This document shows positions 1-64,000 of a stretch of DNA of 64,000 nucleotides, piece after piece. The stretch is from Ignavibacteriota bacterium (GTDB lineage Bacteria > Bacteroidota > Ignavibacteria > Ignavibacteriales > Melioribacteraceae): the NCBI GenBank assembly GCA_013112585.1, contig JABFGH010000003.1, forward strand, positions 124,001 to 188,000. The letters are read 5' to 3'. The notes beneath the pieces are model-generated. The model made no database searches and was not told the DNA's origin. It saw only the letters and a program-made list of their open reading frames with translations. Every line of letters begins with the position of its first letter. Position 1 is the stretch's first letter. A program made the position numbers and the translations under genes.

Positions 1-267
1 GCCGCAAGGTTTTCATTTTTGTTAAGTGTGCCGGCAATACTCGGAAGCGGAGTTCTACAATTCATTCAAGAGTACAAAAACTTAGATCAATCTGAATTAA
101 CAAATCTGATTATTGCTACAATTTTTGCTGCAATAAGCGGTTATCTAACAATAGCTTTTTTACTAAACTTTCTTAAAAAACACACTACCTACCTGTTTGT
201 TTTTTATAGAATAGTAATTGGAGTAGGAATTTTTATTTTAATTTGGTTTAACATTATTATGCCGTAG
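1..267 (+). CDS. uppP: Undecaprenyl-diphosphatase, C-terminal fragment
   Basis: This is the 3' end of a gene cut by the left window edge; the frame is open from base 1. It begins with AARFSFLLSVPAILGS, which matches the conserved arginine-containing motif of the UppP/BacA family (the Arg lies in the active site), followed by three hydrophobic membrane segments. The enzyme removes one phosphate from undecaprenyl diphosphate in the inner membrane, recycling the lipid carrier for peptidoglycan and O-antigen synthesis. Any start codon inside the fragment would be spurious because the family's conserved motif begins upstream of it. The stop codon overlaps the strong AGGAGG ribosome binding site of the next gene, so the two are probably co-transcribed. 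Confidence 0.85.
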   Translation, partial: AARFSFLLSVPAILGSGVLQFIQEYKNLDQSELTNLIIATIFAAISGYLTIAFLLNFLKKHTTYLFVFYRIVIGVGIFILIWFNIIMP

Positions 268-276
268 GAGGAAACT

Positions 277-879
277 ATGATCAAAAAGATATTTATTGCA
301 GGCTTATTAGCATTGTTCGCTTTCGCTTGCAGTTCTGAAGTAGCAAACAAAGATGAAACAAATAAAAAAACAACCAAGGAGGATAAAACAGATATGGAAA
401 TGACTGTTGCAAAAGTTCAAACAAATATGGGTTTAATTGAAATAGAATTATATGAAGATAAAGTACCTAAAACTGTCGGTAATTTTGTCGGCTTAGCTGA
501 AAAAAATTATTACGACGGAATTATTTTTCATAGAGTAATTGAAGGATTTATGATACAGGGCGGCGACCCAACCGGAACAGGAATGGGCGGTGAAAGTTTT
601 TATGGTAAATCTTTTGAAGATGAATTTGATCCTGATCTAAGGCATACAGAACCGGGAATTTTATCAATGGCAAATGCCGGTCCCAATACAAACGGCAGCC
701 AGTTTTTTATAACATTGGCAGCAACTCCCTGGCTGGATGGCAAACACTCAGTTTTTGGAAAAGTTATTACCGGTATGGATGTAGTGGAAAAAATAGGTAA
801 AGTTGAAACAGGTGCGCAAGACAGACCGGTTAATGAAGTAGTGATGGAAAAAGTAACAATAGAAAAAAGAACTAAATAA
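277..879 (+). CDS. Peptidylprolyl isomerase, cyclophilin-type lipoprotein
   Basis: A 200-residue protein with a lipoprotein signal peptide (lipobox ending AFAC, Cys18), a charged linker to about residue 42, then one cyclophilin domain to the end. Cyclophilin signatures are present: [14 protein letters not shown] at 84-97 (catalytic Arg86), NGSQFFIT near 139-146 and [10 protein letters not shown] at 152-161. The family catalyses cis-trans isomerisation of Xaa-Pro bonds. The lipid anchor places it on the periplasmic side, probably as an envelope folding factor (inference). The start is fixed by an AGGAGG about 5 bases upstream. It lies 9 bases after uppP and 15 bases before the NSS transporter gene. 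Confidence 0.93.
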
Positions 880-894
880 AAAAAATAGCAGCTT

Positions 895-2355
895 ATGAAG
901 CAGGCTGAGTTTTTTACGTCACGCTGGGGATTAATTTTAGCCACGCTGGGTATTGCTATCGGTACGGGCAATATCTGGCGGTTTTCCAGAATTGTAGCGC
1001 AAAACGGCGGCGGTTCATTTTTAATTCCCTGGGTGGTTTTCCTTCTTGTATGGTCGGTCCCTCTAATAATTGCAGAATTTGCGATCGGAAAGTCAACCCG
1101 TTCAGGTCCAATCGGTGCAATAACAAAAACAGCAGGAAAAAAGTATAGCTGGATGGGCGCGTTTGTAGCGTTTGTTCCAACTGCAATTATGTTCTACTAT
1201 TCGGTAGTTACAGGCTGGTGCATCTATTATTTCTATTCCACAGTTTCGGGCAATTTATTTAATGCAAATGATCACTTAGTTTATTGGAATAACTTTTCAT
1301 CGGGGTACTTACCGCTTCTTTTTCATTTTATTGCAATTTCAATTGGTGCAATAGTAGTATACCGGGGAATTGTTAAGGGAATTGAAAAAGTAAATAAATT
1401 TTTAGTTTCATCACTGATAATTATTTTGTTAATCCTGCTTATTAGGTCGGTAACTTTACCTAATTCAATTGAAGGAATAAAGTATTTATTTTCAGCAGAT
1501 CTCGATCAAATGTTAAATATAAAAGTTTGGCTTAATGCACTAACACAAAACGCCTGGGATACCGGCGCCGGCTGGGGATTAATTTTAACCTATGCAATCT
1601 ACATGAAAAAGAAAGAGGATATAACTCTTAATGCAGCACTAATCGGATTTGGGAATAATTCAATTTCCTTAATTGCAGGCATTATAATTTTCTCCACAGT
1701 TTTTTCCTTAAGTTCAATAGATGCCATGGAGCAAATTAGTCAATCGGGTCCTGCAAATACCGGACTAACATTTATTTATCTGCCGAAGCTATTCGCAATA
1801 ATTTCTGAAAGCATGTTTGTTAATAGTATTTTTGCTGCTTTGTTCTTTTTAGCATTATCCTTTGCCGCAACCTCCAGTTTAATTTCAATGATTGAATTAA
1901 CTACAAGAACTTTTATTGATTTTGGACTGCCGAGAAAAAGAGCAATTATTTTTGTAGCTGCTTTAGGATTCTTGCTGGGAATTCCATCAGCACTTAGCTC
2001 TAATTTTTTTGCCAATCAGGACTGGGTATGGGGGGTAGGATTAATTTTAAGCGGGGCTTTCATTTCTTTTTCAATTATTAAGTATGGAATAAATAAATTT
2101 AGAGTTGAGATAATTAACGGTGAAGGTAGTGAGATAAAAATTGGTAAGTGGTACAATGTTATTATCGGTTTTCTAATTCCTCTTCAGGTAATAGTTTTAC
2201 TAATTTGGTGGTTGGTTTCTTCAGCATCATGGGACCCCGAATGGTGGAATCCTTTAAATACCGAAAACGCCGGAACATGCTTATTCCAATGGGCGCTGGT
2301 TATCTCTTTATTCTTAATTTTTAATAAATATCTTTCAAAAAAGGTAATTAATTGA
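895..2355 (+). CDS. Sodium-dependent NSS-family (SNF) transporter
   Basis: A 486-residue polytopic membrane protein, the usual length for bacterial neurotransmitter:sodium symporters. The N-terminus carries the family hallmark GIAIGTGNIWRF in the first membrane helix (about residues 20-31), which holds unwound sodium and substrate binding residues, followed by about eleven further hydrophobic segments. Bacterial members import amino acids with sodium. The substrate cannot be told from sequence. The small gene directly downstream looks like the MetS-type accessory subunit that goes with methionine/alanine-type NSS transporters such as MetP, which supports an amino acid substrate. Confidence 0.9.
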   Translation: MKQAEFFTSRWGLILATLGIAIGTGNIWRFSRIVAQNGGGSFLIPWVVFLLVWSVPLIIAEFAIGKSTRSGPIGAITKTAGKKYSWMGAFVAFVPTAIMFYYSVVTGWCIYYFYSTVSGNLFNANDHLVYWNNFSSGYLPLLFHFIAISIGAIVVYRGIVKGIEKVNKFLVSSLIIILLILLIRSVTLPNSIEGIKYLFSADLDQMLNIKVWLNALTQNAWDTGAGWGLILTYAIYMKKKEDITLNAALIGFGNNSISLIAGIIIFSTVFSLSSIDAMEQISQSGPANTGLTFIYLPKLFAIISESMFVNSIFAALFFLALSFAATSSLISMIELTTRTFIDFGLPRKRAIIFVAALGFLLGIPSALSSNFFANQDWVWGVGLILSGAFISFSIIKYGINKFRVEIINGEGSEIKIGKWYNVIIGFLIPLQVIVLLIWWLVSSASWDPEWWNPLNTENAGTCLFQWALVISLFLIFNKYLSKKVIN

Positions 2356-2357
2356 AA

Positions 2358-2468
2358 ATGGAACTACACGAGGTATTAACATTTTTTGTAATTTGCGGTA
2401 TCGTTTGGGGAGGATTTACTTACTTCCTTTTTAAAGCAATTAAAAATGAAAAACTTAAAAATGAGTGA
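2358..2468 (+). CDS. MetS-like small subunit of NSS transporter
   Basis: A 36-codon gene two bases after the transporter stop. The product begins MELHEVLTFFVICGIVWGG, continues with one membrane helix (about residues 7-27) and ends in a short Lys-rich tail. Known MetPS-type systems pair an NSS permease with such a single-helix small subunit. Identification rests on position, size and topology, not on a database match. Its last 23 bases overlap the start of holA. A TTG at 2352, in frame and overlapping the permease stop, is an alternative start. Confidence 0.75.
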   Translation: MELHEVLTFFVICGIVWGGFTYFLFKAIKNEKLKNE

Positions 2469-3477
2469 CAGCTATAAAATACCGCATGTAAATATTCTTG
2501 ATAAAGAATTATCCGAAGGAAAATTAAGAAGTGTTTATTTTATCTGCGGCGAAGACACACATACGATTAATGAAACAATAACAAAAATTGAAAATGCCTG
2601 CAATCCCTATATCGCATCCGATTTTGATAAAGAAAAAATTTCCGCCGAAAAAGGTCAGCTTTTAATAACTACACTTGATTTAGCATCGGCATTCCCATTC
2701 GGTTCTGAAAAGAAATTAATCATTCTTAAAAATTTTGAAAAGCTGAACGATAAAAAACATCTCAAAGAATACCTAGATTCACCCCCGGAATTTACCGTGC
2801 TGGTAATTGCCAACTATGGTAATATTAAAGCCTTCAAGTCAGAGCCTTTTGCAACGCTTAAAAAAAGTAAATATTTTTTTGAAGCAAAAAAACTAAAAGG
2901 GCGTGAACTTTCGGGCTGGCTGGTAAATGAGGCGGTTAAACTCGGCTACAAACTAACCGCAGAAAACGCGCATGCAATAATTGATTTTGTTGGGGATGAA
3001 AAATCGATGCTTTCGATGCATCTGCAAAAGTATATTAACTACATTAAAGATGAAAAAGAGATAACTCTTGATGCAATTCAAAATTTATCATCGCGGACTA
3101 AAGAATACACAATATTTGATTTGCAAAATGAGTTAGCAAAAGGAAACAAAGCTAAAGCACTTGATATCTCCTTTAATATTATTGATGGCGGTTCCGAAAT
3201 AGTTTACATAATTGTTATGCTGACAAAATATTTCTCAACAATTCTGCAATCTTTAGAACATACAAAAAATCGAATATCAGATGCTGAGGCTGCTAAATTA
3301 TCGGATGCATCTTATTATTATTATATCAATTGTAAAAAAGCTAAATACTTTTTAAATGAAGTTAAATTGGCTAATGCTTTACGTGCATTGCTAAAAGCAG
3401 ACTTAACAAAAAAAACATCCGCTGTTGAAGACAAAGCATTAGCAGCAAATTTAATTGCGGAAATTTTTCAAAAATAA
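2446..3477 (+). CDS. holA: DNA polymerase III, delta subunit
   Basis: A 343-residue protein with the N-terminal pattern of the clamp-loader delta subunit: SVYFICGEDTHTINETI near residues 29-45, corresponding to the vYLlyGeE motif, then an AAA-like fold without a functional Walker A, and a helical C-terminal collar domain. Delta opens the beta sliding clamp as part of the clamp loader. The start is ambiguous: ATG at 2446, inside the MetS-like gene, or ATG at 2461. I kept 2446. Neither has a strong Shine-Dalgarno sequence. The gene is the last of its run, followed by a 110-base gap with a promoter for the sigma factor. Confidence 0.85.
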   Translation: MKNLKMSDSYKIPHVNILDKELSEGKLRSVYFICGEDTHTINETITKIENACNPYIASDFDKEKISAEKGQLLITTLDLASAFPFGSEKKLIILKNFEKLNDKKHLKEYLDSPPEFTVLVIANYGNIKAFKSEPFATLKKSKYFFEAKKLKGRELSGWLVNEAVKLGYKLTAENAHAIIDFVGDEKSMLSMHLQKYINYIKDEKEITLDAIQNLSSRTKEYTIFDLQNELAKGNKAKALDISFNIIDGGSEIVYIIVMLTKYFSTILQSLEHTKNRISDAEAAKLSDASYYYYINCKKAKYFLNEVKLANALRALLKADLTKKTSAVEDKALAANLIAEIFQK

Positions 3478-3513
3478 AAATAATTTAAAGTAGATTCCTT
3501 TTTACCATAAAAT

Positions 3514-3542
3514 TTGATTTTAATTGAGCCATTGGCTAAAAT
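3514..3542 (+). promoter_or_regulatory. Candidate sigma-70-type promoter of the sigma factor gene
   Basis: TTGATT at 3514-3519 and TAAAAT at 3537-3542 are separated by exactly 17 bases, matching -35/-10 spacing, and lie 45 bases upstream of the ECF sigma factor start. The spacer contains the small inverted repeat AGCCA-T-TGGCT (3527-3537), which could be an operator or chance. Confidence 0.45.
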
Positions 3543-3587
3543 AATTCGAATAATAATTGAAACATTTTGAAAACATAAAGAGTATAA

Positions 3588-4178
3588 ATGACATTGAAAA
3601 ACAAGCTGGCTGAATTAACTGATGAAGAAGTAATTAAAGAGTTTCAAGATAACAACACTATTGAAGCTTACGAAATTTTGGTTAAACGTTTCAAAGATCC
3701 TTTAACAAATTTTGTTTATAGGTTCGTTGGCGATAAGGATGTTAGTACTGATATTGTTCAAGATACGATGATAAAATTTTACTTGAACAAGGACTCATAT
3801 AAGTCATTTGCAAAATTTTCAACCTGGATTTATACAATTGCCGGCAATTTGGCAAAAAATGAGTTAAAGAGAAGAAAGCGAAGAACTGTTCTTTCAATAC
3901 ATAATAATGATGATGATAATTTTCTTCAAATAGAAGACAAAAAATTTATTTCGCCTGATAGAGCTGCTGATAATGAAATGAAAGCTTCAATTATTCAAAA
4001 AGCTTTAATGAAAGTTAAAGAAGTTTACAGAGAGGTTGTAATTTTAAGAGATGTTCAAGGAATGAGTTACGAAGAAATTGCTGAAATTACCGGATTGTCA
4101 ATCGGTACCGTAAAATCAAGAATTAATCGGGGAAGAAACCAACTTCAAAAACTATTAAAAAATATTTACAAAGAGTGA
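3588..4178 (+). CDS. ECF-type RNA polymerase sigma factor
   Basis: A 196-residue sigma-70 family protein with only regions 2 and 4, the layout of extracytoplasmic function sigma factors. Region 2 covers about residues 25-95 (DIVQDTMIKFYLNKDSYKSF, then FSTWIYTIAGNLAKNELKRR). Region 4 covers about 135-190 (EVVILRDVQGMSYEEIAEI and the recognition helix GLSIGTVKSRINRGR). It directs core polymerase to a specific promoter set, usually for envelope or stress responses. The next gene starts 4 bases after its stop and encodes a single-pass membrane protein, the classic sigma/anti-sigma arrangement. Confidence 0.92.
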   Translation: MTLKNKLAELTDEEVIKEFQDNNTIEAYEILVKRFKDPLTNFVYRFVGDKDVSTDIVQDTMIKFYLNKDSYKSFAKFSTWIYTIAGNLAKNELKRRKRRTVLSIHNNDDDNFLQIEDKKFISPDRAADNEMKASIIQKALMKVKEVYREVVILRDVQGMSYEEIAEITGLSIGTVKSRINRGRNQLQKLLKNIYKE

Positions 4179-4182
4179 GATT

Positions 4183-4896
4183 ATGGGAAAAGAACTCTAC
4201 AATAATAAAAGCAGTATCGAAAAAATTCTCGGTGACTTACCTAAAATAGGAGCACCGGATAATTTTGAACTCAATTTAATGACCAAAATTAAAAATGAGA
4301 ATTTTGGAAATTCATTAAACGAGCCTACCGCCAAATCCAAATTTTCATGGATATTTGCACCAGCCGCAGTTGTTGCCGTTTCTGTGGTAATTCTATTTTT
4401 TGTTTTCGATTTTCAAACAGCCGAACCGGAAAATTTGCTTATGCTTGATCCGGAGACAAGGGCTGAATTAACTTCGGGATTAGAAAAAAATAGAGATAGA
4501 GCCTTATCGAATCCCGGTGTTTCTGATTACGCCGAAAAAGAAGTAGGTAAATCCGAACGTTCAATATCTGAGAAAAAAGCAAAGGAAAATGTTAAAGGCG
4601 GTATTGGCGGAAATATATCAGGCGGAGGAATTACTTCGGCAAAACCATACAAAAAAGTGCTGCCTTATAACGATAAAGATGCAATTGATTTAGATAATTA
4701 CCTGACTGAAGGCAGCCGTTCAAATGCAGCCAATAATAGAGCATTAATTGTTGGGGGCGGTAATTATAACTCCGGCTTTGATGGTTTTATGGTACAAAAA
4801 AATGATGTACAACTTCTTGAAGCATTAAAAGCAAAAATGGATTCTTTGTACTATGCTCTTAAAGATTCATTAAATAATTCAGCACCAAATAATTGA
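4183..4896 (+). CDS. Putative anti-sigma factor, single-pass membrane protein
   Basis: A 237-residue protein of uncertain family. A short cytoplasmic part (about 1-48) with the segment LPKIGAPDNFELNLMTKI resembles the N-termini of membrane-bound sigma regulators. One transmembrane helix follows (about 50-72, FAPAAVVAVSVVILFFVF), then a periplasmic part with a Gly-rich stretch (near 143-155) and a predicted helix at the C-terminus. No zinc-binding HxxxCxxC anti-sigma motif is present. Position immediately after an ECF sigma factor is the main reason for the call. It might instead sense an envelope signal through another mechanism. Confidence 0.55.
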   Translation: MGKELYNNKSSIEKILGDLPKIGAPDNFELNLMTKIKNENFGNSLNEPTAKSKFSWIFAPAAVVAVSVVILFFVFDFQTAEPENLLMLDPETRAELTSGLEKNRDRALSNPGVSDYAEKEVGKSERSISEKKAKENVKGGIGGNISGGGITSAKPYKKVLPYNDKDAIDLDNYLTEGSRSNAANNRALIVGGGNYNSGFDGFMVQKNDVQLLEALKAKMDSLYYALKDSLNNSAPNN

Positions 4897-4981
4897 TATG
4901 TTCAAAAAAGTTTAAAAAGGCTTGTATATTGAAAATTAATGCCCTAACTTAAGGGTCTAATTTTTATGAGGTAAAGACATT

Positions 4982-5236
4982 ATGCAAAAAGGAATTCATC
5001 CTAAAGGTTACAGACCAGTGGTCTTCAAAGATATGTCAGTTGACTACGCTTTTGTTACTCAATCTGCTGTTGAAACAAGTGATACTATAGAATGGGAAGA
5101 TGGAAATACTTATCCGCTAGTAAAATTAGAAATTTCAAATATGTCTCACCCTTTCTTCACTGGTAAACAAAAATTACTTGATTCAACCGGTAGAGTTGAA
5201 AGATTTAACAAAAGATACGGAAGAAAAACAAAATAA
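4982..5236 (+). CDS. rpmE2: 50S ribosomal protein L31, type B
   Basis: An 84-residue protein starting MQKGIHPKGYRPVVFKD and ending in RFNKRYGRK, diagnostic of type B L31. The cysteines of the zinc-binding type A form are absent, as is normal for this paralogue. L31 sits at the central protuberance of the large subunit and helps bridge the subunits. In several bacteria the zinc-free form replaces the zinc form under zinc limitation, but no zinc operator is obvious here. It is monocistronic: 85 bases separate it from the upstream gene and a strong terminator follows. Confidence 0.95.
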   Translation: MQKGIHPKGYRPVVFKDMSVDYAFVTQSAVETSDTIEWEDGNTYPLVKLEISNMSHPFFTGKQKLLDSTGRVERFNKRYGRKTK

Positions 5237-5258
5237 AAGTTTATACTTTATTTTTTAC

Positions 5259-5287
5259 AGCCGCATAATTTATGCGGCTTTTTTTTT
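5259..5287 (+). terminator. Rho-independent terminator of rpmE2
   Basis: A perfect 8-bp stem AGCCGCAT (5259-5266) / ATGCGGCT (5272-5279) with a 5-base loop is followed directly by a run of eight or more T. It starts 22 bases after the L31 stop codon. Confidence 0.9.
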
Positions 5288-5410
5288 GAAAAAAATCACT
5301 GTAACCTGCTTACAATAAATTAATATTTAATATTATTCATTTTTTGTATTTTACGTTCCTTAAAGTATGCGCTTTTCAATTAATCATTTTTTAAATTTAT
5401 ATTATTTATT

Positions 5411-6775
5411 ATGAACGAAGTACGTGAATACAGCGGTTTGAATTTATATCAAGGTGTTAGAGGATTAGCAATAAAAATTTTAAATCGAGTTGATAGAACC
5501 GATGCATATTTAGATAAGTTATTGGAAATTGAATTAAAGCATTCTGAATTTGAAGGACCCGATAAAGCTCTTTTATTTGAAATTGTTCATGGAGTTATTA
5601 GATGGCTGGGCAGAATTGACTGGATCTTAAATGGCTTTTACAGGGGTCAATTCTCAAAATGTATTCCGAATGTTAAAAATGCCATGCGTGTTGCACTTTA
5701 TCAAATTTTATTTTTAGATAGAGTACCGCATCATGCAGCAGTTAATGAAGCTGTGGAATTTGTAAAAAAACTGCAGGGACAAAAACCGGCGGATTTAACA
5801 AACGCTGTTCTGCGGAATATAATTCGCAATAAAGATGGAATCCGATATCCTAATCAAGATGAAGATAAAATCAGTTATTTCAGCGCTTATTACTCGCATC
5901 CATCATGGCTGGTAAAAAGATGGGTTAAAAGATATGGTGAAGATTTTACTGAAAAACTGCTTATTGCTAATAACGAAAAACCAACATTATATCTTAGAGT
6001 AAATGAATTGAAAACCAATTCTGATGAGCTTAAAGCTTTACTAAATAAAGTTGGATTAAAATTTACCGATGCTAAATACCTTAATAATTTTATTAAGTTA
6101 AATAACCTAACAAACATTGCCTCTTGGGAAAAATTCAAAGAAGGTTATTTTAGTATTCAAGATGAAAGTACAGGTTTTTCGTGCAGATTGCTTGACACAA
6201 AACCCGGAATGAGAGTATTAGACCTATGCGCAGCTCCCGGGGGTAAAACAGGCTTAATTGCCGATATAATGAAAAACGAAGGCGAAATTGTTGCAATTGA
6301 TAGGTTTGAAAGCCGGGCTAAAATTTTAGAGAAAAATTTAGATCGTTTAGGCGCTGCAAATGTTAGAATAGAAATTATTGATGCTAATGAATTTGAGGGA
6401 GAGTATTTTGATAGAGTGCTGGTTGATGCCCCATGTTCAGGTATCGGTACACTTACAAAGAAACCGGATATTAAATGGAAACGTGATTTAGGTGATATCA
6501 GAAAACTTTCCGAATTGCAGTATCAATTGCTCGCAAAGGGTGCGTCATTATTAAAGCCTAATGGTGTTATTGTTTACAGCACTTGCACAATTGAACCGGA
6601 AGAGAATATTGAAGTGGTTAATAAGTTCTTATCTAACCAAAAAAATTTTAGTTTAATTAGTGCTAAAGATGATTTTGACAGCGCTGTAATTGATGAAAAT
6701 GGATGCATACAGACAATGCCGAATATTAACGGAATTGACGGAGCATTCGCTGCAAAAATTATAAAAACCAGTTAA
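5411..6775 (+). CDS. rsmB: 16S rRNA (cytosine-967 C5)-methyltransferase RsmB
   Basis: A 454-residue protein with an N-terminal NusB-like RNA-binding domain (about 15-140) and a C-terminal Rossmann methyltransferase domain. SAM-binding motif I is VLDLCAAPGGKTG (269-281). The two cysteines of RNA m5C methyltransferases are present: Cys342 in DAPCSG and Cys392 in STCT. It methylates C967 of 16S rRNA using S-adenosylmethionine. It follows a 130-base gap after the rpmE2 terminator and heads a run with the RodZ-like gene and ligA. Confidence 0.92.
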   Translation: MNEVREYSGLNLYQGVRGLAIKILNRVDRTDAYLDKLLEIELKHSEFEGPDKALLFEIVHGVIRWLGRIDWILNGFYRGQFSKCIPNVKNAMRVALYQILFLDRVPHHAAVNEAVEFVKKLQGQKPADLTNAVLRNIIRNKDGIRYPNQDEDKISYFSAYYSHPSWLVKRWVKRYGEDFTEKLLIANNEKPTLYLRVNELKTNSDELKALLNKVGLKFTDAKYLNNFIKLNNLTNIASWEKFKEGYFSIQDESTGFSCRLLDTKPGMRVLDLCAAPGGKTGLIADIMKNEGEIVAIDRFESRAKILEKNLDRLGAANVRIEIIDANEFEGEYFDRVLVDAPCSGIGTLTKKPDIKWKRDLGDIRKLSELQYQLLAKGASLLKPNGVIVYSTCTIEPEENIEVVNKFLSNQKNFSLISAKDDFDSAVIDENGCIQTMPNINGIDGAFAAKIIKTS

Positions 6776-6793
6776 TAAAAATAAAAGTAGAAT

Positions 6794-9662
<2,869 letters not shown>

Positions 9663-9663
<1 letters not shown>

Positions 9664-10193
9664 TGTTGAAATCAATTAAAAATAAAATTGCAAAAAAAAT
9701 TCTTAGCAATAAATATCTGGCACCAAAAACCAGTCAAGTTGATTTCAATAATTTCTATTCAAATGCAATTGATTTTACGGTTATTATGCCTACTGATGAT
9801 ACCGATTTTCATAACTCGATGATTGTGGTAACTGAATTAACCAAAAAGGATATTTTACTTACTGTAATAGTGCCCGAGCATAAATACAGCCTTCTTCAAA
9901 ATAAAAGCAAACTACGATCAATAACTTTTACCAGTGAAGACCAAAATTATTTTAATTTGCCGTCGCAAAAATTATTAGATGAAGTCGGCAGCAAATCTTT
10001 TGATATTTTGATCGATCTAAATAAAACTGAAAATTTATTCTGCAGTGCATTGGCAAAGGTGATTGATGCAGAGTATAAAGTAGGCTTTTCAAAAGCAAAT
10101 TCTGACAGATACTATAATTTTCAGATAGAAAGCAGTGAAATAAATTCTGAAATATCATATAGAAATTTGTTAAATTCACTTAAGATGTTTTAA
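9663..10193 (+). CDS. Conserved protein of unknown function (GT9-like remnant fold?)
   Basis: A 176-residue soluble protein I do not recognise with certainty. The order of elements (a central strand DFTVIMPTDDTD, then SFDILIDLNKTENLFCSALAKVI and YKVGFSK) recalls one Rossmann half of heptosyltransferase-like (GT9/GT-B) proteins, without the donor-binding half. Small proteins of this pattern occur in Bacteroidota (from memory, not searched). It shares the TAATG junction with ligA, so expression is coupled to the ligase. No signal peptide or membrane helix is visible. Confidence 0.6.
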
Positions 10194-10243
10194 TTGATAT
10201 ATAGATTTAATTACTCTTTGTAACTTGAAAACAGAAGCCGATT

Positions 10244-10603
10244 ATGAGTGACAATTTTAATTTTGAATTGAAAAGAAACGGCGATATTGCCGTCTTTAAA
10301 TTAAATGAAAGACGTTTTGATGCCCAAATTGCCGGGTTAGTAAAAGGTGAGTTTACAATACTTTTGCATTCCGAAGAAATCAATAAACTTATTTTGGATC
10401 TATCAGAAGTTGAATATTGTGACAGTTCGGGATTAAGTGCAATTTTATTGGCGTTTCGTATTTTGCAATCGAGTAATGGTCATATCAGATTAGCCGCACC
10501 AACAAAAAATGTAAAAATATTAATAGAAATCTCACAACTTAATAGAATCCTTCCCATTTGCGACACCGTGCAAGAAGCAGAACTCGAACTTAAAGACTTA
10601 TAG
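10244..10603 (+). CDS. STAS-domain anti-sigma factor antagonist
   Basis: A 119-residue single STAS domain. The motif LDLSEVEYCDSSGLSAILLA (about 49-68) contains the Asp-Ser-Ser-Gly site where SpoIIAA-type antagonists are phosphorylated by a partner kinase. Such proteins release sigma factors, or feed other signalling pathways, by binding the kinase when unphosphorylated. No partner kinase or phosphatase gene is nearby. It lies 8 bases before the SSS symporter gene. Confidence 0.88.
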   Translation: MSDNFNFELKRNGDIAVFKLNERRFDAQIAGLVKGEFTILLHSEEINKLILDLSEVEYCDSSGLSAILLAFRILQSSNGHIRLAAPTKNVKILIEISQLNRILPICDTVQEAELELKDL

Positions 10604-10611
10604 GTATTATT

Positions 10612-12051
10612 GTGGACAGAACTCTCGATTTTGTAATTATTGCAGCTTATCTATTGGGCATTGCAGTATTTGGTATTATATCAGGCGGAAAACAAAAAAG
10701 TGCTAAAGATTATTTCCTCGGCGCAAAATCAGTTCCCTGGTGGGCTGTTTGTTTTTCAATTGTTGCTGCCGAAACCAGTACGCTTACTTTTATTTCAATA
10801 CCCGGATTAGCTTACTTAACAAACTTAAATTTTCTTCAGGTTACATTCGGCTACCTGATTGGCAGAATAATTGTCGCCGTCTATTTTTTACCCCAGTATT
10901 ACAAAGGCGAGCTTAGCACTGCCTATGCATTTTTAGAAAATCGTTTCGGTTCAAAAACCAGATCATTTTCATCTGTAGTGTTTTTATTTACTAGAACTGC
11001 TGCTGATGGTGTACGGTTGTTTGCAACTGCAATTCCATTAAAACTTTTGTTAGATATCAGCTACCCGGCAGCAATAATTATTATTGCAGTAATAACTCTG
11101 ATATATACTATTACAGGCGGAGTTCGGGGTGTAATTTGGGTCGATGTAATTCAAATGTTTATTTATTTAGGCGGTGCAATTATTGCCGGAATTTTTCTGC
11201 TGAATAATTTCCTGCCCGATGGAATCGATTCGGTATTAGCGGCAGCAGAACCTGCAAATAAATTAAGCATATTTAGTTTAGGATTTGAAGACGGGATTGC
11301 AGGATTTTTTGCAAAACCTTATACATTGCTGGGCGGTATTTTGGGCGGGGCTTTTCTTTCTATGGCATCACACGGAACCGATCAGCTAATCGTTCAAAGA
11401 TTGCTGACAACAAAAGATTTAAACTCATCACGAAAAGCTATTATAGGCAGTGGAGTAATTGTAATAATTCAATTTGCAATATTTCTATTAGTCGGAGTTG
11501 CATTGTACGCATTCTACGGTCAGCTCGATATAAAATCAGATGAAATTTTTCCTAAGTTTATAATTGAACATCTGCCGGTCGGTGTTTCCGGAATTATAAT
11601 TGCCGGTTTATTTGCAGCGGCTATGTCAACCCTTGCCGGTTCAATTAGTTCTTTATCTTCCTCAACAATGTTAGACCTATATAAACCATTTAAGAAAACG
11701 GAAGATCCCCAAAAGGAATTAAAAGTTTCACGAATGTTTTCTTTAATGTGGGCAGTACTTTTAGTGGGAGCCGCAATCTTCTTTCAGAACTCGCCGCAGA
11801 CAGTTGTTGAGTTGGCTTTGAGTATTGCGTCATTTACTTACGGCGGTTTGCTGGGTACGTTCATGCTCGGACTATTTGTAAAAAATGCTACTCAAGAAGA
11901 CGCTTTAGCCGGCTTCACTTCAGGCATTTTTGTAATGATTACTGTTATTAGTCTTAACCTGGTTGCATGGACTTGGTACACGCTGGTTGGTGTAATTACA
12001 ACTGTTGCAATAGGCGCTTTTTTAAGTAAATTATCCAAAAGAGAAAATTGA
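10612..12051 (+). CDS. Sodium:solute symporter (SSS family)
   Basis: A 479-residue protein with about 13 hydrophobic segments. Family features include an N-terminal helix followed by SAKDYFLGAKSVPWWAV, then SIVAAETSTLTFISIPG, and the central pattern AGLFAAAMSTLAGSISSLSS, which matches the sodium-site helix of SSS transporters. The substrate (sugar, organic acid or other) cannot be fixed from sequence. The start is GTG at 10612, 8 bases after the STAS gene. A terminator follows immediately. Confidence 0.9.
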   Translation: MDRTLDFVIIAAYLLGIAVFGIISGGKQKSAKDYFLGAKSVPWWAVCFSIVAAETSTLTFISIPGLAYLTNLNFLQVTFGYLIGRIIVAVYFLPQYYKGELSTAYAFLENRFGSKTRSFSSVVFLFTRTAADGVRLFATAIPLKLLLDISYPAAIIIIAVITLIYTITGGVRGVIWVDVIQMFIYLGGAIIAGIFLLNNFLPDGIDSVLAAAEPANKLSIFSLGFEDGIAGFFAKPYTLLGGILGGAFLSMASHGTDQLIVQRLLTTKDLNSSRKAIIGSGVIVIIQFAIFLLVGVALYAFYGQLDIKSDEIFPKFIIEHLPVGVSGIIIAGLFAAAMSTLAGSISSLSSSTMLDLYKPFKKTEDPQKELKVSRMFSLMWAVLLVGAAIFFQNSPQTVVELALSIASFTYGGLLGTFMLGLFVKNATQEDALAGFTSGIFVMITVISLNLVAWTWYTLVGVITTVAIGAFLSKLSKREN

Positions 12052-12060
12052 TAAATATGC

Positions 12061-12107
12061 ACAGCCGCTTGCTTATATTATAAGTTATTAAGCAGGCTGT
12101 TTTTTTT
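12061..12107 (+). terminator. Terminator after the SSS symporter
   Basis: ACAGCC (12061-12066) pairs with GGCTGT (12095-12100), extended by imperfect pairing of GCTTGCTTA with TTAAGCA, and is followed by seven T. It lies 9 bases after the symporter stop codon. Confidence 0.8.
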
Positions 12108-12137
12108 ATCAAATAGAATGGCAAATTTGTTTTTGAT

Positions 12138-12992
12138 ATGATTGAAAATAAAATTCTAAATAGAATTGAATTAATTGTATTTGATCTTGATGGAACTTTA
12201 CTAAGAAGTGATAACACAATTGGCGAACGTACAATAAATTATGTAAAGGAGTTAAGGGAATTAGGGGTTAAATTTTCATTTGCCTCCGGAAGACTTCATA
12301 GCGCAATTATAAATCATGCTGAAACATTAAATATTAAAGCCCCGCTAATTTCTTTAGATGGTGCAATTATAAAAAGTTATCCCGAAAATGAAGTGATTTA
12401 TGAATCTTATGTGCCGCAAAATCTGGTAAAAAAAGCAGTTAGTTTGGCAGATAAAAATTTATTAAAAATAGCTCTCTGCCACAATGAAGCAATTTATTTT
12501 ACCGAGCAGAATTCAACAATACCGCAGATGCTCGAAAAGTTTGGCGCAAAGTATAAAATGGTTCACTCCTATCAAAATTATCAGAATAATGTTTTAGAAA
12601 TTGTTTTAGCCGGTGACGACAAAGAATTAATTAGAAAAGTTTATAAGGAACTTTCATTTCCTTATAGTTTCGGTTTAACAACCTCGTTTTATAAATCGCA
12701 CCGCAAACAGGAAATTTATTATCTTGAGATAAGAAAAAAAGGAAACAACAAAGGATTAGGATTTAAACGATTAGCAAAACATTTTGGTATTAAAACAAAA
12801 AATGCTGCTGTAATGGGTGATTGGTATAACGATATATCATTATTCAATACTAATGCCTTAAAGGTAGCCGTTGCCAATGCTGTACCCGAATTAAAACGGC
12901 TGGCTGATTTTATTACAAAACATAATAATGATGAAGATGCAGCCGCAGATTTTTTAGAAATAGTTCTTAACTCAAAAACATTAAAGCAATGA
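12138..12992 (+). CDS. Cof-type HAD-IIB phosphatase
   Basis: A 284-residue haloacid dehalogenase superfamily hydrolase. Motif I is VFDLDGTLL (about 15-23, nucleophile Asp), motif II is FASGR, and the C-terminal motif is VMGDWYNDISLF, with acidic residues for magnesium. The cap between motifs II and III is the IIB type seen in Cof/YidA proteins, which dephosphorylate sugar phosphates and other small metabolites. The substrate is unknown. Its stop overlaps the next start (ATGA), suggesting co-transcription with the HD-domain protein. Confidence 0.88.
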   Translation: MIENKILNRIELIVFDLDGTLLRSDNTIGERTINYVKELRELGVKFSFASGRLHSAIINHAETLNIKAPLISLDGAIIKSYPENEVIYESYVPQNLVKKAVSLADKNLLKIALCHNEAIYFTEQNSTIPQMLEKFGAKYKMVHSYQNYQNNVLEIVLAGDDKELIRKVYKELSFPYSFGLTTSFYKSHRKQEIYYLEIRKKGNNKGLGFKRLAKHFGIKTKNAAVMGDWYNDISLFNTNALKVAVANAVPELKRLADFITKHNNDEDAAADFLEIVLNSKTLKQ

Positions 12993-15199
12993 TCTCAGAT
13001 AAAACTAAAAATAAGATTAAAGAAAGCCGAAGGTTGAAACTTTTAATTGCAGTTATAACCGTTGGACTTATTGTTCTAATGTTTCCAAAAGGGGAATCTT
13101 TAGAATCGGAAGTGACTGTTGGAACTGTCTGGATTCAAGAAGATTTAATCGCTCAGTTTACTTTTGAAGTATTAAAACCAAATGAAGAGTATTTAAGAGA
13201 ACAGGTAAACGCTGCCGCCGAAGTGAAGCCCATTTTTGTTTATGATAAAAATGCTTCCGATAAAGCTTTTGATTCACTTAAAAACTATCGCGCTGATTTA
13301 TTTGATTTAATTGATGACAATGAATCAATTACACAAGAAGTTTATACGTTCAATAATTTTCTCTCCAACAAATCTTTAGAAACTTTGTGGGCTATACGCA
13401 AAGATGAGTTTAAGCTTTTAAAAATTTATAACCGCACGCTGGCAGATATATTTAATGCGGCAAAGAATGCTCTTAATAGAGTTTACAAAAGAGGCGTACT
13501 TAATGTCCGCTACGATGATATTGAAGGCGATACAATTGCGGTAAGAGAAGGTAAGTTTGAACGTGAGTTCTCTAAATCGAGGTATTGGGATACCGAAGCT
13601 GCTTCTAAAGAAATTGAGAGATATGTTAAGAATGTATTAAGTACCAATCCCGATATTGTAAATGCTGTTACGGAATTAGCTAATAACTTTTTATTGCCAA
13701 GTATAAACTATAGCGAGGCATTTACCATCGAAGCTAAAAAATCAGCTAGAGAAAAAGTTTCGCGCAACACTGATATTGTAAATGAAAATGAACTTATAGT
13801 TGCTAAACATAATAGAATAAGCAATGAGATTAAAAGAAAGATTGATTCCTATCGGGAAGCAAGGGGAGAGATAACAAGTTATTGGACAAAGTTTGCGCAG
13901 GCATTAGGAAAAGTAATGCACATTATATTGATTCTTTCACTTCTTTCAATTTACATTTATTTTTTCCGTAAACATATTTTTTATGACAATTATAAAATTC
14001 TATTACTTGCAATCGTCATTTTACTCATTAGTTTTTTCGCATTTTTAGTTGAACAATTAAATGTCGATTCCCCCGTTCAATTTCTTGTGCTTGTTCCGGT
14101 TGCATCAATTTTAATTACAATAATTTTCGATTCCCGAATTGGATTTTACACTACAGTTATTGTTGCATTAATTGCCGGCGGATTAAGAGGAAATGATTAT
14201 GTGTTTTCCGTAATGCATATAATTGCCGGGGCACTTGCTGCGTTTACTGTTAGAGATATTAAAAATAGAAATCAAATTTTCCGTTCCTTCATTTTTATTC
14301 TCATCGGTTACTGGCTAAGCATAATAGCATTCGGCTTAGAAAGATTTGCATCACCAATTCAGCTATTAATAGATGGAGCCTTTGCTGCATCAAATGCTTT
14401 TATTAGTCCGGTTTTAGCTTTTGGCTTAATTATATTTTTTGAACAAGCGTTTAAAATTACAACCGATTTAACACTGCTTGAATTAACAGATTTCAATAAT
14501 CCATTATTAAAAGAACTGGCTCGTAAAGCACCGGGTACTTTTACGCACTCAATGACAATTGGGTCGATGGTAGAAAGTGCTGCTGAAGAAATTAATGCCA
14601 ACCCTCTATTGGCAAGGGTAGGAGCTTATTATCATGATATCGGAAAATCATTAGACCCGGAGACTTTTGTTGAAAACCAGATGAATAATGTGAACATTCA
14701 TAAAAATATGAAACCCGGTAAAAGTGCCGAACTAATTATTGACCATGTAAACCAGGGAATTGAATTAGCAAAAGAATACAAACTGCCTCAAGAGGTAGTT
14801 GATTTTATTCCGATGCACCACGGCACAATGGTAGTATCGTACTTTTTACAAAAAGCACAAGAAGAATTAGGTGAAGAAAATGTAAATCCCGATGATTACC
14901 GTTACCCCGGTCCCCGCCCGAATACAAAAGAAACCGCATTAGTAATGCTTGCCGATGCATGCGAGTCAACTGTACGTTCAATGAATGACCCGGATACTCA
15001 GAAAGTTGAAAATGTTATTAATAAGTTGGTAAAACAAAGAATTGAAGACCGCCAATTGGATGAATCACCGATGACTTTTAAGGATATTTCGAAAATAAAA
15101 GAATCATTCTTGAAGATATTAATTGGGCAGCATCATAAAAGAATACGTTACCCTAAGCAAGATGAAATGGAAAATGAAACACCAAAAAAAGAAGATTGA
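12989..15199 (+). CDS. PgpH-like 7TM-HD c-di-AMP phosphodiesterase
   Basis: A 736-residue protein with the 7TMR-HD layout: one N-terminal membrane helix (about 18-32), a large extracytoplasmic 7TMR-HDED domain (to about 300), a block of about seven membrane helices, and a cytoplasmic HD domain (about 510-690). HD metal ligands are visible: His520 (THSMT), His549-Asp550 (YYHDIGKS), and His610-His611 (MHHGT). Characterised PgpH proteins hydrolyse cyclic di-AMP to pApA. Activity here is inferred from intact ligands. The gene overlaps both neighbours by a few bases. Confidence 0.9.
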   Translation: MISDKTKNKIKESRRLKLLIAVITVGLIVLMFPKGESLESEVTVGTVWIQEDLIAQFTFEVLKPNEEYLREQVNAAAEVKPIFVYDKNASDKAFDSLKNYRADLFDLIDDNESITQEVYTFNNFLSNKSLETLWAIRKDEFKLLKIYNRTLADIFNAAKNALNRVYKRGVLNVRYDDIEGDTIAVREGKFEREFSKSRYWDTEAASKEIERYVKNVLSTNPDIVNAVTELANNFLLPSINYSEAFTIEAKKSAREKVSRNTDIVNENELIVAKHNRISNEIKRKIDSYREARGEITSYWTKFAQALGKVMHIILILSLLSIYIYFFRKHIFYDNYKILLLAIVILLISFFAFLVEQLNVDSPVQFLVLVPVASILITIIFDSRIGFYTTVIVALIAGGLRGNDYVFSVMHIIAGALAAFTVRDIKNRNQIFRSFIFILIGYWLSIIAFGLERFASPIQLLIDGAFAASNAFISPVLAFGLIIFFEQAFKITTDLTLLELTDFNNPLLKELARKAPGTFTHSMTIGSMVESAAEEINANPLLARVGAYYHDIGKSLDPETFVENQMNNVNIHKNMKPGKSAELIIDHVNQGIELAKEYKLPQEVVDFIPMHHGTMVVSYFLQKAQEELGEENVNPDDYRYPGPRPNTKETALVMLADACESTVRSMNDPDTQKVENVINKLVKQRIEDRQLDESPMTFKDISKIKESFLKILIGQHHKRIRYPKQDEMENETPKKED

Positions 15200-16089
15200 T
15201 GGATGCTTTTCTTAAAGAGTATTTAGGTGTTCTTAAACTAGAAAAAAATCTCTCCGAAAACACACTGCAGGCTTACTCCAACGATACTAAGAAGTTTTTA
15301 GAATTTTTGAATGAAAAAAAAGTAACCGACTTAAATAATGTAACTTCAGCATTGCTCGGTGAGTTTTTTAATATTCAAAAAAAGCAAAAGTTGGGCAGTA
15401 CAACATTAGCGAGGTATATGTCGGCGCTTAAAGGATTTTTTAAGTACTGTCATAAAAGCCAATACATTCAATCAAATCCAACCGACAATCTTTTTTCCGT
15501 AAAAATTTCGCGCGGGCTGCCCACGGTATTAACTTTTGAAGAAGTAGATAAAATTATTAACATGCCAAAGACCAATACCACACTTGGTTTAAGAGATAAA
15601 GCAATTTTAGAGTTAATGTACTCTTCCGGACTGAGAGTTTCTGAACTTTTAAATATTAAAATTGGGGATATGCTATTCGATGAGGAAGTAATTCGTGTTA
15701 CCGGTAAAGGTTCAAAAATGCGAATTGTGCCCGTTGGCAGCAGTGCTATTGAGTGGGTTACAAATTATCTTGTTCATTCCCGCCCATTACTGGAAAAGCG
15801 TGAACTTAGTCATGCGTATGTTTTTCTTAATAGCAGGGGCGGGCAGTTATCCCGCATGGGTATTTGGAAAATTGTAAATAAATATACCGGGCAGACAGAT
15901 ATAATTAAAGAAGTTCATCCGCATACATTTAGGCATTCCTTCGCTACACATCTTTTGGAAGGGGGTGCAGATTTACGCGCCGTGCAGGAAATGCTTGGAC
16001 ATTCCGATATTTCGACAACGCAAATTTATACTCATATCGATCGTGAGTATGTGAAGCAGATGCATAGAGATTTTCATCCGCGAGGATAG
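15199..16089 (+). CDS. xerD: Tyrosine recombinase XerC/XerD
   Basis: A 296-residue tyrosine recombinase with an N-terminal SAM-like core-binding domain (1-90) and a catalytic domain containing all expected residues: Arg146 (SGLRVSEL), Lys170, His242 and Arg245 (HTFRH), His268 (LGHSD) and the nucleophile Tyr277 (QIYTH). Xer recombinases resolve chromosome dimers at dif sites. I chose the ATG at 15199, which overlaps the TGA of the preceding gene, over a TTG one codon earlier. XerC and XerD cannot be separated by reading alone. Nothing suggests a mobile element around it. Confidence 0.88.
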   Translation: MDAFLKEYLGVLKLEKNLSENTLQAYSNDTKKFLEFLNEKKVTDLNNVTSALLGEFFNIQKKQKLGSTTLARYMSALKGFFKYCHKSQYIQSNPTDNLFSVKISRGLPTVLTFEEVDKIINMPKTNTTLGLRDKAILELMYSSGLRVSELLNIKIGDMLFDEEVIRVTGKGSKMRIVPVGSSAIEWVTNYLVHSRPLLEKRELSHAYVFLNSRGGQLSRMGIWKIVNKYTGQTDIIKEVHPHTFRHSFATHLLEGGADLRAVQEMLGHSDISTTQIYTHIDREYVKQMHRDFHPRG

Positions 16090-16176
16090 AAATTTAATTC
16101 CAATTAACATTTATGATTTTTGTAAATTTGGCAGCATAATTATTATTAATTATTTGAATTTAACAATTAGGATTGT

Positions 16177-18048
16177 GTGAAAACATATCTTCGAATATTA
16201 TCATATGTGAAGCCATATAAGAAGCATTTGGCTGCTTCAATAATGTGTACAATTATTTTTGCACTGCTTAATGGAGCTTCAATTTATTTAACAATTCCCC
16301 TTCTCAGCACTTTATTTCAAGAAGATCAAAAATCAAAACCCGCCGGTACTGAACAAGTTGAATCGAATATAGACGATTCAATTTCTCAATCAATTTTACC
16401 CGATTGGGCACAATCAGCTATTGATAATGTTTCAGATTCTGTAAATGATTTTTTATTTGAAGGCAGCGATAATGAAATTCTGTTAAAAATTTGTATTCTA
16501 ATTCTGCTGGCTTTTTTGGGTAAAAATTTATTCGGGTATTTGCAGGCTTACTTTTTAGCTTATGTTGAACAAGGAGTAATAAAGGATATAAGGAATCAAG
16601 CTTACAACCACCTTCATAAACTTCCAATGAGTTTTTTTAAGGGAGAAAAAACCGGCAACTTAATCTCAAGAATTACAAATGATGTAACAGTAGTGCAGGC
16701 AAGTGTTTCCGCAGTATTTCTTAATCTCATTAGAGAACCCTTAACAATTATTGTATTTCTTGGAATTGCAATTTCAATAAGTTTTAAGCTCACCCTCTTC
16801 TCACTTGTTATTCTTCCATTTTCAATTGGTATTATTGTATGGATAGGACTTAAGCTGAGAAAGCAGAGTGCATTGCTGCAGGCAAAAATGTCCGACATTA
16901 CAACTGTGCTGCACGAAACAATTACCGGAGTTAAAATTGTAAAAGCATTCGGGATGGAAAGTTATGAGAATAAAAAATTTGCAGATCAAACTAAAAAGTT
17001 TTTCAGATTAATTTTGAAGATGGTTCGAATCCGAAATGCTGCCAGTCCCATTACCGAATTTTTGAGTGTAATTGTAGGCGTAATCATTATTTACTACGGC
17101 GGGCAGCTGGTTTTAACAGAGCAGTCTATTAAAGCAAGTGAATTCCTCGGGTTCTTATTTGCAATATTTCAGTTGATGCCGCCAATTAAAGAACTTGGAA
17201 CTTTGAATAATAGAATTCAGGAGTCGAGCGCAGCCGGTGATAGAATTTTTGAAATTCTCGACATTCATCCCAGCATTAAAGATGTGCCAAACGCTAAGTC
17301 AATAAATGATTTTAATGATAAAATTGAATTCAATAAATTATCCTTCCACTATTCAGATTCTGATGAAACTATTTTAGACGACATAAACTTTACTGCTTAC
17401 AAGGGACAAATAATTGCTTTAGTAGGCAGCAGCGGTGCGGGTAAAACTACCCTGAGTGATATGATACCCCGATTTTATGACCCGACTGAAGGAGAAATTT
17501 TACTTGACGGAATAAATATAAAAAATATTAAACTTACCGATTTACGAAAACTAATGGGTATTGTAACACAAGAAACAGTTTTGTTTAATGAATCCGTGCG
17601 GCAAAATATTGCTTATGGTTTGGGCGACTTTCCCGAAGAAAAAATTATTGAAGCAAGTAAAGCTGCTAACGCACACAATTTTATTCTTGAGTTACCGAAT
17701 GGATACGATACAGTAATTGGAGAAAAAGGGACAAAAATTTCCGGCGGTCAACGGCAGCGTATTTCAATTGCCCGTGCAATTTTAAAAAATCCGCCAATTA
17801 TGATTTTAGATGAGGCTACGTCGGCACTCGATAATGAATCGGAAGTACTGGTGCAGGAAGCAATTGAAAGACTTATGAGTGATAGAACAACATTTGTTGT
17901 AGCACACAGACTAAGCACAATTCGTAACGCCGATAGAATTTTAGTTTTGGAAAAAGGTAAAATTGTTCAAGATGGTAAGCATGATGAATTATTAAACGAT
18001 GATAAAGGAATTTATAGAAGGTTATACGAACTGCAATTTAGAGATTAA
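16177..18048 (+). CDS. MsbA-like lipid A/lipid exporter, ABC transporter
   Basis: A 623-residue fused half-transporter: six membrane helices (about 15-345) and a nucleotide-binding domain (about 370-623). Walker A GSSGAGKT is at 417-424, the signature SGGQRQR at 522-528, Walker B runs into DEATSALD (545-552), and the switch His is in VVAHRLS. An insertion of about 50 polar residues lies between helices 1 and 2, in the periplasmic loop. MsbA-type proteins flip lipid A-core or lipid-linked products across the inner membrane. The location before an O-antigen ligase and a polysaccharide cluster supports a lipopolysaccharide role. The start is GTG. Confidence 0.85.
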   Translation: MKTYLRILSYVKPYKKHLAASIMCTIIFALLNGASIYLTIPLLSTLFQEDQKSKPAGTEQVESNIDDSISQSILPDWAQSAIDNVSDSVNDFLFEGSDNEILLKICILILLAFLGKNLFGYLQAYFLAYVEQGVIKDIRNQAYNHLHKLPMSFFKGEKTGNLISRITNDVTVVQASVSAVFLNLIREPLTIIVFLGIAISISFKLTLFSLVILPFSIGIIVWIGLKLRKQSALLQAKMSDITTVLHETITGVKIVKAFGMESYENKKFADQTKKFFRLILKMVRIRNAASPITEFLSVIVGVIIIYYGGQLVLTEQSIKASEFLGFLFAIFQLMPPIKELGTLNNRIQESSAAGDRIFEILDIHPSIKDVPNAKSINDFNDKIEFNKLSFHYSDSDETILDDINFTAYKGQIIALVGSSGAGKTTLSDMIPRFYDPTEGEILLDGINIKNIKLTDLRKLMGIVTQETVLFNESVRQNIAYGLGDFPEEKIIEASKAANAHNFILELPNGYDTVIGEKGTKISGGQRQRISIARAILKNPPIMILDEATSALDNESEVLVQEAIERLMSDRTTFVVAHRLSTIRNADRILVLEKGKIVQDGKHDELLNDDKGIYRRLYELQFRD

Positions 18049-18093
18049 AAATCTCTATCTGCTTTAATATAAAATCCATTAAAATATTTATTT

Positions 18094-19266
18094 ATGAAAA
18101 TTAAACCCGAAGCACGATTTCCGAATATTGCGTTTTATTTAACTGCTGCTATTGTAAGCAGTTTTTTGTTTTCATTATTCCTCCTTCAAATATTTTCAGC
18201 TTTGCTATTTATTTTATGGCTATTCGAAAAAAATGATCAGAAAAAAATTAGCTTTGATTTATTGGGTAAGGCTATATTAGCCTTTGGAATTGTTAGAATT
18301 GCGGCACTAATATTCTCGGAATATCCCTCAGAGAGCGTCTTAATTTTCACCAAGGAAATTCTATTTTACTTATCGTTCTTTGCTCTCAACTATTACTTAA
18401 AAAGTTTTGATGAGAAAAAATTACACCAAATAATAAATATTTTTGTTTATGCCGGCGTAGCAATTTCACTCATCGGCATTTTCCAGTTTGTATTTAATTA
18501 TGTTCATCGTGCTCAGTCAATTACTTCGGGGTATGCAACATTCTCAAGTTATCTAATAATCATTTTTATCTTTTTGTACTATCAAAAAATTAATACTGAT
18601 GATATTAAGTTAAAATTAATTTGGATTGCTTCGGTGTCATTTGTTTTAACCGGAATTATTGTATCCCAGGGTAGAGCAAACATTGCTATTGCAGGACTGG
18701 CTTTTATCGTTATTACATATTTAAATAAAACTAAACTTAAATATGCAGCCGCTATTATTTTTTCATCTGCGGCACTTTCAATCGGTTCTTTCTTTTTTAA
18801 TAGTACATCAATACAAAGCAGAATCAGCAATGTCGGAGCCTTATCCGACAGGGACATTTTGCTTAAAGGATTTAAGTTAGTTTTGGGTGAGTATCCGATT
18901 ATTGGTTTTGGACCTTTAACATTTAAAAAAGTATTTCCTTTTTTTGATGAATTAGCAGATAAGGGCGTTGGAAGCTGGCACAATTTGTATATAGAAATAT
19001 ATATTGAATCGGGGGTAATTGGGCTACTTAGTTTCTTTGCGTTAATCTATATTGTTCTTTTGCTGGTGTATAAAAGTTTTAAGGTTAAAAATAATAGTGA
19101 ACTGATTCAAAGAGTATCCTTGTCTGTACTGATATCAACTATTAGCCTGCTGATTATTTCTTTAACTGCTGGATTTTTATTCTCGCCAATTCTTTCGATA
19201 GTGTTTGCATTTATAATTTCTCTTCAATCAAGTATCTATTATAAATACTCTGATAAACCCGATTAA
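18094..19266 (+). CDS. O-antigen ligase family protein
   Basis: A 390-residue protein with about 11 hydrophobic segments and one larger periplasmic loop (about 250-300). The loop contains PIIGFGPLTFKK and SWHNLYIEIYIESGVIGLL, the Gly-rich and His-Asn...Glu-Gly patterns of the Wzy_C/WaaL family. Such enzymes transfer undecaprenyl-linked glycan to lipid A-core, or polymerise repeat units (Wzy). The two functions cannot be separated from sequence. It is convergent with the minus-strand polysaccharide operon, with only 19 bases between the stop codons. Confidence 0.82.
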   Translation: MKIKPEARFPNIAFYLTAAIVSSFLFSLFLLQIFSALLFILWLFEKNDQKKISFDLLGKAILAFGIVRIAALIFSEYPSESVLIFTKEILFYLSFFALNYYLKSFDEKKLHQIINIFVYAGVAISLIGIFQFVFNYVHRAQSITSGYATFSSYLIIIFIFLYYQKINTDDIKLKLIWIASVSFVLTGIIVSQGRANIAIAGLAFIVITYLNKTKLKYAAAIIFSSAALSIGSFFFNSTSIQSRISNVGALSDRDILLKGFKLVLGEYPIIGFGPLTFKKVFPFFDELADKGVGSWHNLYIEIYIESGVIGLLSFFALIYIVLLLVYKSFKVKNNSELIQRVSLSVLISTISLLIISLTAGFLFSPILSIVFAFIISLQSSIYYKYSDKPD

Positions 19267-19285
19267 GCAAGAACCCCAAATCAAT

Positions 19286-20686
19286 TTAGTTTCCCTTGTT
19301 TTTACCCAAAATAATCTGAAGAAAAGTTTCAATGATAATTTGCAGATCCAATTTAAGCGACCAATTTTCGATATACCAAATATCGTAATCAATTCTTTTT
19401 TGAGTACGTTTTTTATTTTCCTCAAAATCAAAAACATCACCGCGTAAACCATGAATTTGCGCCCATCCGGTTATACCCGGTTTAACCCTGTGCCGCAGTT
19501 TTATTTCCTCAACCATTTCAGTATAGTTCTCTTCAAAAGGAATTGCATGGGGGCGCGGACCTACTAAAGACATTGTGCCATTTAAAACATTAATAAATTG
19601 CGGAATTTCATCGAGATTACTTTTACGGAGCAGCATTCCAATCTTTGTAATTCTGCTGTCTGTGGTAGTAACCGGCTGCGTGGATGAAGTATTACTGCTG
19701 GCTTCAATTGTCATGGTTCTAAATTTATAGCAGCGGAAATACTTGTTGTTTTTACCAACCCTGTCTTGAATAAAAAATATGTTACCGCGGGAAGTAATTT
19801 TTATGATAATTGAAATGAGCGGAATTAACCACCAGAGTAAAATTAAAAATGTAAAGATGCTTACTGCAATATCAATGCTCCGTTTAACAAAACGCCATTG
19901 CAGTTCATCAAGCGGATTTGGACGCACGGTAATTATTGGAAAGTTTTCAAATAAGTCTATCTGAAATTTATTTGAGACAAACTGCATATAGTCCGGAACA
20001 ATTGAGACTTGAACTGCGTGCTTATCTGCAACTCTTAATAAATTTTTTAATCTATCAGATTTTAAAAGCGGCATAGCAAAAACAACATCTCTTATTCCGG
20101 TTTCCGTAATTATTTTTTCAAAATTATTTAAGCTGCCCAAATAATTTGAATTAGAAATGTTCTGCTCTTCATCAATGAAGCCTTCAAAATTATAACTTGT
20201 AATATTTTTGTCAATCAGCGACTTAAATTTTTGTCCGAGTTCACCGCTTCCTACAATAGCTAATTTTCGTCTGTTCACCTTATTTTTTAGCTGTGAAGTT
20301 ATAATTTTATTTAAAACTAATTCTTTCAAAAAAATTATAATTGTTAAGAACAAACCGAATAAAACTATAAAGTTTCTTGTAAATAAGTCCTCTTTGATGA
20401 AGAATAAAAAGATGATTGTAAAAACGATTTGCACAAAAACATTTTTGACAACTTTAAAAATTAGAGAGGCAATTGATTGCGTGTAAACTTCACGGTGCAT
20501 TTTTGTAATACTTGCAGAAACAAACCATAAAATATTTATTACCGGAAGTAAAAATATGTGAAAGTTTTTTGTGAAAAATAATTCAATCGGCTGGGCGATA
20601 AAAGCGGCAAGTAAAAAACAGATATTCAAGAATAAAAAATCTGTAATCAGCCGTAAACTTTTTAATGACTTTTTATTAACTACCAT
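19286..20686 (-). CDS. Polyprenyl glycosylphosphotransferase (WcaJ/WbaP type)
   Basis: The last gene of the minus-strand polysaccharide run, about 466 residues. It has four N-terminal membrane helices, a CoA-binding-like Rossmann domain (about 125-230), another membrane segment, and the C-terminal bacterial sugar transferase domain with FRCYKFRTM, LDEIPQFINVLNGTMSLVGPRP and KPGITGWAQI. It transfers a sugar 1-phosphate onto undecaprenyl phosphate, starting repeat-unit synthesis at the inner membrane. I chose ATG at 20686, one base after the preceding stop, over an in-frame TTG at 20716. Confidence 0.92.
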   Translation of the reverse strand: MVVNKKSLKSLRLITDFLFLNICFLLAAFIAQPIELFFTKNFHIFLLPVINILWFVSASITKMHREVYTQSIASLIFKVVKNVFVQIVFTIIFLFFIKEDLFTRNFIVLFGLFLTIIIFLKELVLNKIITSQLKNKVNRRKLAIVGSGELGQKFKSLIDKNITSYNFEGFIDEEQNISNSNYLGSLNNFEKIITETGIRDVVFAMPLLKSDRLKNLLRVADKHAVQVSIVPDYMQFVSNKFQIDLFENFPIITVRPNPLDELQWRFVKRSIDIAVSIFTFLILLWWLIPLISIIIKITSRGNIFFIQDRVGKNNKYFRCYKFRTMTIEASSNTSSTQPVTTTDSRITKIGMLLRKSNLDEIPQFINVLNGTMSLVGPRPHAIPFEENYTEMVEEIKLRHRVKPGITGWAQIHGLRGDVFDFEENKKRTQKRIDYDIWYIENWSLKLDLQIIIETFLQIILGKNKGN

Positions 20687-20687
20687 T

Positions 20688-21803
20688 TTAAAATTCGGAA
20701 TATTTTGAATTAACAAAATTATTTATTTCATTTTCAAATCTGCTGCGTGAAAACTGTTCTGCATTATTTCTAATAATACTTGTATCAAATTTATCTTCAG
20801 TTTTTTCAAAATCATTAACTGCATTTATTATTGAATCAACTGATTGCCGATCAAATAAAACTCCTGTTTTTCCTTCAATAACAATTTCGGAAGTGCCGCC
20901 CCGGTTAAAGCCAATAACAGGTGTTCCGCTGGCTTGTGCTTCAACTGTGGTAATACCAAAGTCTTCTTCAGCAGCAAATACAAATGCTTTAGCGCGCTGC
21001 ATATAATCCTTTAATGTTTCCGTTTCCTGGTAGCCTATTAAATCAATATTTGATGAGGCTAATGCTTTTATTTTTTCTGTATCCGGTCCGTCGCCGATTA
21101 CAATCAGTTTTTTATCCGGCATTTTTGAAAATGCCGAAACGACCAGATCGATTTTTTTATACGGAACAAAACGCGCCACTGTTAAATAAAAATTTTCTTT
21201 CTTTTCACTGCTAGAAAAATTATTAATATCAACCGGGGGATAAATTACTTCAGCCTCTCGGTTATAAACTTTTTTAATTCTACGTGCAATGTATTTTGAG
21301 TTTGCTATAAAATGATCAACTCTGTTTGCAGTAGTAAAATCCCAAATTCTAATTTTATGAAGAAAGTATTTTGCTACCCAGGATTTAACACCGCTAGTTA
21401 AGTTCGAGTCTTTGAGATATTGAAAATATAAATCCCACGCATACCTAATAGGGGTATGGCAATAGCAAACGTGCATTTGATTAGCATTCGTCAGCACGCC
21501 TTTTGCAACAGCATGTGAACTTGAAAGAATTATATCATATTTAGATATATCAAGCTGTTCAATTGCCAAAGGGAAAAATGGCAAATAGCTGCGGTACTTC
21601 TTTTGCGAGAACGGCAGTTTTTGTATAAAGCTGGTATTAACATTTTTACCATTTAAAATAATATCTCGCTTTTCTTTATCTAAATAATCAACGAGCGCAA
21701 AAATATCTGCATCAGGGTATAACTTTACGAAAGACTCAACACATTTTTCTGAGCCCATATAATTAACAAACCATTCGTGAACTAAAGCAATTTTATGCAT
21801 CAT
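20688..21803 (-). CDS. Glycosyltransferase family 4
   Basis: A 371-residue GT-B fold enzyme. The N-terminal half starts KIALVHEWF and contains HVCYCHTPIRYAWD, a pattern common in mannosyltransferase-like members. The C-terminal half has the donor site: YLTVARFVPYKKID, then ITTVEAQASGTPVIGFNRGG, the E-x7-E type motif of family 4. It probably adds one sugar to the lipid-linked repeat unit in the cytoplasm. Donor and linkage are unknown. The start directly follows the stop of the upstream gene. Confidence 0.9.
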   Translation of the reverse strand: MMHKIALVHEWFVNYMGSEKCVESFVKLYPDADIFALVDYLDKEKRDIILNGKNVNTSFIQKLPFSQKKYRSYLPFFPLAIEQLDISKYDIILSSSHAVAKGVLTNANQMHVCYCHTPIRYAWDLYFQYLKDSNLTSGVKSWVAKYFLHKIRIWDFTTANRVDHFIANSKYIARRIKKVYNREAEVIYPPVDINNFSSSEKKENFYLTVARFVPYKKIDLVVSAFSKMPDKKLIVIGDGPDTEKIKALASSNIDLIGYQETETLKDYMQRAKAFVFAAEEDFGITTVEAQASGTPVIGFNRGGTSEIVIEGKTGVLFDRQSVDSIINAVNDFEKTEDKFDTSIIRNNAEQFSRSRFENEINNFVNSKYSEF

Positions 21804-22973
21804 CTAAGAAACCATTTTATGTAAAAGTGATTTGTAGTTTTGAAGCAATTTAGTCTCAGTAAAATTTTCAGCAACTGAATTTCTTGCCTCAATTTTTATT
21901 TCTTCCAATTTATTTTTACTGCTATCTTCTAAACACATATTAATTATTTCCGCTAATTTTTCAGGAGAACGCGGCGGCACTAAAAATCCGTTTACATTAT
22001 TATCAATAATTTCCTTCGGACCGCCTTCATCAGCAGAGATCACAATTTTTCCGTACGCCATTGCCTCAAGTACAATCAGTGAAAACGATTCCGGAATAGT
22101 AGAGTAATTAATTACAATGTCTGCATCAAGATAAATTTTATCTTTCGAAATTTGAAATCCATGGAAAGAAACAAATCCATTTAGATTATTATGAGCAAAA
22201 TCAGTTAAATGCTGTAAATATTTTTTTGATTCATCAGTCTCAATTGGATTTCCAAAAAGATGAATATGAAAATTATTTTTAGATTGCTTTACAATTTTCA
22301 TTGCCTCAAATACCAAATGAAAACCTTTAATATTAATTATAGTTCCAATGAGTGCAATGTTCATTTTTTCATTAGATATTTTTTTGGTATTTATTTTATG
22401 GGAATCCGGCAGTGACATTCCAAGGTGTAATACTTCAAATTTATGTACATATTTTTTAGTTCCGCTGATAGAAATTAAATTCTGTTTAACTGCATTTGAA
22501 ACACAAACAAATAATTTTGCAAACCTTAACTGCAGTTTAATTGATTTAGATTCAAACGAGGAATCTTTATATAGCAGATGCTGAACAACGATAAAATCAA
22601 TTCCGGTAAAAAACTTAATAAATAATGCATACAAACCGGCATAATTTCCATTGGCTAAAATAAGTTTACATTTATCGCGCTTTGCAATCCGTGCAATTCT
22701 TCTTGATGCTTTCAAAATTTTAATCAGTAGTTTAAAAGAATCAAAGTAGTTCCAGCCTTCTCCATTTTGTCTCATCTTCTGCAAGTCATTTTCAATAATC
22801 GTTTCAATATTACTTTCATTAAAACGGTTAAGTGAATCACCGGGAGGCGTAATAATTTTAAATTCAAAATCAGAAATTTTACTGCATATTGTTCTAAGGA
22901 ATTCTTCACCCCCTCCCCATTCGCTCATAACGGACAAACAATATATTCGCTTTTTGATATTCCTATCCATCAT
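21804..22973 (-). CDS. Glycosyltransferase family 4
   Basis: A 389-residue GT-B enzyme. The early segment SVMSEWGGGEEFLRTI provides the Gly-rich acceptor loop, and the C-terminal donor site contains IPESFSLIVLEAMAYGKIV followed by SADEGGPKEII, with the two family glutamates. It sits in the middle of the polysaccharide operon, 3 bases downstream of the next glycosyltransferase gene and immediately before another. It is likely to add one residue of the repeat unit. Specificity is unknown. Confidence 0.9.
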   Translation of the reverse strand: MMDRNIKKRIYCLSVMSEWGGGEEFLRTICSKISDFEFKIITPPGDSLNRFNESNIETIIENDLQKMRQNGEGWNYFDSFKLLIKILKASRRIARIAKRDKCKLILANGNYAGLYALFIKFFTGIDFIVVQHLLYKDSSFESKSIKLQLRFAKLFVCVSNAVKQNLISISGTKKYVHKFEVLHLGMSLPDSHKINTKKISNEKMNIALIGTIINIKGFHLVFEAMKIVKQSKNNFHIHLFGNPIETDESKKYLQHLTDFAHNNLNGFVSFHGFQISKDKIYLDADIVINYSTIPESFSLIVLEAMAYGKIVISADEGGPKEIIDNNVNGFLVPPRSPEKLAEIINMCLEDSSKNKLEEIKIEARNSVAENFTETKLLQNYKSLLHKMVS

Positions 22974-22976
22974 AAA

Positions 22977-24134
22977 TTAAATCTCTAAAAGACTTTTTAA
23001 GTTTTGAAATTTATTTTTCCAGTCAAATTGCTTAGCATATTCCATCAAGAATTCGGGGTTTTTCTCCGTTTCAATAGTTTGCTTTAAAAGTGTACCAAAA
23101 TGATTTGGATTAGAATAAAGCTTAGCAGGGGAGTTAAGCATTTCAATTTCATTCCAACTGACTGATACAACCGGAAGCCCGCAGGCAAAGTATTGATAAA
23201 GTTTTAATGGGTTAATGCTGTTAACTAAGTCAGGGTATTTTAACTTATTAAAGGGAATAATTCCAACATCAGAATTATAAATATACTTACTTAACTCAGT
23301 ATACTTTTTTATCCCAAGCAGGTAAACATTTTTCAAATGAGAAAAGCGGGCAGCTGCAGATTCCTTATTTCCAATTAATACAAATGAGTAATTTGGATAT
23401 TCCTTTGCAGTTTTTTCTACTAAATCAAAATCGAACCATTCATGAATTGCTCCTACATATAAAATTCTGGGTGACGGGATTGAATTAAATTCATCCGGTA
23501 AACTTTTACTGCCCTTATTAAAATTATCGAAGTTCACCCCGTTAGGAAAATATGCGGCTTTTTGCGGACTCAGATTATTGACATATTCTTTCAAATTTCT
23601 TGCAGTATATAAAACTAAATCAACTTTTCCGGCTAAAAGTTTTTCAACCGACATTGAATTTTTACCATACCGTGTAAAACCGGAATTGTTATCCGCTAAC
23701 CGGAAAACAGACTTACGAAAATTTATGGAGTTAACAAGAAATGATTGATAGATGCTGTCAAAATAAAGCACATCAACTTTATCAAAACCAAACTCTTTAA
23801 TTTTGCGGCTGATATTAGGCAAAGAATATTTATTCCAATTCTTATAGGTAAATTTAGAATTAAAAAAAGGAAGCGGGTAAGGAGTAAATAAGGAGTAGGG
23901 AACATAAGAAATCAATTTATCATCAAAGTATTTTTTGCCGCCGGATTTATTAATCTCAATTCTGTCTGCAATAAGTTCATTCTTCGACTTTAATTTATGA
24001 AAGGGGGAAATAGGATCGGACAAATAAAGTACATCCCAGCCATCATGAATAAAGGCTTTGGCAATTTCATGGCTGCCCACTTTGAAGGGCGAGTTCCAAT
24101 GATTAGCAGTTGCCATTAAAATTTTCTTTGCCAT
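22977..24134 (-). CDS. Glycosyltransferase, GT-B fold
   Basis: A 385-residue protein starting KKILMATANHWNSPFKVGSH, with a GT-B organisation. The donor-side half has ILYVGAIHEWFDFDLVE, FVLIGNKES and a region around FACGLPVVSVSW resembling the family 1/4 donor motif, although the usual first glutamate region is divergent (YNSDVGIIPFNKLKYPDLVNS). Similar proteins are found in teichuronic acid and exopolysaccharide clusters. It is part of the minus-strand operon, 3 bases after the methyltransferase gene. Confidence 0.82.
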   Translation of the reverse strand: MAKKILMATANHWNSPFKVGSHEIAKAFIHDGWDVLYLSDPISPFHKLKSKNELIADRIEINKSGGKKYFDDKLISYVPYSLFTPYPLPFFNSKFTYKNWNKYSLPNISRKIKEFGFDKVDVLYFDSIYQSFLVNSINFRKSVFRLADNNSGFTRYGKNSMSVEKLLAGKVDLVLYTARNLKEYVNNLSPQKAAYFPNGVNFDNFNKGSKSLPDEFNSIPSPRILYVGAIHEWFDFDLVEKTAKEYPNYSFVLIGNKESAAARFSHLKNVYLLGIKKYTELSKYIYNSDVGIIPFNKLKYPDLVNSINPLKLYQYFACGLPVVSVSWNEIEMLNSPAKLYSNPNHFGTLLKQTIETEKNPEFLMEYAKQFDWKNKFQNLKSLLEI

Positions 24135-24137
24135 ACT

Positions 24138-24755
24138 CTATTTTCGTTTATGAAGATAAAAAAATGTGTGATAGGTAAAATCGTTCAATGTATATCGTTC
24201 TTCAATATCAAAAACGCCGCTAATAATATCTGTAATTTTTATCATCGGAAAATTCCTTTTTCCTATTTCCCAATAGTGTATTCCGTCGAATTCATGTTTG
24301 CGGTAAAACTTCGGTAATAAGTACTGGAAAGTAATATCATGAATGACGGGAAGAAAAATTGACAACTTAAATTTATTATTAGCAAACGGTAAACTTAATA
24401 GCACATCTTTTCTGCTCACTCTCGATAATTCCTTTAACAGGAATTCAAACTTTTCAAATGGCAGATGTTCTAAAACTTCAAAACATGTTACCAGATCGAA
24501 TGTATTATCCTTGAAGGGCAATTCCTCAATACTTGCTTGTACGGTTGGTTTAAGCTCAATGTCATGGTCTAACCCGAAGCATTCAATCGAATCGGGAATT
24601 AATTTTTCGATTACTTTACCGCCTACTCCAATGTTAAGCATGTTGCGCGGATTAATTTTACTGATCATTTTAATCTGATTATAATAAGAAAGAAACAACT
24701 CCTTACTTACATAATCTTCAAATCTATATGTCGATGAATCAACTTGAGGTTTCAA
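24138..24755 (-). CDS. Class I SAM-dependent methyltransferase
   Basis: A 205-residue methyltransferase. Motif I is MLNIGVGGKVIEKLIP, the acidic end of strand 2 is FGLDHD, and the post-motif region reads FDLVTCFEVLEHLPF, typical of small-molecule and glycan methyltransferases (Methyltransf_11/25 type). In this operon it probably methylates a sugar or lipid-linked intermediate (inference from context). Its start overlaps the end of the flippase gene by four bases (ATGA). Confidence 0.85.
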   Translation of the reverse strand: MKPQVDSSTYRFEDYVSKELFLSYYNQIKMISKINPRNMLNIGVGGKVIEKLIPDSIECFGLDHDIELKPTVQASIEELPFKDNTFDLVTCFEVLEHLPFEKFEFLLKELSRVSRKDVLLSLPFANNKFKLSIFLPVIHDITFQYLLPKFYRKHEFDGIHYWEIGKRNFPMIKITDIISGVFDIEERYTLNDFTYHTFFYLHKRK

Positions 24756-26012
24756 TTTTTGGTTCCTAATTTTTTATAAATTAAATAATAAAGAGTGAGC
24801 TTACTGCATATTGAAATAACGAGCACTGTATATACCGCACCTATAAAGCCTAATTGCTCAACCATTATAATTGAAAAAATAATATTCAACACCCCGAAAG
24901 GTATTGTAAGTAAACTATATTTTGCAAAACCTGTTGCAATTACAAAAGGCTGCGCAATACTGCCCGATATAAGAATTAAAGGTAAATGAATTAACAGAAT
25001 GTTAAACATTTTAAGAAAATCATCGGTTAAGTATTTATCAAGAAAAATTTCCATGATGAATGGAAAAATAAAATAAAGTAAAATTGAACATATAATTCCC
25101 GCAGTAAAAACAATTGATACAATTTTTTTAAAGTATGAAAGAACAATCTCATTTTTATTTTCAACAGATAGCTCAGTTACTCTTGGTGCAATTACCTGTC
25201 CAAAAATTATTACTCCAAAAGTAATCAGCATAAATATTTTATCAATAAGTTCGTAATAACCTGCTTCGGTAAAGTAATTAAACTTACCTAATATTATAAC
25301 TGTAGCTTTGGCGTACATAAAATGACCAAGGCTGGAAACCCCAAGTATAACTGAGTATTTAGCAATTGAATTAAATAATACTTTATCAAACTTAAATCCA
25401 TACTGCTTAAAATTGAAAGCCAAAAAAATAAAAAGTAAAAAGTAATAGAGGTCTAACGCATAGAATGCTCCTAATGTTTGAAACTTAACAATCAAAAAGT
25501 AGGATGATATTAATGCTATTATTCCCGCAGCTAAATAGATTTTAGAAATAGTTTTAAATTGCTTAAGTCCGTTATAAATACCATCGTAAAGTGAAGTTAG
25601 CGGTAGAAAAATAAACACAGGTATTAAGTGGATCAAATAATAGTGAAACTCACCGATCAGAAATTCCTTAAACAGAAAAAGAATAATTGTGAATAGAAAA
25701 ATAAGTGAAAATAAAATTACTCCTGAATTGAAAAAAATAATTTTAACTTTTTCATTATCCTTAAGATTATACTCGGCTGTAAATTTTGTTACTGCTCTCG
25801 AAATTCCAAAATCTGCAAGTAGGGTGAAAAGGAAAGCGAACGCAACCAGGTAATTATAAATACCAAACTCTTTAGTCGGTAGTAATTTTGCTGCAATAAG
25901 TAAAATTGCTAAACCAATTCCCTGCCGACTTATCATTTGTAAGGCACGCCAGAAGAAATTTTTTAAGTAAGAAGTTTTTGATCTAATATTTTTGTCGAAG
26001 AATTTTTTCACG
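24752..26012 (-). CDS. Polysaccharide flippase/exporter (Wzx-like, MATE/MOP)
   Basis: A membrane protein of about 420 residues with 12-14 hydrophobic segments. The N-terminal pattern (ISRQGIGLAILLIAAKLLPTKEFG) is typical of PST/Wzx flippases of the MOP superfamily. It would move the undecaprenyl-linked repeat unit across the inner membrane. The start is uncertain. The frame stays open to a TTG at 26113, but a promoter-like sequence lies inside that extension (26073-26100), so I prefer the GTG at 26012. Neither has a clear Shine-Dalgarno sequence. It is the first gene of the six-gene run. Confidence 0.82.
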
Positions 26013-26072
26013 AAGGATGTAAAACCGAATAAGTTATTTTGAATTGTAAATATACTTAATTGCAAAGTTAAA

Positions 26073-26100
26073 TTTATACTACATTCTAATAGTTTTGCAA
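26073..26100 (-). promoter_or_regulatory. Candidate promoter of the polysaccharide operon
   Basis: On the minus strand TTGCAA (26100-26095) and TATAAA (26078-26073) are 16 bases apart. Transcription would start near 26066, giving a leader of about 55 bases to the GTG start of the flippase gene. It supports the shorter flippase start. Confidence 0.4.
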
Positions 26101-26144
26101 AATTGCCCTTCAAGAGTAGCTTAGAAAATATTTATCAATTTTAA

Positions 26145-26276
26145 AAAACTGCAGAGTACGTTTTACAGAATATTAAATCGGCAAGAGATTGTTCAATTCA
26201 AGGAGAATACGACGAAGCAGTATTTGGTGCGCGTAAAAAAAAGGCTGCACATATTAGAATAATGATGCAGCCTTAA
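26145..26276 (+). pseudogene. Possible gene remnant between flippase and lectin genes
   Basis: One frame is open for 43 codons with no ATG, GTG or TTG start and reads like real protein, including SARDCSIQGEYDEAVFGARK, before a TAA. The stretch begins right after an in-frame TAA. It could be the tail of a gene lost when the polysaccharide region was remodelled, or chance. The minus-strand terminator of the lectin gene lies inside its 3' end. Confidence 0.25.
26235..26274 (-). terminator. Terminator of the H-type lectin gene
   Basis: A perfect 9-bp inverted repeat, AAGGCTGCA (26241-26249) and TGCAGCCTT (26266-26274), has a 16-base loop. On the minus strand it is followed by a run of T (the A tract at 26235-26242 on the plus strand). 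It lies 32 bases downstream of the lectin stop codon. Confidence 0.85.
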
Positions 26277-26306
26277 GAAATTAAACTGTCAAATATTTAA
26301 ATCTGA

Positions 26307-26666
26307 TTACTGAGTAATAGCAATCCACTTACCGGCAATTGATAGGACTTTTGTATTACCCCATGTTGAAATTCTAATTGTAAATCCGTCTCTTGAAACT
26401 GCACTCGATTGAACATTATATCTAACATTTGCTCCGTCAGCAATTTCAATCTGGCTAACTGACAAAATGATTTCCGGACGTTTTTCAAATGGGTTATCAA
26501 ATGTAACTTCCATTGTGTAAGTTCTGTCCCCATCATTTTTATGCAGAGTATAACCGGCTCTATTAGACTTAGCAGAAAATTCGCCTGTTCTGAGTTCCTG
26601 AGCGAAAGTAGTGGAAATAAATCCTATAAATAATAATGCCGTTAAAATAAAAATTGATTTTTTCAT
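26307..26666 (-). CDS. Secreted H-type lectin domain protein
   Basis: A 119-residue protein with a signal peptide (about 1-22, ending TTFAQ) followed by a single domain that fits the H-type lectin pattern: YTMEVTFDNPFEKRPEIILS, then NVRYNVQ, DGFTIRISTWGNT and the closing KWIAIT. H-type lectins (Helix pomatia agglutinin, discoidin C-terminal domain) bind GalNAc-like sugars as trimers or hexamers. A strong AGGAGG sits 6-7 bases upstream of the ATG. It is a single-gene unit with its own terminator, between two polysaccharide gene blocks. The sugar-binding role is inferred from the domain pattern. Confidence 0.75.
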   Translation of the reverse strand: MKKSIFILTALLFIGFISTTFAQELRTGEFSAKSNRAGYTLHKNDGDRTYTMEVTFDNPFEKRPEIILSVSQIEIADGANVRYNVQSSAVSRDGFTIRISTWGNTKVLSIAGKWIAITQ

Positions 26667-26776
26667 GTTTCCTCCTAAAGTTGAATAATTAATATTGAAA
26701 TCGTTTATTATTTAATTAAGTGAAAAAATATATATAAAGTTACTCAAAATCATTTATTATTACTATATCCGTTATT

Positions 26777-26805
26777 TTAAAGTAACTATTGAAATATAGT
26801 ATAAT
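26777..26805 (+). promoter_or_regulatory. Candidate promoter for the GT2-nadK pair
   Basis: A perfect -10 TATAAT at 26800-26805, with a weak TTAAAG-like -35 17 bases upstream, lies in the 200-base divergent gap between the lectin gene and the glycosyltransferase gene. The leader would be about 58 bases. Confidence 0.35.
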
Positions 26806-26869
26806 ATTTTGAAAACCCTAAAATAATATTCTATTTCATAAGAGAAATGTATAGATTATATTTTTGATA

Positions 26870-27661
26870 ATGAAAAAAAAGAAATATGAAGTGACTAACC
26901 CAAATCACATATCGTCAATAATAATAGCAAAAAACGAAGAAGATAACATCAGGCTATGTATTGAAAGTCAGCTTAAATGCATTGATGATATTGTAGTTAT
27001 TATTGATTCAAAATCTACTGATAAAACTTTAGAAATTGTTAAAGAGTATGAGAAAGTAAAATTTGAAATAGCCGAGTGGCAAGGGTATGCCGGTACAAAG
27101 CAATTTGCTTTAACATTAGTTAAGTACAACTGGGTTCTTTGGATTGACGCAGATGAAGAAATTACAGAAGAATTGTGTGAAGAATTGAATGCATTTAAAA
27201 AAACAACTCCTTCATTTAGTGCCTACTCATTGGCAAGGCGGGCTTTTTTCCTTGGTAAATGGATTAAGCACAGCGGCTGGTATCCGGGTAGGGTAGTCAG
27301 ACTGTTTAATAAAAATAAGGCTAAATTCAGCAGCAATGATGTGCATGAGTTTTTAGAGGTTGACGGCGAAACCGGTAAATTGAAAAATGATATAAATCAT
27401 TATACCGATCCTAATATTCATCACTACTTCGAAAAGTTTAATATATACACAACACTGGCAGCTGCGGAGCTAAGTAAGACAAATAAAACTGCAAATTTAA
27501 CCGACCTGTTGCTGCGTCCGACTTTTCTTTTTATTAAAATGTTTTTTATACGGAGAGGTTTTCTTGACGGACTTCATGGTTTTATTCTTGCCGTATTTTC
27601 ATCAACATATGTTTTTGTTAAATACTTAAAACTTTGGGAAATCCAAAAACAAAATAAATAA
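26870..27661 (+). CDS. Glycosyltransferase family 2 (WaaE/KdtX-like)
   Basis: A protein of 263 residues with a GT-A fold: IIIAKNEEDNIRLCIES near the N-terminus, the catalytic-metal motif WIDADEEIT (DxD type) near residue 93, then FFLGKWIKHSGWYPGRVVRLF, typical of the lipopolysaccharide core beta-1,4-glucosyltransferase group WaaE/KdtX. A weakly hydrophobic C-terminus suggests membrane association. It probably modifies the lipid A-core. I chose ATG at 26870 over the in-frame TTG at 26864. The next gene, NAD kinase, starts one base after its stop. Confidence 0.88.
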   Translation: MKKKKYEVTNPNHISSIIIAKNEEDNIRLCIESQLKCIDDIVVIIDSKSTDKTLEIVKEYEKVKFEIAEWQGYAGTKQFALTLVKYNWVLWIDADEEITEELCEELNAFKKTTPSFSAYSLARRAFFLGKWIKHSGWYPGRVVRLFNKNKAKFSSNDVHEFLEVDGETGKLKNDINHYTDPNIHHYFEKFNIYTTLAAAELSKTNKTANLTDLLLRPTFLFIKMFFIRRGFLDGLHGFILAVFSSTYVFVKYLKLWEIQKQNK

Positions 27662-27662
27662 T

Positions 27663-28547
27663 ATGAGAATCGGAATAATACCCAATACCACAAAAAAAGA
27701 AGTTGTTAAAATTGTTAACTCTCTAATTAATAAATTAGACGAACATGGTTTTAATTATATCCTCAGTAAGTCGCTGCTTAAGTTTGAAGAAGATTTTGAT
27801 TCATCAAAAATGAGCTGCGAATTTTTACCGCATGCAGAATTATGCAGCAAAAGTGATATTGTGATATCAATCGGCGGTGATGGTACAATGCTTACCACTG
27901 CTTATGAAGCGAGGAATTCTAACACACCTATTCTTGGTTTAAACTTTGGTAAGCTTGGTTTTTTAGCTGAGTTTGAAATTAAAGATTTAGATGAATTACT
28001 GACTGATATAAAAAATAAAAATTATTACATAGAAGAGCGTACAACCTTAGAAGCTGTATGCAGAGATGTAAAATCAGATAAGCTGTTTGCAGTAAATGAT
28101 ATTGTCATCGATAAAGGCGGCTGGTCAAAAATGATTCAGCTTACTTTGCAAGTTAATAATGATTACGTAACAACATTTACAGCAGATGGGATTATAATTG
28201 CTACTCCAACAGGAACTACAGGTTATTCGCTTTCGGCAGGCGGACCAATAGTAAGCCCAAGTGCCGATGTAATTGTTGTTAATCCGATTTCACCTCATAC
28301 GCTAACGATGCGTCCGCTGGTTCTATCAAGCAAACAAAAAATTATTGTTACTGTTGATTCACCTTATAAATCAGTACAAATAAATACAGATGGGCAAAGA
28401 GTGCAATATTTCAAACCCCCGCTGACCATAGAAATTTATAAAAGCGATAACCCCCTGAAATTAGTGCATACTGATAAGATGAATTATTTTGAAACTCTTC
28501 GTAATAAATTGTTCTGGGGTCTGGATATTAGGAATAATAAAATTTAA
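27663..28547 (+). CDS. nadK: NAD kinase
   Basis: A 294-residue enzyme with the two hallmarks of the family: GGDGT at 71-75, and the downstream Gly-rich segment ATPTGTTGYSLSAGGPIV (about 179-196). It phosphorylates NAD+ to NADP+ using ATP or polyphosphate. Length is normal and the key residues are present. It is probably translated together with the upstream glycosyltransferase, and converges on recG with a palindromic element in the gap. Confidence 0.96.
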   Translation: MRIGIIPNTTKKEVVKIVNSLINKLDEHGFNYILSKSLLKFEEDFDSSKMSCEFLPHAELCSKSDIVISIGGDGTMLTTAYEARNSNTPILGLNFGKLGFLAEFEIKDLDELLTDIKNKNYYIEERTTLEAVCRDVKSDKLFAVNDIVIDKGGWSKMIQLTLQVNNDYVTTFTADGIIIATPTGTTGYSLSAGGPIVSPSADVIVVNPISPHTLTMRPLVLSSKQKIIVTVDSPYKSVQINTDGQRVQYFKPPLTIEIYKSDNPLKLVHTDKMNYFETLRNKLFWGLDIRNNKI

Positions 28548-28557
28548 AATTTCATTG

Positions 28558-28613
28558 TTTGTGCCTTTGTGGCGAACATAAAACAAATTGCCACGAAGAT
28601 TCAAAGACACAAA
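28558..28613. repeat. Imperfect palindromic intergenic element between nadK and recG
   Basis: TTTGTGCCTTTGTGGC (28558-28573) faces an imperfect inverse copy at 28590-28613 that begins GCCACGAAG and ends AAAGACACAAA. The element fills the gap between two convergent genes. Sequences of this CTTTGTG/CACAAAG type recur between genes in many bacteria, from general memory. It may act as a bidirectional terminator, although no strong T run follows. Confidence 0.55.
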
Positions 28614-28646
28614 GTAAAAGATTTTTATGAAGTAGTTGATTAGTTT

Positions 28647-30824
28647 TTACCCAATAAACGAGAACTTTAATTGCTCGGTGTAGTATTTTTTCAACTGCTC
28701 TTTAATTAGCTGATTAGCAGGGGATTCAAGTTTTAGGTCTTTTTCAATAATTTCAAACGCACACTTTTTTGCTTCAATTAAAATTTCAGAATCTCTCGCA
28801 AGATCGGCATATTTTAATTCCGGCATACCGCTTTGTTTTGTACCGAAAATATCACCCGGTCCGCGGAGCTTTAAATCAATCTCGGCAAGTTTAAAACCGC
28901 TTGTGTATTCTGTCATTGCCTGCATTCTTATCTGTGATTTATATTTTTCAATTTGTGCTTTGGACATATATTCAAAGTTATTTTCAAATAAACTCTTTTG
29001 TTTTTTTACCGGCTTATTCGAAATCAAAATGCAGTAAGCCTGTTTATCGCTTCTGCCCACTCTTCCTCTTAATTGATGAAGCTGTGATAATCCGAAACGG
29101 AATGCATCATTAATTACAATGATGTTTGCATCAGGTATATCAATGCCTACTTCAATTACTGTTGTGGAGATCAGCACATCAAACTCTTTAGCGGCAAACT
29201 TGAGCATAATTTCTTCTTTCTCTTTCCATTTCATTCTGCCGTGTATCATCCCAAGTTTTATATCGCTAAAGTGTGTTGACTTTAATTTCTCATAATATTC
29301 TTCTGCGGCTTTTAGTTCCAATTTTGCAGATTCCTCAACTAACGGATAAACAACAAATGATTGATAGCCATCGCTGATTTTATCTTTGATGAATTGATAA
29401 ATATCGGGTAAGTTTCCCTCACCTCGCAGAGTGGTGATAATCGGTATTCTATTCTTCGGCATTTCATCAATTATTGATAAATCCAAGTCGCCGTAAACCG
29501 TCATTGATAATGTACGCGGAATAGGAGTGGCGGTCATTACAAGCACATCGGGGGATGTACCTTTCTTCATTAAACGGAATCTCTGCTCAACACCAAAGCG
29601 GTGCTGCTCATCGATAATAACTAATCCGAGTTTATTAAAATCAACTGTGTCTTCGAATAATGCATGAGTGCCGACTATTATATCTGATTCCTGCAATTTT
29701 ATTTCATTAAGATTTTTTTGCTTCTCAGATTTTCTTTGTCCGCCGATTAGAAGGTTTGCTTTTAGATTAGTGTGACTTATCAGATTAGATATATTTTTAA
29801 AATGCTGATTTGCCAGAATTTCGGTTGGAGCCATCAATGCTGCCTGATAACCATTATCGGCAGCAATCAGCATTGCAATTAGTGCAACAACAGTTTTACC
29901 GCTGCCTACATCTCCTTGCAGCATTCTACTCATTGGCTTGCCGCTTTCCATATCTTTTCTAATTTCGCTCAGAACTTTTAGCTGCGCTTCTGTTAAATCA
30001 AACGGCAGTTTTGAAAGGAATTTTTTTATCGGGTCTGCGGCAACTTTAAATTTAATTCCTCTAATATTTTTTTTAAATGAATGCTTTCGCATTGCAACTA
30101 AACTTTCAATGTAAAAAAGCTCTTCAAAAACAAATCGATTTTTTGCTTCAATTAGTGCTTCATTGTTTTTAGGGGAGTGTATTGTATTTACAGCATCGAT
30201 GATATTTAGCAAACTCTGTTCGCTTATAATATTTTGCGGCAGTGTTTCTTTTAAATATTGCGAATAATTTTCAACTGCAAAGCTTACTATTTTACGCAAG
30301 CTAAGATCGCCGATATTTTTTGCTTTTAATTCTTTGGGCAATCTGTAAAATGGAATAATTTTTCCGGTATTTAAAAACTCGCGGGATTCTTCGGAATCGA
30401 GTTTATCAAAATCCGGGTGAGCAAATTGAAGGTTACCATACTTTGTTAAAACCGGTTTAGCCGAGATTGCATACTGTTCGCCAGGTTTAAATTTGTCTTT
30501 GAAAAACTTTATTCCCTGAAACCATACACACTCGTAGAAACCTGAATTATCCTTCATAGATACTTTAAACAATTGTTTTTTGCCGTACCGTATTACTTCG
30601 GAACTGACGACTTTTCCTAAAATTGTAACTTCACCCTCATACCCGTCAATTAAGTATTTTGCAGCTTTTACAGAGTTGATAATTGTACGTCTATCCAAAT
30701 AGCGTGTGGGAAAATAGAATAGAAGATCGCAAATTGTATTAATTCCAATTTTCTGAAATGATTCTGCCCGCTTTGGTCCGACAGACTTTAAGTATTGAAC
30801 AGAACTATCTAATTTGCTTTGCAT
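28647..30824 (-). CDS. recG: ATP-dependent DNA helicase RecG
   Basis: A 725-residue helicase with an N-terminal wedge/OB domain (about 1-230) and two RecA-like domains. Walker A GDVGSGKT is at 304-311, the DEQHRFGVEQR box follows, then MTATPIPRTL and the motif VI region HQLRGRVGRSDKQAYC. The C-terminal TRG-like region GFKLAEIDLKLRGPGDIFGT is intact. RecG remodels stalled replication forks and branched recombination intermediates. Length is slightly above the E. coli protein because of insertions. It follows gpsA on the same strand after 78 bases. Confidence 0.96.
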   Translation of the reverse strand: MQSKLDSSVQYLKSVGPKRAESFQKIGINTICDLLFYFPTRYLDRRTIINSVKAAKYLIDGYEGEVTILGKVVSSEVIRYGKKQLFKVSMKDNSGFYECVWFQGIKFFKDKFKPGEQYAISAKPVLTKYGNLQFAHPDFDKLDSEESREFLNTGKIIPFYRLPKELKAKNIGDLSLRKIVSFAVENYSQYLKETLPQNIISEQSLLNIIDAVNTIHSPKNNEALIEAKNRFVFEELFYIESLVAMRKHSFKKNIRGIKFKVAADPIKKFLSKLPFDLTEAQLKVLSEIRKDMESGKPMSRMLQGDVGSGKTVVALIAMLIAADNGYQAALMAPTEILANQHFKNISNLISHTNLKANLLIGGQRKSEKQKNLNEIKLQESDIIVGTHALFEDTVDFNKLGLVIIDEQHRFGVEQRFRLMKKGTSPDVLVMTATPIPRTLSMTVYGDLDLSIIDEMPKNRIPIITTLRGEGNLPDIYQFIKDKISDGYQSFVVYPLVEESAKLELKAAEEYYEKLKSTHFSDIKLGMIHGRMKWKEKEEIMLKFAAKEFDVLISTTVIEVGIDIPDANIIVINDAFRFGLSQLHQLRGRVGRSDKQAYCILISNKPVKKQKSLFENNFEYMSKAQIEKYKSQIRMQAMTEYTSGFKLAEIDLKLRGPGDIFGTKQSGMPELKYADLARDSEILIEAKKCAFEIIEKDLKLESPANQLIKEQLKKYYTEQLKFSFIG

Positions 30825-30902
30825 TAATATTTTTTTGAATTGAGATTGTTTTGAAGTGAAATATAAAAAGAAGGAGTTACAATTGGAAGAATTGAATTAA
30901 GA

Positions 30903-31901
30903 CTAATGTTCTGATTTCATATCTCTTGTCATCAACTCATAAGTAGCTTTAATAGGGTCTTTCCCCTCAAATAAAATTTTATAAGCTGCATTTGCAATAG
31001 GTGTTTCAATATCCAATTCTTCAGAAAGCTGATGAACAGAACGGCATGTTTCAATTCCCTCGGCAACCATATTCATTGATTTAAGTACATCTTTCAATTT
31101 TCTTCCCTTGCCGATTTGTTCGCCAACAAATCTGTTTCGGCTGTGCTTGCTCATGCAGGTAACTATTAAATCACCCATACCTGATAAGCCTGAAAAAGTA
31201 ACAGGCTGAGCGCCAAGCTGAATACCGAGACGTGAAATTTCAGCGATGCCTCGTGTCATAATCAATGCTTTAGTATTATCGCCAAAACCTGCTCCATCAA
31301 CAATACCTGCACCAATGGCAATAACATTTTTAAGGGCACCGCCAAGCTCCACACCAATAACATCTGTTGAAGAATAAACCCTGAAGTAAGAGGTCATAAA
31401 AGCTGCTTGAATTTGCTTGGCTGTATTTTCATCTAAGGAGGCAGCAACAAGTGCAGTTGGAATTTTTCTGCTTACCTCTTCGGCATGACTTGGACCTGAG
31501 AGGACACCAATATTATTTTCATCTATAGAAGGTAATTCATCTTTAAGTACTTTGGATACGGTCATTAATGTATCTTTTTCAATTCCTTTAGAGACACTTA
31601 CAAATATTGTATCGTTAAATTTTTCTTTTTTTAGTTCGTGCATTACAGGCCGGATGAACTGTGTGGGAATAGCAATAATAATCATATGTTTATCATTGCA
31701 TGCTTCAGAGAGTGAATTAGTAATATTTATTTCATCGGGAATTTTAATACCGGGGAGGTATAATTTATTTATTCTGGATTTACGAAGTGTACGGGCGTAG
31801 TTTCTTTTGTATTCCCATAAAGTTACTTCATGGGCATTAAGATTTAATATTAATGAAAGAGTGGTGCCCCAGCCTCCGGCACCAAGTACGGAAACACGCA
31901 T
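30903..31901 (-). CDS. gpsA: Glycerol-3-phosphate dehydrogenase [NAD(P)+]
   Basis: A 332-residue enzyme. The N-terminal dinucleotide-binding motif is VLGAGGWGTTLS. GVLSGPSHAEEV and the catalytic lysine region GGALKNVIAIGAGIVDG are conserved, and the C-terminal helical domain is complete. It reduces dihydroxyacetone phosphate to sn-glycerol 3-phosphate, the backbone for phospholipids. It lies five bases after plsY, whose product uses the glycerol 3-phosphate made here. Confidence 0.96.
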   Translation of the reverse strand: MRVSVLGAGGWGTTLSLILNLNAHEVTLWEYKRNYARTLRKSRINKLYLPGIKIPDEINITNSLSEACNDKHMIIIAIPTQFIRPVMHELKKEKFNDTIFVSVSKGIEKDTLMTVSKVLKDELPSIDENNIGVLSGPSHAEEVSRKIPTALVAASLDENTAKQIQAAFMTSYFRVYSSTDVIGVELGGALKNVIAIGAGIVDGAGFGDNTKALIMTRGIAEISRLGIQLGAQPVTFSGLSGMGDLIVTCMSKHSRNRFVGEQIGKGRKLKDVLKSMNMVAEGIETCRSVHQLSEELDIETPIANAAYKILFEGKDPIKATYELMTRDMKSEH

Positions 31902-31906
31902 ATTAA

Positions 31907-32569
31907 TTATCTAGATTTTTTTAAGGAAATTCTATTTTCTTTCCCTTGTAAAAGCCTGCCGACGTTTGAACGATGTGTGTAAATTACCAATAATGATACC
32001 GCGATAACAAACGGCAGTATAATATGGTAACCTTGTATATCAACATGGAATATGTTTTCGCGTATAATTAAAATTAGGGGTACTGCAATAGCAGCGCTTA
32101 TTGAACCAAGAGAAATATATTTGGAAAAAGAGACTACCAGTATAAAAACACCGAGTGCTAAAAGCATATCAACTGTAATAATAGTAATTAAAAACCCAAG
32201 TGCAGTTGCAATACCTTTTCCGCCTTTGAATTGCGCAAAGATAGTCCAGATATGACCAATTACAGCAGCAAGACCGGCGATGATTTGTACAAGTGTAAAG
32301 TCATCAAAAGGAGTTGCATTTGGAAATGGGAATGCACCGAGATACAATCTTGAAATAAGCACAACGGCAATTGCACCTTTTAAGGCATCAATAATAATTG
32401 TTAACACACCATACTTCCAGCCGAGTGCACGCATTACATTTGTTCCGCCTACATTTCCGCTTCCGTGTTTTCTTATATCTATTCCTTTCACCTTTTTTGC
32501 CATTAGTATTCCAGTAGGAATTGAACCGACAAGGTATGAAAGAATTACTATTACTATTAAATTCAACAT
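31907..32569 (-). CDS. plsY: Glycerol-3-phosphate acyltransferase PlsY
   Basis: A 220-residue inner-membrane enzyme with five hydrophobic segments and the PlsY motifs SGNVGGTNVMRALG (about 37-50) and FKGGKGIATALG (about 114-125), the loops binding glycerol 3-phosphate and acyl phosphate. It makes 1-acyl-glycerol 3-phosphate, the first step of phospholipid synthesis. It forms an operon with gpsA. Confidence 0.95.
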   Translation of the reverse strand: MLNLIVIVILSYLVGSIPTGILMAKKVKGIDIRKHGSGNVGGTNVMRALGWKYGVLTIIIDALKGAIAVVLISRLYLGAFPFPNATPFDDFTLVQIIAGLAAVIGHIWTIFAQFKGGKGIATALGFLITIITVDMLLALGVFILVVSFSKYISLGSISAAIAVPLILIIRENIFHVDIQGYHIILPFVIAVSLLVIYTHRSNVGRLLQGKENRISLKKSR

Positions 32570-32638
32570 TTTTTACTCTTTTAAATGAAATTAAAGTTAA
32601 AATTTTTATAATTCATATACAATCACATTTTAATGATA

Positions 32639-33325
32639 CTAAAGCGAATGTGATATCATCTCAAATAGATTAATGTCTGCTTCAGATGTGACTTTAAAAT
32701 TTAATGATGAACCTTCAACAATCCGTACATCATATCCGGCTTTTTTTACAATCATTGATTCATCCGTTCCGATAAAACCATCACTGTCTGCTTTTTTGAT
32801 AGCGTCAGTCAAATTTTTATATCTGAATATTTGCGGTGTTTGAGCATAATAAATTTCACTTCTATCAACGTATCCTTCAACTATTCCTGCATTCCCACTT
32901 TTTATTAAAGTGTCGCGCGCATTAATTGCTACTACAACATTATCGAACCTTTTTGCAGCTTTTACAGCATTTGTTAAAATTTTTGGCGGAACTAATGCCC
33001 TTGCTGCATCGTGAACCGCAACCAAATCATCATCTTCAGCATCAATAGCAAAAAGCGCATTGGATACTGAGTTTTGTCTTTCTTTTCCGCCTTCTACAAT
33101 TTTAGTTACTTTATTAAACTTATAATTTTTTTTAATTTTTTCAAGTAATTCAAAATAATCACTATCGGCAGAGATAATAATTTCATCAATTAATTCACAA
33201 TTTTGAAATGTCTCAAGAGTATAAGCAATCATTTCTTTTGAATTAAAAAGATGATACTGTTTGGGTAGGAAAGTTCCCGCGCGTTTTCCCCTCCCTGCGG
33301 AGGGGATAATAGCATAAGTTTTCAT
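32639..33325 (-). CDS. ispD: 2-C-methyl-D-erythritol 4-phosphate cytidylyltransferase
   Basis: A 228-residue nucleotidyltransferase. The CTP-binding loop reads GRGKRAGTFLPKQYH near the N-terminus, with the catalytic Lys of the PKQ element, and the family motif AVHDAARALV lies near residue 105. It makes CDP-methylerythritol in the non-mevalonate isoprenoid pathway. The start codon directly follows the stop of queA, so the two are coupled, although their functions are unrelated. Confidence 0.93.
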   Translation of the reverse strand: MKTYAIIPSAGRGKRAGTFLPKQYHLFNSKEMIAYTLETFQNCELIDEIIISADSDYFELLEKIKKNYKFNKVTKIVEGGKERQNSVSNALFAIDAEDDDLVAVHDAARALVPPKILTNAVKAAKRFDNVVVAINARDTLIKSGNAGIVEGYVDRSEIYYAQTPQIFRYKNLTDAIKKADSDGFIGTDESMIVKKAGYDVRIVEGSSLNFKVTSEADINLFEMISHSL

Positions 33326-34363
33326 TTATAAAATCAGCATTGCATCGCCGTAGCTCAAAAAGCCGTATTTCTCTTTCATTGCTTTTTTGTAGCTCTTCAT
33401 CACAAAATCGTAACCGCCAAAAGCTGCGGCTAACATTAGTAATGTCGATTCCGGCTGATGAAAATTTGTAATTAGTTTTTTAGTTATCCTAAAATCATAA
33501 TCCGGAAAGATAAATTTATCAGTCCAGCCATAATTTGGTTTTGATAGCCCATCTGCCGTAACACTGCTTTCCAACGCCCGGCATGCGCTTGTTCCTGTTA
33601 CCCAAACATTCTTTTTACTTGTTAAGGCTTTGTTAATAATCTCGGAAGATTCACTGGGAATTTCAAAATACTCTGAATCCATTTTGTGCTTAGTTAAGTC
33701 TTCAACTTCAACAGGACGGAATGTACCTAAACCAATATGGAGAATAACGGGTGCAATTTTAACACCTTTCTTTTTCAGTTTTTTAATTAGTTCGGGTGTA
33801 AAGTGCAGTCCTGCTGTGGGTGCTGCAACCGAGCCGTCAATTTTAGCAAACATTGTCTGATAGCTATCTTTATCATCCGGAACAGTATCTCTTTTTATAT
33901 ATGGCGGAAGGGGAGTGTTGCCGATTTTTTCAATAGCCTTATAAACATCACCGGCTTCATCGTTAAACCGCACTGTTCTTCCGCGTGAGGTTGTATTGTC
34001 AATTACTTCGCACCAAAATTTGTCGTTAAAATAAATTCTATTTCCAATTCTAACTTTTCTCGCGGGGTCAACAATCACATCCCAAATGTTTTCTTCACCA
34101 TTCAATTCACGTAAAACAAAAACTTCAATTTTGGCATTTGTTCTTTCTTTTTTGCCGAATAATCGGGCTTGCATTACTTTTGTTTCATTTACAACCAATA
34201 CATCGCCTTTACTCATATAATCAGTAATATCAGAAAATTTTTTATGATCAATCGAGTTATTAGACCTATCTAAAACCATCATTTTTGCAGCATCGCGCGG
34301 CTCTGCCGGAAATTTTGCAATTACAGTTTTAGGTAAATTATATTTAAAGTTTGATAACTTCAT
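33326..34363 (-). CDS. queA: S-adenosylmethionine:tRNA ribosyltransferase-isomerase QueA
   Basis: A 345-residue protein starting LSNFKYNLPKTVIAKFPAEPRD, the canonical QueA N-terminus. Conserved segments include GDVLVVNETKVMQARLFGKK, AAPTAGLHFTPELI, and FHQPESTLLMLAAAFGG near the C-terminus. It transfers and isomerises ribose from SAM onto preQ1 in tRNA, making epoxyqueuosine at the wobble position. The upstream gap of 125 bases contains the ppdK terminator, so queA-ispD has its own promoter, which I could not pin down. Confidence 0.96.
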   Translation of the reverse strand: MKLSNFKYNLPKTVIAKFPAEPRDAAKMMVLDRSNNSIDHKKFSDITDYMSKGDVLVVNETKVMQARLFGKKERTNAKIEVFVLRELNGEENIWDVIVDPARKVRIGNRIYFNDKFWCEVIDNTTSRGRTVRFNDEAGDVYKAIEKIGNTPLPPYIKRDTVPDDKDSYQTMFAKIDGSVAAPTAGLHFTPELIKKLKKKGVKIAPVILHIGLGTFRPVEVEDLTKHKMDSEYFEIPSESSEIINKALTSKKNVWVTGTSACRALESSVTADGLSKPNYGWTDKFIFPDYDFRITKKLITNFHQPESTLLMLAAAFGGYDFVMKSYKKAMKEKYGFLSYGDAMLIL

Positions 34364-34411
34364 TATTTCTCCTATATCGTAACATATTTATTTGCTTATA
34401 TCTAAACAAAA

Positions 34412-34450
34412 ATTTTAGTCTGCGTAAGAAAATTTAAATCTTACGCAGAC
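34412..34450 (-). terminator. Terminator of ppdK
   Basis: A perfect 12-bp inverted repeat, GTCTGCGTAAGA (34418-34429) and TCTTACGCAGAC (34439-34450), has a 9-base loop 38 bases downstream of the ppdK stop. The minus-strand sequence after the stem is TAAAATTTTTG, a moderate U-rich tail. Confidence 0.75.
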
Positions 34451-34488
34451 CTAATGAGATGCTTCACGAAAGCTAAAGGTTCAAAAAA

Positions 34489-37260
34489 TTATTTTTTCTT
34501 AGCCTTCTTTTTAGAACGCTTTTTAGATTTTGGTGCATCATTTAGCGCGGCTCTGGCAGCTGCTAATCTTGCAATAGGTACTCTGTAAGGTGAACAGCTA
34601 ACATAGTTCAAACCGGCTTCATGGCAGAATTCAACCGAGGAAGGATCTCCGCCGTGTTCGCCGCAAATACCAACTTTTAGTTTTGGATTAACCGAACGTC
34701 CTCTGTTGGTTCCAATTTCTACTAATTCACCAACTCCGCTTCTGTCAATACTTTCGAATGGATCTTTTGGTAAAATCCCTCTCTCAACATAAGCAGGTAA
34801 AAATATACCCGAATCATCACGAGAAAGACCGAAAGTTGTTTGTGTTAAGTCGTTTGTACCAAAGCTGAAGAACTCTGCTGTTTCGGCAATTTCATTAGCG
34901 GTTAAAGCAGCTCTCGGTAATTCAATCATAGTGCCAACTAAGTAGTTTACCTTTTTACCTTTTTTAGCAAATACTTCTTCGGCAACTCTGCGAACAATAT
35001 CTTCCTGCAGATTTAACTCTTCTACGTGACCAACTAACGGAATCATAATTTCAGGAAACACTTTTATACCTTTTTTTGCAACATCAACAGCGGCTTCAAA
35101 AATAGCACGAGCCTGCATTTCAGTAATTTCAGGATATTGAATACCCAATCGGCATCCTCTGAAACCAAGCATAGGATTGAATTCATGAAGGGTTTCAATT
35201 TTTTCCTTAATTTTTTTAACTGGAACTTTAAGTGATGCAGCTACTTCTTTTATTTCTTTTTCTGAATGGGGTAAAAATTCATGTAACGGTGGATCAAGAG
35301 TTCTAACAGTTACTGGTTCGCCAGCCATTACTTTGAATAGACCTGCAAAGTCCTTTCTCTGATGAGGTAAAAGTTTTGCAAGCGCCTTTCTGCGTCCTGC
35401 TTCATCATCGGCTAAAATCATTTCTCTAACGGCAAGTATTCTATCACCGCCGAAAAACATATGTTCGGTTCTGCAAAGACCAATACCTTCGGCTCCAAAC
35501 GCAATTGCACTGATTGCTTGATCAGGCTGATCGGCATTAGTTCTAACACCAAGCTTTCTTAATTGGTCAGCCCATCTCATTAAATCGTTATAAGTTTTAA
35601 ATACATCAGATTTTTGCGGTTTAAGTTCTTTAGTAATTAATACTTGAACAACTTCGGATGGCTTGGTTAAAAGTTTGCCTACAATTACTTCGCCTGTTGT
35701 ACCGTCAATTGAAATATAGTCACCTTCTTTAACAATTTGGCTGCTTCCGTCTGCCTTCATTTCACCCTTTTTATAATCGATATGTAATGAGCCGCAGCCT
35801 GCAACACAAACCTTACCCATTTGGCGTGCAACCAAAGCTGCATGCGATGTCATACCGCCGCGGGCAGTTAAAATACCGTCGGAAGCATCCATACCTTTAA
35901 TATCTTCAGGAGAAGTTTCAACTCTAACAAGAATAATCTTGTCACCTTTTTTTGCCATTTCTTCTGCATCCTGTGCTGAAAATGCTACTCTGCCTGAGGC
36001 TGCACCCGGACCGGCATTCAATCCTTTTGCTAAAAGTTTACCTTCGTCAATCGCCTTTTGCTTTTCTTTAATATCAAAAATTGGTCTTAGCAATTGGTTA
36101 AGCTGTTCAGGGTCAATTCTTCTAATTGCTTCTTCTTTTGGAATAAGTCTTTCGCGAACCATATCAACTGCAATTTTTATTGCGGCAAAACCGGTTCTTT
36201 TACCAACACGGCACTGAAGCATCCATAACTTACCTTGCTGAATTGTAAACTCAACATCCATCATTTCTTTATAATGTTTTTCAAGTTTTTTACGAATATC
36301 CAGCAGTTCTTTGTAAATCTTCTTATCATCTTTTTCTAATTCAGCAATCGGATGAGGGGTTCTTGTTCCTGCAACAACGTCTTCACCTTGTGCATTGAAA
36401 AGATATTCTCCGTAAAATATATTCTCGCCGCTGGCTGCATCTCTTGTAAATGCAACACCGGTGCCGGAGTCCTCGCCCATATTACCAAATACCATCGATT
36501 GAATATTTACCGCAGTTCCCCAATCAGCAGGAATATTATTCAGCGCACGGTAAACATTTGCTCTCTCGTTTTCCCAGGAGCCGAATACTGCACCAATAGC
36601 TCCCCAAAGCTGTTCCATTGGATCATTAGGAAAGTCAACTTTCTTGCGCTTTTTAATTTCCGCCTTAAATTCTTTAACTAATTCTTTTAAATGAGCGGCA
36701 GTCAGTTCTGTATCTTTTTCAATTTTATTTTTTTTCTTTTTCTTTTCGATTAATACTTCAAAAGGATCGGAATCATGTTTATGTACGGGCTGTAATCCTA
36801 AAACAACATCACCATACATTTGAATAAATCTTCTGTAAGAATCATAAACAAATCTTTCATTGCCTGTTTTTTCAATTAAAGCCTGAACTGTTTGATCATT
36901 TAATCCCAAGTTAAGAATAGTATCCATCATACCGGGCATTGAAGCTCGCGAGCCGCTTCTAACTGAAACAAGCAGAGGGTTTTTCTTATCGCCAAACTTA
37001 GCACCCATTTCCTTTTCAACTTTTTTAAGCGAACTTAAAACCTGCTTCTTCAATTCTTTAGGATATTTTTTACCATGCTTGTAGTAGTATGTACAAACAT
37101 CAGTTGTAATTGTAAAGCCAGCAGGTACAGGCAAGCCGATGTTTACCATCTCGGCTAAATTAGCGCCTTTACCGCCTAAAAGATTTTTCATTTCTGCTTT
37201 ACCTTCGGCTTTTTTCCCGCCAAAAAAATAAACGTGTTTGGGAGTTTTACTCTTAGCCAT
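34489..37260 (-). CDS. ppdK: Pyruvate, phosphate dikinase
   Basis: A 923-residue enzyme, slightly longer than the usual 870-890. It has an N-terminal ATP-grasp domain ([39 protein letters not shown]), a swivelling domain with catalytic His473 in [12 protein letters not shown], and a C-terminal PEP/pyruvate barrel containing [12 protein letters not shown] and [15 protein letters not shown]. It interconverts ATP + phosphate + pyruvate with AMP + PPi + PEP. Oddities are a Lys-rich insertion (around 175-190) and a Lys-rich C-terminal tail. A clear GGAGG lies upstream of the start. Confidence 0.97.
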
Positions 37261-37305
37261 TAATGTTACCTCCGATTTTAATTTAATGTTTAGATTTTAT
37301 TTTAG

Positions 37306-38352
37306 TTAATTGTAAATTTTTAATAATTCTTTTTGAAACTCTTTTTCATTATCAATTTTCATTTCAATTTTTAAGTAGTAAATATCTATATCGTCTAACT
37401 CTTTTTTATAGTTTGTCAGCTTAACCGCATCTTTTTCGGTGGTTATAACTGAATAACTATTTGTATCATAAAATTTTTTTCTAATTGCTTCTACCTCTTT
37501 CAGGGTATAATCTTTATGATCGGGGAAGAGCATATGATTTTTTGTATTTATATCATTTTTCTTCAAAGCATTTAAGAACGAAAATGGTTTTGCAATTCCG
37601 CTTACAACCAAACTGTTCTGCCCGCTAAACTCTTCTAAGGAATAATAATGCTGAGATTTAACATCATACAAACCGGCAGTTTTGTAGCACGCATAAAAAA
37701 TTTTTTTTGAATCAAAATACTTTTTAACCTTAGTCGTCATTTCTTTTTTATCTGAAAACTTTCTATTTATTATTACAATATCAGCACGTTTGGTTGAGCT
37801 GAACGGTTCTCGCATCATACCTAACGGCAGTATGTATTTTTCAAGCCAGGCGGGTTCAAGTAAAAACCTCTGATCAAAAATAAGTATATCAACATCACGA
37901 TTAATCCATCGATGCTGAAAAGCATCGTCCAGTACAATTGTATCTACCTTTACATCATCAATAAAACGCTTGGCTCCTTCAACTCTTTTTTCCGATACTG
38001 CTGCAGGTACAAGTGTTTCCATAGCTGTTAAGTAAATTTCGTCACCAACCTCATCAACACTTGTTTCGGGTCCGGTGCCGGCGGATACCAGCTGATACCC
38101 TTTCGATTTTCTTCCGTAACCGCGGCTTAAAATTCCAACCTTCTTATTATTCGATTTTAATATGTTCGCAACAGCAATAACAGCGGGAGTTTTGCCGCTG
38201 CCGCCTACTGTTAAATTACCTATTGAAATTATTTTTGCATTTACATTTTTCGACTTAAAAATATTTTTATCGAAAAAATAATTTCTAATATTTATAATTA
38301 GCAAATAAACTATTGCTGTTGGTGATATTATTAGTCTTAAAATTTTTAACAA
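37306..38352 (-). CDS. lpxK: Tetraacyldisaccharide 4'-kinase LpxK
   Basis: A 348-residue kinase with a membrane-associated N-terminal helix and a P-loop GNLTVGGSGKTPAVI (about 47-61), followed by GILSRGYGRKSKGYQ and VLDDAFQHRWINRD, hallmarks of LpxK. It phosphorylates the 4' position of the lipid A disaccharide. It overlaps the acyltransferase gene by 7 bases and lies in one operon with lpxB, giving two consecutive lipid A steps. Confidence 0.95.
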   Translation of the reverse strand: MLKILRLIISPTAIVYLLIINIRNYFFDKNIFKSKNVNAKIISIGNLTVGGSGKTPAVIAVANILKSNNKKVGILSRGYGRKSKGYQLVSAGTGPETSVDEVGDEIYLTAMETLVPAAVSEKRVEGAKRFIDDVKVDTIVLDDAFQHRWINRDVDILIFDQRFLLEPAWLEKYILPLGMMREPFSSTKRADIVIINRKFSDKKEMTTKVKKYFDSKKIFYACYKTAGLYDVKSQHYYSLEEFSGQNSLVVSGIAKPFSFLNALKKNDINTKNHMLFPDHKDYTLKEVEAIRKKFYDTNSYSVITTEKDAVKLTNYKKELDDIDIYYLKIEMKIDNEKEFQKELLKIYN

Positions 38353-39005
38353 CTTTTAATTGCTTCTTTTTGAATGTTTGTCAATTTTTTTTCTGTATCA
38401 ATTATCATTTGCGATACTTCATCATAGCTCAAATCATTATTTACAAATAATGGTTCGGAAAAATTTATTACTACTCTGCTAAAAAACTTTGGGATTATAA
38501 AGTTATCCCAACTTTTTAACCGGCGATAATTTTTATAGCCGACACCTATAAGAATAATTGGCGCCCCGGTTTTTTTTGATAGCACCACAGTTCCGGGTTT
38601 CATTTTAAATTCAGGTCCCTTTGGTCCATCCGGTGTAATTGCCAAATTTTTATTTTTTGAAACTTCATCAATCATTAACTGCAAGGCTTCTTTACCGCCG
38701 ACATTGCTCGAACCCCTAACAACACTATAGTTCCACTTCTTTAGTAATTTTGTAAGCAGTTCTCCGTCCTTGCTTTGACTAACAAGCGCAGAAAAGTTTT
38801 TGTTCCTGAAAATGAACCATGGAACCAACATTGAGCCATGCCAAAATGCCGTCATAAAATTTTGACTATTTAACATCAACTTTTCTATTGCGGAATAATT
38901 TTGGTACTCAATCCTTAAAGTTTTACAAAGAACATTTACTGCCGGACTCAAAATTATTAGTCCAATTTTTTGCAAAGCAGATTGCTTAATTTTTTTAAAG
39001 CTCAT
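38346..39005 (-). CDS. DUF374-type lysophospholipid/lipid A acyltransferase-like protein
   Basis: A 219-residue member of the DUF374 branch of the acyltransferase superfamily. Conserved elements are FWHGSMLVPW (the H-x4 type region, with His near 54), VSQSKDGELLTKLL, VVRGSSNVGGKEAL and ITPDGPKGPEFKMKPG. Relatives are found in lipid A and lysophospholipid acylation. Between lpxB and lpxK, an acyl transfer to lipid A precursors is a reasonable guess. The gene overlaps lpxB by 11 bases and lpxK by 7. Confidence 0.85.
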   Translation of the reverse strand: MSFKKIKQSALQKIGLIILSPAVNVLCKTLRIEYQNYSAIEKLMLNSQNFMTAFWHGSMLVPWFIFRNKNFSALVSQSKDGELLTKLLKKWNYSVVRGSSNVGGKEALQLMIDEVSKNKNLAITPDGPKGPEFKMKPGTVVLSKKTGAPIILIGVGYKNYRRLKSWDNFIIPKFFSRVVINFSEPLFVNNDLSYDEVSQMIIDTEKKLTNIQKEAIKSC

Positions 39006-40140
39006 TTAAACTCGTAACAATAACTTTAGCAGCTTTTTTTGAAGCTTCTTCTTTAGTTAATTTTACTTTTATTATTTCAAGTTTGTTTTTAATAGAATTA
39101 TAAATTGTTTCACTGCCTAAAATTCTATCACTCTTTTCAAAAATATTTTTTTCATTCACATCATTTTGAATCAGCTCATCATAGATTGTTTCGCCTGCAA
39201 CAATATTAGCCAGGGCAATATTATTTATTTTAATGAGCGCCTTGCCAATAGTGTATGTTACTTTACTTGTTATGTAAACAATAACACCCGGCAAACCAAA
39301 ATAGCCGGCTTCCAGTGTGGATGTACCGGATTTAATAATCCCAAATTTTGAATGCTTTAGTAAATCGTAGGTATAGCCTTTAACAATTTTAATATTTTCA
39401 AATTTATGATTTTCAAAAAACAAACTTTCACTTATGTTGCCTGCGCGTGCGATAACAGGCTGCATATTATACTTTACACATAATTTTTCTGCTGCATTAA
39501 TTATTTCGGGAAAAATTTTTCGTACTTCCTGCTTTCTGCTTCCGGGCATTATCAAAAGTATTTCTTTATTGGTATCTAAATTTAATTTTGCAAATAATTC
39601 ATCTTTGGTTAAAAAAGGGTATTCAGAAATTTGCTCAACTAATGGATGACCAACGTATTCACAATCAATTCCTGCTTCATCATACATTTTTTTTTCAAAA
39701 GGAAAAATCACAATCATTTTATCAACAAGTTTTTTGATCTTGTTGATTCTGCCTTTACGCCACGCCCAAAGCTGGGGTGAAATGTAATAGAATATTTTAA
39801 TACCAATTTTCTTTAGTTTTTTGGCAATGCTTAGGTTGAATCCCGGATAATCAATTAAAATTGCGTGCTTAATATTTTTCTCTTTTACAGTTTTAACAAT
39901 ATCACGCTGAACCTTTTTTATAAATGGCAGGTGACGAATAATTTCGGTAAAACCGAGGAAAGCCATATTCCTAATATGGTAAACAGCATTAAGTCCTTGA
40001 GTAATCATTTTATCGCCGCCGATTCCGAACAAATTTAAATTGGGTGCGATAAGTTTTATCTCTTCCATCAATGAAGCTCCGTGCTGATCACCTGATGCTT
40101 CACCGGCAATTATAAGTATGTTAGATTCTAAGCTCATCAA
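38995..40140 (-). CDS. lpxB: Lipid-A-disaccharide synthase LpxB
   Basis: A 381-residue GT19 glycosyltransferase. It starts ILIIAGEASGDQHGASLMEE, the standard N-terminal motif, and continues with FGIGGDKMITQG, YISPQLWAWRKGRI, FPFEKKMYDEAGI and YVGHPLV. The donor-site region KSGTSTLEAGYFGLPGVIVY is intact. It joins UDP-2,3-diacylglucosamine to lipid X, forming the lipid A disaccharide. Two Met codons in a row leave the start ambiguous by one residue. The upstream stop is immediately adjacent. Confidence 0.97.
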   Translation of the reverse strand: MMSLESNILIIAGEASGDQHGASLMEEIKLIAPNLNLFGIGGDKMITQGLNAVYHIRNMAFLGFTEIIRHLPFIKKVQRDIVKTVKEKNIKHAILIDYPGFNLSIAKKLKKIGIKIFYYISPQLWAWRKGRINKIKKLVDKMIVIFPFEKKMYDEAGIDCEYVGHPLVEQISEYPFLTKDELFAKLNLDTNKEILLIMPGSRKQEVRKIFPEIINAAEKLCVKYNMQPVIARAGNISESLFFENHKFENIKIVKGYTYDLLKHSKFGIIKSGTSTLEAGYFGLPGVIVYITSKVTYTIGKALIKINNIALANIVAGETIYDELIQNDVNEKNIFEKSDRILGSETIYNSIKNKLEIIKVKLTKEEASKKAAKVIVTSLNEL

Positions 40141-40734
40141 TTAAAACTTATTTAATTCAAAATACCATACTGCGAGCAGCAGTAAAGTTGTAATTGCAAA
40201 AGCCTGCAGAGTTCTGCGTTCCGATCTCAATCCGGCTTTAAGATCAAAAGCAGGCTGTTCTAAATTTTTGTTTCTATAAGGAAAAATTGTTGGTATAAGT
40301 TTAGGTACTGCTTTATAATATTTTGAATACTCTTCACCGAACTGTTCTCTTAAATATCCTTCTTCGCGCTTAATAATTACATGATACTGAAAATAAAAAA
40401 AGAACAATGCAAAAATTTGCAGATAGGGAAACAGAGCCATTGACATTATACCAAACCCGAAATACATTAGAATATTACCAAGGTATAATGGGTTTTTAAC
40501 GTACGCAAATGGACCGCTGATAATTAAATATGTTCCGCCCACAGCGCCGGTTGTTCTTGTTTCGCTGCCGGCATATGATACACCCCAAAGCCTTATTAGT
40601 TCTCCAGTTAATGTTATTGCAAATCCAATCAGTAAACTCTGCACATCGGCATTTTGGAAAACCAGCATTAAAATAACAAACGGGATTGGTGAATAACTTC
40701 TATATTTAAAAACTTTATCTGAAAGACTTGCCAT
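40141..40734 (-). CDS. ICMT/PEMT-like membrane methyltransferase
   Basis: A 197-residue membrane protein with about five hydrophobic segments. The region GPFAYVKNPLYLGNILMYFGFG, followed later by REEGYLREQFGEEYSKYYKAV, is the conserved core of isoprenylcysteine carboxyl methyltransferase and phospholipid methyltransferase families; its SAM site includes the RNP/KNP-like turn and the E-E pair. The substrate is unknown. Zero-base spacing to lpxB and membership in the lipid A operon suggest a lipid or quinone-like substrate (inference). It lies 7 bases downstream of the HAD phosphatase gene. Confidence 0.78.
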   Translation of the reverse strand: MASLSDKVFKYRSYSPIPFVILMLVFQNADVQSLLIGFAITLTGELIRLWGVSYAGSETRTTGAVGGTYLIISGPFAYVKNPLYLGNILMYFGFGIMSMALFPYLQIFALFFFYFQYHVIIKREEGYLREQFGEEYSKYYKAVPKLIPTIFPYRNKNLEQPAFDLKAGLRSERRTLQAFAITTLLLLAVWYFELNKF

Positions 40735-40741
40735 TTTATAA

Positions 40742-41470
40742 TTATCCTTGTAGGTAAACTTGTTTTCGTTTTAATTCTGCCTGATGTCTTTTCTTTAATC
40801 TTTTTTTATTCATTAACTCTTTTAATTTTTTTTGAACATCAGAAAAATTATTGAATGGGAAGTAAGTGATTCGGTTTACTTCACAATATTTCAAAAGTGA
40901 ATTTTTTGCAAATACAAAATCACAGTATTGTGCGGGGCATGTATCGGAATAGCCATCGCCGATATAAACAGTAAAATCAGTATCGCTGCTGTTATTTATA
41001 ATATGATTACGTTTGCAGTTTGCACATTGTCTGCATTCTTCATCTGTGTAAGGAAATTCGGGAACCAAATTATTGTGTTCATCAAAACCAAGCTTGTTGG
41101 AATAAAGCGGAATGTGCCGAAGATTATTCGCACTTAAAATTCTTTCGATATAATAATCAAGTCCGTCACTCAAAATCCATCTATCAAGATTGTTAACATT
41201 ACAAAATTCATCAAACTCAAAAAAAGAATAATCAACTGAAATAGTGCTTAAAAATTCATCAAATATTTCAGCATCAAAGTTTTCAACCGTTTTACATAAA
41301 AGCTGCCAGGTTTGTACCGAGGTAATTTCCTTTTTAATCCATCTATCAATAATGTTGTTGCTTTCCTCCGGGTCGCCGAATTTAAGAAACATAGCTTCAC
41401 CTACATCTACATTGGTAATAGTCCCGTCAAAATCAATAAATAGTTTAAAGTTTCGCTTAGTTGAATTCAT
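40742..41470 (-). CDS. MtnX-like HAD-IB phosphatase
   Basis: A hydrolase of 242 residues. Motif I is LFIDFDGTITN (10-20, nucleophile Asp13), and the later acidic motif is VYIGDGYSDTCPA. A CRQCANCKR cluster in the cap matches the Cys-containing loop of MtnX and related phosphatases. MtnX acts in methionine salvage, but no other salvage gene is present, so the substrate is open. I chose ATG at 41470 over a TTG at 41479. It lies 9 bases after smc. Confidence 0.8.
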   Translation of the reverse strand: MNSTKRNFKLFIDFDGTITNVDVGEAMFLKFGDPEESNNIIDRWIKKEITSVQTWQLLCKTVENFDAEIFDEFLSTISVDYSFFEFDEFCNVNNLDRWILSDGLDYYIERILSANNLRHIPLYSNKLGFDEHNNLVPEFPYTDEECRQCANCKRNHIINNSSDTDFTVYIGDGYSDTCPAQYCDFVFAKNSLLKYCEVNRITYFPFNNFSDVQKKLKELMNKKRLKKRHQAELKRKQVYLQG

Positions 41471-41479
41471 AGTGCACAA

Positions 41480-44400
41480 TTAGTTTACGCTAATTTCCTC
41501 GTTAAATTGTACTCCTGCTAATTTAGAAATTCCTTCCTCCTGCATAGTAACTCCATACATATTTTCAACTGCGCCCATAGTTCGTTTATTATGGGTAACA
41601 ACAATAAACTGTGTATTGGTCTTAAATTCTAAAAGCAGTTTTGTAAATCTGTCAATATTAGCATCATCAAGCGGCGCATCAACTTCATCTAATACGCAGA
41701 AGGGACTTGGCTTAACAAGGTAAATTGCAAATAGCAATGCGGTAGCGGTTAATGTTTTTTCACCGCCGGAAAGTAATTCAATTGATGTAGGGCGTTTACC
41801 TTTAGGCTTTGCAACAATCTCAATTTTTGCTTCAAGCGGATCGGCATTTTCTTCCATTATTAAATCTGCTTCATCACCGGGGTCGAATAATGTTCTAAAA
41901 ATTTTCTGAAAGTTCGCTTTGATCTCTAAGAATGTTTCAGCAAAAATCTCCTGTGCCGAGGCATTTATATCTTTAATTGTTTTTGCTAAATCTTTTTCTG
42001 ATTCTAATAAATCTTCACGCTGTTTACTTAAAAACTCGAACCGTTCTTTTTCTTCTTCAAATTCAGAATATGCCAGCAGGTTTATTGGTCCAAGATTTTT
42101 AATTTGATTTTTAAGATTATGTACTTCGGTCCGTGTTTCCTTAAAGTTAAAATGATCAAGGTCGTCGAATTCTTTTAATTGCAGTTCGAGTGAGTATTCA
42201 TCAAGTATAGTTTCTTTAAGGGAGTTCAGTTTGTATTTTATTTCATTGCTGTTTATATCAAATTGATGTAAGTCTTCTGAAATTGTTTCTCTTTCGGAAC
42301 GGTGTGAATTAACTTTTTGTTCTAGTTCCGCAGCTTCATTTTTTATTTTATTCAACTCAGTTTCAATTTCTTTAGCTTCGGCAATCAGAGCATTTCTTCT
42401 AACTTCAATTTCCTCGACATTTTCTTTGTATTCATCAATAATTCCGGTAAGCGTTTCTAATTCACTTTTGGAATCTTCAATAGATGTTTCATTTTTACGA
42501 ATTGAATTTGAAATTGAGCTTAAAGAATTTTCTGCTCTTGCAATTTCATTATCGGCATTTTGAAGCTGTCCGTTAAGTCTTTCAAGTTCTACCTTATTCC
42601 CGTTGTGCTCTTCAAGTGCGGAGTTAAAATTGTTTTCTAATAATTTCAACTCATCTTCAAAAATTGTTATCTCTTCGTCAAATTTTTCTTTACCGGCACT
42701 TTCTAATTCAATTTGTTCATTCAATTCAGAAATTAAATTTTCAGTTTGCGAAGTGCTTCCAGTCAATTCGTCAATCTCCGATTGAGCTTTTTCAATTTCC
42801 TCATCGGCTTTTGTCTTTTCATATTCAAGCTGCGAAATCTGTTTATCAATATTTGTTGATTCATTTATTAATATTTTCCCCTCTTCGGAGAGAATATTTA
42901 AATCAATTCCGCTTACCTTGTTTTCTGTTTCAACAATTTGTTCTCTAAGTTCGGCTAACTGTTTTTCAAGTTTTGGGTATTCGTCTTTTAAGTTTTCTAA
43001 AAGCTGTTTACGCCCGAAGAGTGTGTCATCGATAGCCGGTTCAGAACCACCTTCAACAATACCGTTTACTTTTACTATGTCACCGATCATTGTTGCAAAT
43101 TCATATTCTGGGTATTTAGCACTTAGTTCTAATGCTGTATCTAGATCCTGCGTAATTGCCGTGTTGTAAAGAATTTTATTGAAGTAAGGCTTCCACTTTT
43201 CATCCGTTTCAACTAATTCATACGCCCACTTTATAAACTTAGATTCACTTTCCAATTTTTTGCGTTTCTTTTTTAAGCTGTAATCATTAAGTCTTTTAAG
43301 AATTGATTTTTTATTATTTGAAGTTTCTTTAAGCAAAAAAAATGATGCTTTCCCCAACTCGTTTTTCTTCAAATATTCAACGGCTCTTGTTAAATCATCT
43401 ACATTTTCGATAAGTAAGTTATTAAGCACAATATTTAATGCAGCCTCAAGAGCAAAGCGGTATTCTTCATCAGGGTTGCCTACATCGGCAAAAAGTGTTT
43501 TTTCATTATCACTCCAGCCGTCACTTTCCAGTAGCAATTTGGATGCTTTTGAAACACCTTCGAGATTAGTAATCAGTGTTTGGAAAAAATCGATTTTATC
43601 CTTGAGTGAATTTATTGCGCTCTTATCTTCAAGCTCTTTTACTTTCAGCCCCGATAACTCAGCCTCTAATGTTTCTTTTTCAATTTTCTTTTTAGTGTAG
43701 GCTTCTTCGGAAATTTTAAGTTTTGATTCAATCTCACTTCGTTCATTGCCTAAATCTTCAAGGTAGCCGACAGTTTTTGCAATTGTGTTTGTTGTTGTTT
43801 GAATTTTATCATTCAACGAGTTTAAGTTTTTGTTGTTCCGGGCAAGATCATTTTGAAGATTCGTTAGTTTACTTTTTTTGCTCGATAAATCCTTAAACTT
43901 TTCCAGTGAATTATCTTTGTAGTCTTTAATCTTATTTTTCTGTTCTTCAACATCAATTCGTTTTTGATTTACGTTTGCTTCCGAGAGTGAAATCTCTGAC
44001 GACTTTTTATCTATTTGATTTTGAAGTGAGACAACAATTGAACGATTGTCGTGCAGTTTATGTTCATTCTCTTCCTGCAGAATAAAGAGATCGTCAAGCT
44101 CAGAATTAAAACGCTCCAAGTTTGCCTCGAGCGATCTTGTGCGCTCTTGTGCAACAGAAATATTCTTTTGAACTGTGTGCAGCCGGTTTGTTTCTTCGGC
44201 TAATAAAGATTGTTTTTCTCTAAACTGGGTTTCAACTTGAGTAGTTTTATCTCTGAATAAAATAAGTTTATTTTCAATTTCCCTAATGTCTTTATCAACA
44301 TTATTTTTACGCTCTTTCAACTCATTCTGCTTTTCGGCAATGGAGGTAATCTGTAAAGTGTACAACGACATTTCCCGTTCGCACAGGTCTAATTCTTTTT

Positions 44401-45070
44401 CACGCAAAATTGTTTGAAGCTGATTATATTTTGAAGCCCGCTTTGCCTGCCGCTCAAGTGAGCGCACTTTCTTTTCAACTTCGGAGACGATATCATTTAC
44501 ACGTGTCAAATTAAGCTTTACATCATCCAATTTTTTAAGAGCTAATCTTCTTCTTAATTTATATTTATTAACTCCGGCGGCTTCTTCAAACATTCTTCGG
44601 CGTTCATCGGCTTTGTTGCTTAAAATAGTTTCAACCATTTTTAACTCAATTACCGAATAGGCGTTTGTGCCCATCCCGGTATCCATAAATAGATTGGTAA
44701 TATCTTTAAGCCTGCAGATATTTTTGTTTAGCAAGTATTCACTTTCACCCGATCTAAAAATTCTACGCGTAATTGTAACTTCGGAGTATTCGGTGGGCAA
44801 TTGTCCGTTATCGTTAACAAGTGTAAGTGAAACCTCTGACATACCCATCGGCTTTTTGTTGCGTGTGCCGTTAAAAATTACGTTTTCCATTTTATCGCTT
44901 CGCAAAGTGCTGCTGCGCTGTTCACCAAGTGCCCACCGCAGTGCATCCACAATATTAGTTTTACCGCAGCCGTTGGGTCCTACAATGCCTGTTAAACCTT
45001 TTGTGAATTTTATAGTCGTTCTATTTGCAAACGATTTAAAACCGAATATTTCTAATTTTGATAAATACAA
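41480..45070 (-). CDS. smc: Chromosome segregation protein SMC
   Basis: A 1196-residue SMC protein of normal length. The N-terminal ATPase half has Walker A GIVGPNGCGKTNIVDALRWA (about 26-45), then long coiled coils (about 165-500 and 690-1020) flank a hinge near 520-670. The C-terminal half carries the signature LLSGGEKTLTATALLFAI and Walker B FCVLDEVDAPLDD. With ScpA/ScpB, not in this window, it compacts and separates chromosomes. Confidence 0.97.
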   Translation of the reverse strand: MYLSKLEIFGFKSFANRTTIKFTKGLTGIVGPNGCGKTNIVDALRWALGEQRSSTLRSDKMENVIFNGTRNKKPMGMSEVSLTLVNDNGQLPTEYSEVTITRRIFRSGESEYLLNKNICRLKDITNLFMDTGMGTNAYSVIELKMVETILSNKADERRRMFEEAAGVNKYKLRRRLALKKLDDVKLNLTRVNDIVSEVEKKVRSLERQAKRASKYNQLQTILREKELDLCEREMSLYTLQITSIAEKQNELKERKNNVDKDIREIENKLILFRDKTTQVETQFREKQSLLAEETNRLHTVQKNISVAQERTRSLEANLERFNSELDDLFILQEENEHKLHDNRSIVVSLQNQIDKKSSEISLSEANVNQKRIDVEEQKNKIKDYKDNSLEKFKDLSSKKSKLTNLQNDLARNNKNLNSLNDKIQTTTNTIAKTVGYLEDLGNERSEIESKLKISEEAYTKKKIEKETLEAELSGLKVKELEDKSAINSLKDKIDFFQTLITNLEGVSKASKLLLESDGWSDNEKTLFADVGNPDEEYRFALEAALNIVLNNLLIENVDDLTRAVEYLKKNELGKASFFLLKETSNNKKSILKRLNDYSLKKKRKKLESESKFIKWAYELVETDEKWKPYFNKILYNTAITQDLDTALELSAKYPEYEFATMIGDIVKVNGIVEGGSEPAIDDTLFGRKQLLENLKDEYPKLEKQLAELREQIVETENKVSGIDLNILSEEGKILINESTNIDKQISQLEYEKTKADEEIEKAQSEIDELTGSTSQTENLISELNEQIELESAGKEKFDEEITIFEDELKLLENNFNSALEEHNGNKVELERLNGQLQNADNEIARAENSLSSISNSIRKNETSIEDSKSELETLTGIIDEYKENVEEIEVRRNALIAEAKEIETELNKIKNEAAELEQKVNSHRSERETISEDLHQFDINSNEIKYKLNSLKETILDEYSLELQLKEFDDLDHFNFKETRTEVHNLKNQIKNLGPINLLAYSEFEEEKERFEFLSKQREDLLESEKDLAKTIKDINASAQEIFAETFLEIKANFQKIFRTLFDPGDEADLIMEENADPLEAKIEIVAKPKGKRPTSIELLSGGEKTLTATALLFAIYLVKPSPFCVLDEVDAPLDDANIDRFTKLLLEFKTNTQFIVVTHNKRTMGAVENMYGVTMQEEGISKLAGVQFNEEISVN

Positions 45071-45082
45071 ATGGAAACTCTT

Positions 45083-47665
45083 TTAAAACATGAATTGATA
45101 TTGTTTAAGTGCGTTGATCATATAATAAACAGAAGATTCTGTGAATTGAAAGTAAAGTAAAAATCCGCCAATAATTAGCAGTACAAATAAAAAGCCGTTC
45201 AGGTAAACCTTTGCCGGATTGATATCAAAAATTACATATATGCCTTTGATTAATCTTTGAGCAACCCAGAGAGTAAAAAGGAATAAAAATATATATAGAT
45301 AAAAATTAAATGTTTCTATTTCGAGCAGTTTGTAGAGTACCAGTTCGAGAGGTAAAAGAATTGCCAGAGGCAGAAACGACCAAATAACAACAAAGAACAC
45401 GTTTGAATAGTAAACTCTAGTGCTAATAAACAAGGAACTGATTTTAATTACTGCCGTTACTAAAATTAAAATTAACAGTGAAAAAGCAAAAAGATAAATT
45501 AATGCTTCGTGAGGATTCCATGCTAAATGACCGATAAGTTTAACGATCCAAAGTTCACCGAAAGAGAGTATTATTTTTTCAAGAAGAATATTTGTGCGCA
45601 GAAAGTATAATAAATTAGTAAGCAGTAATGAATGTGCACCCGCTAATATGAACATTAAAACCGAAGCATGAAAACCGGAAAGGATTCGATGATCACGTAC
45701 ATCTGCAAAAAAGTTATACGGGCGAAGTAATGCTCTTGTGGCATCCTGCCTAAATTTTTTGTTAGAGTTGATAAGCAGAGCAGAAAATACTGAAAGTCCC
45801 AAACCGGTGAGTATAAATAAAATTGCAGAATCATCACTCGATGTACCGATTGGTATTGTTACTTTATTTGCCGATGTAATTTTGGATTTAACAGATTTGT
45901 AAGATAATCGGTTTGTTCCTCTATCGGCTCCCGTTAACCCTATTTGATAAAATGCATCTTCTGCATAGCCCGCATAGTATGACGGGAAGGTTCCGGTGTA
46001 ATCGGAAAAGGAGTTAATGAAAAATCCTTTTAATTTTTTATCGGATGAAATATTAATAATTTCATCAAAATATTTAGCCTGGGCTTCAAATGTTCTTTCA
46101 TTCAAGTATCCGTTTGAAGCTCCTTTATAAGCAGGGTATGTTGCTTCACTTATAAACAAATTTTCATTGCCAAGTAAGTTTATTGCTTCATCAAATTCCG
46201 CAGCCAAATCTTCTGTATTATTCAAATAAAGTTCAACGCCGTAAAAATCAATGCTATCGATTTTTATTTTAGGAAAACCAACAAAAGAAGCGTAGGTATA
46301 TTTATTAGAATTTTCCTTAACAATTGCAGCAAGTTTTTGAATAAAATTTTTATGAGTCTCGGATTCGGGTAAATATGCGCTGCCAAGCCCAATAGCGGTT
46401 AATGCATTATAATCTTTGTACGAGTCGATAATGTATCTTAAATAATTTTCCGCACGTTTGCCCATGCTGGGGTTTTCTGCTATTGATTCGGGCAGAGAAT
46501 TTAACGGCAGTTCAATCATGGCTAAAAGTCCAAGTTGTTCGCAGACTTCTAATGCGTAAGGATGCGGCGGTTTTTTTGCAAAGCGGACAAAATTAAATCC
46601 GGAATCTTTAATAAACTCAAGGTCAGATTTCAATTTTTGATATTCAATTAAATTTATATAACTGCTGTCGGAATAAATATATGTTGTGCCGTTAAAATTT
46701 AATTCATCTTTCAAAAATGTTTTTTTACCATTTTGATCGGCTGTTGAATATATCGGAAAATGCTTTTCTATTTCATCAATTAATTTTTCGCCTTGAACCA
46801 ATTTAATTTTTACGAGATATTTTTGAGGAGTTTCAAATGTCCAATATCTTAAATCGCGCACCCTAAACTTAAAAGTAGTTGAAGATTTATTATCCCGAAA
46901 TCTTAATGACCTATCGCGCGAATAAATTGCGCTGGTATCTCCCTCTGCCCAGAATTCAAAAAATACGGTTTTTTCAATCCGCTTATCATCTTCATCTTTC
47001 ATGTCAAGTAATTCATCGCTCATCACAAACTCGGTTTCAAATTCAACATTTATTAATGAACGGGTAGAGTTGAAGCGGTAATTAAAATCAGCTGTAGAAA
47101 TTCTTGAATTTGGAGTTAGATGAAGAAAAACATCACGAGTAATACCGCCGAAAGTTTTTGGGAACATAAAACTTTGTTTGAGCGGAATTGTTGATTCGGA
47201 ATCCAGTTGGTAGTAAACTTTTACAATTAATTTATTTTCGCCTATAAGCAGATTTTCAGGATCGATTTTTAAGGTGAAGGGAAATTCTCCGCCGGGGTGC
47301 TTAAATATCAGCAGTTCGTTTAATATTATTTCCGCAGAATATGTTAATCCTAAAAAAGTAAGATCAATTTCATAATCAGTAATTTGATCTGAAGTAAGGT
47401 CAAAAGATTTTTCATAAAAGAGTGATTTTTCGCCTGTAAAGTTTGAGGGTACGGAAACTTTTACTTTTTTAGTAGAGGCTTTATCGGTATAAACCAGCCA
47501 GTTTTCATTAAGATGAATTATTTTTCTTGTTGCACTTATCCCGAAAAAAGAAGAATCAACTTCCTCCAAACGGTAAGGGGGCAATTCTTTTATCTTAATT
47601 TGTGAGAATACTAAGGATTGAAAAATTAGTATGAAAAAGAAGAAAAAATATTTATTCGAACCCAT
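45083..47665 (-). CDS. Glycoside hydrolase 2-like protein fused to a membrane domain
   Basis: An 860-residue protein with a signal peptide (1-21, FSQ), a jelly-roll sugar-binding-like domain (about 50-185), an immunoglobulin-like domain (about 190-310), a TIM-barrel-like region (about 310-600), then at least six membrane helices (about 614-842). The barrel resembles the GH2 C-terminal domain, with a nucleophile-like Glu in FISEATYP, but the usual Asn-Glu acid/base motif is replaced by GLGSAY, so activity is doubtful. The C-terminal part looks Yip1-like (weak). The role is unknown, perhaps glycan binding or sensing at the envelope. It lies 12 bases before smc. Confidence 0.65.
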   Translation of the reverse strand: MGSNKYFFFFFILIFQSLVFSQIKIKELPPYRLEEVDSSFFGISATRKIIHLNENWLVYTDKASTKKVKVSVPSNFTGEKSLFYEKSFDLTSDQITDYEIDLTFLGLTYSAEIILNELLIFKHPGGEFPFTLKIDPENLLIGENKLIVKVYYQLDSESTIPLKQSFMFPKTFGGITRDVFLHLTPNSRISTADFNYRFNSTRSLINVEFETEFVMSDELLDMKDEDDKRIEKTVFFEFWAEGDTSAIYSRDRSLRFRDNKSSTTFKFRVRDLRYWTFETPQKYLVKIKLVQGEKLIDEIEKHFPIYSTADQNGKKTFLKDELNFNGTTYIYSDSSYINLIEYQKLKSDLEFIKDSGFNFVRFAKKPPHPYALEVCEQLGLLAMIELPLNSLPESIAENPSMGKRAENYLRYIIDSYKDYNALTAIGLGSAYLPESETHKNFIQKLAAIVKENSNKYTYASFVGFPKIKIDSIDFYGVELYLNNTEDLAAEFDEAINLLGNENLFISEATYPAYKGASNGYLNERTFEAQAKYFDEIINISSDKKLKGFFINSFSDYTGTFPSYYAGYAEDAFYQIGLTGADRGTNRLSYKSVKSKITSANKVTIPIGTSSDDSAILFILTGLGLSVFSALLINSNKKFRQDATRALLRPYNFFADVRDHRILSGFHASVLMFILAGAHSLLLTNLLYFLRTNILLEKIILSFGELWIVKLIGHLAWNPHEALIYLFAFSLLILILVTAVIKISSLFISTRVYYSNVFFVVIWSFLPLAILLPLELVLYKLLEIETFNFYLYIFLFLFTLWVAQRLIKGIYVIFDINPAKVYLNGFLFVLLIIGGFLLYFQFTESSVYYMINALKQYQFMF

Positions 47666-47712
47666 CCGCTATCGTAGTTAATTTAATTAAATAAAGACAA
47701 TAAATATACAAC

Positions 47713-47753
47713 AAAAAAGGCGGGTAATCAATGATTATTATGCTGCCCGCCTT
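47713..47753 (-). terminator. Terminator of the mrp-nfu-tpiA operon
   Basis: The perfect stem AAGGCGGG (47717-47724) / CCCGCCTT (47746-47753) is followed on the minus strand by six T. It lies 60 bases downstream of the tpiA stop and upstream of the glycosidase-like gene, separating the two transcripts. Confidence 0.85.
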
Positions 47754-47813
47754 AATGAAACTACGATAAATATTTGTTTTTCAGCCTAAAAACGCATCTT
47801 CTAAAAAATGCTG

Positions 47814-48575
47814 TTAACCGCCGGCTTTAATGATTTCTAAAAATGAATCAGCTTGCAGACAAGCACCGCCAACCAATGCTCCGTCAATATCCGGCTGCGA
47901 AATTAACTCTGCCGCATTATTGGGTTTAACGCTTCCGCCGTATTGTATAATCAACTTTTCGGCAGCATTTTGGGTATAAAGATTTGCAATTAGTGATCGA
48001 ATAAAATAATGAACTTCCTGTGCTTGATCGGGAGTAGCGGTTTTGCCGGTGCCTATCGCCCAAACCGGTTCATAAGCAACAATTATTTTAGATAACTCAT
48101 CTTCTGTTATATTTGCCAGTCCTTCGGTTATTTGAACTTCCAGAACACTCTTCATTGTGCCGTTTTCCCGCTCTTCTAAAGTTTCACCAACGCAGAAAAT
48201 CGGTTTGAGATCGGACTTCAAAGCCTGTTTGTTTTTTTTGTTTATAACATCATTTGTTTCATTAAAAATTGCACGTCTTTCAGAGTGACCTAAAATCACA
48301 TATTCGCAGCCAACGCTTTTCAGCATGCTTGCGGAAACCTCGCCTGTAAATGCGCCGCTCTCTTCAAAATGCATATTCTGCGCACCCAGCTTTACATTTG
48401 ACTCTTTAAGAAGTGTTGCTGCGGTTTCAAGCACTACAAACGGCGGGCAGATTATCGCTTCAGTTTTTACTTCTAAATTATTTATACCATTTTTTATATC
48501 GGAAATTAGAGCAACTGCTTCAGATAAATTTTTATTCATTTTCCAGTTTCCGGCTACTACATTATTACGCATCAT
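47814..48575 (-). CDS. tpiA: Triosephosphate isomerase
   Basis: A 253-residue TIM-barrel enzyme with all catalytic elements: NWKMN (Asn10, Lys12, counting the first of two Met codons), ILGHSERR (His97), YEPVWAIGTG (Glu169) and the phosphate loop GGSVKPNNAAEL. It interconverts dihydroxyacetone phosphate and glyceraldehyde 3-phosphate. It lies 48 bases after nfu and is followed by the operon terminator. Confidence 0.98.
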   Translation of the reverse strand: MMRNNVVAGNWKMNKNLSEAVALISDIKNGINNLEVKTEAIICPPFVVLETAATLLKESNVKLGAQNMHFEESGAFTGEVSASMLKSVGCEYVILGHSERRAIFNETNDVINKKNKQALKSDLKPIFCVGETLEERENGTMKSVLEVQITEGLANITEDELSKIIVAYEPVWAIGTGKTATPDQAQEVHYFIRSLIANLYTQNAAEKLIIQYGGSVKPNNAAELISQPDIDGALVGGACLQADSFLEIIKAGG

Positions 48576-48623
48576 AACTCCTTAAATTTTAATACTTCAA
48601 CTAAATACTCAATTAACTAATAA

Positions 48624-48860
48624 TTAACTAACTGATTCAACTCTTTTAATACCCGGTACCTCACGCATAAGCGCCCGTTCCACGCCTGCTCTTAAAGTCA
48701 TTTGAGACATAGGACATCCAACGCAAGCCCCGGTTAACCTAACCTCTACAACACCTTCATCTGTTATCTGAACTAATTCTACGTCACCGCCGTCTGCTTT
48801 TAAGTAGGGTCGTATTGTTTCGAGCGCATCTTTTACCTTATCAAATGGAATTGTTTCCAT
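48624..48860 (-). CDS. NifU-like (Nfu) iron-sulfur scaffold
   Basis: A 78-residue single NifU C-terminal domain, with LKADGGDVELV followed by GACVGCPMSQMTL. Cys46 and Cys49 form the CxxC that binds a labile [4Fe-4S] cluster between two subunits. Nfu proteins deliver clusters to client enzymes. It lies 14 bases after mrp, and the two probably work together in cluster delivery. Confidence 0.93.
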   Translation of the reverse strand: METIPFDKVKDALETIRPYLKADGGDVELVQITDEGVVEVRLTGACVGCPMSQMTLRAGVERALMREVPGIKRVESVS

Positions 48861-48874
48861 AATAACTCCTTAAT

Positions 48875-49972
48875 CTAATTGTCACTCATTATAATTTCTA
48901 CATTGCCGGAACCGCTTTCAACACTGCTTATTCGTTCCGCTAAATTTTTTGCAATTTGAGAGAACATTTTCGCAGATTCACTTTCAGGATGAGCTTTTAC
49001 TATGGGGTTGCCGGTATCACCGCCTTCACGAACTTTCGGCTCAATCGGTATTCCGCCCAAGTAGGATGTTTCAAGTTCATCGGCAAGTTTTTCACCGCCG
49101 CCGGTGCCGAATATATCATAGGTATTTCCTGTATCGGGAGCAACAAAATAGCTCATATTTTCAACGATACCGAATACCGGTACATTAACGCGGTTAAACA
49201 TTTTTAATCCCTTGCGTGCATCAATTAGTGAAACATCCTGCGGGGTTGTGACTATAATTGAACCTGTTAAAGGAATTGTTTGAACTAATGTCAACTGCAC
49301 ATCACCGGTTCCAGGAGGCATATCAAATAAAAGATAATCCAACTCGCCCCACACAACATCGGTCAAAAATTGCTTTATTGCTCCGCTTGCCATTGGTCCG
49401 CGCCAAATTACGGGATTTTCATCATCAATTAAAAATCCAATTGACATTAGCTTTACGCCAAGATGCTCAACCGGGGTTATCTTTGTACCGGATTCATCTT
49501 GTATTATTTTTGGTTTCTGATTAACACCTAACATTAACGGTATGCTTGGTCCGTAAATATCAGCATCAATCAAACCGACTTTAAAACCCTGGTTAGCCAA
49601 TTCAACAGCTAAATTAACGGCAACGGTGCTTTTACCAACTCCGCCTTTACCGCTTGCAACAGCAATGGTGCTTTTTACACCGTCTAAAATTCCGCTCTGC
49701 TTTGGTGGTCCCTGGCTTGCACCTTTAACTGCCATATCAATTTTCACTTCAATATCATTAGAAATTTTGTTCTTTAATAAATTAATTACATCATTTTTAA
49801 TTTTATCCTTGATGTGCTGCGCTGTTGTGGGTAATTCAATTAGCAAGTTTATTTTATCTCCGCTAATAATAATATCTTTTACCGCACCTAAAGAAATTAA
49901 ATCCTTTTTAGAACTCGGTTCAATAATTTCATTCAAATAGCTTATCACATCCATTTTGTTAATTTCACTCAT
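48875..49972 (-). CDS. Mrp/ApbC/NBP35 family P-loop ATPase
   Basis: A protein of 365 residues with an N-terminal DUF59/MIP18-like domain (1-85) and a deviant Walker A GKGGVGKST (108-116), then LFDMPPGTGDVQLTL and FGIVENMSYF. The family serves as an ATP-dependent iron-sulfur cluster carrier. Oddity: the CxxC expected after VENMSYF is absent, and the whole protein has no cysteine. The ATG at 49972 has AAAGGA 8 bases upstream and is preferred over an in-frame upstream start at 50023. First gene of mrp-nfu-tpiA. Confidence 0.9.
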   Translation of the reverse strand: MSEINKMDVISYLNEIIEPSSKKDLISLGAVKDIIISGDKINLLIELPTTAQHIKDKIKNDVINLLKNKISNDIEVKIDMAVKGASQGPPKQSGILDGVKSTIAVASGKGGVGKSTVAVNLAVELANQGFKVGLIDADIYGPSIPLMLGVNQKPKIIQDESGTKITPVEHLGVKLMSIGFLIDDENPVIWRGPMASGAIKQFLTDVVWGELDYLLFDMPPGTGDVQLTLVQTIPLTGSIIVTTPQDVSLIDARKGLKMFNRVNVPVFGIVENMSYFVAPDTGNTYDIFGTGGGEKLADELETSYLGGIPIEPKVREGGDTGNPIVKAHPESESAKMFSQIAKNLAERISSVESGSGNVEIIMSDN

Positions 49973-50115
49973 ACTTGATCCTTTCTTTATAATCTTATCT
50001 TTTGTAAACAACAAAAATAACAAATATTTACTACTTTAACCAAGTTATGAATTTTTACCAAAAAACGAATATTGAACGGCTGATAAGTTTACTTTTAATT
50101 AGCTTGATAATTTTG

Positions 50116-50144
50116 TTAGGCATGCTTAACTTTAATCTAAAGTT
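50116..50144. promoter_or_regulatory. Palindromes upstream of the dtxR-like gene, candidate operator
   Basis: Two adjacent inverted repeats lie 24-52 bases before the dtxR-like start: imperfect TTAGGCATGCTTAA (50116-50129) and perfect AACTTTA-ATC-TAAAGTT (50128-50144). They sit where a promoter for this locus must lie (a TTGATA is at 50104-50109). Autoregulation by the encoded repressor is an inference. Confidence 0.4.
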
Positions 50145-50167
50145 TCGTAAACATTAATAAATAAGAT

Positions 50168-50821
50168 ATGTCAACAATTTCAAAAGAAAATTATTTAAAG
50201 ACTTTATACACAAAAGATAAAATTGAAAATGTTGTTGTAACAACATCGCAAATAGCAGAGAGTTTAAATGTAAGCAACGCTGCCACCAGCGAAATGGCAA
50301 AAAAATTATCTAATCAAGGCTTAGTTAATTACAAAAAGTATAAAGGAATTGAGCTGACTAATCGTGGTGAAAAGATTGCCCTGAATGTACTGCGAAGACA
50401 TCGGTTATGGGAATTATTTTTAATGGAAGTACTGAACCTTACCTGGGATGAAGTTCATGACGAAGCGGAATTACTCGAACATCAAACATCAGAAAATTTA
50501 ATTGATAAGATTGATGAATACTTGAATTTTCCGGAGTTTGATCCGCACGGTTCTCCCATACCTAACAAAAAGGGTAAACTGCCATTAATGCCTAAACTTA
50601 AACCGCTTTTAAGCGGTGAGGAGGGCGCCACATATAAGGTTGCAAGGGTAAGCGATAAAAACAGCGAGTTGATTAAGTATTTTACGAAAATAGGTTTGAC
50701 ACTAAATAAAAAAATAAAAATAATTGAGAAATTAACATTTGATAATTCGATTGTAATTGAACTGAACAATAGCAGTATAAGTCTGAGCGAAAAAACTGCT
50801 CAAAGTGTTTTTCTTAAATAA
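50168..50821 (+). CDS. DtxR/MntR-family metal-dependent regulator
   Basis: A 217-residue protein with an N-terminal winged helix (about 1-65), a dimerisation and metal-binding domain (66-135) and a C-terminal SH3/FeoA-like domain (about 140-217). Residues corresponding to DtxR metal ligands are His78, Glu82, His97, Glu101, Glu104 and His105. Glu101 replaces the Cys102 of DtxR, as in Mn-type MntR. The ligand expected near residue 8 is Asn. Such regulators bind operators when loaded with Fe2+ or Mn2+. Its position heading a Feo-like locus indicates control of metal uptake. Confidence 0.88.
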   Translation: MSTISKENYLKTLYTKDKIENVVVTTSQIAESLNVSNAATSEMAKKLSNQGLVNYKKYKGIELTNRGEKIALNVLRRHRLWELFLMEVLNLTWDEVHDEAELLEHQTSENLIDKIDEYLNFPEFDPHGSPIPNKKGKLPLMPKLKPLLSGEEGATYKVARVSDKNSELIKYFTKIGLTLNKKIKIIEKLTFDNSIVIELNNSSISLSEKTAQSVFLK

Positions 50822-50847
50822 AATTTAAATAAAAGTGAGATGATAAA

Positions 50848-51858
50848 TTGGTTGATCCAATTACTGCATTAATTTTTGCAGGTTTGTCGGCGGCAGTACT
50901 GGTAGTTCTGTTTCTGCCTAAAAAAGGAATTGCTGCCAGACTACGAAGAAGTAAATTAGACAGCAAGCGTGTTTTAATTGAAGATGCACTAAAACATATT
51001 TACGATTGTGAGTATAACAAATCTCACTCCTCGATAAACAGTGTTGCAGGCAACTTGAATATAAGTACCGATGCGGCAGCAAAATTAATTTCGCGTCTTG
51101 AAGAAATGGGATTGGTAGTTTCAGAAACGAGCTCTATTAATTTAACTGCTGAAGGCAGGTCTTATGCTCTTAGAGTAATAAGAATTCACAGAGTTTGGGA
51201 AAAGTATCTTTCCGAGGAAACAGGGGTTTCGGAAATGGATTGGCATGACGAAGCTGAAATTAAGGAACATACTTTAACAATTGATGAAGCTAACGATATC
51301 GCTAAAAGGCTTAATAATCCTCTGTTTGATCCTCACGGAGATCCTATTCCCTCATCAACAGGGCAGCTGCCTAAAAAAATAGGAATCCCAATTTCAGATT
51401 TAAAGACCGGTGAATTTGCACATATTATTCACTTGGAAGATGAACCGAATTCAATCTATGCGCAAATATTAGCAATGGGTTTATACCCGGGTATGCAAGT
51501 GCGAATGATCAGTGCATCTAACGAGAGAGTTGTGTTTGAGGCTAATAGCGAGGAAAAAGTTTTAACACCTTTGTTCGCTCAAAACATATCCGTTCAGCCC
51601 ACTGCCGAAACCGCAAAGGTTTATGAAGATTTTAAATTATTATCATCATTAAATAAAGGTGAAGAGGCTTCGGTGCTTGGGATATCAAAAGCTTGCAGGG
51701 GCAAGCAGAGAAGACGTTTAATGGATTTGGGATTTGTTCCCGGTACTAAAATATCCACACTTATGAAAAGTATTGGCGGAGACCCAATTGCTTTTCAATT
51801 AAGGGGAACTACTATTGCGTTACGAAAATCACAAGCTGATTTAATTTTTATTAAATAG
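50848..51858 (+). CDS. Membrane-anchored DtxR-like/FeoA-FeoA fusion protein
   Basis: A 336-residue protein with an unusual layout: an N-terminal membrane helix (about 5-23), a basic linker, a DtxR-like winged helix (about 40-100), a DtxR dimerisation/metal domain (101-165), a first FeoA/SH3 domain (about 178-252) and a second FeoA domain (262-336, ending AFQLRGTTIALRK). Ligand positions are occupied: Asp46, His114, Glu118, His133, Glu137, Glu140, His141. It is probably the FeoA component of the adjacent split FeoB, tethered to the membrane and able to sense metal. Whether it still binds DNA is open. The start is TTG, 26 bases after the regulator gene. Confidence 0.8.
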   Translation: MVDPITALIFAGLSAAVLVVLFLPKKGIAARLRRSKLDSKRVLIEDALKHIYDCEYNKSHSSINSVAGNLNISTDAAAKLISRLEEMGLVVSETSSINLTAEGRSYALRVIRIHRVWEKYLSEETGVSEMDWHDEAEIKEHTLTIDEANDIAKRLNNPLFDPHGDPIPSSTGQLPKKIGIPISDLKTGEFAHIIHLEDEPNSIYAQILAMGLYPGMQVRMISASNERVVFEANSEEKVLTPLFAQNISVQPTAETAKVYEDFKLLSSLNKGEEASVLGISKACRGKQRRRLMDLGFVPGTKISTLMKSIGGDPIAFQLRGTTIALRKSQADLIFIK

Positions 51859-51872
51859 AAAAAAGTAGAAAA

Positions 51873-52691
51873 ATGAATACACATAATTGCGAAACCTGCC
51901 CGGTGCACAATGTTTCAAATCTTACTAAGCTGGGTATTAATATGGAAAATTTTGATTACGTTGTTGCATTAGCGGGCAATCCGAATACAGGTAAAAGTAC
52001 CGTGTTTAATAACTTAACCGGTTTACGCCAGCATACGGGAAACTGGCCCGGGAAAACAGTTACACGTGCCGAAGGCGGATTTCAATTCAACAATAGTAAA
52101 TACAAACTAGTCGATCTGCCGGGTACATACTCGCTGTTATCAACCAGTACAGACGAAGAAGTTGCCCGTGATTTTATTTTATTTGGTCAGCCCGATGTTA
52201 CTGTTGTTGTTGTAGATGCAACACGGCTTGAACGGAATTTGAATCTTGTTCTGCAGGTTTTAGAAATTACCGACAGGGTAGTTGTATGCCTCAATTTAAT
52301 GGATGAAGCAAGGCGGCATAATCTATCTGTTGATGAACGCACTCTGATGAAAGAGCTTGGTGTACCGGTTGTTCCGGCTGCTGCCCGGCAAAAAGAGGGG
52401 ATGGATAATCTTCTTAAATACATTGATGAAGTTGCCACAGGCAAATTTGTGTGCAAGCCATTTAGAACAAAAAATAAATTAAAAGATTTAAGCAGGGCGG
52501 TCAGTAGTCTTTCAAAAATGATTGATAAGGAATTCCCCGGCTTACCTAACTCACGCTGGGTTGCTTTGCGGCTTCTTGAAGGAGATCAAAAAATTATTGA
52601 TGCAATTAGAGATGATGAACTGGGTAAACTTACGAGGACGGGTGATAAGAAAGAGGAAGAAGTTTTTATAGAGGAAAGTTTAAATGAATAA
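51873..52691 (+). CDS. FeoB GTPase domain protein (split FeoB, part 1)
   Basis: A 272-residue soluble protein corresponding only to the G domain and helical GDI-like domain of FeoB. G1 is GNPNTGKS (35-42), G2 lies around TGNWPGKT, G3 is DLPG (81-84), and G4 is NLMD (141-144). An N-terminal NCETCPVH motif adds two Cys and a His, a possible metal site absent from ordinary FeoB. It ends in an acidic tail without membrane helices. The permease part is encoded by the next gene, overlapping by 8 bases. The split looks natural, not a frameshift, because both parts have their own intact ends. Confidence 0.88.
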
Positions 52692-54126
52692 GAATGAAAC
52701 AATAAACTCAAGTTCGCGCGAGGCAATTATTGCTTCGGCAAATTCTATGAGATGGGAAGTCGGTGAAGATTTTCACGATACTTTAATGGAATCTATTTAC
52801 AGTGATGCAGCGGAAATTGCCGCGAAAACTGTAACGAAAACTGATGAGAAACAAATCTATCATTGGGATCAGAAAATTGACCGTATTGTTACGAGTAAGT
52901 TATTAGGTTTTCCGATTATGTTTCTACTGCTGGCATTGGTATTCTGGCTTACTGTTGAAGGGGCAAATGTTCCTTCAGCATTTCTGGCATCAATACTAAT
53001 TGATACAATTCATCCAATCTTAAAATCTGCTTCAGCCGGTATTGGTGTGCCCTGGTGGATTGACGGCGTTTTGATCGATGGAGCTTACCTTGCTATGGCA
53101 TGGGTTATCAGTGTTATGCTTCCGCCAATGGCAATATTTTTTCCGCTATTCACATTGTTGGAAGACTTTGGATATTTGCCGCGGGTAGCTTTTAATATGG
53201 ATAATTTGTTCAGGCGGGCAGGCGCACACGGCAAGCAGGCATTAACAATGAGTATGGGGTTCGGCTGTAACGCAGCAGGTGTAATTGCAACTAGAATTAT
53301 CGACAGCCCGCGCGAAAGAATTATAGCTATTATTACAAACAATTTTTCACTTTGTAACGGAAGGTGGCCTACTCAAATATTAATTGCATCTATTTTTATT
53401 GGTGCCGTTGTGCCTTCTCACTTAGCCGGGTTAGTTTCCGCCGGTGCTGTTGTTGCCATTGCCTTATTCGGAATTTTCTTAAGTCTTGTTGTTTCCTGGG
53501 GATTATCAAAATCGGTATTAAAAGGTGAAGTATCGGCATTTAGTTTAGAACTGCCGCCATATCGGCCGCCAAGAATTTTACAGACTTTATATACCTCGCT
53601 AATTGATAGAACAATTTTTGTGCTTTGGAGAGCAATTGTTTTTGCTGTTCCTGCCGGAATTGTAATCTGGTTAGTCGGCAATATTTATATTGGCGATTTG
53701 AGCATAGGTGAACATTTTATTAATTGGTCGAATCCTTTTGGGCTATTGCTCGGACTTAACGGAGTAATTCTACTTGCTTACATTATTGCAATACCGGCAA
53801 ACGAAATTGTTATTCCCACTATTTTAATGCTTACGGTTATGAGTGCCGGTATGGTTGGAGTTGGCGAGGGTTCCGGCGTGATGTTTGAATTGGACTCTGC
53901 AGCGGATACTGCAAAAATTCTTGAAGCCGGAGGATGGACATTACTTACAGGAATTAATTTAATGCTCTTCAGTCTTCTTCATAATCCTTGTTCAACTACA
54001 ATTTATACCATTTATAAAGAAACTAAAAGTGCTAAGTGGACTTTAATTTCGACACTATTGCCGGTTGCAATGGGATTTGCTTTAACATTTTTAGTTGCTC
54101 AAATTTGGTATCTGTTTGCTGCTTAA
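52684..54126 (+). CDS. FeoB permease domain protein (split FeoB, part 2)
   Basis: A 480-residue membrane protein: a soluble N-terminal stretch (about 1-70), then about ten helices with two gate regions. The first gate reads [20 protein letters not shown], where the FeoB GFGCNxP proline is replaced, and continues into [14 protein letters not shown]. The second gate region is near [18 protein letters not shown]. It forms the metal pore and should partner with the separate GTPase. It belongs to a class distinct from the complete FeoB at 56877. The substrate may be Fe2+ or Mn2+. Confidence 0.85.
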
Positions 54127-54192
54127 ATTTACTATCAGAAATAATTTTATTAAAAATTGGCACTTATTAATTAACTATACTAAGTTTACTGT

Positions 54193-54966
54193 ATGAAAAA
54201 AATAAGATTATTGTCGTGGAATGTAAACGGACTGCGGGCAGCATATAAAAAAGGTTTTCTAAAATGGTTTAATTCAGAAATGCCCGATATAATGTGCCTG
54301 CAGGAAACCAAATCGATGAAAGAGCAATTGCCTCCCGAGCTTCAAGACGTTGAGGGATACTATACATTTTACAGTTCCGCTGAAAGAAAAGGGTATAGCG
54401 GTGTAGCTGTTTATTCAAAGGAAAAACCTATTGATGTAAAAACCGGAATCGGAATTGAAAAGTTTGATAGTGAGGGAAGGTTTTTAATTTTAGAATATGA
54501 AAATTTTGTACTGTTTAATATTTATTTTCCTAACGGTAAAGCAAGGGCGGAGAGGTTAAAGTACAAAATGGATTTTTATGAAGCCTTTTTAGATTACGCG
54601 AATAAATTAAAAAGCAAAGGTAAAAATATAGTTGTCTGCGGTGACGTAAATACTGCACATAAAGAAATTGATTTAGCGCGACCGAAACAAAATCAAAAGA
54701 CATCCGGCTTTTTACCGGAGGAACGAGAGTGGATTGACAAATTTATTAATTCCGGTTATCTGGATACATTCAGAATGTTTAATGATGAGCCGGAGAATTA
54801 CACTTGGTGGGATATGATAACGCGTGCGCGCGATCGGAATGTCGGCTGGAGAATAGATTATTTTTTCATTAGCGAGAGTTTAAAAAATAATATTGAATCA
54901 GCATTCATAATGAAAGACGTAATGGGTTCCGATCATTGTCCCGTTGGAATTGAATTAAAGTTTTAA
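54193..54966 (+). CDS. xth: Exodeoxyribonuclease III
   Basis: A 257-residue member of the exonuclease-endonuclease-phosphatase family. Active-site segments are present: [12 protein letters not shown] (Asn), MCLQETK (metal Glu), [18 protein letters not shown] (Asp and Asn) and [11 protein letters not shown] (catalytic Asp-His). It cleaves abasic sites and degrades DNA 3' ends in base excision repair. It starts the xth-map-elbB run, with 15 bases to map. Confidence 0.95.
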
Positions 54967-54981
54967 GAAAAGAAAGAGAAT

Positions 54982-55746
54982 ATGATACACATAAAAACAG
55001 ATGAAGAAGTAGAACTGATAAGAGAAAGTGCACTGTTAGTTTCACGAACACTGGGTTTAATTTCTAAAGAAATAAAACCGGGAGTAACAACTTTAAAGCT
55101 CGATGCGCTTGCAGAGGAGTATATTAGGGACAACGGCGGTGTGCCCGGTTTCAAAGGATTTAACGGTTACCCCAACACACTATGTACTTCGGTAAATGAA
55201 CAAGTTGTGCACGGTATTCCAAATGAAAAAGAATTAGTTGACGGTGATATTGTATCGGTTGATTGCGGTGCGGTTAAAAATGGATTTTACGGTGATCATG
55301 CCTATACTTTTCCCGTTGGTGAAGTTGATGATAAAATATTAAAGCTGATAAAAATTACCGAAGAATGTTTGTACAAAGGAATTGAAAAAGCCGTAGCAGG
55401 CAATAGAATTGGTGATATCGGCTTTGCCGTACAAAAGCATGCAGAGCGTAACGGTTTTAGCGTTGTGCGGGATTTAGTCGGTCACGGTATTGGGAAAGAT
55501 ATGCACGAAGAACCGCAGGTGCCTAATTTCGGAACTCCGGGAACCGGTGTGCTTCTTAAAAACAATATGGTACTTGCAATTGAACCGATGATTAATAGCG
55601 GTAAGAGAAGAGTGAAGCAGCTTTCCGACGGATGGACAATTGTAACTCTTGATAGAATGCCATCGGCACACTTTGAACATAACGTAGCAATTAGAAACGG
55701 TAAAGCAGAGGTTCTTTCAACTTTCGATTACATAGAAAAAACATAA
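54982..55746 (+). CDS. map: Methionine aminopeptidase, type I
   Basis: A 254-residue pita-bread fold enzyme. Metal ligands are visible in VSVDCGAVKNGFYGDHAYTF (two Asp), GHGIGKDMHEEPQVPNFG (His), AIEPMI (Glu) and the final Glu before the C-terminus in SAHFEHN. It removes the N-terminal Met from new proteins. It is co-directional with xth and elbB. The absence of an N-terminal zinc finger is normal for this bacterial type. Confidence 0.96.
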   Translation: MIHIKTDEEVELIRESALLVSRTLGLISKEIKPGVTTLKLDALAEEYIRDNGGVPGFKGFNGYPNTLCTSVNEQVVHGIPNEKELVDGDIVSVDCGAVKNGFYGDHAYTFPVGEVDDKILKLIKITEECLYKGIEKAVAGNRIGDIGFAVQKHAERNGFSVVRDLVGHGIGKDMHEEPQVPNFGTPGTGVLLKNNMVLAIEPMINSGKRRVKQLSDGWTIVTLDRMPSAHFEHNVAIRNGKAEVLSTFDYIEKT

Positions 55747-55773
55747 ATATTTTTCAATAGAATTGGAGGAGAA

Positions 55774-56454
55774 ATGAAAATTGGAGTAATACTTTCAGGC
55801 AACGGCGTATATGATGGTTCAGAAATTCACGAGGCTGTATTTACACTTTTAGCGATTGAAGAAAGCGGTGCAGAAGCTGTTTGCTACGCACCGGATATTG
55901 AACAGCATCATGTAGTAAACCATATTACCGGCGAGGAAATGAACGAGACGAGAAATGTGCTTATTGAATCGGCGCGGATAGCAAGAGGCAATATCAAACC
56001 TTTATCAGAATTCAAGTCGGACAATGTAGATGCACTCGCAATTCCCGGCGGATTTGGTGCGGCAAAAAATTTAACAAAGTGGGCATTCAGTGGTCCCGAT
56101 GGTGAAATATTAGATGATGTAAGGAGAGCAATTAATGAAATTATTGCTGCAGGTAAACCGTTAGCCGGTATGTGTATGGGTCCTACAGTGATTGCCAAAG
56201 CTTTAGAAGGAAGCGGAATTAAAAGTGAATTAACTGTAGGCACAACTGAGGAAACTTCACCTTATGATATAAAAGCCATTAGCGAAGGAATGGAAAAAAC
56301 CGGTGCAACTGCTGTTATGAAATCAGTAAAAGAAATATTAATTGATGAAAAAAATAAAATAGTAACTGCACCCTGCTATATGATGGAAGCATCAATTACC
56401 GAAGTGAGAAATAATATTAAAGATACCGTAAAAAAATTAGTAGAATTAGTTTAG
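55774..56454 (+). CDS. elbB: ElbB-type DJ-1/PfpI-like glyoxalase
   Basis: A 226-residue protein of the DJ-1/PfpI superfamily. It starts KIGVILSGNGVYDGSEIHEA, has the conserved AIPGGFGAAKNL, and the nucleophile elbow AGMCMGPTVI with Cys134. ElbB proteins show weak glyoxalase activity and have been linked to isoprenoid production. The physiological role is unsettled. A strong GGAGGAG precedes the ATG. It is the last gene of the xth-map-elbB run. Confidence 0.92.
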   Translation: MKIGVILSGNGVYDGSEIHEAVFTLLAIEESGAEAVCYAPDIEQHHVVNHITGEEMNETRNVLIESARIARGNIKPLSEFKSDNVDALAIPGGFGAAKNLTKWAFSGPDGEILDDVRRAINEIIAAGKPLAGMCMGPTVIAKALEGSGIKSELTVGTTEETSPYDIKAISEGMEKTGATAVMKSVKEILIDEKNKIVTAPCYMMEASITEVRNNIKDTVKKLVELV

Positions 56455-56478
56455 AGACAAATTTTTCTCTTTTATGAG

Positions 56479-56512
56479 TTTTTACTCTGAAACTGCGAAT
56501 TTAGAGTAAAAA
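56479..56512. other. Inverted repeat downstream of elbB
   Basis: TTTTTACTCT (56479-56488) and AGAGTAAAAA (56503-56512) form a perfect 10-bp A/T-rich stem with a 14-base loop, 25 bases after the elbB stop. No U run follows on the plus strand, so it is only a weak terminator candidate. Confidence 0.4.
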
Positions 56513-56533
56513 GAAAGATTTCAATAATTTTGC

Positions 56534-56551
56534 CTATGATTTAGATCATAG
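56534..56551. promoter_or_regulatory. FNR/CRP-like palindrome upstream of feoAB
   Basis: CTATGATTTAGATCATAG is a perfect palindrome with 7-base arms and a 4-base centre. Its core TGAT-N4-ATCA matches the spacing of FNR sites (TTGAT-N4-ATCAA). It lies 108 bases before the feoA start, about 60 bases upstream of a start predicted from a TATTAT at 56592. Binding by a CRP/FNR regulator is an inference. Confidence 0.5.
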
Positions 56552-56612
56552 AAAGGAAAAAAATATTTTAAAAGACCAAAATATTCCTTGATATTATTTT
56601 AAAACACCCTTA

Positions 56613-56637
56613 TATTTAGATAGACTAAATCTAAATA
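56613..56637. promoter_or_regulatory. DtxR-box-like palindrome upstream of feoAB
   Basis: Arms TATTTAGAT (56613-56621) and ATCTAAATA (56629-56637) are perfect inverse copies around the 7-base centre AGACTAA. The inner 19 bases, starting TTAG and ending CTAA, share ends, length and centre spacing with the DtxR/IdeR box (TTAGGTTAGSCTAACCTAA). It lies 21 bases before the feoA start, where a bound repressor would block transcription. One of the two DtxR-like proteins upstream is the likely binder (inference). Confidence 0.5.
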
Positions 56638-56658
56638 AGAATAATCGCAGGTAAAATT

Positions 56659-56880
56659 ATGAGAACGGCAGCAGAATTAAGTTTTGGTGAAAGAGCAACA
56701 ATCAACAATGTTAATCCAAGCCATCCGTCGTCAAGAAGAATAATGGAGATTGGGTTTACTCCCGGTCAGGAAATAGAATTAATAAATAAATCAGCGTTTA
56801 ATGATCCATTAGCTTTTTCACTTCGCGGTGCATTGATTGCAATACGTAAAAAGGAAGCCGAGTCAATAGAAATTGCATGA
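56659..56880 (+). CDS. feoA: FeoA ferrous iron transport accessory protein
   Basis: A 73-residue single SH3-like FeoA domain. It has SRRIMEIGFTPGQEIELI and DPLAFSLRGALIAIRKKEA, the two conserved blocks. FeoA assists FeoB in Fe2+ uptake, probably by binding its cytoplasmic domain. The start follows a regulatory gap with two palindromes. Its stop overlaps the feoB start (ATGA). Confidence 0.93.
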   Translation: MRTAAELSFGERATINNVNPSHPSSRRIMEIGFTPGQEIELINKSAFNDPLAFSLRGALIAIRKKEAESIEIA

Positions 56881-58901
56881 GTATGCAGCAAGTTGGTCTA
56901 AAAAAGCTTATCACATTAGTTGGTCCTCCTAATTCGGGCAAAACCACTCTATTTAATTTTTTAAGCGGTAAAAACTGTAAAACCGTAAATTACCCCGGTT
57001 CTACTGTTGAATATTCTTCCTGTAAAATTCAAGCTAAATTTAATTTGAATGCTGAGTTACTCGACTCGCCGGGGATAATAAGTCTAATACCAAATTCCCC
57101 CGATGAAAAAGTTGCAATAGATTCAATTTATGATCATCCCGAATTCGGACACCCCGATTTAGTAATTGTCACTGTCGATTCAAGTCAGCTTTCCCGCCAT
57201 TTACTTCTCGTAAAGCAGTTAATTGATTCTAACTTTAGAGTAATCTTAGCTTTAACGATGAATGATATTCTAATTAAAAAAGGAATGAAAATTTCAGTTT
57301 CTAAATTAAAAGAAGAACTGAATTGCGAGGTAATTAGTATTGATGGAAGGCTTGGCAGCGGAGTTGACAGCTTAATACAGAAAACTGACGAAATCCTAAA
57401 CGATGATTCTTATGATTCTTCTCAGATTAAAGTCCCGCAATTTGACAATGATTATCTGCTTAGCTCTTTCAAAGAAATTGAGCGTATTGAAGATTTAGTA
57501 ATTGAAGATATTGAAGATGAAGATACAGAACCATCTGCTGTAACCGGCAGTATAGGAAAAGTTGTTCCCCCAAAAATTAAAACTTTTAAGCCCGACTTAA
57601 ACACATTGTTAATTGATAGATATTTGCTGCATAGAGTTTGGGGATTGTTGTTTTTCTTTTTAATAATGGGGCTTACATTCACATCGATTTTTTGGGCGGC
57701 AATTCCTTTAATGGATTTAATTGACAGTGCATTCGGATTTTTGGCTGGGGCAGCAAAGGATTCATTAGGCTCAAATTGGTTCAGTGATTTAATTTCTGAC
57801 GGAATAATAAGCGGCGCAGGCAGTGTTTTAGTTTTTGTTCCGCAGATAATAATTTTGTTTTTAATTTTAGGCGTGCTGGAAGATACCGGCTATCTTGCCC
57901 GCGGAGCTATGCTAATTGATAAACCTCTTTCAAAAATAGGGCTGAACGGAAGGTCTTTTGTTCCGATGCTTTCAGGTTTTGCTTGTGCAATTCCGGCAAT
58001 TATGGCTGCTAGAACAATTCCTAATAAACGTGAAAGACTTCTTACAATATTTATTATACCCTTGATGAGCTGCAGCGCAAGGCTTCCGGTTTATGCTCTT
58101 CTTATAGCTTATTTAACTCCGCGCGATTCCATTTGGGCAGGGGGAATTGCATTAGCGGCAATTTATATTTTTTCTATTGTGTCTTCATTAGTTGTTGCCG
58201 GTATAATAAATAAATTCAGCAAAGGTATATTAAAAGAGGAAGATGATTCATCTTTTATTTTAGAATTACCGGCATATCGAATTCCAAAACTTAAAGTTGT
58301 TTTGAATAATACTTACTACAGTTCTAAAATGTACTTAAAAAAAGCCGGTCCAATAATTTTATTTTTCTCAATAATACTTTGGATGCTTACTTATTTCCCA
58401 AATACAAATCCTCAAATAAACACACAAGGATTAACGGAACCCGAAATTGAAGCTGCTGTAAATGCCGAAAGATTAGCAGATTCCTATGCAGCAGATATTG
58501 GAAAGATTATAGAACCGATAATGACTCCAATTGGAATGGATTGGAGAGTTGGAGTTTCGTTAATAGCTGCGTTTACGGCACGCGAAGTTTTTGTTAGTGC
58601 GCTTGCATTAATATTTAAAGTTACTGATAGCGATGAAGATGCAATTCAAAGTTCAATATTAAAGGCTATGCGGGATGCTAAAATTGAGAGTACGGGTGAG
58701 AAACTATTTACACCGGCAACAATTGTAGGACTAATTGTATTTTTTATGTTTGCTTTACAGTGCTTATCAACGGTAGCCGTTTCAAAAAAAGAAACCGGCG
58801 GATGGAGAATCCCCATACTGCAAATAATCGTATTCACTTCAACTGCTTATCTGCTTGCTTTTATTACTGTTAACGGATTAAGATTTCTTGGTGTAAGCTG
58901 A
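56877..58901 (+). CDS. feoB: Ferrous iron transport protein B, complete FeoB
   Basis: A 674-residue full-length FeoB. The G domain has G1 GPPNSGKT (16-23), G3 DSPG (usually DLPG) and G4 in LTMNDI. An acidic linker (about 200-230) leads to the membrane part with about ten helices. The first gate reads SGFACAIPAIMAARTI, then MSCSARLPVYALL, the usual pattern for Bacteroidota FeoB. It imports Fe2+, with GTP binding opening or regulating the channel. It is translationally coupled to feoA and distinct from the split FeoB at 51873-54126. Confidence 0.94.
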   Translation: MSMQQVGLKKLITLVGPPNSGKTTLFNFLSGKNCKTVNYPGSTVEYSSCKIQAKFNLNAELLDSPGIISLIPNSPDEKVAIDSIYDHPEFGHPDLVIVTVDSSQLSRHLLLVKQLIDSNFRVILALTMNDILIKKGMKISVSKLKEELNCEVISIDGRLGSGVDSLIQKTDEILNDDSYDSSQIKVPQFDNDYLLSSFKEIERIEDLVIEDIEDEDTEPSAVTGSIGKVVPPKIKTFKPDLNTLLIDRYLLHRVWGLLFFFLIMGLTFTSIFWAAIPLMDLIDSAFGFLAGAAKDSLGSNWFSDLISDGIISGAGSVLVFVPQIIILFLILGVLEDTGYLARGAMLIDKPLSKIGLNGRSFVPMLSGFACAIPAIMAARTIPNKRERLLTIFIIPLMSCSARLPVYALLIAYLTPRDSIWAGGIALAAIYIFSIVSSLVVAGIINKFSKGILKEEDDSSFILELPAYRIPKLKVVLNNTYYSSKMYLKKAGPIILFFSIILWMLTYFPNTNPQINTQGLTEPEIEAAVNAERLADSYAADIGKIIEPIMTPIGMDWRVGVSLIAAFTAREVFVSALALIFKVTDSDEDAIQSSILKAMRDAKIESTGEKLFTPATIVGLIVFFMFALQCLSTVAVSKKETGGWRIPILQIIVFTSTAYLLAFITVNGLRFLGVS

Positions 58902-58921
58902 AAATAATTAGAGTAAAAACT

Positions 58922-61039
58922 TTACGGCTTTTTAGCATTTATATTTTTCTGTACAGCTTTCTCAATCAGCCACTCTTGATGATTTATTATTTCCTCTCCT
59001 ATAACAGGTCTGTTAAAAAGATACTTTCCGCCCGGCTGCAGCACACGTGATTTTACATTGTCCTGCAATGCGTTATCAAGTATTGAAGTTTTAATTTCAT
59101 TTTTGATGTTTTCATCTTGAACGGGAAAAGTAGTTTCAACTCTCCTATCTAAATTCCTCTGCATCAAATCTGCACTGCTTAAATAGAGTTCATCATTACC
59201 GTCATTGTAAAAATAATAAATGCGGCTATGTTCTAAAAATCTGCCTACTATGCTGATTACTTTTATATTTTCACTTAGTCCGGGCGTAGATGGAACTAAG
59301 CAGCAAATACCCCGAACAATCAAATCTATTTTCACTCCTTCTGAAGAAGCTTCGTAAAAGGCAGCTATTAGTTTCGGATCTACAAGTGAATTTAATTTAC
59401 AGATTATATAGCCTTCTTTGCCGAGTTTAACATTCTCAATTTCTCTTCTAATTAGTCTTAAAAAGTTTGAACGTGTGTTAACCGGTGCTACAAATAGTTT
59501 TCTATAATCTTTCTGTTCGGAATACCCGGTTAAGTAATTGAAAATTTCAGAAACATCAGCGCAAATATTTTCATCGGCTGTAAATAATCCAATATCGGTA
59601 TAAAGTTTTGCGGTACTGGGGTTATAATTTCCTGTTCCCAGGTGCACATATCTTTTAACTCCGTCACCTTCCTTACGTACAACTAAACACATTTTAGAGT
59701 GTGTTTTTAGTCCGACTAAACCATACACAACGTGCACACCTGCTTTCTCAAGTTCGCGTGCCCAATAAATATTATTCTCTTCATCAAAACGGGCTTTAAG
59801 TTCAACAAGCACGGCAACTTGCTTTCCTCTGTCTGCAGCTTCAACTAATGATTTTACAATTGGTGAGTTAGGACCGACTCTATATAATGTTTGTTTAATT
59901 GCGAGCACATCGGGATCTCTTGAGGCGGACTTAATAAAATCAATTACCGGCTGAAAAGAATCATAGGGATGATGCAGCAACACATCTTTCTGTTTAATTA
60001 AAGAAAATATATTCTCATCCTCTTCAAAAACTTTAGGCAGTACCGGGTAGAATGGTTTTTCTTTTAAGTGATGGAGGGGTAAATCGTACAATGTCATCAT
60101 ATCACTCAAGCCCAGTTTGCCGTCTATAAAATGTATGTCATCTTTGGTGAGCCGCAAATTTTCCAACAGTGTATCCACCATGTAATTAGGCATATCTTTT
60201 TCAACTTCAAGTCTAACAACCGAACCGAATCTTCTTTGTTTAATATTTTCTTCTATCACTTCTAAAAGATCATCAGCTTCATCTTCCTGAATTTCAATAT
60301 CGGTATCTCGTGTTATTCTAAACCGATATGCTTGAATAACATCAAGACCGGGGAACAGTGCGGGCAGGTTATGTTTTATTAAATCACTAAGCCAAATATA
60401 TTTTGCACAAAATTGAGTGTCAGTTGATTTTATTCTGCTGCTTACAATGTTTTCTATCCTTATTAATCTCGATAGAATACTTGGAATTTTAACTCGCGCA
60501 AAATGTTTTTCGCCGTTCGGCTTTTTTACAAGTATAGCGAAACTTAAACTTAAATTAGATATATATGGAAAAGGACGTCCCGGATCGAAAGCAAGTGGTG
60601 TAAGTACGGGATAAATTTCTTTGTTAAAATAATCTGCTAAATATTTTTTTTCTCTATCCGATAGATCATTATAATCTAAAAAATGAATATTATTTTCGCG
60701 TAATTGCGGTACAATATCGTTGTGCCAGTAATCATAAATTAATTTTATCATCGGCTGAACCTCTGCTTCAATTTCCTGAATTTCTTCATGCGGAGTTAAG
60801 CCGTCAATTGTTGGTTCAATAATTTTTGCGGCAATTTGTTCTTTAATTCCCGCAACTCTTATCATGTAATATTCATCAAGGTTTGAAAAAAATATTGAAA
60901 TAAATTTTACTCTTTCCAATAAAGGCAATTCGGGATTTACAGCTTCTTCCAGAACTCGTCTGTTAAATTCTATCCAGCTTAAATCCCTATTGAAAAAATT
61001 ATTGGGTTCAAGGTATTTTTTTAGTGACTCCAGATCCAT
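58922..61039 (-). CDS. ppk1: Polyphosphate kinase 1
   Basis: A 705-residue enzyme of standard length with four domains. It begins with the N domain (FFNRDLSWIEFNRRVLEEA), followed by a head domain and two phospholipase-D-like C-terminal domains. The catalytic His lies in LKTHSKMCLV, the second conserved His in LEHSRIYYF, and HLGTGNYNPSTA is intact. It polymerises phosphate from ATP into polyphosphate and can run in reverse. It converges on feoB with 20 bases between the stop codons, and lies 9 bases after the deaminase gene. Confidence 0.96.
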   Translation of the reverse strand: MDLESLKKYLEPNNFFNRDLSWIEFNRRVLEEAVNPELPLLERVKFISIFFSNLDEYYMIRVAGIKEQIAAKIIEPTIDGLTPHEEIQEIEAEVQPMIKLIYDYWHNDIVPQLRENNIHFLDYNDLSDREKKYLADYFNKEIYPVLTPLAFDPGRPFPYISNLSLSFAILVKKPNGEKHFARVKIPSILSRLIRIENIVSSRIKSTDTQFCAKYIWLSDLIKHNLPALFPGLDVIQAYRFRITRDTDIEIQEDEADDLLEVIEENIKQRRFGSVVRLEVEKDMPNYMVDTLLENLRLTKDDIHFIDGKLGLSDMMTLYDLPLHHLKEKPFYPVLPKVFEEDENIFSLIKQKDVLLHHPYDSFQPVIDFIKSASRDPDVLAIKQTLYRVGPNSPIVKSLVEAADRGKQVAVLVELKARFDEENNIYWARELEKAGVHVVYGLVGLKTHSKMCLVVRKEGDGVKRYVHLGTGNYNPSTAKLYTDIGLFTADENICADVSEIFNYLTGYSEQKDYRKLFVAPVNTRSNFLRLIRREIENVKLGKEGYIICKLNSLVDPKLIAAFYEASSEGVKIDLIVRGICCLVPSTPGLSENIKVISIVGRFLEHSRIYYFYNDGNDELYLSSADLMQRNLDRRVETTFPVQDENIKNEIKTSILDNALQDNVKSRVLQPGGKYLFNRPVIGEEIINHQEWLIEKAVQKNINAKKP

Positions 61040-61048
61040 ATTGCTATT

Positions 61049-61561
61049 CTATTTTATAACTGTTTCAGCTTTTATTTTTTTTGCTGAAGAGTAACTATCA
61101 ATGTTATATTCAATAAGATTGCCGGGTATCTGTAATCTAACAATATCAACATTTGCCACCTTAAAAAATTCTTCAGCTTGTGTGTTATGGTAATCCGAAA
61201 AAATTACAACCTGCTTAATACCTGCTGTAATGAGTGCCTTAGCACAGTTAGTACATGGCATATTTGTAACGTATGCGGTTGCTCCCTGAGTGTTTATTCC
61301 ATGAGACGAACATTGTAAAATTGCATTCATCTCTGCATGAATTGTTCTTATACAATGATTATCAACAATATAGCAGCCTGCATCTTCGCAATGCACATCG
61401 CCGGGTATTGAACCATTGTAGCCGGTTGATAGTATTCGCTTATCTTTTACTAATACACAGCCGCAGTGCATTCTGGGGCAGGTAGCTCTTTCACTTACAA
61501 GCATTGCAAGTTTTAAAAAATATTCATCCCATGAGGGGCGTAAGTTTTTATTCTCAGCCAT
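61049..61561 (-). CDS. dCMP deaminase (ComEB-like)
   Basis: A 170-residue zinc-dependent deaminase. Zinc ligands are His75 in TIHAEMNAIL, with catalytic Glu77, and Cys103/Cys106 in MPCTNCAKAL. The N-terminal WDEYFLKLAMLVSERATCPR and STGYNGSIPG are typical of deoxycytidylate deaminases, including a cluster of extra Cys and His residues (28-70) that binds a structural zinc. It converts dCMP to dUMP for thymidylate synthesis. Upstream gene in a two-gene unit with ppk1. Confidence 0.9.
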   Translation of the reverse strand: MAENKNLRPSWDEYFLKLAMLVSERATCPRMHCGCVLVKDKRILSTGYNGSIPGDVHCEDAGCYIVDNHCIRTIHAEMNAILQCSSHGINTQGATAYVTNMPCTNCAKALITAGIKQVVIFSDYHNTQAEEFFKVANVDIVRLQIPGNLIEYNIDSYSSAKKIKAETVIK

Positions 61562-61612
61562 TTTGCTTCCCGATTGTAATAAAAATTAGAATTGTAAATT
61601 TAATGATTTTTA

Positions 61613-61643
61613 TTGACATGCGTAAGTTCTATCGGTTTACATA
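61613..61643 (+). promoter_or_regulatory. Candidate promoter of the secreted nuclease gene
   Basis: A perfect -35 TTGACA is at 61613-61618, with a -10-like TTTACA (17-base spacing) or TACATA (19-base spacing) ending at 61643. The leader would be about 90 bases. The -10 match is imperfect. Confidence 0.35.
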
Positions 61644-61659
61644 AGTTTGTTTTAAACAG

Positions 61660-61679
61660 TTATCAAGAATTATCAAGAT
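61660..61679 (+). repeat. Two tandem TTATCAAGA copies in the nuclease leader
   Basis: TTATCAAGA occurs twice in direct orientation with 10-base spacing (61660-61668 and 61670-61678), about one helical turn, between the candidate promoter and the start codon. It may be a regulator binding site or chance. Confidence 0.3.
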
Positions 61680-61738
61680 TCTTTATTTAATAAGTTTTAA
61701 ATTACATTTTTTCTTTATTTACTTTTATGGGAGTTTGA

Positions 61739-63607
61739 ATGAGAGTTTTACTTTTCGTTTTATTGATAGGTTTGAGTAATACATTTTTTGCACAATCCAA
61801 CTTTAAAAATAGATCTGCGAATAAAATATCGGATATACCGCCGGGTTATTATAGCGGCACAGAAAATTTAACCGGTGAGGAATTAAAATCAGCGCTTCAT
61901 GCAATCATCCGTAATCATATAAGAAGATCATACAGCCAGGTAAGAGAAGATTTAAAGACAACCGATGAAGACCCGAACAATTCCAGCAATGTTCTTTTGC
62001 TTTATACGGGCTGGTCATCTCCTAAATCAAATTTTGGCGGGGGAGTAGATAATTGGAACCGCGAACATGTTTGGCCTAAGTCGCATGGCTTTCCGAATGA
62101 AGGTGACACGGCATACACAGATATTCATCATTTGCGTCCGACTGATGTTACGGTAAACAGTGCAAGAGGCAATTTGGATTTTGATAACGGCGGTATTGAA
62201 GTTCCGGAAGCACCTGGTAATTATTTCGACGGCGACTCATGGGAACCGAGAGATGCAGTTAAAGGTGATGTTGCGAGAATGGTATTCTATATGTCAACAC
62301 GTTACGAGCAGACCGGTAATTATGATCTGGAATTAACAAACTTTGCAGGTACTACGGGTCCTTTTCTCGGAGTTGATTCTACATTAATTGAGTGGCATAA
62401 TGGTGATCCCGTTGATACATTTGAAATAAACAGGCACGAAAAAATTTATGCAATTCAGGGCAACCGCAATCCATTTGTCGATCATCCGGAATTTGTTGCT
62501 AAAATTTGGGGCGATACAAGTTCAACACCCGACCCGACTGCCGATAGTACATTTTATATTAGTGAAGTTTCTGATGCATTGGCAACGGGAAATGAGTTTT
62601 TAGAAATATTTAACAATTCAGATCAAGTTGTTGATTTGACTGGTGCTAAACTTATAAGACTTAATGGAAACGGCACATTTGACGGCTACGTATTTGATTT
62701 TGCATCGGACGGTTCAGGTGATACACAGATCCAGCCGTATGGATTTTTAATTACGGCAAGAGGTTCATCCAAAGCAGCATTTGAAGGCGAGTGGGGAGTA
62801 TTACCAACTGGCGTTGCATATTTTCAGGGTAACGACAATCTATATTTTGGTTCGGGAACAGCGCGCAGATGGGCAATGAAAACAGGCGGAACGGCAAATA
62901 CAAACGATGGAACTTTGATTGATGATACTCAAACGGCAGTTGCAGGCAGCGGAAAGAGATCTTATCAGAATGTTGTGGGCGGCTGGATTACCGAAAATTC
63001 AATTGCTAATTCTACTCCGGGTGAACTGGATGCCGGACAAGCTTTACCTGTTGAGTTAACATCATTTAGTGTTCAAACTGTAAATGGTTATGCACTAATT
63101 ACCTGGCAGACAGCAAGTGAACAAAACAATTTAGGTTTTGAAATTCAGCGTTCTGTTGGAATGAAAAATAATTGGGGAAATATAGGTTTTGTTCCGGGTA
63201 AAGGAACTTCAAATGCAGCTAACTATTATTCATTTACTGATGATAAAAATTTATTAAGCGGAAATTACAGTTATAGATTAAAGCAAATTGATTTAGACGG
63301 CAGTTACACTTTTTCCGATGTTCTGCAGCTAAATATTACCGAGCCTGACGAAACAGTTTTATACCAGAATAGCCCTAATCCCTTTAACCCATCAACTAAT
63401 ATCGAGTTCAAAGTTCAGTCAGCGCAAAATGTAATTCTGGATGTATATGATATTAAGGGTGAAAGAATAATCACTCTTGTCAATAAATATTTACAGCCGG
63501 GAAGTTATAAATTTAATTTTGATGCAGGTAATTTATCTAGCGGGATTTATTTTTATAGATTGCAATCCGATAAAACTATTATTAAGAAAATGAATTTCCT
63601 TAAATAG
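61739..63607 (+). CDS. T9SS-secreted endonuclease I with lamin-tail domain
   Basis: A 622-residue exported protein. It has a signal peptide (1-19, FFAQ), an endonuclease I domain (about 40-265) with the metal/catalytic core NREHVWPKSHG (107-117) and DIHHLRP (128-134), a lamin-tail-like domain (about 275-425), a fibronectin-like stretch opening with VELTSFSVQTVNGYALITWQ (about 438-530), and a T9SS type A sorting domain (538-622) with NSPNPFNPSTNIEF and the closing GIYFYRL. Endonuclease I degrades DNA outside the cell, for nutrients or biofilm turnover. The final domain marks it for type IX secretion. GGGAG lies upstream of the ATG. Confidence 0.92.
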   Translation: MRVLLFVLLIGLSNTFFAQSNFKNRSANKISDIPPGYYSGTENLTGEELKSALHAIIRNHIRRSYSQVREDLKTTDEDPNNSSNVLLLYTGWSSPKSNFGGGVDNWNREHVWPKSHGFPNEGDTAYTDIHHLRPTDVTVNSARGNLDFDNGGIEVPEAPGNYFDGDSWEPRDAVKGDVARMVFYMSTRYEQTGNYDLELTNFAGTTGPFLGVDSTLIEWHNGDPVDTFEINRHEKIYAIQGNRNPFVDHPEFVAKIWGDTSSTPDPTADSTFYISEVSDALATGNEFLEIFNNSDQVVDLTGAKLIRLNGNGTFDGYVFDFASDGSGDTQIQPYGFLITARGSSKAAFEGEWGVLPTGVAYFQGNDNLYFGSGTARRWAMKTGGTANTNDGTLIDDTQTAVAGSGKRSYQNVVGGWITENSIANSTPGELDAGQALPVELTSFSVQTVNGYALITWQTASEQNNLGFEIQRSVGMKNNWGNIGFVPGKGTSNAANYYSFTDDKNLLSGNYSYRLKQIDLDGSYTFSDVLQLNITEPDETVLYQNSPNPFNPSTNIEFKVQSAQNVILDVYDIKGERIITLVNKYLQPGSYKFNFDAGNLSSGIYFYRLQSDKTIIKKMNFLK

Positions 63608-63942
63608 GCGGCTATATTTTAAATTTTATGATTATGTAGTATAGAAGAAACATTGATAAACTGGTTTAATCGAAAGAAAATTTTATTTGAAGTTAAATTA
63701 AAAAAGAGTGCTTTAAAAAAGGAAAGCTGCTAAGGTAGAGGGCAAAACCTTAGCAGCTGGATAGTATAATTGAGGAGGGGGTTATAAAGCTATTTACTTT
63801 ACCACAAACCACTAATAGTAATACAACCTGTGTGCCAATAAAGTTTCCTACAAATTTTAACTTAATAAAGGAACTAGTTTATCTAAATATCTTAATTGAG
63901 AATTAGGATTATTTAATTTTCAAAAATGAGAAATAGATTGAA
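63608..63942. other. 335-base gap at the right end of the window
   Basis: No convincing gene is seen on either strand. The gap holds one strong hairpin (listed separately) and a G-rich GAGGAGGGGG at about 63772 that looks like a ribosome binding site but is followed by a stop in the nearest frame, not a start codon. Confidence 0.6.
63715..63758 (-). terminator. Hairpin terminator for the gene entering from the right
   Basis: A perfect 12-bp stem, AGCTGCTAAGGT (63725-63736) and ACCTTAGCAGCT (63747-63758), has a 10-base loop. On the minus strand the stem is followed by TTCC and a run of six T. It lies 184 bases downstream of the partial minus-strand gene. On the plus strand there is no T run, but it may also stop transcription from the nuclease gene. 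Confidence 0.65.
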
Positions 63943-64000
63943 TTATTTCTTTAATGAAATCTTAAATGTTGTCCCTTCATTTATAACCGAGTTTTTTACA
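63943..64000 (-). CDS. C-terminal end of a probable sensor histidine kinase
   Basis: Reading the minus strand from the window edge, one frame gives VKNSVINEGTTFKISLKK and then TAA. The segment INEGTTFKISL matches the last strand of the histidine kinase ATPase domain (G-T-x-F-x-I-x-L). Only 18 residues are visible, so the call is tentative. Confidence 0.5.
   Translation of the reverse strand, partial: VKNSVINEGTTFKISLKK

Follow-up and report, generated by a model that had tools for sequence, protein, structure and literature searches.

Within the window, that is, the whole 64,000-nucleotide stretch of DNA that was analysed, a gene encoding a membrane-tethered DtxR-type module followed by two FeoA domains is flanked 5' by the gene for a soluble DtxR protein with a FeoA domain and 3' by the genes for the GTPase half (FeoB_N) and then the permease half of FeoB. 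The open reading frame, the domain order and these neighbours (a soluble DtxR-like regulator and a split FeoB) had been proposed in a preliminary description of the sequence, and all of them were confirmed by the list of open reading frames and by Pfam. The features of the locus, in window positions, are as follows:

50116..50129, no strand assigned: DtxR-type operator TTAGGCATGCTTAA, an imperfect palindrome, 52 bases 5' of the start codon of the soluble dtxR gene
50168..50821, + strand: soluble DtxR-family regulator with winged helix, metal domain and one FeoA/SH3 domain (Pfam)
50848..51858, + strand: membrane-tethered DtxR-FeoA1-FeoA2 protein of 336 aa, with a TTG start
50857..50928, + strand: transmembrane (TM) helix and P24..G27 junction of the tethered protein, residues 4-27 (AlphaFold2 helix 4-22; hhalign)
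50977..51144, + strand: winged-helix domain, residues 44-99 (PF01325), with the fold retained and the DNA-facing positions drifting (site rates, conservation columns)
51145..51351, + strand: metal-binding and dimerisation domain, residues 100-168 (PF02742, 75 bits; ligand counts)
51385..51597, + strand: FeoA1/SH3 domain, approximately residues 180-250, with HxEDEP at 195-200 (Pfam)
51640..51852, + strand: FeoA2 domain, residues 265-335 (Pfam; replacement by free FeoA)
51873..52691, + strand: GTPase half of FeoB, FeoB_N, 272 aa (PF02421, 206 bits)
52684..54126, + strand: permease half of FeoB, 480 aa (PF07670 and PF07664; phylum survey)

In the tethered protein, Pfam placed the winged helix barely above threshold (PF01325 at residues 44-93, 26.5 bits against a cut-off of 26), and recognised the metal domain at residues 100-168 and FeoA (PF04023) in two stretches (89.8 bits). 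The AlphaFold2 model (mean pLDDT 87.0, pTM 0.71) shows helix 4-22 followed by a single continuous helix, 28-56, that runs into the winged helix. Its top PDB matches in Foldseek were Mn- and Fe-dependent repressors, led by the Mn-dependent repressor 5zr6 (TMt 0.91, 213 columns). A second, ordinary Feo system, made up of FeoA and a full-length FeoB, lies at 56659-58901, approximately 2.5 kb downstream; the exact operator is found only 5' of the first system, and the two systems may therefore differ in metal or regulator.

Membrane anchor, metal ligands and linkage to FeoB

The N-terminal membrane helix and the TTG start put forward in the preliminary description are supported by the homologues, in which such a helix is usual. 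Among 41 orthologues (L001-L041, counting the window's own protein), the best 19-residue stretch before the DtxR part had a mean Kyte-Doolittle value of approximately 1.8 or more in every case. This stretch is preceded by an ATG in 33 orthologues, one of which (L002) has its ATG at the residue matching the TTG of the window, and by TTG or GTG in 6; no start codon was found before it in L016 and L041. A wrongly called start codon was considered as an explanation of the helix and was rejected for most orthologues, given the ATG ahead of the hydrophobic stretch in 33 of the 41. Over the first 78 residues at 69 matched loci, this best-stretch hydropathy had a median of 2.47 (minimum 0.62) for the tethered proteins versus 0.49 (maximum 1.42) for the soluble DtxRs. 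With a threshold of 1.5, a hydrophobic anchor was detected in all 39 regions of the phylum set and in 73 of the 80 loci of the named collection, which holds the best 80 of 592 confirmed stretches and overlaps the phylum set in some genomes (e.g. L082 and L042). The seven anchor-free loci among these best 80 comprise two cut at a contig end (L108 and L159), one incomplete match (L161) and four seemingly complete distant homologues that lie 5' of FeoB and have no TM helix (L147, L152, L154 and L155). The latter four may be secondary losses of the anchor, or may reflect a soluble form like PgMntR, which is described below. Directly after the TM helix, the tethered protein carries a basic stretch. 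According to the positive-inside rule, the basic flank of a TM helix marks its cytoplasmic side, and the DtxR part is therefore predicted to be cytoplasmic.

Judged by its residues, the tethered protein still looks like a metal sensor, and the features by which DtxR/MntR proteins are recognised, a winged helix and a metal/dimerisation domain with conserved ligands, are present (Pfam, 110 homologues, Foldseek match to 5zr6). Conservation was counted after dropping identical and >90% identical sequences and adding the window, which took the tethered set from 116 through 113 to 110 sequences and the soluble set from 73 through 71 to 70. Over the 110 non-redundant homologues, drawn from many phyla, H114, E118, H133, E140, H141, D161, D165, H195 and D198 are invariant; position 46 has D in 105 sequences (N in the other 5), 84 sequences have E and 12 have D at position 137, and E197 and E199 are retained in 108 and 106, respectively. 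All seven ligand residues on which the preliminary description had based its functional-looking sensor (D46, H114, E118, H133, E137, E140 and H141) are present and largely conserved, with 79 of the 110 homologues identical to the window at every one of them. The MntR ligand Glu11 presumably corresponds to Lys49 of the tethered protein, which is kept in 108 of the 110. On the sequences compared, the HxEDEP motif of FeoA1 (195-200) is specific to the tethered family, where it is invariant or nearly so; it is not the consensus of the soluble paralogues, 73% of which carry Arg at 195 and in which positions 197, 199 and 200 lack a strong consensus. The combination of D46, E137, E140 and H141 corresponds to the set called Mn-specific for B. 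subtilis MntR (PMC4805248).

In all 39 phylum regions the next gene after the tethered gene encodes FeoB, split in 37 and unsplit in 2, and the Feo hallmark of a FeoA domain encoded beside feoB is thereby present throughout. Among the best 80 of 592 stretches in the named collection, FeoB is split in 51 loci, unsplit in 23 and represented by at least FeoB_N in 4; the other two (L100 and L161) end inside the gene. Where FeoB_N stands alone (4 of 78), three loci end shortly after it (L116, L156 and L158) and one, L140, has no recognised permease. Being the best-scoring stretches, these loci leave room for low-scoring relatives without FeoB. The taxa represented among them include Bacteroidetes, Ignavibacteriae, Balneolales, Calditrichaeota, Chlorobiota, Verrucomicrobia, Gemmatimonadetes, Chloroflexi, Acidobacteria, Myxococcales and Planctomycetota, with Maribacter (L095) and Cyclobacterium (L120) among the carriers. 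The permease fusion L081 was excluded from the tethered-family counts. The preliminary description had suggested testing whether the architecture always co-occurs with a split FeoB: the tie to FeoB stood, and the restriction to the split form did not (unsplit in 2 of 39 regions, and in 23 of the best 80 of 592). The architecture without a linked FeoB, a candidate pattern that was looked for, occurred in none of the 41 surveyed genomes carrying the tethered protein; among the best 80 of 592, FeoB is present in 78 loci, the exceptions being the two that end inside the gene.

The role of the second FeoA domain was approached through genomes that carry the permease and lack the tethered protein. 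A full-length tethered protein (E ≤1e-60) was detected in 41 of 395 phylum genomes and the FeoB permease (E ≤1e-100) in 46 of 395, with all 41 of the former among the 46 and the permease lying within an unsplit FeoB in two. Five genomes have the permease without the tethered protein. One of these, G011, is cut at a contig end, and in the other four (G175, G211, G100 and G189) a free FeoA ORF with a called length of 77-122 aa immediately precedes FeoB_N. In each of the four, the best match of this ORF among six references was FeoA2 (38-47%). Because a free FeoA stands in its place in 4/4 genomes, FeoA2 is read as the FeoA subunit of the FeoB transporter, the tethered sensor being an addition in front of it.

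The N-terminus of the split FeoB_N (window 51873-51960) carries a CxxC extension, in the form CxxCP[VAI]HN in the window and in 12 examples. A CxxC precedes the G domain of split FeoB_N in 35 of 37 loci, and FeoB_N starts without it in three of four free-FeoA loci (L162, L164 and L165). A possible role for this CxxC is that of a metal or redox site associated with the tethered sensor.

DNA-facing surface and operator

The positions of the tethered protein that would touch DNA were assigned from the known DtxR fold, which we take to apply here. Site rates were computed under LG+G4 on fixed FastTree trees for 69 matched loci, and the recognition helix, whose comparison with that of the soluble DtxR had been suggested as a check in the preliminary description, drifts in the tethered protein with a mean rate of 1.70 versus 0.59 in the soluble one. 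The wing behaves alike (1.89 versus 0.93), and the two elements thus change at 2-3 times the rate of their counterparts in the soluble DtxR. Mean rates elsewhere were 0.53 versus 0.86 in helix 1, 1.03 versus 1.09 in helix 2, 0.84 versus 0.67 in the metal domain (100-143) and 1.09 versus 1.49 in FeoA1. Since the rates of these other segments are near the soluble values or lower, only the recognition helix and wing have lost constraint; they also differ in rate from the metal domain (Mann-Whitney p=7e-6). Positive charge has been lost as well, the mean net charge of residues 58-99 being -0.9 in the tethered versus +2.0 in the soluble proteins. Mean information content was 0.47 versus 0.56 in the winged-helix region, and 0.67 versus 0.68 in the metal domains. 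Among 30 close genomes, in pairs with 70-80% metal-domain identity, the recognition helix was 37% identical in the tethered protein (75 pairs) versus 75% in the soluble one (76 pairs), the pairs being mutually dependent; because the drift is also seen at this short range, it does not stem only from deep divergence. Conservation of the DNA-contacting recognition helix and wing, a hallmark of the DtxR/MntR family, is evident in the soluble DtxR (70 homologues) and is absent from the tethered protein, which no longer looks like a sequence-specific reader of DNA. Rapid change of the recognition helix could alternatively reflect operators that are specific to each lineage.

The distribution of the operator points in the same direction. 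Allowing for at most one mismatch, TTARGYNNRCYTAA was found in 32 of 40 operon upstream regions, versus a mean of 0.82 and a maximum of 3 in shuffled sequences. It is present in 32 of the 35 loci with a soluble DtxR (missing in L056, L060 and L078) and in none of the 5 without (Fisher p=8.5e-5, for loci that are related and not independent). In the genomes that have neither soluble gene nor operator (G001, G417, G365, G045 and G070), the tethered protein is the sole match to the soluble query, at E 1e-6; the congeners G131 and G089 carry both genes together with the operator. In the 4.94 Mb genome of the window, TTARGYATRCYTAA occurs without mismatch in one place, 50116-50129, and with at most one mismatch it is no commoner than a reversed-pattern control (26 versus 38). 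In 34 of the 39 regions the soluble gene precedes the tethered gene on the same strand, adjoining it except in L043, where it is approximately 2.2 kb away. The operator thus tracks the soluble DtxR and not the tethered protein, and the soluble DtxR is likely the transcriptional repressor of the operon.

For the distant loci, scored in 77 of the 80 (the best 80 of 592) with the consensus of the close set, the picture is mixed. Of 48 loci lacking a soluble neighbour, 13 have the box; of 29 with such a neighbour, 10 lack it at the close-set consensus. When 12 of the 13 box-bearing genomes were searched, a second DtxR match was obtained in all, that of L102 being a fragment only; the thirteenth locus, L110, has a soluble DtxR inside the locus. 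An operator kept with its gene, as is typical of DtxR/MntR regulators, is therefore not seen for the tethered protein in the close set (0/5 tethered-only loci), and is seen inconsistently in distant phyla.

Relation to ABC permease-DtxR fusions

A link that did not figure in the preliminary description connects the tethered protein with fusions between an ABC permease and a DtxR module, which were found in 21 of 296 phylum genomes (E ≤1e-60; L194-L214). Aligned with hhalign, residues 1-43 of the tethered protein matched the last TM helix and linker of the fusions with a probability of 90, a score of 39.9 and a pairwise E of 1.9e-7. Windows including the P..G junction scored 26.7, 38.9 and 39.9; a window holding most of the last helix and ending before P..G scored 9.9, and unrelated stretches scored at most 11.7. 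Since permease stretches that end earlier do not exceed 11.7, the match rests on the end of the helix, the P..G and the basic linker. The spacing from P..G to the first Glu of helix 1 is exactly 21 residues in 85 of 108 tethered proteins and in 19 of 21 permease fusions. Unfused Mn ABC permeases from the PDB (7kyo and 7kyp) align via the same helix up to its Pro-Lys end, and lack the Gly; the helix is therefore the permease's own, and the simplest origin for the FeoA form is a permease-DtxR fusion. Only one hydrophobic helix precedes the DtxR part of the tethered protein, where a complete ABC-3 permease domain is not found, and in a Pfam search with 25 orthologues (E up to 10) the anchor matched no ABC-3 permease family among the 25 families listed of 46; the likeness came out in the profile comparison with the fusions alone.

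In an unrooted tree of 39 tethered, 35 soluble, 21 fusion and 2 PDB sequences, the DtxR modules of the tethered FeoA type and of the permease fusions form one clade apart from the soluble proteins (support 0.995; 0.985 with the metal domain alone). Together with the hhalign match (probability 90), this identifies in the tethered protein the trait that defines the fusions, the attachment of a DtxR module to a permease's last TM helix. Of the 21 fusion loci, 20 were fetched with their flanks (L215-L234), and in 15 of these a soluble DtxR precedes the fusion on the same strand, as in the pairing at Feo loci; 4 of these 15 soluble genes have a box with at most one mismatch to the close-set consensus. 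Mean conservation of the DNA-facing positions was 0.43 in the fusions, a value inflated by the small sample (21 sequences), 0.61 in the soluble DtxRs and 0.36 in the tethered FeoA family. We consider it an even bet that a single lineage of DNA-blind, tethered DtxR modules serves two unrelated transporter classes, MntB/TroC-type ABC permeases and FeoA-FeoB, as a built-in gauge of cytosolic metal.

Proposed role and comparison with known systems

The preliminary description had left two readings side by side, a FeoA part of the transporter and a membrane-bound transcription factor. The substitution by free FeoA, the drift of the DNA-facing surface and the association of the operator with the soluble DtxR favour the former and disfavour the latter. 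We propose, with a probability of roughly 0.6, that the tethered protein is the FeoA subunit of a Feo transporter, equipped with a built-in, cytoplasm-facing metal sensor for feedback control, and is not a transcription factor. The N-terminal helix, whose simplest origin would be the last TM helix of a Mn/Zn ABC-permease-DtxR fusion, would tether a DtxR/MntR-type module, presumably a dimer, at the inner face of the membrane. This module would have stopped reading specific DNA and would instead read cytosolic Fe2+ or Mn2+ via its retained sites, passing the metal state to the C-terminal FeoA2, which would be docked on the FeoB GTPase. Metal occupancy would alter the contact between FeoA2 and the GTPase, such that at high cytosolic metal the loaded sensor would withdraw or reposition FeoA2 and import would be reduced; that gating would take this direction, off at high metal, we infer from physiology. 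The neighbouring soluble DtxR would exert a slower, transcriptional control via the operator at 50116. FeoA is reported to slow GTP hydrolysis by FeoB, and the same work asks which signal removes it at repletion (PMC8980893); for that signal, a sensor in one chain with FeoA would be the simplest candidate.

Other readings of the same protein must be weighed against this one. The DtxR part could be a mere scaffold, a relic that places FeoA2 at the membrane and in which metal stabilises the fold and carries no signal. Structural metal sites are common, and FeoA2 alone suffices in the four free-FeoA genomes; yet the ligands and the added HxEDEP are conserved across phyla despite the drift of the DNA surface, and since a plain anchor would need neither, such a scaffold seems decidedly unlikely. 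Less probable again is a membrane decoy, in which the tethered protein would pair with the soluble DtxR via the dimerisation domain and keep it off DNA according to the state of the transporter. The conserved metal/dimerisation domain would suit such a role, as would the position of the soluble gene, ahead of the tethered one and on its strand in 34 of 39 Feo regions and likewise placed in 15 of 20 permease-fusion loci, but the tethered gene persists in the five genomes with no other match to the soluble query, and is also found in other phyla with an unlinked soluble gene.

A transcription factor that is membrane-bound or, like YtgR, released by proteolysis, and that reports the state of the transporter to genes, is likewise unlikely. 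The winged-helix fold is kept in the AlphaFold2 model, the tether is of the kind found in YtgC-YtgR, for which a cleaved repressor has been reported (PMC5599777), and the box occurs in 13 of 48 distant loci without an adjacent soluble gene (best 80 of 592). Against this, the DNA-facing surface drifts fast and has lost positive charge, both of which the paired soluble DtxR keeps; the five genomes with the tethered protein only have no operator; and the lone exact operator in the genome of the window is explained by the adjacent soluble DtxR. PgMntR, a relative that is soluble and carries twin FeoA domains, reportedly binds DNA (PMC4805248); this speaks for a transcription factor and is the main fact against the FeoA-subunit reading.

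If the reading given even odds above, a single lineage serving two transporter classes, is true, a fast post-translational loop and a slow transcriptional loop would be built from one sensor fold within one operon, often as a pair, and in Feo systems the tethered sensor would supply the signal on which FeoA leaves FeoB at repletion. With the metal sensor in the same chain as FeoA, the question of how FeoB is shut down becomes directly testable in one protein. The results also suggest that some of the proteins now bearing the name of DtxR-family transcriptional regulators belong to transporters. Twin-FeoA DtxR proteins and permease-DtxR fusions are already known; for a membrane-tethered DtxR serving as the FeoA subunit of a transporter, with evidence of an abandoned DNA surface, no description was found in the open-access literature, subscription papers lying mostly outside the search.

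The repressors MntR, DtxR and IdeR (5zr6, 8pvt, 1u8r and others) share the fold and the metal ligands with the tethered protein, and differ from it in having neither FeoA2 nor a TM helix; we take the structures 5zr6, 8pvt and 1u8r, in keeping with their PDB titles, to be soluble DNA-binding repressors. FeoC of Klebsiella is a winged-helix protein that binds NFeoB, and so offers, by description, a likeness in a winged-helix protein acting on FeoB and not on DNA; to our knowledge it has no DtxR metal domain, no anchor and no FeoA. In the fused FeoAB of B. fragilis, FeoA is reported to slow GTP hydrolysis by NFeoB, and the Discussion of that study postulates an unknown signal that dislodges FeoA at metal repletion (PMC8980893). 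FeoA is placed with FeoB there as it is here, but unlike here no sensor domain forms part of the protein as that paper presents it; its authors state that FeoA-DtxR fusions were removed from their dataset by hand. YtgC-YtgR of Chlamydia is an ABC permease-DtxR fusion whose YtgR part reportedly undergoes cleavage and acts as a transcriptional repressor (PMC5599777). This and other fusions resemble the tethered protein in carrying the DtxR module on the last TM helix of a transporter, the matching junction and common clade having been obtained with L194-L214 and the likeness to YtgC-YtgR itself being one of description; they differ in having an ABC permease domain where the tethered protein has FeoA and FeoB.

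Another close comparison is with PgMntR, a soluble DtxR from Porphyromonas gingivalis that ends in twin FeoA domains and is encoded in the operon of the FeoB-type Mn importer FB2; it is reported to bind its own promoter region in vitro, and to lose both DNA and Mn binding without FeoA2 (PMC4805248). A search for PgMntR-like soluble twin-FeoA proteins in 20 phylum genomes, with 8 loci read by eye, revealed no second FeoA, and the frames of 323-324 aa that it yielded had long N-terminal open frames. PgMntR and the tethered protein share the order of HTH, metal domain, FeoA and FeoA, beside a FeoB-type transporter. As far as published residue numbers, and not a sequence alignment, allow the comparison, PgMntR His85, Glu89, His104, Cys108, Glu111 and His112 correspond to H114, E118, H133, E137, E140 and H141 at an offset of 29, and its Asp132, His134, His166, Asp169 and Glu170 to D161, H163, H195, D198 and E199 at the same offset, at which its FeoA2 (236-310) also stands relative to that of the tethered protein (265-335). 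Because the ligands keep this constant offset, a relative of the tethered architecture can be a DNA binder. PgMntR is soluble (up to 50 mg/ml), has no TM anchor among the features its report describes, and has Cys where the tethered protein has Glu137. The tethered protein thus has the two FeoA domains after the DtxR module that mark the PgMntR type and is set apart from it by its membrane anchor, by its drifted DNA surface and by the separate soluble DtxR, with an operator, that accompanies it.
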